From Enterospora canceri (lineage: Eukaryota; Microsporidia; Enterocytozoonidae): a DNA stretch of 14,335 nt. Each line of letters opens with the position of its first letter. Position 1 is the first letter of the stretch. This document shows, one piece after another, positions 1 through 14,335 of this stretch. The notes under the pieces are model-generated. The model ran no database searches. It saw only the letters and a list, made by a program, of their open reading frames with translations, and was not told where the DNA came from. A program made the position numbers and the translations under genes. Location: positions 1-14,335 of the forward strand of contig LWDP01000044.1 in NCBI GenBank assembly GCA_002087915.1, read 5' to 3'.

Positions 1-98
1 GTGCAATTCAACGTGCCTAAATAAGCAGTTTCATCTTATAAATACTAAACAGGAAGTTTATTGCGGTTACCATCAATGTACAGAAGATTAAACAGAAA

Positions 99-118
99 GT
101 CCACAAACTTTTGCAACA
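99..118. repeat. Inner direct repeat of the transposon end
   Basis: This 20-base copy is identical to the one at 269-288 and in the same orientation. It would be the inner transposase-binding repeat of an IR/DR end. A stop codon (89-91) of a short open frame lies just upstream. Confidence 0.65.
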
Positions 119-268
119 AAATATTGATCTTTTTTTTGTCAACCCTTCAAAAACTAATAGATCAATAAATGGACGTCTAGATAGGTTTATTTCTATTTAA
201 TGTATAATATTTGAACTTGAATACCTAAGTTTCATAGTCTGTTATGACAGGACAGAATAAATATGGCT

Positions 269-288
269 GTCCACAAACTTTTGCAACA
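269..288. repeat. Outer direct repeat of the transposon end
   Basis: This copy is identical to 99-118. It is followed by GGGTG and then TA at 294-295, the expected target dinucleotide for Tc1/mariner insertion, which marks the probable element boundary at 293. Confidence 0.65.
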
Positions 289-350
289 GGGTGTATTTGT
301 ATCCTGAGAATGTTTAAAATTCAATATTAATTTTAAAATTAGTTAACCAC

Positions 351-830
351 ATGGAAAATAAACTAAGGAATGAAACCAAAGAGAAATATAAAAAGACCAA
401 AATAAGGAACCTGGATAAGAATTGGCTCTTTGGTATTGATACAAGCAGCGTATCACTCAGTCAGTCTCATTCCGAGACACAGAAACAGCATCAGAATGTC
501 ACTGAGAACATTTTCATCAGGCAAGAGAGCTCTGAATCAGAAAAGGAACCGAGAACAGTTCAGCCGCCTCGTAGAACCAAAGTCAGCCTGAAATACATTC
601 AGAAGCCCAAGAAACGTGGTGTATCATTTTCAAAGAGAAAGAAAGGAGTAATAAAGAAGTTAGATGAATTGAATGTGTTAACCAGGGCAGAAATCATGCT
701 GGTAATAGCAAATGAGAGTGGACGAGTATACACGTATGCGACAGATAAGCTAAAAGTGATACTGATTAGACAGGAAGACATGATCAAGGAGTTGTTGGAT
801 GTATCAAGTGAGATAGTGGAAGAAGAGTGA
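351..830 (+). CDS. MADS-box transcription factor, SRF/MCM1 type
   Basis: This is a predicted nuclear sequence-specific transcription factor of 159 residues. Residues 1-73 are hydrophilic, rich in Ser, Gln, Glu and Lys, and probably disordered. Residues 74-131 form a MADS box: RRTKVSLKYI, then FSKRKKGVIKKLDELNVLT, then IANESGRVYTYAT. The FSKRK..G..KK core contacts DNA in this family, and GRVYTYAT followed by KL matches the SRF/MCM1 (type I) subclass rather than MEF2. About 28 residues follow, a short SAM-like dimer extension ending in an acidic tail. The ATG at 351 is the first in frame and lies only 56 bases past the transposon boundary, so its promoter may be partly transposon-derived. The stop is 28 bases before the next gene on the same strand. 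In yeast, Mcm1 acts as a homodimer with partner proteins; the partners here are unknown. Confidence 0.9.
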   Translation: MENKLRNETKEKYKKTKIRNLDKNWLFGIDTSSVSLSQSHSETQKQHQNVTENIFIRQESSESEKEPRTVQPPRRTKVSLKYIQKPKKRGVSFSKRKKGVIKKLDELNVLTRAEIMLVIANESGRVYTYATDKLKVILIRQEDMIKELLDVSSEIVEEE

Positions 831-858
831 GGAAGAAATATTTCATTTTTTATACCGT

Positions 859-2970
859 ATGATTGATGGATTTAAACCAGATTTCACGTACAGGGGAACA
901 TTCGGATTGATAGCAAACAGAAGAAGCAGAATGAAACAGGATGGAGCATACACGTTCGTATCACTCAACTCAAGACTGTATAAATATGATACAGAGGCAA
1001 ATGAGTTGGTAGAGACGTATGGGACAACAGAATATGCCATAAGCAGCTTTATAGTGAAGAATGAATGGATTGTAATTGGATATGAGATGGGAATGGTGGA
1101 AATATGCAACAGAAACAAGAAACTGAGACTACACAGGAAGAGTGTAACAGCAATGGGGATATTTGAGAATATTTTATGTAGTGGATCATCAGATGGAACA
1201 ATTTGCATCTACGATTTGGATTTGGAGACTGAACAAATTGTGAGTTGCAACAGTGCAGTGGTACAGATAGAAATTGGATCAGAGATATTTGTAGCATGTG
1301 GAGACAAATCGATTAGGAAATATACGATATCAGGAAGTGCAGTTGATATGATTCTATTTGATGATCACATATTTGATTTTATACGAAGAGAATCAGAACT
1401 ATTCGTGATTTGTAAATCAGGTGGATCGCATTTTGTGGATTTGAAGACCAATGAAATCAGGAAATTCATAGACTACAACAAGATCAAATCAGTGAACTGT
1501 TTTGGAGATATTCTGATGGTATTCTGTGGCATCAAAATATACAGGTATAAAATGACCAAAAAAGAAGCATTTGGATTGCAATTACAGTCTACATTTGCAG
1601 TGGGAGACAAAAACATGCTGAGTGTGATGATGTTTGGAAACAAATACGTTGGAATAACCCTACGAAACAAATTGGTTGTTTTTGATGAGAAAAAGGAAAT
1701 TAAGAACTATTTGAATTTACATGAGACTGAAATAATTCAAGTTCAGGTTGAGGATGAAAATGGGCATTTTTATACGTTAAGTAAAGAACGACTCATAAAG
1801 TGGGTTGTGGGAGATGAAATACTGGTTGTAGAAAACAAGGTGGATTTGGATGCAGCTAGAGCATTTCTGATAATCAATAGCAACATATTCATAGCAACTA
1901 GTAATATGATAACGGAATATAACCCGATTACACTCAGCCAATTGAATCAATTCGACATCAATGCTACTAAAATGTGTCTGTACAATGATATATGTGCAGT
2001 ATGCTACGATAAGACTGTCACATTCTACACCGACTGCTTTAAAACAAGACTACGAGAATTTGAGTTGCCTGATTCAGTTTCAAGCTGTGAATTCAGTAGA
2101 GATGGGCTCTTTACAGTGGGATGTGTGGATGGTAAGGCGTATTTGTACAATCAGATTGACTTTGATACGACTGAAATGGTACAGAAGTTCTGTTTGTATG
2201 GTCACTCCCTGCCAATCAGATCCATATCATTTTCACCTGATAATAAGTTGATTGCAACTTGCTCAATTGATAAACTGGTCAAATTGTGGAGCATGGATTT
2301 CGGAGAATGCAGAAAGACATTCGTGGGTGATTCACAGAATGTTGAATTCGTCTCTGGTGATGAATTTGATGATGATCTGTGGTTCTATTCCAATAATTCA
2401 ATTGTCTATCAGGAGAAATTCAATAGGCTGAAATATTTTAAGGCATTTTCAAGTGGAATTATCAAAATATGCGGTAACAACATGATTTATACAGAGAAGA
2501 GTGGTGTTTCACTCTTAACAATGAATAGAGAGGAGTTGTTGCTAGAGAAAGAAGAAGTATCAGACAGAATGGTCAATAAGGAGGCATTTATTACGGATGC
2601 AAGCAACTATGAGAAATTTAGCAAATATCTGATGAAATTATCGGATAATTTTACAGGGGGGGTTAGTAACGAATTCTATGGATTTATTGTTGCGACTGAT
2701 TTCGTAGAAATGGAGCAATTTGTGCATTTGTTGGGTGTGAAAGATGTGAACGTGATCATGAGAGTGATAGAAAACAACTTAGAGGGAAATACAGTTTTCA
2801 ATGGCAGATTGTTGAATGTTTTGATCAGGTTCCATCAAAGGACAGTAGAGAAGTATGAAAATTATAAGGAAATTGTGATACGAATCCATTCAAAGCTGAA
2901 GCAAATTGAAGATGCAATCTATGATAATGACGCAGTGATGAAGATGGAGATGTATGGAATATATGAATAA
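859..2970 (+). CDS. UTP12: U3 snoRNP / SSU processome WD-repeat protein Utp12 (Dip2, WDR3)
   Basis: This protein is predicted to act in the nucleolus as part of the UTP-B complex, which assembles on the 5' part of pre-rRNA for 18S maturation. The N-terminus, with YRGTFGLIANRRS, matches the start of Utp12/WDR3. Weak WD repeats follow, including one at about 91-121 (CSGSSDGTICIYDLD). The best segment is about 446-490: LYGHSLPIRSISFSPDNKL, then KLVKLWSMDFGECRKTF, which closely resembles the Utp12-specific LYGHKLPV...WGLDFGDC block. Residues 528-566, ending LLLEKEEV, match the last propeller blade. Residues of about 575-690 are the helical Utp12 C-terminal domain. At 703 residues it is well short of the roughly 940 of yeast and human, with reduced blades and loops. 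The ATG follows a TATA-like TTTTTTATACC. It converges on the next gene with 6 bases between stops. Confidence 0.88.
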   Translation: MIDGFKPDFTYRGTFGLIANRRSRMKQDGAYTFVSLNSRLYKYDTEANELVETYGTTEYAISSFIVKNEWIVIGYEMGMVEICNRNKKLRLHRKSVTAMGIFENILCSGSSDGTICIYDLDLETEQIVSCNSAVVQIEIGSEIFVACGDKSIRKYTISGSAVDMILFDDHIFDFIRRESELFVICKSGGSHFVDLKTNEIRKFIDYNKIKSVNCFGDILMVFCGIKIYRYKMTKKEAFGLQLQSTFAVGDKNMLSVMMFGNKYVGITLRNKLVVFDEKKEIKNYLNLHETEIIQVQVEDENGHFYTLSKERLIKWVVGDEILVVENKVDLDAARAFLIINSNIFIATSNMITEYNPITLSQLNQFDINATKMCLYNDICAVCYDKTVTFYTDCFKTRLREFELPDSVSSCEFSRDGLFTVGCVDGKAYLYNQIDFDTTEMVQKFCLYGHSLPIRSISFSPDNKLIATCSIDKLVKLWSMDFGECRKTFVGDSQNVEFVSGDEFDDDLWFYSNNSIVYQEKFNRLKYFKAFSSGIIKICGNNMIYTEKSGVSLLTMNREELLLEKEEVSDRMVNKEAFITDASNYEKFSKYLMKLSDNFTGGVSNEFYGFIVATDFVEMEQFVHLLGVKDVNVIMRVIENNLEGNTVFNGRLLNVLIRFHQRTVEKYENYKEIVIRIHSKLKQIEDAIYDNDAVMKMEMYGIYE

Positions 2971-2976
2971 GGCTAT

Positions 2977-3597
2977 TTATGATATTGTATCCGTTATTTT
3001 ATCGGGGAGCGTGTCTATTTCATTCGTGTTTACTACTGTGATATATCTGTATAGGATTCCTGTTACGTTTGCAAACTGGTTGTGTTGAAGCATCTTATTG
3101 AATTTATCAAGGTCTTTTTGCTGTAACTGGCAATTGCTGAAGTTCTTGAAAATATCCTCATCCATGCATAAATCGTAGCATTTTCTACTAAATGGTCCAT
3201 AAAGCAATATCACAGAAGATCTTTTGATGCACTTTGATATTATTTTAACCGCATTATTCTGTCCAGTACAGTATATCCAAAATACCTGATTTCTAAATGT
3301 AAAAAGCAACCCATTTAGCAGCAGCACAAGGAAGAAGACCACAGCACAGAATCCAGTAATGAATGTGCTCTTTGTTCTGGGTTGTATAAATACCAGCATT
3401 GGTGCAGCACACATGAACACTATCAGAACATTCAACATTTTGACTAAATAGACTGATTGGCGGAATATTGCACGAATCATGATGATATTGCTTATATACA
3501 CACAACAATTCAGTATTGCTGTACAGAATTCCTTTTTATACTTTAGATACGCCAGTTTGAGATTGGTTTTCAACTTTTTTATTTTGGAAATTTTCAT
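2977..3597 (-). CDS. Unknown membrane protein with three predicted helices
   Basis: I do not recognise this protein. With the ATG at 3597 it has 206 residues. A basic N-terminus (KISKIKKLKTN) leads into three hydrophobic stretches at about 24-44, 52-72 and 80-101, then a soluble C-terminal half of about 100 residues with several Cys (WIYCTGQNN, RKCYDLCMDEDIFKNFSNC). An in-frame GTG at 3660 would add 21 residues. I prefer the ATG because a CCCC run lies 7-10 bases upstream of it, as at many other starts here. It is divergent from the membrane protein at 3710, with 112 bases between the starts. No catalytic motif was seen; the membrane assignment rests on hydrophobicity alone. Confidence 0.7.
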   Translation of the reverse strand: MKISKIKKLKTNLKLAYLKYKKEFCTAILNCCVYISNIIMIRAIFRQSVYLVKMLNVLIVFMCAAPMLVFIQPRTKSTFITGFCAVVFFLVLLLNGLLFTFRNQVFWIYCTGQNNAVKIISKCIKRSSVILLYGPFSRKCYDLCMDEDIFKNFSNCQLQQKDLDKFNKMLQHNQFANVTGILYRYITVVNTNEIDTLPDKITDTIS

Positions 3598-3603
3598 GGA
3601 ATA

Positions 3604-3607
3604 GGGG
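3604..3607 (-). promoter_or_regulatory. CCC-type start-proximal motif
   Basis: CCCC on the minus strand (CCCCTATTCC then ATG) lies just upstream of the start at 3597 and supports that ATG over the GTG at 3660. Confidence 0.45.
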
Positions 3608-3702
3608 AGTTGTAAAAAGGTTTTTAGCACAGGTTCATAAGTTAAAATGTCACTGATCACTTTTCAACTTAAAACACGACTGTTCTAAAACTAATCTGCC
3701 AA

Positions 3703-3717
3703 ATGAAACATGCCTGA
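3703..3717 (+). other. Five-codon upstream ORF overlapping the next start
   Basis: ATG AAA CAT GCC TGA begins 7 bases before the ATG at 3710 in another frame and terminates inside the gene. It matters only if the transcript starts upstream of 3703; microsporidian leaders are often very short. It could also hint that translation begins at the in-frame Met 13 or 15. Confidence 0.3.
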
Positions 3718-4339
3718 TTCCAGTGAGGAGAAGAAGCCTAGAAACATGAATATGATATACTTTATAGCTGGTGCCATAATATACGTGCTGTTTATTCTGA
3801 TAATGCAGTTCATGAGTTCAAGCGTGCTACTCTTCAGGACTGGGCTATTTTTTGGCACGATATTTGTGTTTCTACCACTGATATTTTATATTTTTAATCT
3901 GAGTGGGATGTTTGGAATTGTATCACTGGTGTGTCTGCTGATTACAATTTTAATATCGTGGTACAACAGGAATGTGGTTTACAGAGTGTATATTTCAAGA
4001 ATACGGCAAGGATCTAGGGAATGGGAGGAGTTTGTGAAAATGTTCAGGAGACCATCAGCTCTGATTATTTCATATGGGAGAAAGCGACCAAATTACCTGG
4101 AGAAATATAGGCACAACGATACAATTGAGGCATTTTTACAAGAGAAAGGACTAGTCAAAGACATGTACAAGATACAACTCGAATTGAAATTTGATAAATT
4201 TGCATCACCAAGTGGAATTGTAAAGAAGGGGATTGTGATAGTGCCAATTGAGCCAACACCAGATCAAATCAACAGATACAAAATAAGAGTATTTGGAACA
4301 GTCAACATGCTACATAGATACAACAGTGATAAATATTAA
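3710..4339 (+). CDS. Unknown membrane protein with three predicted helices and basic cytosolic tail
   Basis: I do not recognise this 209-residue protein. After a charged N-terminus (PDSSEEKKPRN) there are three hydrophobic segments at about 15-34, 41-62 and 66-84, separated by very short loops. A soluble part of about 120 residues follows, starting basic (RNVVYRVYISRIRQG) and ending in a hydrophilic, possibly beta-rich stretch (MYKIQLELKFDKFASPSG, GIVIVPIEPTPDQINRYKI). Its size and layout, with three N-terminal helices and a soluble C-terminal half, resemble its divergent neighbour at 2977-3597, although I see no clear sequence identity. The gene ends 14 bases from the convergent gene at 4354. 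Possible roles include an ER or Golgi membrane component, but nothing in the sequence decides this. Confidence 0.75.
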   Translation: MPDSSEEKKPRNMNMIYFIAGAIIYVLFILIMQFMSSSVLLFRTGLFFGTIFVFLPLIFYIFNLSGMFGIVSLVCLLITILISWYNRNVVYRVYISRIRQGSREWEEFVKMFRRPSALIISYGRKRPNYLEKYRHNDTIEAFLQEKGLVKDMYKIQLELKFDKFASPSGIVKKGIVIVPIEPTPDQINRYKIRVFGTVNMLHRYNSDKY

Positions 4340-4353
4340 GAGCAATTAAATGA

Positions 4354-5253
4354 TCATAGATTCAGGTATTCCAGCTTGCTGATTATGTTTATCAGGGTGG
4401 TTTTTGTAATTGGTTTTGATAACACGCCCATAATCTGCTTGTTTCTTGCTAGATCTGAATCCAATGTGATAGCATTATTTGATATTACAATAATGCATAT
4501 CTGTTTGTTAATACTGTGTATTTTTACAATCATTTCCATAAAATGCTTGTTTTCCTTGCTTACAATTACAAATTTGAATGTCATTTGATTCATAATTTCA
4601 CTCATTCTTGCGGTATCTGATGCTATTAACGCATTGAATCCACATTCACGTAGCATTTTGTGTGGATTTGTTGCATCTTTTTCGTTTTCATCACAAATCA
4701 AGTATGTTTTTCCTATTTTTCTGATTTCATTATGTTCCTTGACTTTATTTAGTTCCTTTCTGAGCTCAATTATGTCGTTAATCATGATACCTAACTGTTT
4801 TGCTATTGCTGTCAGGATATTTATGGTGCAGTTGCTAAATAAAACACTCACATTAGCATCATTATCGTTATTTTCTAATGAATCACTTGATAAATATGTC
4901 TCCCCTATAATATTTGAATTCCCATTCTCTTTCTGCCTGTTTATCTTACGCATTTTGTCGTATCTTCCCTTGATAAAATGTGTGTGCTTGAATACCCACA
5001 CTCTCATGCCGTATATTCTGCTGATTTCTTCAGGGACCCTTTGCTTGTGAAATCCATATTTATTCAATTGCCTTACGAATGAACTTATTTTGGAATTACC
5101 AAAGTAGACATTCAGCACATGTTTGGCAAACCTGATTGGTTTGAAAATGATAAATGATTTCCCATCATTAGACCAGCCAATCATGTCACTATTTCCAGCA
5201 TCTTCAATCATTGCAAGCAGTTTTCGAACAAATCTACAAATTACATCTTCCAT
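4354..5253 (-). CDS. HSF-type transcription factor with degenerate receiver domain (Skn7-like)
   Basis: This is a predicted nuclear DNA-binding protein of 299 residues. Residues 5-104 are an HSF-type winged helix: FVRKLLAMIED, a SSFVRQLNKYGFHKQ recognition-helix block at 57-71, and VWVFKHTHFIKGRYDKM. Residues 105-140 are a Ser/Asn/Asp-rich linker, and 140-175 a probable coiled coil. Residues 181-298 follow the order of a response-regulator receiver: beta1 with acidic pair D188-E189 (TYLICDENE), the CGFNALIASDTARMSEIM block, beta3 KFVIVS, beta4 CIIVIS, and VLSKPITKTTLINII with the conserved Lys280. The phospho-accepting Asp at the end of beta3 is replaced by Ser232, so phosphorylation there is unlikely. 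HSF plus coiled coil plus receiver is the layout of fungal Skn7. The start at 5253 has CCC directly upstream. The HSF domain is near certain; the receiver fold is inferred from pattern. Confidence 0.88.
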   Translation of the reverse strand: MEDVICRFVRKLLAMIEDAGNSDMIGWSNDGKSFIIFKPIRFAKHVLNVYFGNSKISSFVRQLNKYGFHKQRVPEEISRIYGMRVWVFKHTHFIKGRYDKMRKINRQKENGNSNIIGETYLSSDSLENNDNDANVSVLFSNCTINILTAIAKQLGIMINDIIELRKELNKVKEHNEIRKIGKTYLICDENEKDATNPHKMLRECGFNALIASDTARMSEIMNQMTFKFVIVSKENKHFMEMIVKIHSINKQICIIVISNNAITLDSDLARNKQIMGVLSKPITKTTLINIISKLEYLNL

Positions 5254-5256
5254 GGG
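5254..5256 (-). promoter_or_regulatory. CCC-type start-proximal motif
   Basis: CCC lies immediately before the ATG of the Skn7-like gene (AACAAACCCATG on the minus strand). Confidence 0.45.
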
Positions 5257-5272
5257 TTTGTTGGTGTTGAAT

Positions 5273-6352
5273 TTATTCCAATTTACAAATTATTCCGTTA
5301 TTGAGGGCTGCAATAATTTCACCATCTCTTTTGAATAATTCCACTATATGGCATCTACTGTTATCACCGTTTCTTATTTTGCAGTATTTTATCTTTTCAA
5401 CACCTTTTACTCCGAATACCAATGCGTATACTTCTGCACCTGTCAATGCAAAATATTCAATTGCAATTATCTTACTGCTTCTGTCTATCTTCAACACATC
5501 TGGTTCTGGCAGGTTCCTTTTTTCTGAAATGAATACATGTTCATTCGAATAGTATTTCACACCGAAATTGGCTAAATTGTATTCTGATAGTGGAACCTGA
5601 TTCATTTTGCTGCTTATTTTGTACAAACGTCCTTCAAAATCAACAGAATAGGCATCGCCTATTTTATCTAGTAGTACATCTCTCATGAAGACAGTCGCAG
5701 TCGTTTTTGTCATCAATTCATCTGATAAATCCATCTTATAGATATTCCTTGCATCAGTAGAAATCATAATCTTCTCATCCACATCAAAGTCAATTTGCTT
5801 CTCCAGTTCCAACTTTTTGTGTAGTTTTATTCTTTTGTCTTGGATCTCTGCTTTAAATATTGATCCATTTCCAAATAGAATAAACAATCTATTGTTTGAT
5901 TCCCTGATTTTGATTATATCCCCATTCATTGTTTCTATCTTATTGCAATTCTTTTTATTCCCTATCTTGTTCATATCGAACAAATACAGAATACTTTTGC
6001 ATTCTTTGAATTCCAATGCATCATTCATATCATCATTCCTCTTTGTTCCCACAATAAGCCAGTTATCTATGATGCATGTTGCTGAAATGTGTTCATCTAT
6101 TCTGATCCATTTGTTTTCTTCTGCCACTATTTCAAATGCCTTATGTTTATAAATATCTGTTTTCTCAATTGCCTTATTTTTTAACTTCAATTTGTTTTTT
6201 TCAAGGGTTCTTTCCAATGTTTCCTTCGTTTCATACATCTTCATCCTTTTACTCTCATCTGCTTCTAATTCAATGTTTTCTTCTATTTCTTTTAGCAATT
6301 CTGTCTTGTCTCTAATGCTCTGTTCAAGCCATTCTTTTGTTTTCTTGGACAT
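5273..6352 (-). CDS. Unknown coiled-coil protein with possible degenerate beta-propeller
   Basis: I do not recognise this 359-residue protein. Residues 1-70 are strongly charged heptad-like helix (KEWLEQSIRDKTELLKEIEE, TLERTLEKNKLKLKN), probably a coiled coil. From about 85 onward it is beta-rich with recurring strand patterns (ISATCIIDNWLIVGTKR, SILYLFDMNK, NRLFILFGNGSIFKAEIQD, KIMISTDARNIYKMDLSD, GEIIAALNNGIICKLE), which resembles blades of a degenerate WD-like propeller without clear GH/WD dipeptides. A helix plus propeller could fit a scaffold protein of chromatin, RNA processing or trafficking; the sequence does not decide. The ATG is preceded directly by CCC and shares its CATG with the divergent reading frame at 6351. 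The stop lies 19 bases from the start of the Skn7-like gene on the same strand. Confidence 0.8.
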   Translation of the reverse strand: MSKKTKEWLEQSIRDKTELLKEIEENIELEADESKRMKMYETKETLERTLEKNKLKLKNKAIEKTDIYKHKAFEIVAEENKWIRIDEHISATCIIDNWLIVGTKRNDDMNDALEFKECKSILYLFDMNKIGNKKNCNKIETMNGDIIKIRESNNRLFILFGNGSIFKAEIQDKRIKLHKKLELEKQIDFDVDEKIMISTDARNIYKMDLSDELMTKTTATVFMRDVLLDKIGDAYSVDFEGRLYKISSKMNQVPLSEYNLANFGVKYYSNEHVFISEKRNLPEPDVLKIDRSSKIIAIEYFALTGAEVYALVFGVKGVEKIKYCKIRNGDNSRCHIVELFKRDGEIIAALNNGIICKLE

Positions 6353-6355
6353 GGG
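6353..6355. promoter_or_regulatory. CCC/GGG motif between divergent starts
   Basis: The trinucleotide reads CCC directly before the minus-strand ATG (6352-6350) and GGG four bases before the plus-strand ATG at 6360 (GGGTCAA). It could serve both genes. Confidence 0.4.
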
Positions 6356-6359
6356 TCAA

Positions 6360-6818
6360 ATGGAGACTGATAAATTCACCATTCACAAAATGTGTCTATC
6401 TGATCTATACAGCAGCATGATACTTGAACAGAAGTATTTTAATGATAGTGCTAGGATGTGTGATGAAATGCACGACAGGATTGTGACAATAAACAACTAT
6501 TTTTATATAGCCAGAAACACAGGCAATAAAATTATTGGTTTGTTAAAAGCAGACTTACGTGAGAATAGCATGATCACCGTATATGTAATTGTAGTAGAAA
6601 GGGAATATAGGAGACATGGAATTGGTAAGAGTCTCTTTAATAGACTATTCAATGATATTAAGCATTTGATACCTGTTACAGTTGAATTGTATGTGAATCC
6701 TGTTAACAGTGCAATAGAGTTTTACAAAAGGATTGGCTTTATCAAAGAGGGTGTTATCCATCACTTTTATAAATCAGGTGAAAGTGCATTCAAAATGCAA
6801 CTTCGTTTAACCAAATAG
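6360..6818 (+). CDS. NAA50: GNAT-family N-terminal acetyltransferase, Naa50-like
   Basis: This enzyme is predicted to transfer acetyl from acetyl-CoA to protein N-termini in the cytosol, possibly with the ribosome-bound NatA complex. The 152-residue protein matches the Naa50/San layout: YRRHGIGKSLFNRLF at about 83-97 holds the Q/RxxGxG acetyl-CoA loop. It is followed by VELYVNPVNSAIEFYKRIGF at about 108-127 and by IHHFYKSGESAFKMQLRL at 133-150, like the NYYKRIEPADAHVLQ..L end of human NAA50. The position of the human catalytic His (LHVQ) seems to be Tyr111 (LYVN), so the mechanism may differ or the enzyme may be weak. The frame is open further upstream, antisense to the neighbour, but the first sensible ATGs are 6351 and 6360. 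I take 6360, and 6351 would add three residues. Other GNAT subfamilies such as Naa60 cannot be excluded. Confidence 0.8.
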   Translation: METDKFTIHKMCLSDLYSSMILEQKYFNDSARMCDEMHDRIVTINNYFYIARNTGNKIIGLLKADLRENSMITVYVIVVEREYRRHGIGKSLFNRLFNDIKHLIPVTVELYVNPVNSAIEFYKRIGFIKEGVIHHFYKSGESAFKMQLRLTK

Positions 6819-6831
6819 ATTTAAAGGAGAT

Positions 6832-7353
6832 ATGTTTTGGTGGTATTGTGGAGTAGTATTCACAGCAGCTGGTGCAGATCCAAGTACAAAAACACCAGAG
6901 AATGTTCTGAATATACTTTCTAGCATGAATACAAATCCATGCTATGTAAATTGTTTGTTACTTGATGAGCACCTGAGGAATGCAGAAAGTGATCTATTTA
7001 GAGCTCTATTTGCAATAAAAGATACCAGCACAACGTTATCTGCTCCAACAATAGAGGCACATTCCAGATTCAAGTCAGCTATGACACCTCAAATAATGGA
7101 ATATGACACACAGATGAAAGAGAGAATGTGCACAGAGACGATTAATATCAGTAGAGATACTGTTCTAATCTATTATACAAAAGTATTTGGCAAATCAGAT
7201 GACACTTTGAAGCCCAATCCAAATGTTAGTCACCAACCATCGGATTTGTTCTTTCATAAGCCAATGAAGGACAAAAATGCGTTCTATGTAACCGATGGAG
7301 AAATGAGCGATCTAACAGCACAGTTATATGTTTTGGAATTAATATTTACCTGA
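6832..7353 (+). CDS. Probable secreted protein, unknown function
   Basis: I do not recognise this 173-residue protein. The N-terminus, MFWWYCGVVFTAAGADPS, looks like a short signal peptide with an AGA site allowing cleavage after residue 15. The mature part is hydrophilic with no further membrane segment. Cys are sparse (NPCYVNCLLLDE, ERMCTET), and several Met/Thr/Ser-rich stretches are present. It starts 13 bases after the acetyltransferase stop on the same strand, with TTTAAAGGAGAT in front. Export to the spore wall, the parasite surface or the host is possible for such a protein in a microsporidian, but nothing specific is visible. The short hydrophobic core makes the signal peptide call moderate. 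Confidence 0.7.
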   Translation: MFWWYCGVVFTAAGADPSTKTPENVLNILSSMNTNPCYVNCLLLDEHLRNAESDLFRALFAIKDTSTTLSAPTIEAHSRFKSAMTPQIMEYDTQMKERMCTETINISRDTVLIYYTKVFGKSDDTLKPNPNVSHQPSDLFFHKPMKDKNAFYVTDGEMSDLTAQLYVLELIFT

Positions 7354-7413
7354 TTTAAAACGGTGTAAACCAATAACAAAAATACCTCACCTGAATTTAT
7401 GATTTTGTTTTTA

Positions 7414-7416
7414 CCC
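7414..7416 (+). promoter_or_regulatory. CCC-type start-proximal motif
   Basis: TTTTTACCCTCC directly precedes the ATG at 7420 and favours that start over the in-frame ATG at 7399. Confidence 0.45.
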
Positions 7417-7419
7417 TCC

Positions 7420-7914
7420 ATGATGTCTGAAGAAATTAAAAAAGTACTGGTAGATGCACTTGTAGGTAACAAAAGCAATAAAGACGGCTACGAATTCGAC
7501 ATAGAAGAGTACAACAGTTTCATATTGAACCTGCTCAAATCCGATCTTGGTGATAATGGCCAAAAAAGCGATGGGAATGACACAATATACACAGAACGAA
7601 ATAAAAAACAGAAAACGAATTTCATAAACAGCCTGCTCGACGACGACTTCATCACAGAACTCCACAGAATCAAGTTGCTTAAGCAATTTAGATACGTAAA
7701 GTACAGGCCCATTTTCTCTACCGAAAACATTGACTTCTTTGGAGTATGCAAAAACAGCCCATCTCACATGAGGGAATGCACGATATTGGATGAGAAGGGC
7801 ATCAATACGTTCATAAACATATATTGCCAGTTATATGGCTTAGACACAAACACGAACCATGAAATAGCCGAGAGACTATACGACGAAGTATGTAAAATAG
7901 TGAAAGGTGATTAA
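7420..7914 (+). CDS. Unknown hydrophilic protein
   Basis: I do not recognise this protein of 164 residues (MMSEEIKKVLVDALVGNKSN). A further ATG at 7423 would drop one residue; the ATG at 7399 would add seven hydrophobic residues (MILFLPS) but has no CCC motif, whereas 7420 has one 3-5 bases upstream. It is mostly helical and charged, with an Asp/Asn/Lys-rich middle (SDLGDNGQKSDGND, ERNKKQK). The C-terminal part has scattered aromatics (QFRYVKYRPIFSTENIDFFG) and an IYCQLYGLDTNTNHEIAERL segment. There is no signal peptide, membrane helix or catalytic motif. The KKQK stretch could act in nuclear import, but this is weak. It converges on the gene ending at 7949. Confidence 0.7.
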   Translation: MMSEEIKKVLVDALVGNKSNKDGYEFDIEEYNSFILNLLKSDLGDNGQKSDGNDTIYTERNKKQKTNFINSLLDDDFITELHRIKLLKQFRYVKYRPIFSTENIDFFGVCKNSPSHMRECTILDEKGINTFINIYCQLYGLDTNTNHEIAERLYDEVCKIVKGD

Positions 7915-7948
7915 CTAGCTGCTTATCTGCAGAGAATGGCAAATAAAA

Positions 7949-8599
7949 TTAAATCAGTTTAATGAGTATTGAATCAATAATATCATATTGGACTGGACTA
8001 TTACAGCATAGGCTGGTTTGTGTAACTCCATTGGTGTTGAAAACGGTGGCCAATACATCACAAGATGTCTCTTCTGTTATATGTAAATTGTCTAGAATGA
8101 TAAATGTGCCATCTTGTTTGATGAATACCCCAAAAATCGCAATATCAGGAAGATCAAATGATATTGGAATTGGTGTTGGTTTGATATGCTTTTTGGTGTT
8201 GTAACAGAAAGCTTCTTTGGTGAAATCAATAGTTGTTGTGCTTTTGAACAACTTGGTTAAACCAATGTAGAACATCTTAGTCAAGTTGCCTGAATCCATT
8301 TCAACAGTCACATCAATCATACAATGACAATTAATTTGTGTTAAGAGATCTTCCAATTTCCTGAAGTAACAATCAAATCTGTTGATTTTGATGCTCTTTG
8401 GTGTATTGATTGTGAGTATTTCATCTTTTTTGTATGAAAGTTCAACAGATACCAACATTGCAGATTCTCCACTAGTAATTCTCAGTTTCTTATTTACCAG
8501 GCTCTCTTCTTCAATTCTAGTAGTTGTACATCTTTCTTCTCCAATTATGTGTCCATTTAAGATAATTGTTTTTGCATATTCTATTTCAGACTGGTTCAT
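7949..8599 (-). CDS. Exosome RNase PH-like core subunit, possibly Rrp43
   Basis: This is a predicted structural subunit of the RNA exosome ring (3'-5' RNA processing in nucleus and cytosol). The 216-residue protein follows an RNase PH-like domain: GHIIGEERCTTTRIEE near 16-31, where family members have RPDGR..G.FR.TT, then SGESAMLVSVELSY at 43-56. A DVTVEMDSGNLTKMFYIGL block at about 96-114 parallels the L..DGN..DA...AL helix. TPIPISFDLPDIAIFGVFI...GTFIILDNLHITEE at 142-177 parallels the HPVATSFAVF..LLIVDPT.EEE block of Rrp43/EXOSC8. No phosphorolytic Arg or Asp set is evident, as expected for inert eukaryotic subunits. It is shorter than the usual 270-300 residues, so Rrp42, Rrp45 or Mtr3 remain possible. 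It is divergent from the gene at 8608, with 8 bases between the start codons. Confidence 0.6.
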   Translation of the reverse strand: MNQSEIEYAKTIILNGHIIGEERCTTTRIEEESLVNKKLRITSGESAMLVSVELSYKKDEILTINTPKSIKINRFDCYFRKLEDLLTQINCHCMIDVTVEMDSGNLTKMFYIGLTKLFKSTTTIDFTKEAFCYNTKKHIKPTPIPISFDLPDIAIFGVFIKQDGTFIILDNLHITEETSCDVLATVFNTNGVTQTSLCCNSPVQYDIIDSILIKLI

Positions 8600-8601
8600 G
8601 T

Positions 8602-8604
8602 CCC
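8602..8604 (+). promoter_or_regulatory. CCC-type motif in an 8-base divergent intergenic gap
   Basis: CATGTCCCTAAATGGGG holds both start codons. CCC lies 4-6 bases before the plus-strand ATG at 8608, and CCCC on the minus strand (8610-8613) lies about 11 bases before the minus-strand ATG at 8599. Confidence 0.45.
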
Positions 8605-8607
8605 TAA

Positions 8608-9252
8608 ATGGGGAATTTTTTGATGAAATTTATAGAATCATACAAGAATTGCTTTACAAGAGAAATGAACAACAATCTGGCATTGAAACGAGAAATGGAT
8701 CGAGTGAAAGAGGTATGCAAGAAACTGGATATAAAAATAGAGAGCAAACCAAAAAAGGTGTATTTTTGGAATAGACCTGTTGAAGAAAACGGATCTAAAT
8801 TCATTATAGAAAAGGAATTTATGGATAAGCACATGTGGTTTAGAAATAATAGACTGCTAGGCAACATGATGAACGATTATTACAAGTTAACATACATAGA
8901 ACAACAACTAATACCAGAAATATTACATCAAAACATTAAACTTGGTGTAAAAGAAGTTTTAGCAAATGCAGAAGTGACCAAAAACATCAAGAGAATGCGA
9001 GATGAATTGTTAGAAAGTGTAGATTGGAATGATAAAGAGGTTATTGTTGATGAAATTAGACGCAAAGAAGTCAAAAATATTGCGATCAAGAACCTGAAAA
9101 AAACAATTACAGCATCTTTTGAAATAACTATAGCGGTGTATGGAAAGAAAAGAAGTGTAAAGCAGAACAAGCACCATTCCTGTACAATGGAATTTACAAA
9201 AGAAGATGGTGTTTGGAAAGCATCTAATTTCACTTACACTGAGCTCTATTAG
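8608..9252 (+). CDS. Tim44-like mitosomal import protein (tentative)
   Basis: If correct, this protein sits at the matrix side of the mitosome inner membrane and tethers Hsp70 to the import channel. It has 214 residues. Residues 4-40 (NFLMKFIESYKNCFTREMNN, then LALKREMDRVKEV) resemble the N-terminal helix of Tim44, typically F...F...KEE..KNKELQE. Residues 98-210 could be a reduced Tim44/NTF2-like C-terminal domain: IEQQLIPEILHQNIKLGVKE, an acidic link, strands (ASFEITIAVYGKKRSV) and a final GVWKASNFTY strand like the W-containing end of that domain. Tim44 is usually over 400 residues and has a cleaved presequence; neither applies here. The assignment rests on pattern only and could be wrong. 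The last 23 bases overlap the convergent gene at 9230. Confidence 0.5.
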   Translation: MGNFLMKFIESYKNCFTREMNNNLALKREMDRVKEVCKKLDIKIESKPKKVYFWNRPVEENGSKFIIEKEFMDKHMWFRNNRLLGNMMNDYYKLTYIEQQLIPEILHQNIKLGVKEVLANAEVTKNIKRMRDELLESVDWNDKEVIVDEIRRKEVKNIAIKNLKKTITASFEITIAVYGKKRSVKQNKHHSCTMEFTKEDGVWKASNFTYTELY

Positions 9253-9580
9253 TTGAATATTCAATTGTATTGGATTTCAGACCATCATTAAGTTCAATCC
9301 AATAAAAATAACTATTCATAAAATAGTTTCTGGGAATAAAACGCATGTATTCAGTATTTGTCTCCAGGTTGTGAAAATTGATTATTTTGATTGATGTGGT
9401 ATTCGCCAGTGAATTACAACACATAGATACAACTTCCAAAGTCGATTTGTGATTTGAATCAACTCCACCATGAATCATAAATCTGATTATGTTAATATTT
9501 TGTTTGTCTTTATCTGGTGATATGCTAAAATCAATTGCTGCCGTCGCAATAAGATTGATTAAGATTAACAATGGGTTCAT
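9230..9580 (-). CDS. Probable small secreted protein, unknown function
   Basis: I do not recognise this protein. With the ATG at 9580 it has 116 residues, beginning MNPLLILINLIATAAIDFS, a good signal peptide with cleavage probable near residue 14. The mature part of about 100 residues is polar, with strands (NIIRFMIHGGVDSNHKST, SIKIINFHNLETNTEYMRF) and three Cys (two adjacent in VSMCCNS, one near the end). An in-frame TTG at 9601 would add seven residues that would spoil the signal peptide. CCCC lies 3-6 bases upstream of the ATG, which favours 9580. The 3' end overlaps the last seven codons or so of the Tim44-like gene. Secretion to the host or spore wall is possible, but no family was recognised. 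Confidence 0.65.
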   Translation of the reverse strand: MNPLLILINLIATAAIDFSISPDKDKQNINIIRFMIHGGVDSNHKSTLEVVSMCCNSLANTTSIKIINFHNLETNTEYMRFIPRNYFMNSYFYWIELNDGLKSNTIEYSTNRAQCK

Positions 9581-9582
9581 AA

Positions 9583-9586
9583 GGGG
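9583..9586 (-). promoter_or_regulatory. CCC-type start-proximal motif
   Basis: CAACCCCTT directly precedes the ATG at 9580 on the minus strand and decides that start over the TTG at 9601. Confidence 0.45.
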
Positions 9587-9601
9587 TTGACCAAAGAACA
9601 A

Positions 9602-9796
9602 TTCTATAACAACCCAATCAAAAAAGTAATATTCGCTATTAATTTATCAATACGGCATATGAAGCAGAAACAATGCATTAAATAGACTGTAACAGTCAGG
9701 TTGATCTAAATGCATAAGTTTTAAATGTTTACATGTTGCCAATATAGTTTGATTGTTTTCTCTACAGAATCATCTTGTAAAAAATTTACCCATAAA
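9602..9796. other. Intergenic region upstream of eL31
   Basis: These 195 bases hold no gene I can support. They contain a perfect 6-base inverted repeat with a single central base (GACTGT-A-ACAGTC, 9685-9697) and the eL31 promoter elements at the right end. The left part serves as the upstream region of the secreted-protein gene on the minus strand. Confidence 0.4.
9789..9791 (+). promoter_or_regulatory. CCC-type motif with AAATTT element before eL31
   Basis: AAAATTTACCCATAAA directly precedes the ATG at 9797. It combines an AAATTT-like box and CCC, the pair described upstream of microsporidian genes, especially ribosomal protein genes. Confidence 0.55.
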
Positions 9797-10141
9797 ATGT
9801 CTGAGGAAAACAACACGATGTCTAAGGTAGCGGAAATAACCGTGAACACCAGGAAACTAGCAGGCAACTGTAAGTCACACAGAAAAGCATGTGGTTCAGT
9901 TAAGAATTTGAGGAAGTTTATAGCCAAGCAGTGGAATACAGACTTACCTATTTACATCAGTTCAGATCTAAACAAGAAAATGTGGTCTAGAGGAAACAAG
10001 AACACTGTCAGAAGAATAAGAATAAGAATTGAGAAGGACAAGTGTCATAAGAACCCAGAATCAGATTGCCTAAAAGTGATCTGGGTTGATGTGTCTTCTT
10101 TTAAGGGTCTTAAGGACACTGTGGTCATGAACGATGAATAA
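9797..10141 (+). CDS. RPL31: Large-subunit ribosomal protein eL31 (L31e)
   Basis: This is a structural protein of the 60S subunit, located near the peptide exit tunnel and a docking point for nascent-chain factors. The 114-residue protein matches eL31 along its length: VAEITVNTRKL at about 10-20, LRKFIAKQWNTDLPIYISSD at about 37-56, LNKKMWSRGNKNTVRRIRIR at about 57-76, and the VIWVDVSSFKGLKDTVV end. The N-terminus is short, as is usual for the family. The frame is open back to an ATG at 9725, but the added residues (MFTCCQYSLIVF) are unlike eL31, and the AAATTT-CCC promoter signal lies between the two ATGs. Upstream, 9602-9796 has no gene. Confidence 0.95.
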   Translation: MSEENNTMSKVAEITVNTRKLAGNCKSHRKACGSVKNLRKFIAKQWNTDLPIYISSDLNKKMWSRGNKNTVRRIRIRIEKDKCHKNPESDCLKVIWVDVSSFKGLKDTVVMNDE

Positions 10142-10182
10142 ATTCTTTAGAAAATTACTATTCTTGATATTTTTAGCCTGAA

Positions 10183-10401
10183 ATGTTTGAGGATGACATA
10201 AAAGAAGAGTTGAATAAAATACTCATAAAATCAATGGAGCTGAGTTATAAAAGGAAGATGATACGTGAGAAACTGGAGGAAGCTAGCAAAAAACTGAATG
10301 CTAGAGAAGGAAGCAAGATCAAACAAAACACAGACGTGTACAAAATAGAGAAGTTGAAACAAGAGCTTGATGGTGTTCGTAGACACTTTCGTGGGTTATA
10401 G
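10183..10401 (+). CDS. Small coiled-coil protein, unknown
   Basis: This 72-residue protein is almost entirely a charged helix: EDDIKEELNKILIKSMELSY, then KRKMIREKLEEASKKL, a short polar break (REGSKIKQN), then DVYKIEKLKQELDGVRRHFR. Two helices with a break suggest a hairpin coiled coil, as in prefoldin-like or small kinetochore and chromatin-complex subunits, but there is no specific match. It starts 41 bases after the eL31 stop, and its last 6 bases overlap the convergent gene at 10396. A reading frame this short could occur by chance; the regular heptads, the tight fit between neighbours and the ATG start argue for a real gene. Confidence 0.6.
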   Translation: MFEDDIKEELNKILIKSMELSYKRKMIREKLEEASKKLNAREGSKIKQNTDVYKIEKLKQELDGVRRHFRGL

Positions 10402-10908
10402 CATAATATTCACATAGTATGATGCATTTAATGTTATATTTTGCCTGTCAAGTGTCTTGACCAGAAGGATTCTCTTCATAGATTTGTTGTAAATCAAATA
10501 AACAGATCCTGGCTCATCTCCGTGGAATTTGAATCCATAAATCGCAGCACCATCCACATTCACACAATGTTGTAACACCAATTTGACATATTCAATGCAC
10601 TCATTTGCTTCATCTTTGCATTTGCACACGTAGAACATGAAATTGTATAAATCTTGGCAAAATGCGTTGAAATCGACCTTTTCAAACATCCCCATATTCA
10701 ACTTGCTGAAATCATAGTGAATGAATGACATTTCTAGCGCACTTATAAAAAATCGTAGGGGCTTCTTGATTCTGCGAATCATCCTTTCTTCTTTTGACTT
10801 TTTGCAGCTGTAAGCTTCTATTTCAATCAGCTTGCCCGAAACAAACTCCATATATTTCTTGAAGAGCTCATTTGTTTTTAGTATGTGTGTTATTTCCATG
10901 AATTTCAT
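10396..10908 (-). CDS. Unknown protein with Cys-rich middle
   Basis: I do not recognise this 170-residue protein. The N-terminal half is helical and basic (EITHILKTNELFKKYMEFVS, SKEERMIRRIKKPLRFFISA). The middle holds FCQDLYNFMFYVCKCKDEAN, with Cys at CQ, CKC and CI and a later HCVN. The C-terminal third is beta-like (GAAIYGFKFHGDEPGSVYLI, RILLVKTL, then ITLNASYYVNIML). There is no signal peptide or clear membrane helix. CCCC lies 2-5 bases before the ATG at 10908, supporting that start over Met4. It lies 21 bases downstream of calcineurin B on the same strand and overlaps the small coiled-coil gene by 6 bases at its 3' end. Confidence 0.7.
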   Translation of the reverse strand: MKFMEITHILKTNELFKKYMEFVSGKLIEIEAYSCKKSKEERMIRRIKKPLRFFISALEMSFIHYDFSKLNMGMFEKVDFNAFCQDLYNFMFYVCKCKDEANECIEYVKLVLQHCVNVDGAAIYGFKFHGDEPGSVYLIYNKSMKRILLVKTLDRQNITLNASYYVNIML

Positions 10909-10909
10909 T

Positions 10910-10913
10910 GGGG
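10910..10913 (-). promoter_or_regulatory. CCC-type start-proximal motif
   Basis: TTCACCCCAATG on the minus strand: CCCC lies one base before the ATG at 10908. Confidence 0.45.
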
Positions 10914-10929
10914 TGAAGAAGTGAGGGAT

Positions 10930-11346
10930 TTATAAGCAGTCCATCAGATCACACAGGTTGTTGTTTTTTCTGATGATTACTGATTTAAACTGCTCAAAAT
11001 CCATTGTAGTCGTATATTCGCCTATTTCTGCAAATGTTTTGTCTACGATATTTTGTATTTTCCAATTCTCAAGCATATTCTTATTAAGCAACTTCAGCAT
11101 GTCATATAGTTCCACTCCTGATATGAATCCATCATTGTCTTGGTCGTATAACTTGAATAGGAACCTCAACTTCGTATCTAAATCATTTGAGTTCAGAAAC
11201 TCAAATAAATCATTGCAAAGTCTTGTGAAATTGACCTTGTTTGCCTTGGTGTATTTTTTAATGAGAATGTTAGTGATTGGGTTGCTCTTGAATTCTCCAA
11301 CTGATGTTATGTCACTCTTCTTAACGTATTTATCCTTTCCATCCAT
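10930..11346 (-). CDS. CNB1: Calcineurin B regulatory subunit, reduced
   Basis: This is the predicted Ca2+-binding regulatory subunit of the calcineurin phosphatase, which would pair with a catalytic A subunit encoded elsewhere. From the ATG at 11346 it has 138 residues against about 170 in yeast and human. SNPITNILIKKY aligns with the QQNPLVQRVI region, and LDTKLRFLFKLYDQDNDGFI with the most conserved block. EF hand 3 (DQDNDGFISGVE, 68-79) is intact. EF1 (1-12) and EF2 (KYTKANKVNF) lack the Asp ligands, and EF4 is degenerate (EIGEYTTTMDFEQF), although IQNIVDKTF before it is conserved. The N-terminal myristoylation segment is missing. The frame stays open upstream for about 24 codons to a stop with no ATG, and its last residues (GCFDLL) still resemble the family's KRFKKLDL, so a non-ATG start such as TTG at 11376 cannot be excluded. 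Confidence 0.88.
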   Translation of the reverse strand: MDGKDKYVKKSDITSVGEFKSNPITNILIKKYTKANKVNFTRLCNDLFEFLNSNDLDTKLRFLFKLYDQDNDGFISGVELYDMLKLLNKNMLENWKIQNIVDKTFAEIGEYTTTMDFEQFKSVIIRKNNNLCDLMDCL

Positions 11347-11377
11347 AAGGAGGTCAAAGCAACCAATAAATATCAAG

Positions 11378-11400
11378 TATAAAATAGCTTGCTTAAAGGG
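11378..11400. promoter_or_regulatory. TATA-like and GGG elements between calcineurin B and the gene at 11404
   Basis: The 57 bases between the two divergent ATGs hold TATAAAAT (11378-11385) and AAAGGG (11395-11400), the latter four bases before the plus-strand ATG at 11404. This looks like a compact bidirectional promoter. Confidence 0.4.
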
Positions 11401-11403
11401 TGT

Positions 11404-12537
11404 ATGGGATGGCTGTTCAAATCAAGAACTACCAACGCAGATCTTTCTCGGTATCCGGAACGAATCTACAGGAAGGCGCTTTGCACTCGAAAGCATTGCA
11501 CTGAGGAATGTTCTTGTAAAGAAGACATCTACAAGTTTTTCGCTCTGTTCATAGCAGGTGAAATTTTTGAGAAAAATCAGCTGATTGAGAAAATGAATTA
11601 CTGTCCAGCTAAGCTGAGACTGTCAGTCTACCTGAAATTCATTGACGACTACAAAGTAGTGGATAGTATGGAGCACCAGAATTATATTGGTCGTGTTGGT
11701 AAAGATGATGAATCACGTAGTCTGTACATCAAGGAACGAATAGAAAAGGACAAGAAACTCACACGAGAGATATTCAAGAACTGTAAGAAGTATGGTGTAG
11801 ATAACGAGGAAGAAGTATTCAACATTTACAAAAAGTTGGGGAAAATGTATGCTGTCGATTATAGCACACTTCATGTCATATTCTGCCTATTCAAATTACC
11901 AGGTGCTGATAAAAACAGTGTTTACACCATACTGGACTACACTTACAACATATTGGAATTGAATATGATATTCCAAGGCAAAGATAACGAAGATAGCATC
12001 AGTTTCGTGGAAAAGAACGTTGATAGAGAACAGCATTTTGATAGTGATACGCTTGAAGAAAGCATCAGGAAGAATCAAACTGGATTTGCATCGAATAGCA
12101 ACCTATTCAGTCCAAAGGTACAGAAAGAAGAATCTTCCGCAAAAAAGATGAAAACAGAAGAGTGTGAGCCATTCACACAAGAAAAACTCAAGCAGTTGAT
12201 GAAGCTGATAATGGACTACGATTTTGACACATTTTTGGTGATGGTCGATATTGGTATGGCATTGAATTTAACCTTTATGGAAATCATAAAACAGGCGAGC
12301 CAATTTTCTACGATTACATCGTTGGATGCACTGGTTAAAGTGATTGGATCAAGACAAAATACGAGATATTATCATGCAGGAACATTTAAACCAAAAGAAA
12401 AGCAGGAGAAGCACGATTTAAACTATTTTGACTTTCTGGTTATCCAGAATGAAACAATTAAGGCACAAGAGAACATCAAGGACCAGTATGAAAAAGAGTT
12501 AGCTGAATTGAAACACGAATTGAGTAAATATAGATAG
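11404..12537 (+). CDS. Unknown helical protein with N-terminal Cys cluster
   Basis: I do not recognise this 377-residue protein. Residues of about 27-38 (CTRKHCTEECSC) show a C-x4-C-x3-C-x-C cluster that could bind metal. A mostly helical region to about 190 follows (YKFFALFIAGEIFEKNQLIE, VFNIYKKLGKMYAVDYSTLH). Then comes an acidic, polar linker with an NLS-like SSAKKMKTEE, a second helical block (FTQEKLKQLMKLIMDYDFDT, TFMEIIKQASQFSTITSLDA) and a C-terminal coiled coil (ENIKDQYEKELAELKHELSK). There is no membrane segment. The frame is open a few codons upstream to a TTG at 11389; I prefer the ATG at 11404. Nuclear location is possible from the basic stretch, but no family is evident. The 3' end is 19 bases from the convergent Yop1 gene. 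Confidence 0.75.
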   Translation: MGWLFKSRTTNADLSRYPERIYRKALCTRKHCTEECSCKEDIYKFFALFIAGEIFEKNQLIEKMNYCPAKLRLSVYLKFIDDYKVVDSMEHQNYIGRVGKDDESRSLYIKERIEKDKKLTREIFKNCKKYGVDNEEEVFNIYKKLGKMYAVDYSTLHVIFCLFKLPGADKNSVYTILDYTYNILELNMIFQGKDNEDSISFVEKNVDREQHFDSDTLEESIRKNQTGFASNSNLFSPKVQKEESSAKKMKTEECEPFTQEKLKQLMKLIMDYDFDTFLVMVDIGMALNLTFMEIIKQASQFSTITSLDALVKVIGSRQNTRYYHAGTFKPKEKQEKHDLNYFDFLVIQNETIKAQENIKDQYEKELAELKHELSKYR

Positions 12538-12556
12538 TTATAGCTGGAATATCAGT

Positions 12557-13078
12557 TTACTTATTCTTATCTGATTCTGCATCGTTTACTGCTGCCTTAG
12601 CTTCACTAACAGCTTTGTGGGCCTTTTCTGCAGCATTTGAAATCGTGGACTTTCCATTGGCATTGCATGTTCCAATTGGGACGTTGTTGATGATGTTCGT
12701 CTGGATGATTTCTTGCATGCTTTGTTTGAAAGTTACGCTTACCAGGAATGCAATCTTTATTGCAGCAAAGAGGGGAATCCTATGTTTAAGTAATGGTTCA
12801 GCAATACTCAGACAAGCAAATGTCATCAAAACAATGAGACATCTCCTCATATCCTTCACATTTGGGTTATGCGACTTTAACACAGCCATTGTTTCTTGCA
12901 ACGGAAAGAACAAGCAAACCAGGTTGTTCAATGATGTTCCAATGAATGTGGAATCCAGTGCCACCACGATCAAGATCACGAAGATGCCTAGTACACTGTC
13001 AGAAGACACACCGGTCCTCTTACAGAACTCTTTCATGATATGGTTGTCTGCAACCTTTGTCTTAATAGTCTGGATCAT
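12557..13078 (-). CDS. YOP1: Yop1/REEP (TB2/DP1/HVA22) ER-shaping membrane protein
   Basis: This is a predicted hairpin membrane protein that bends tubular ER. The 173-residue protein matches Yop1: KRTGVSSDSVLGIFVILIVV near 20-39 parallels the KTGVPRSY start. Then come LDSTFIGTSLNNLVCLFFPL and the ETMAVLKS block at about 41-68 (family FxYPAYxSxxAL), the second hairpin (CLIVLMTFACLSIAEPLLKH at about 80-99) and IPLFAAIKIAFLVSVTFKQS at about 101-120 (family IPFYYxxKxxFLxWLxxPQ). The last 30 residues (AAEKAHKAVSEAKAAVNDAE) form an amphipathic helix, as in yeast. The usual P of the PQ pair is replaced by FK. The ATG at 13078 has CCC 6-8 bases upstream. Reticulon-like alternatives are less likely given the order of motifs. 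Confidence 0.85.
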   Translation of the reverse strand: MIQTIKTKVADNHIMKEFCKRTGVSSDSVLGIFVILIVVALDSTFIGTSLNNLVCLFFPLQETMAVLKSHNPNVKDMRRCLIVLMTFACLSIAEPLLKHRIPLFAAIKIAFLVSVTFKQSMQEIIQTNIINNVPIGTCNANGKSTISNAAEKAHKAVSEAKAAVNDAESDKNK

Positions 13079-13229
13079 TGTAAGGGTAAAAAAAGAAAAA
13101 CTTTATCAGGTGCGGTGTGAAATATTTGATGAATTATTTTTGGGATAAATAGTCTGGAATACTCAAAAGAGGTACAGGGTCAATTACTGGCTATTTTCAA
13201 CCAATTATCAAAAGAGGTTAATCTCCTTT
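13079..13229. promoter_or_regulatory. Divergent intergenic region with paired direct repeats
   Basis: This 151-base gap separates the starts of the Yop1 gene (-) and the membrane protein at 13230 (+). TCAAAAGAGGT occurs twice in the same orientation, at 13163-13173 and 13208-13218, 45 bases apart. CCC on the minus strand at 13084-13086 serves the Yop1 side. The repeats could be binding sites for the plus-strand promoter or chance. Confidence 0.35.
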
Positions 13230-13892
13230 ATGGGTGTTACAACAGGATTCAAATATAGCAGTACAGCTATCACTGTATTCAATGCATTGTTCATTCTATT
13301 CACACTGATCTATATCATATTCTACCTGAGATATTTCCAATTCTGGAGACTTGAAGCAATGATATTCAAAAATGTGATCTTCAAACTGGTTTTATGCATA
13401 AAGATCCAGTGCTTTACGAACTTATTCTGTTCGCTATTCAACAATTACGCATTGAATGTAGCAAGCAAATTCATAATGAGGATCTCTCTGATTGCTTTGA
13501 TGGTAGGTATAATATCAACAGTGATATTTATTGTGATATTGCTATTTTCATACACACAAAATTATCCAAATGCCATCAAATACAGTTACTACTTTAACCT
13601 GGAGATTCAAACATTCATTAATAACAGATATGCATATGCACCCGTTAAGTCTGTGAATGATAAGATTGATTATTGTATTCAAGAGATGGATTTTTTGGTG
13701 AAATGTACATCAATATTTCTAATTGTATCAGTAACGATGCTTATTATCACATACATATTCACAAGAGTGATGGTTTATATAAAGATAAGTAAGGCACCAC
13801 CAGTTAAACCAACTATACAAAGTTATAGACATGCAGCAATGGATACTGGTACATTGGCTAATATTAAGGTAGTGGAAAGTGATATAAATTAG
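13230..13892 (+). CDS. Unknown multi-pass membrane protein, tetraspanin-like layout
   Basis: I do not recognise this 220-residue protein. Hydrophobic segments lie at about 13-35 (TAITVFNALFILFTLIYIIF), 47-68 (weaker, interrupted by Lys and Cys), 83-107 (MRISLIALMVGIISTVIFIV) and 159-183 (TSIFLIVSVTMLIITYIFTR). A polar loop at 108-158 contains one Cys (DYCIQEM). The C-terminal 36 residues are cytosolic-looking, with APPVKPTIQSY. Three helices, a loop of about 50 residues and a last helix resemble a tetraspanin, but the CCG loop motif is absent, so this is a topology comment only. The start at 13230 is the first ATG after the repeats in the intergenic region. Confidence 0.7.
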   Translation: MGVTTGFKYSSTAITVFNALFILFTLIYIIFYLRYFQFWRLEAMIFKNVIFKLVLCIKIQCFTNLFCSLFNNYALNVASKFIMRISLIALMVGIISTVIFIVILLFSYTQNYPNAIKYSYYFNLEIQTFINNRYAYAPVKSVNDKIDYCIQEMDFLVKCTSIFLIVSVTMLIITYIFTRVMVYIKISKAPPVKPTIQSYRHAAMDTGTLANIKVVESDIN

Positions 13893-13959
13893 GTAAATTG
13901 TAACAAATAGAGTCAGATAGCTGAATTGATACAGAAAAGTGTCAAACACAACAAATGAA

Positions 13960-14295
13960 CTACATAAGAAACGGTTTTCTTTGAACCACAACTATGGACA
14001 GTGAATCATCAGTAAATGTTACATCCAACACCAATATTGAGTTACTCTTATGGGTAGTATATTTCGTTATAATCAGTGATGATATTCCATCTGTAGTGAA
14101 ATGTATTTTGTGGAATCTGATATCTGTACAGTTGGTATGAGATAACACATAATTGGTTACACTCATTCCTATGAGATATCTCATACCATCCTCCTGAAAT
14201 GTAATGACATATTTGTTCTTAGTTGGTAGTACAAAATATTGGCCATGGAGTTTTGAAGCGTCCATATGCAATAGTAGTGTTGGTTTTCCCCTCAT
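13960..14295 (-). CDS. Unknown protein, possibly 5'-truncated by the window edge
   Basis: I do not recognise this protein. From the ATG at 14295 it has 111 residues, mostly short strands (KYVITFQEDGMRYLIGMSVT, SSLIITKYTT, SILVLDVTFTDDSLSIVVVQ), suggesting an all-beta or alpha/beta domain. The frame remains open upstream to the window edge without an ATG (SLELVSCR just before MRGKPTLLLH), and no CCC signal precedes the ATG at 14295. The true start may therefore lie beyond 14335, making this a C-terminal fragment. There is no signal peptide or membrane helix. It converges on the membrane protein gene with 67 bases between the stops. Confidence 0.55.
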   Translation of the reverse strand: MRGKPTLLLHMDASKLHGQYFVLPTKNKYVITFQEDGMRYLIGMSVTNYVLSHTNCTDIRFHKIHFTTDGISSLIITKYTTHKSNSILVLDVTFTDDSLSIVVVQRKPFLM

Positions 14296-14335
14296 TCGAC
14301 AACTTACCAGTTCTAATGAATTATAGCTGCTGAAG

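Follow-up and report, generated by a model that had tools for sequence, protein, structure and literature searches.

The Skn7-like gene and its domains

The window, by which we mean the whole stretch of 14,335 nucleotides of Enterospora canceri DNA that was analyzed, is contig 41 of an assembly of 2,242,678 bases in 75 contigs. The genome is microsporidian, as a first-pass annotation had judged from the letters alone: its SSU rRNA matches RF02542 over the full length with 1210.7 bits. A gene for a Skn7-like transcription factor lies on the minus strand, with the following features:

4354..5253, minus strand: Skn7-like transcription factor gene, 299 aa, intact ORF (HSF_DNA-bind, 97.8 bits)
4933..5232, minus strand: HSF-type DNA-binding domain, residues 8-107 (Pfam, genome profile search, Foldseek)
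4717..4863, minus strand: long helix, probable coiled coil, residues 131-179 (AlphaFold2 model, single chain)
4360..4707, minus strand: pseudo-receiver domain, residues 183-298, five alternating strands and helices (AlphaFold2 model)
4687..4692, minus strand: acidic pair D188-E189, kept, after beta1 (sequence)
4558..4560, minus strand: Ser232 (AGC) in the phospho-acceptor place, end of beta3 (sequence and model)
4516..4557, minus strand: segment 3' of Ser232, residues 233-246, short by two residues relative to fungal Skn7 (alignment)
4480..4482, minus strand: Ser258 in the Thr position, end of beta4 (model)
4414..4416, minus strand: Lys280, kept, after beta5 (sequence comparison)

The Skn7-like character of the HSF domain, proposed in the first-pass annotation, is supported by both sequence and fold. 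HSF_DNA-bind lies far above its Pfam cut-off of 22 bits, Chaetomium thermophilum Skn7 is the top PDB sequence match to the protein (77.7 bits), and 5d5x, a structure of Skn7 on DNA, is the top Foldseek match for the DNA-binding domain. Guanylate_cyc (14.9 bits) and VASP_tetra (13.1 bits) also appear in the Pfam output for this protein, both below cut-off.

On the same chain as the HSF domain, a C-terminal receiver fold is predicted. The acidic pair and the Lys of working receivers are present as D188-E189 and K280, and the Ser/Thr at the end of beta4 is present as Ser258; in place of the phospho-acceptor Asp, beta3 ends in Ser232. These residues had been named in the first-pass annotation, and the AlphaFold2 model agrees with them, as it does with the expected order of strands and helices. 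The definition of a pseudo-receiver, a receiver fold in which one or more of the five catalytic residues are missing, thus describes the window protein. The Response_reg profile gave a more divided answer, in that this gene is the sole match of the genome in a six-frame search, but at 18.6 bits the protein stays below the Pfam cut-off. Chance likeness to a receiver was considered and ruled out by the fold, the alignment and a deletion common to the relatives described below.

Relay components and a second HSF-domain gene

In a six-frame search of the assembly, which may be incomplete, HisKA and HPt each gave no match, the control genomes for these profiles being prokaryotic. HATPase_c gave four matches, which read as Top2, PMS1, MLH1 and Hsp90, the last backed by Pfam and the others named from reading the sequences. 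The search was thus able to see this ATPase fold, and on these readings none of the four is a histidine kinase. The loss of the phosphorelay input, suspected from the single protein, is in line with these results, and we regard loss of histidine-phosphorelay control as well supported.

Besides the Skn7-like gene, the search found one other HSF-domain gene in the genome:

L003 1444-2142, plus strand: gene for the second HSF-domain protein (232 aa), with no match to a receiver

The 232-aa protein is perhaps the counterpart of the HMS2-like protein of Nosema ceranae. No Yap1-like partner could be established from the genome search, where four bZIP_1 matches all fell below cut-off (best 20.8 bits). 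Nor did ClpB_D2-small match anywhere in this genome, so Hsp104 may be absent; in N. ceranae, by contrast, an Hsp104 gene is listed in the part of PMC6531884 available to us.

The receiver in microsporidian relatives

The first homologue search yielded, apart from the window protein itself, a pair of yeast-like Skn7 rows and a pair of HSF rows lacking a receiver, and the first microsporidian rows came from a search limited to the DNA-binding domain. For the alignment, the best 120 of 1252 matches were analyzed together with P0002 and P0003, giving 122 rows, while the receiver-less HSFs P0004 and P0005 were dropped; matches beyond the best 120 may include N. ceranae and early-branching groups. 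Seventy-one rows are microsporidian (the window, 28 by name and 42 by tree placement, among the matches listed) and 51 are of fungal type.

Among these matches, the acceptor position is Ser in 56 of the 71 microsporidian rows, and otherwise Tyr (9), Gly (3), Asp, Cys or His (1 each), as against 49 Asp and 2 Glu in the 51 fungal-type rows. The distance from position 232 to 246 is 14 residues in 71/71 microsporidian and 16 in 51/51 fungal rows listed, and all 51 of the latter carry Asp-Gly inside this stretch. What had been noted as a feature of one genome is therefore common to the microsporidian side of the tree in the rows examined. Loss of the Asp throughout, as had been surmised, holds for 70 of the 71 microsporidian rows listed, but row P0029 has Asp; its close relatives have Ser or Gly, and a reversion is possible.

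The rest of the active site has fared unevenly. Within the matches listed, the beta4 position is S or T in 7 of 71 microsporidian rows, the window included, and the beta5 position is Lys in 59, with one more gapped. The 56 Ser rows all keep at least one acidic residue, with both residues of the D188-E189 pair acidic in 54 (the window included), and Lys is found in 55 of them, the remaining one being gapped. Median receiver identity between the window and the other listed microsporidia is 15%, against 43% for the DNA-binding domain.

Evolutionary timing

The tree on which we rely holds the 71 microsporidian rows and 15 fungal Skn7/Prr1 rows, with 36 of the 51 fungal-type rows omitted, no Hsf1 rows, and the deletion and acceptor columns excluded. 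Fungi and microsporidia are split in it with a support of 100, and in this Hsf1-free tree the window groups with the 70 other microsporidian rows, apart from the 15 fungal ones. Its end branch, at 3.67 changes per column, is longer than any other and makes its exact placement unsure, and this length and the low receiver identity would fit weak constraint in its lineage.

On this tree the deletion requires one change and the acidic versus non-acidic state of the acceptor two, the second being the Asp of P0029. Loss of the Asp and the deletion therefore both fall on the branch between fungi and microsporidia, as sampled; early-branching relatives beyond the best 120 of 1252 matches could split that branch. 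A tree from the DNA-binding domain alone, which gave three acidic/non-acidic changes and two for the deletion, was set aside because it has few columns and misplaces one fungal row, hence our reliance on the tree above. As the acceptor loss is common to the microsporidian side in the rows examined, it is probably ancestral there. The pseudo-receiver Skn7 is a real feature, probably ancestral and conserved among the microsporidia examined. Eleven Encephalitozoon-like rows form one clade.

Heat shock elements in chaperone promoters

A single heat-shock-element core, TTCTAGAA, stands at -45 in the Hsp90 promoter. The same core is found at -46 and -75 before Hsp70 and at -44 and -73 before a BiP-like Hsp70, and DnaJ, examined after the other chaperones, has sites at -43 and -72, again 29 bp apart. 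HSP70, DnaJ and Hsp90 are named by Pfam, while "BiP-like" and "mitochondrial-type" are our reading of the sequence. At the chaperone loci L007, L010, L011 and L048, pairs with this 29-bp spacing thus recur at about -45/-74, except for the single Hsp90 site. Neither TTCnnGAA nor GAAnnTTC occurs within 200 bases before the mitochondrial-type Hsp70, the Skn7-like gene or the second HSF gene.

Genome-wide, the octamer was counted 88 times and its reversed control 31 times; for a three-unit HSE pattern the figures are 50 and 21. The control set comprises 74 mechanically defined ORFs of 200 aa or more, and 30 of its 43 loci were brought in by the three-unit pattern. One ORF of the set has a site at -50 to -40, and this is Hsp70 again, at an overlapping locus. 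Loci L049-L066 hold 17 distinct sites, one of them near -45; it lies upstream of a TLC transporter gene, at -49. We did not count a site at -76 before an Hsp70-like gene at C10 (L013, L054), which scores 49.7 bits for HSP70 in the genome profile search but whose translation gave no Pfam family. One further pair with 29-bp spacing lies at positions 799 and 828 of L070, in the divergent promoter that a ubiquitin-conjugating enzyme gene shares with an ORF of 170 aa. This ORF reads like an Hsp70 exchange factor, with no family above cut-off.

Both the DNA-binding domain family and TTCnnGAA sites in chaperone promoters are shared with canonical Hsf1, which is not known to have a receiver. Heat shock elements have been reported in some N. 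ceranae chaperone promoters (PMC6531884), and C. thermophilum Skn7 was crystallized on HSE DNA, according to the title of 5d5w. Taken with the sites found here, this suggests that either or both of the HSF-domain proteins should drive the chaperone genes. The 232-aa protein could alone account for DNA binding, dimerization and chaperone control.

Relation to known systems

That microsporidia have a Skn7-like protein with a receiver and no SLN1 is already known. The 2019 study of N. ceranae (PMC6531884), in the part accessible to us, reports a heat shock response, a Skn7-like protein with a receiver (NCER_101594) and an HMS2-like protein, but neither a canonical HSF nor SLN1. Its authors speculate that the heat shock genes are run by the Skn7-like protein, the HMS2-like one or both; the present findings bear on this question. 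The window protein resembles NCER_101594 in being Skn7-like, with a receiver, in a phylum without SLN1. The accessible text makes no mention of the acceptor residue, which may appear in the supplementary alignment, and the sequence lies outside our best 120 of 1252 matches; two other Nosema members among the matches listed have Ser there. The same text describes Hamiltosporidium tvaerminnensis as lacking both proteins, yet our row P0006 is a Skn7-like protein from that species.

Fungal Skn7/Prr1 has the same architecture of HSF-type DNA-binding domain, helical linker and C-terminal receiver, but in the window protein the Asp is Ser and two residues are gone, and the genome gave no HisKA or HPt match. 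Two features independent of the Asp have been discussed for fungal Skn7 in the accessible part of PMC8510515, a Ser/Thr at D+10 and a Cys at DD+17. A simple count over the matches listed finds Ser/Thr at D+10 in 50 of the 51 fungal rows and in 0 of the 71 microsporidian ones; if the deletion moves the position to +8, the microsporidian figure is 14 of 71. In the window neither +8 nor +10 is Ser/Thr and the DD+17 Cys is absent, so neither feature explains it, and yeast offers an incomplete precedent.

The receiver fold is likewise kept without a key catalytic residue in bacterial pseudo-receivers and in those of plants (PRR) and Ascomycota (Rim15). Their acceptor, according to the accessible part of a 2025 review (PMC12632262), is most often Glu; in the microsporidian rows it is mostly Ser, and the protein is an HSF-type factor with a shortened loop. 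According to the same review, Rim15 is the one characterized fungal pseudo-receiver published, and the switching mechanisms of the bacterial ones remain a mystery. The main text of the fungal receiver survey (PMC8510515) does not contain the string "microspor", and we found no account of the missing Asp of microsporidian Skn7 in the literature searched (titles and abstract openings, few subscription papers, no supplements), a coverage that makes this negative no proof of absence.

A possible role for the receiver after loss of the relay

A response regulator thus outlives its phosphorelay in nearly all microsporidia examined, with a conserved Ser for the Asp that does not look like drift. As almost all the microsporidian relatives examined also lack the Asp, and mostly have Ser, the domain has apparently been kept for another use after the relay was lost. 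The first-pass annotation had put forward a new input, or a constitutive dimer or adaptor role, as putative replacements. We consider it rather probable that microsporidian Skn7, taken off the histidine relay, keeps its receiver as a fixed-conformation module for dimerization or partner docking and reads HSF sites at chaperone genes. Histidine-phosphorelay control would have been lost in the line that led to the microsporidia examined, where the acceptor Asp would have become Ser, the two residues aligned to the fungal Asp-Gly been deleted from the beta3-alpha3 region, and the beta4 Thr mostly given way to Val, Ala, Gly or Ile. The fold, with the Lys and the acidic residues around the Ser in most rows, would have been kept, most likely for a docking or dimerization role, and the Skn7-like and 232-aa proteins would probably both read the chaperone promoters.

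Somewhat doubtful, in our view, is a more active history, in which the receiver was rebuilt in the microsporidian stem: the Asp-to-Ser change and the deletion would together form a selected Ser-Lys-acidic site, giving a master regulator of chaperones, of the HSF class, a relay-free input through a ligand or Ser modification, and Encephalitozoon would later have dismantled the pocket but kept the scaffold.

As a narrower proposal, the conserved Ser might be phosphorylated by a Ser/Thr kinase, reusing the old Lys/acidic pocket. In a core set of 59 rows (the 71 without the window and the 11 Encephalitozoon-like rows), Ser is found in 55 and Lys in all 58 scorable rows among the matches listed, and yeast Skn7 is reported to be phosphorylated on Ser/Thr under oxidative stress (PMC3871606). 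Three core rows listed have Gly, however, and in the model the Ser ends the central strand beta3, a place that would be awkward for a protein kinase, so that we judge this unlikely. A role as a direct sensor, with a metabolite or metal bound at the Ser-Lys-acidic site, also seems improbable. The four most conserved receiver columns of the listed core rows are 188, 232, 280 and 281, and the Ser rows keep Lys and acidic residues where none of the 11 Encephalitozoon-like rows listed has Ser or Lys; but packing alone may be served by the same residues, we know of no ligand, and because those 11 rows are one clade their joint loss may be a single event.

The Response_reg score below cut-off, the very long window branch, a receiver less conserved than the DNA-binding domain and the loss of both Ser and Lys in the Encephalitozoon-like clade are what would be expected of a relic, decaying without a role since the relay was lost. 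Yet the sequence extends beyond position 280 in 70 of the 71 rows listed (the exception, P0020, is labeled partial by its source), the receiver fold is predicted in two distant members of the set, and the Ser column, among the top four, still ranks first to third after thinning of the listed rows, which makes this quite improbable. Least of all do we expect a redox sensor acting through the DD+17 Cys, Hypothesis 1 in the accessible text of PMC8510515, as this Cys is present in 51/51 fungal and 30/71 microsporidian rows among the matches listed but missing from the other 41, among them the window, which has Phe there and its nearest receiver Cys two residues earlier, at 204.

The persistence of the domain offers a natural test, across many species, of how a Skn7 receiver works when its Asp is not phosphorylated. 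This question has been raised for yeast under oxidative stress in the accessible part of PMC8510515, and it also concerns pseudo-receivers in general.

Other genes of the window

The contig of the Skn7-like gene also carries a MADS-box gene (SRF-TF, 61 bits) at window positions 351-830 on the plus strand. Yeast Skn7 interacts with the MADS protein Mcm1. On the minus strand, an EF-hand protein gene at 10930-11376, which reads as calcineurin B-like, adjoins a gene at 10396-10908 for a Maf1-like Pol III regulator (31 bits, cut-off 28.9).
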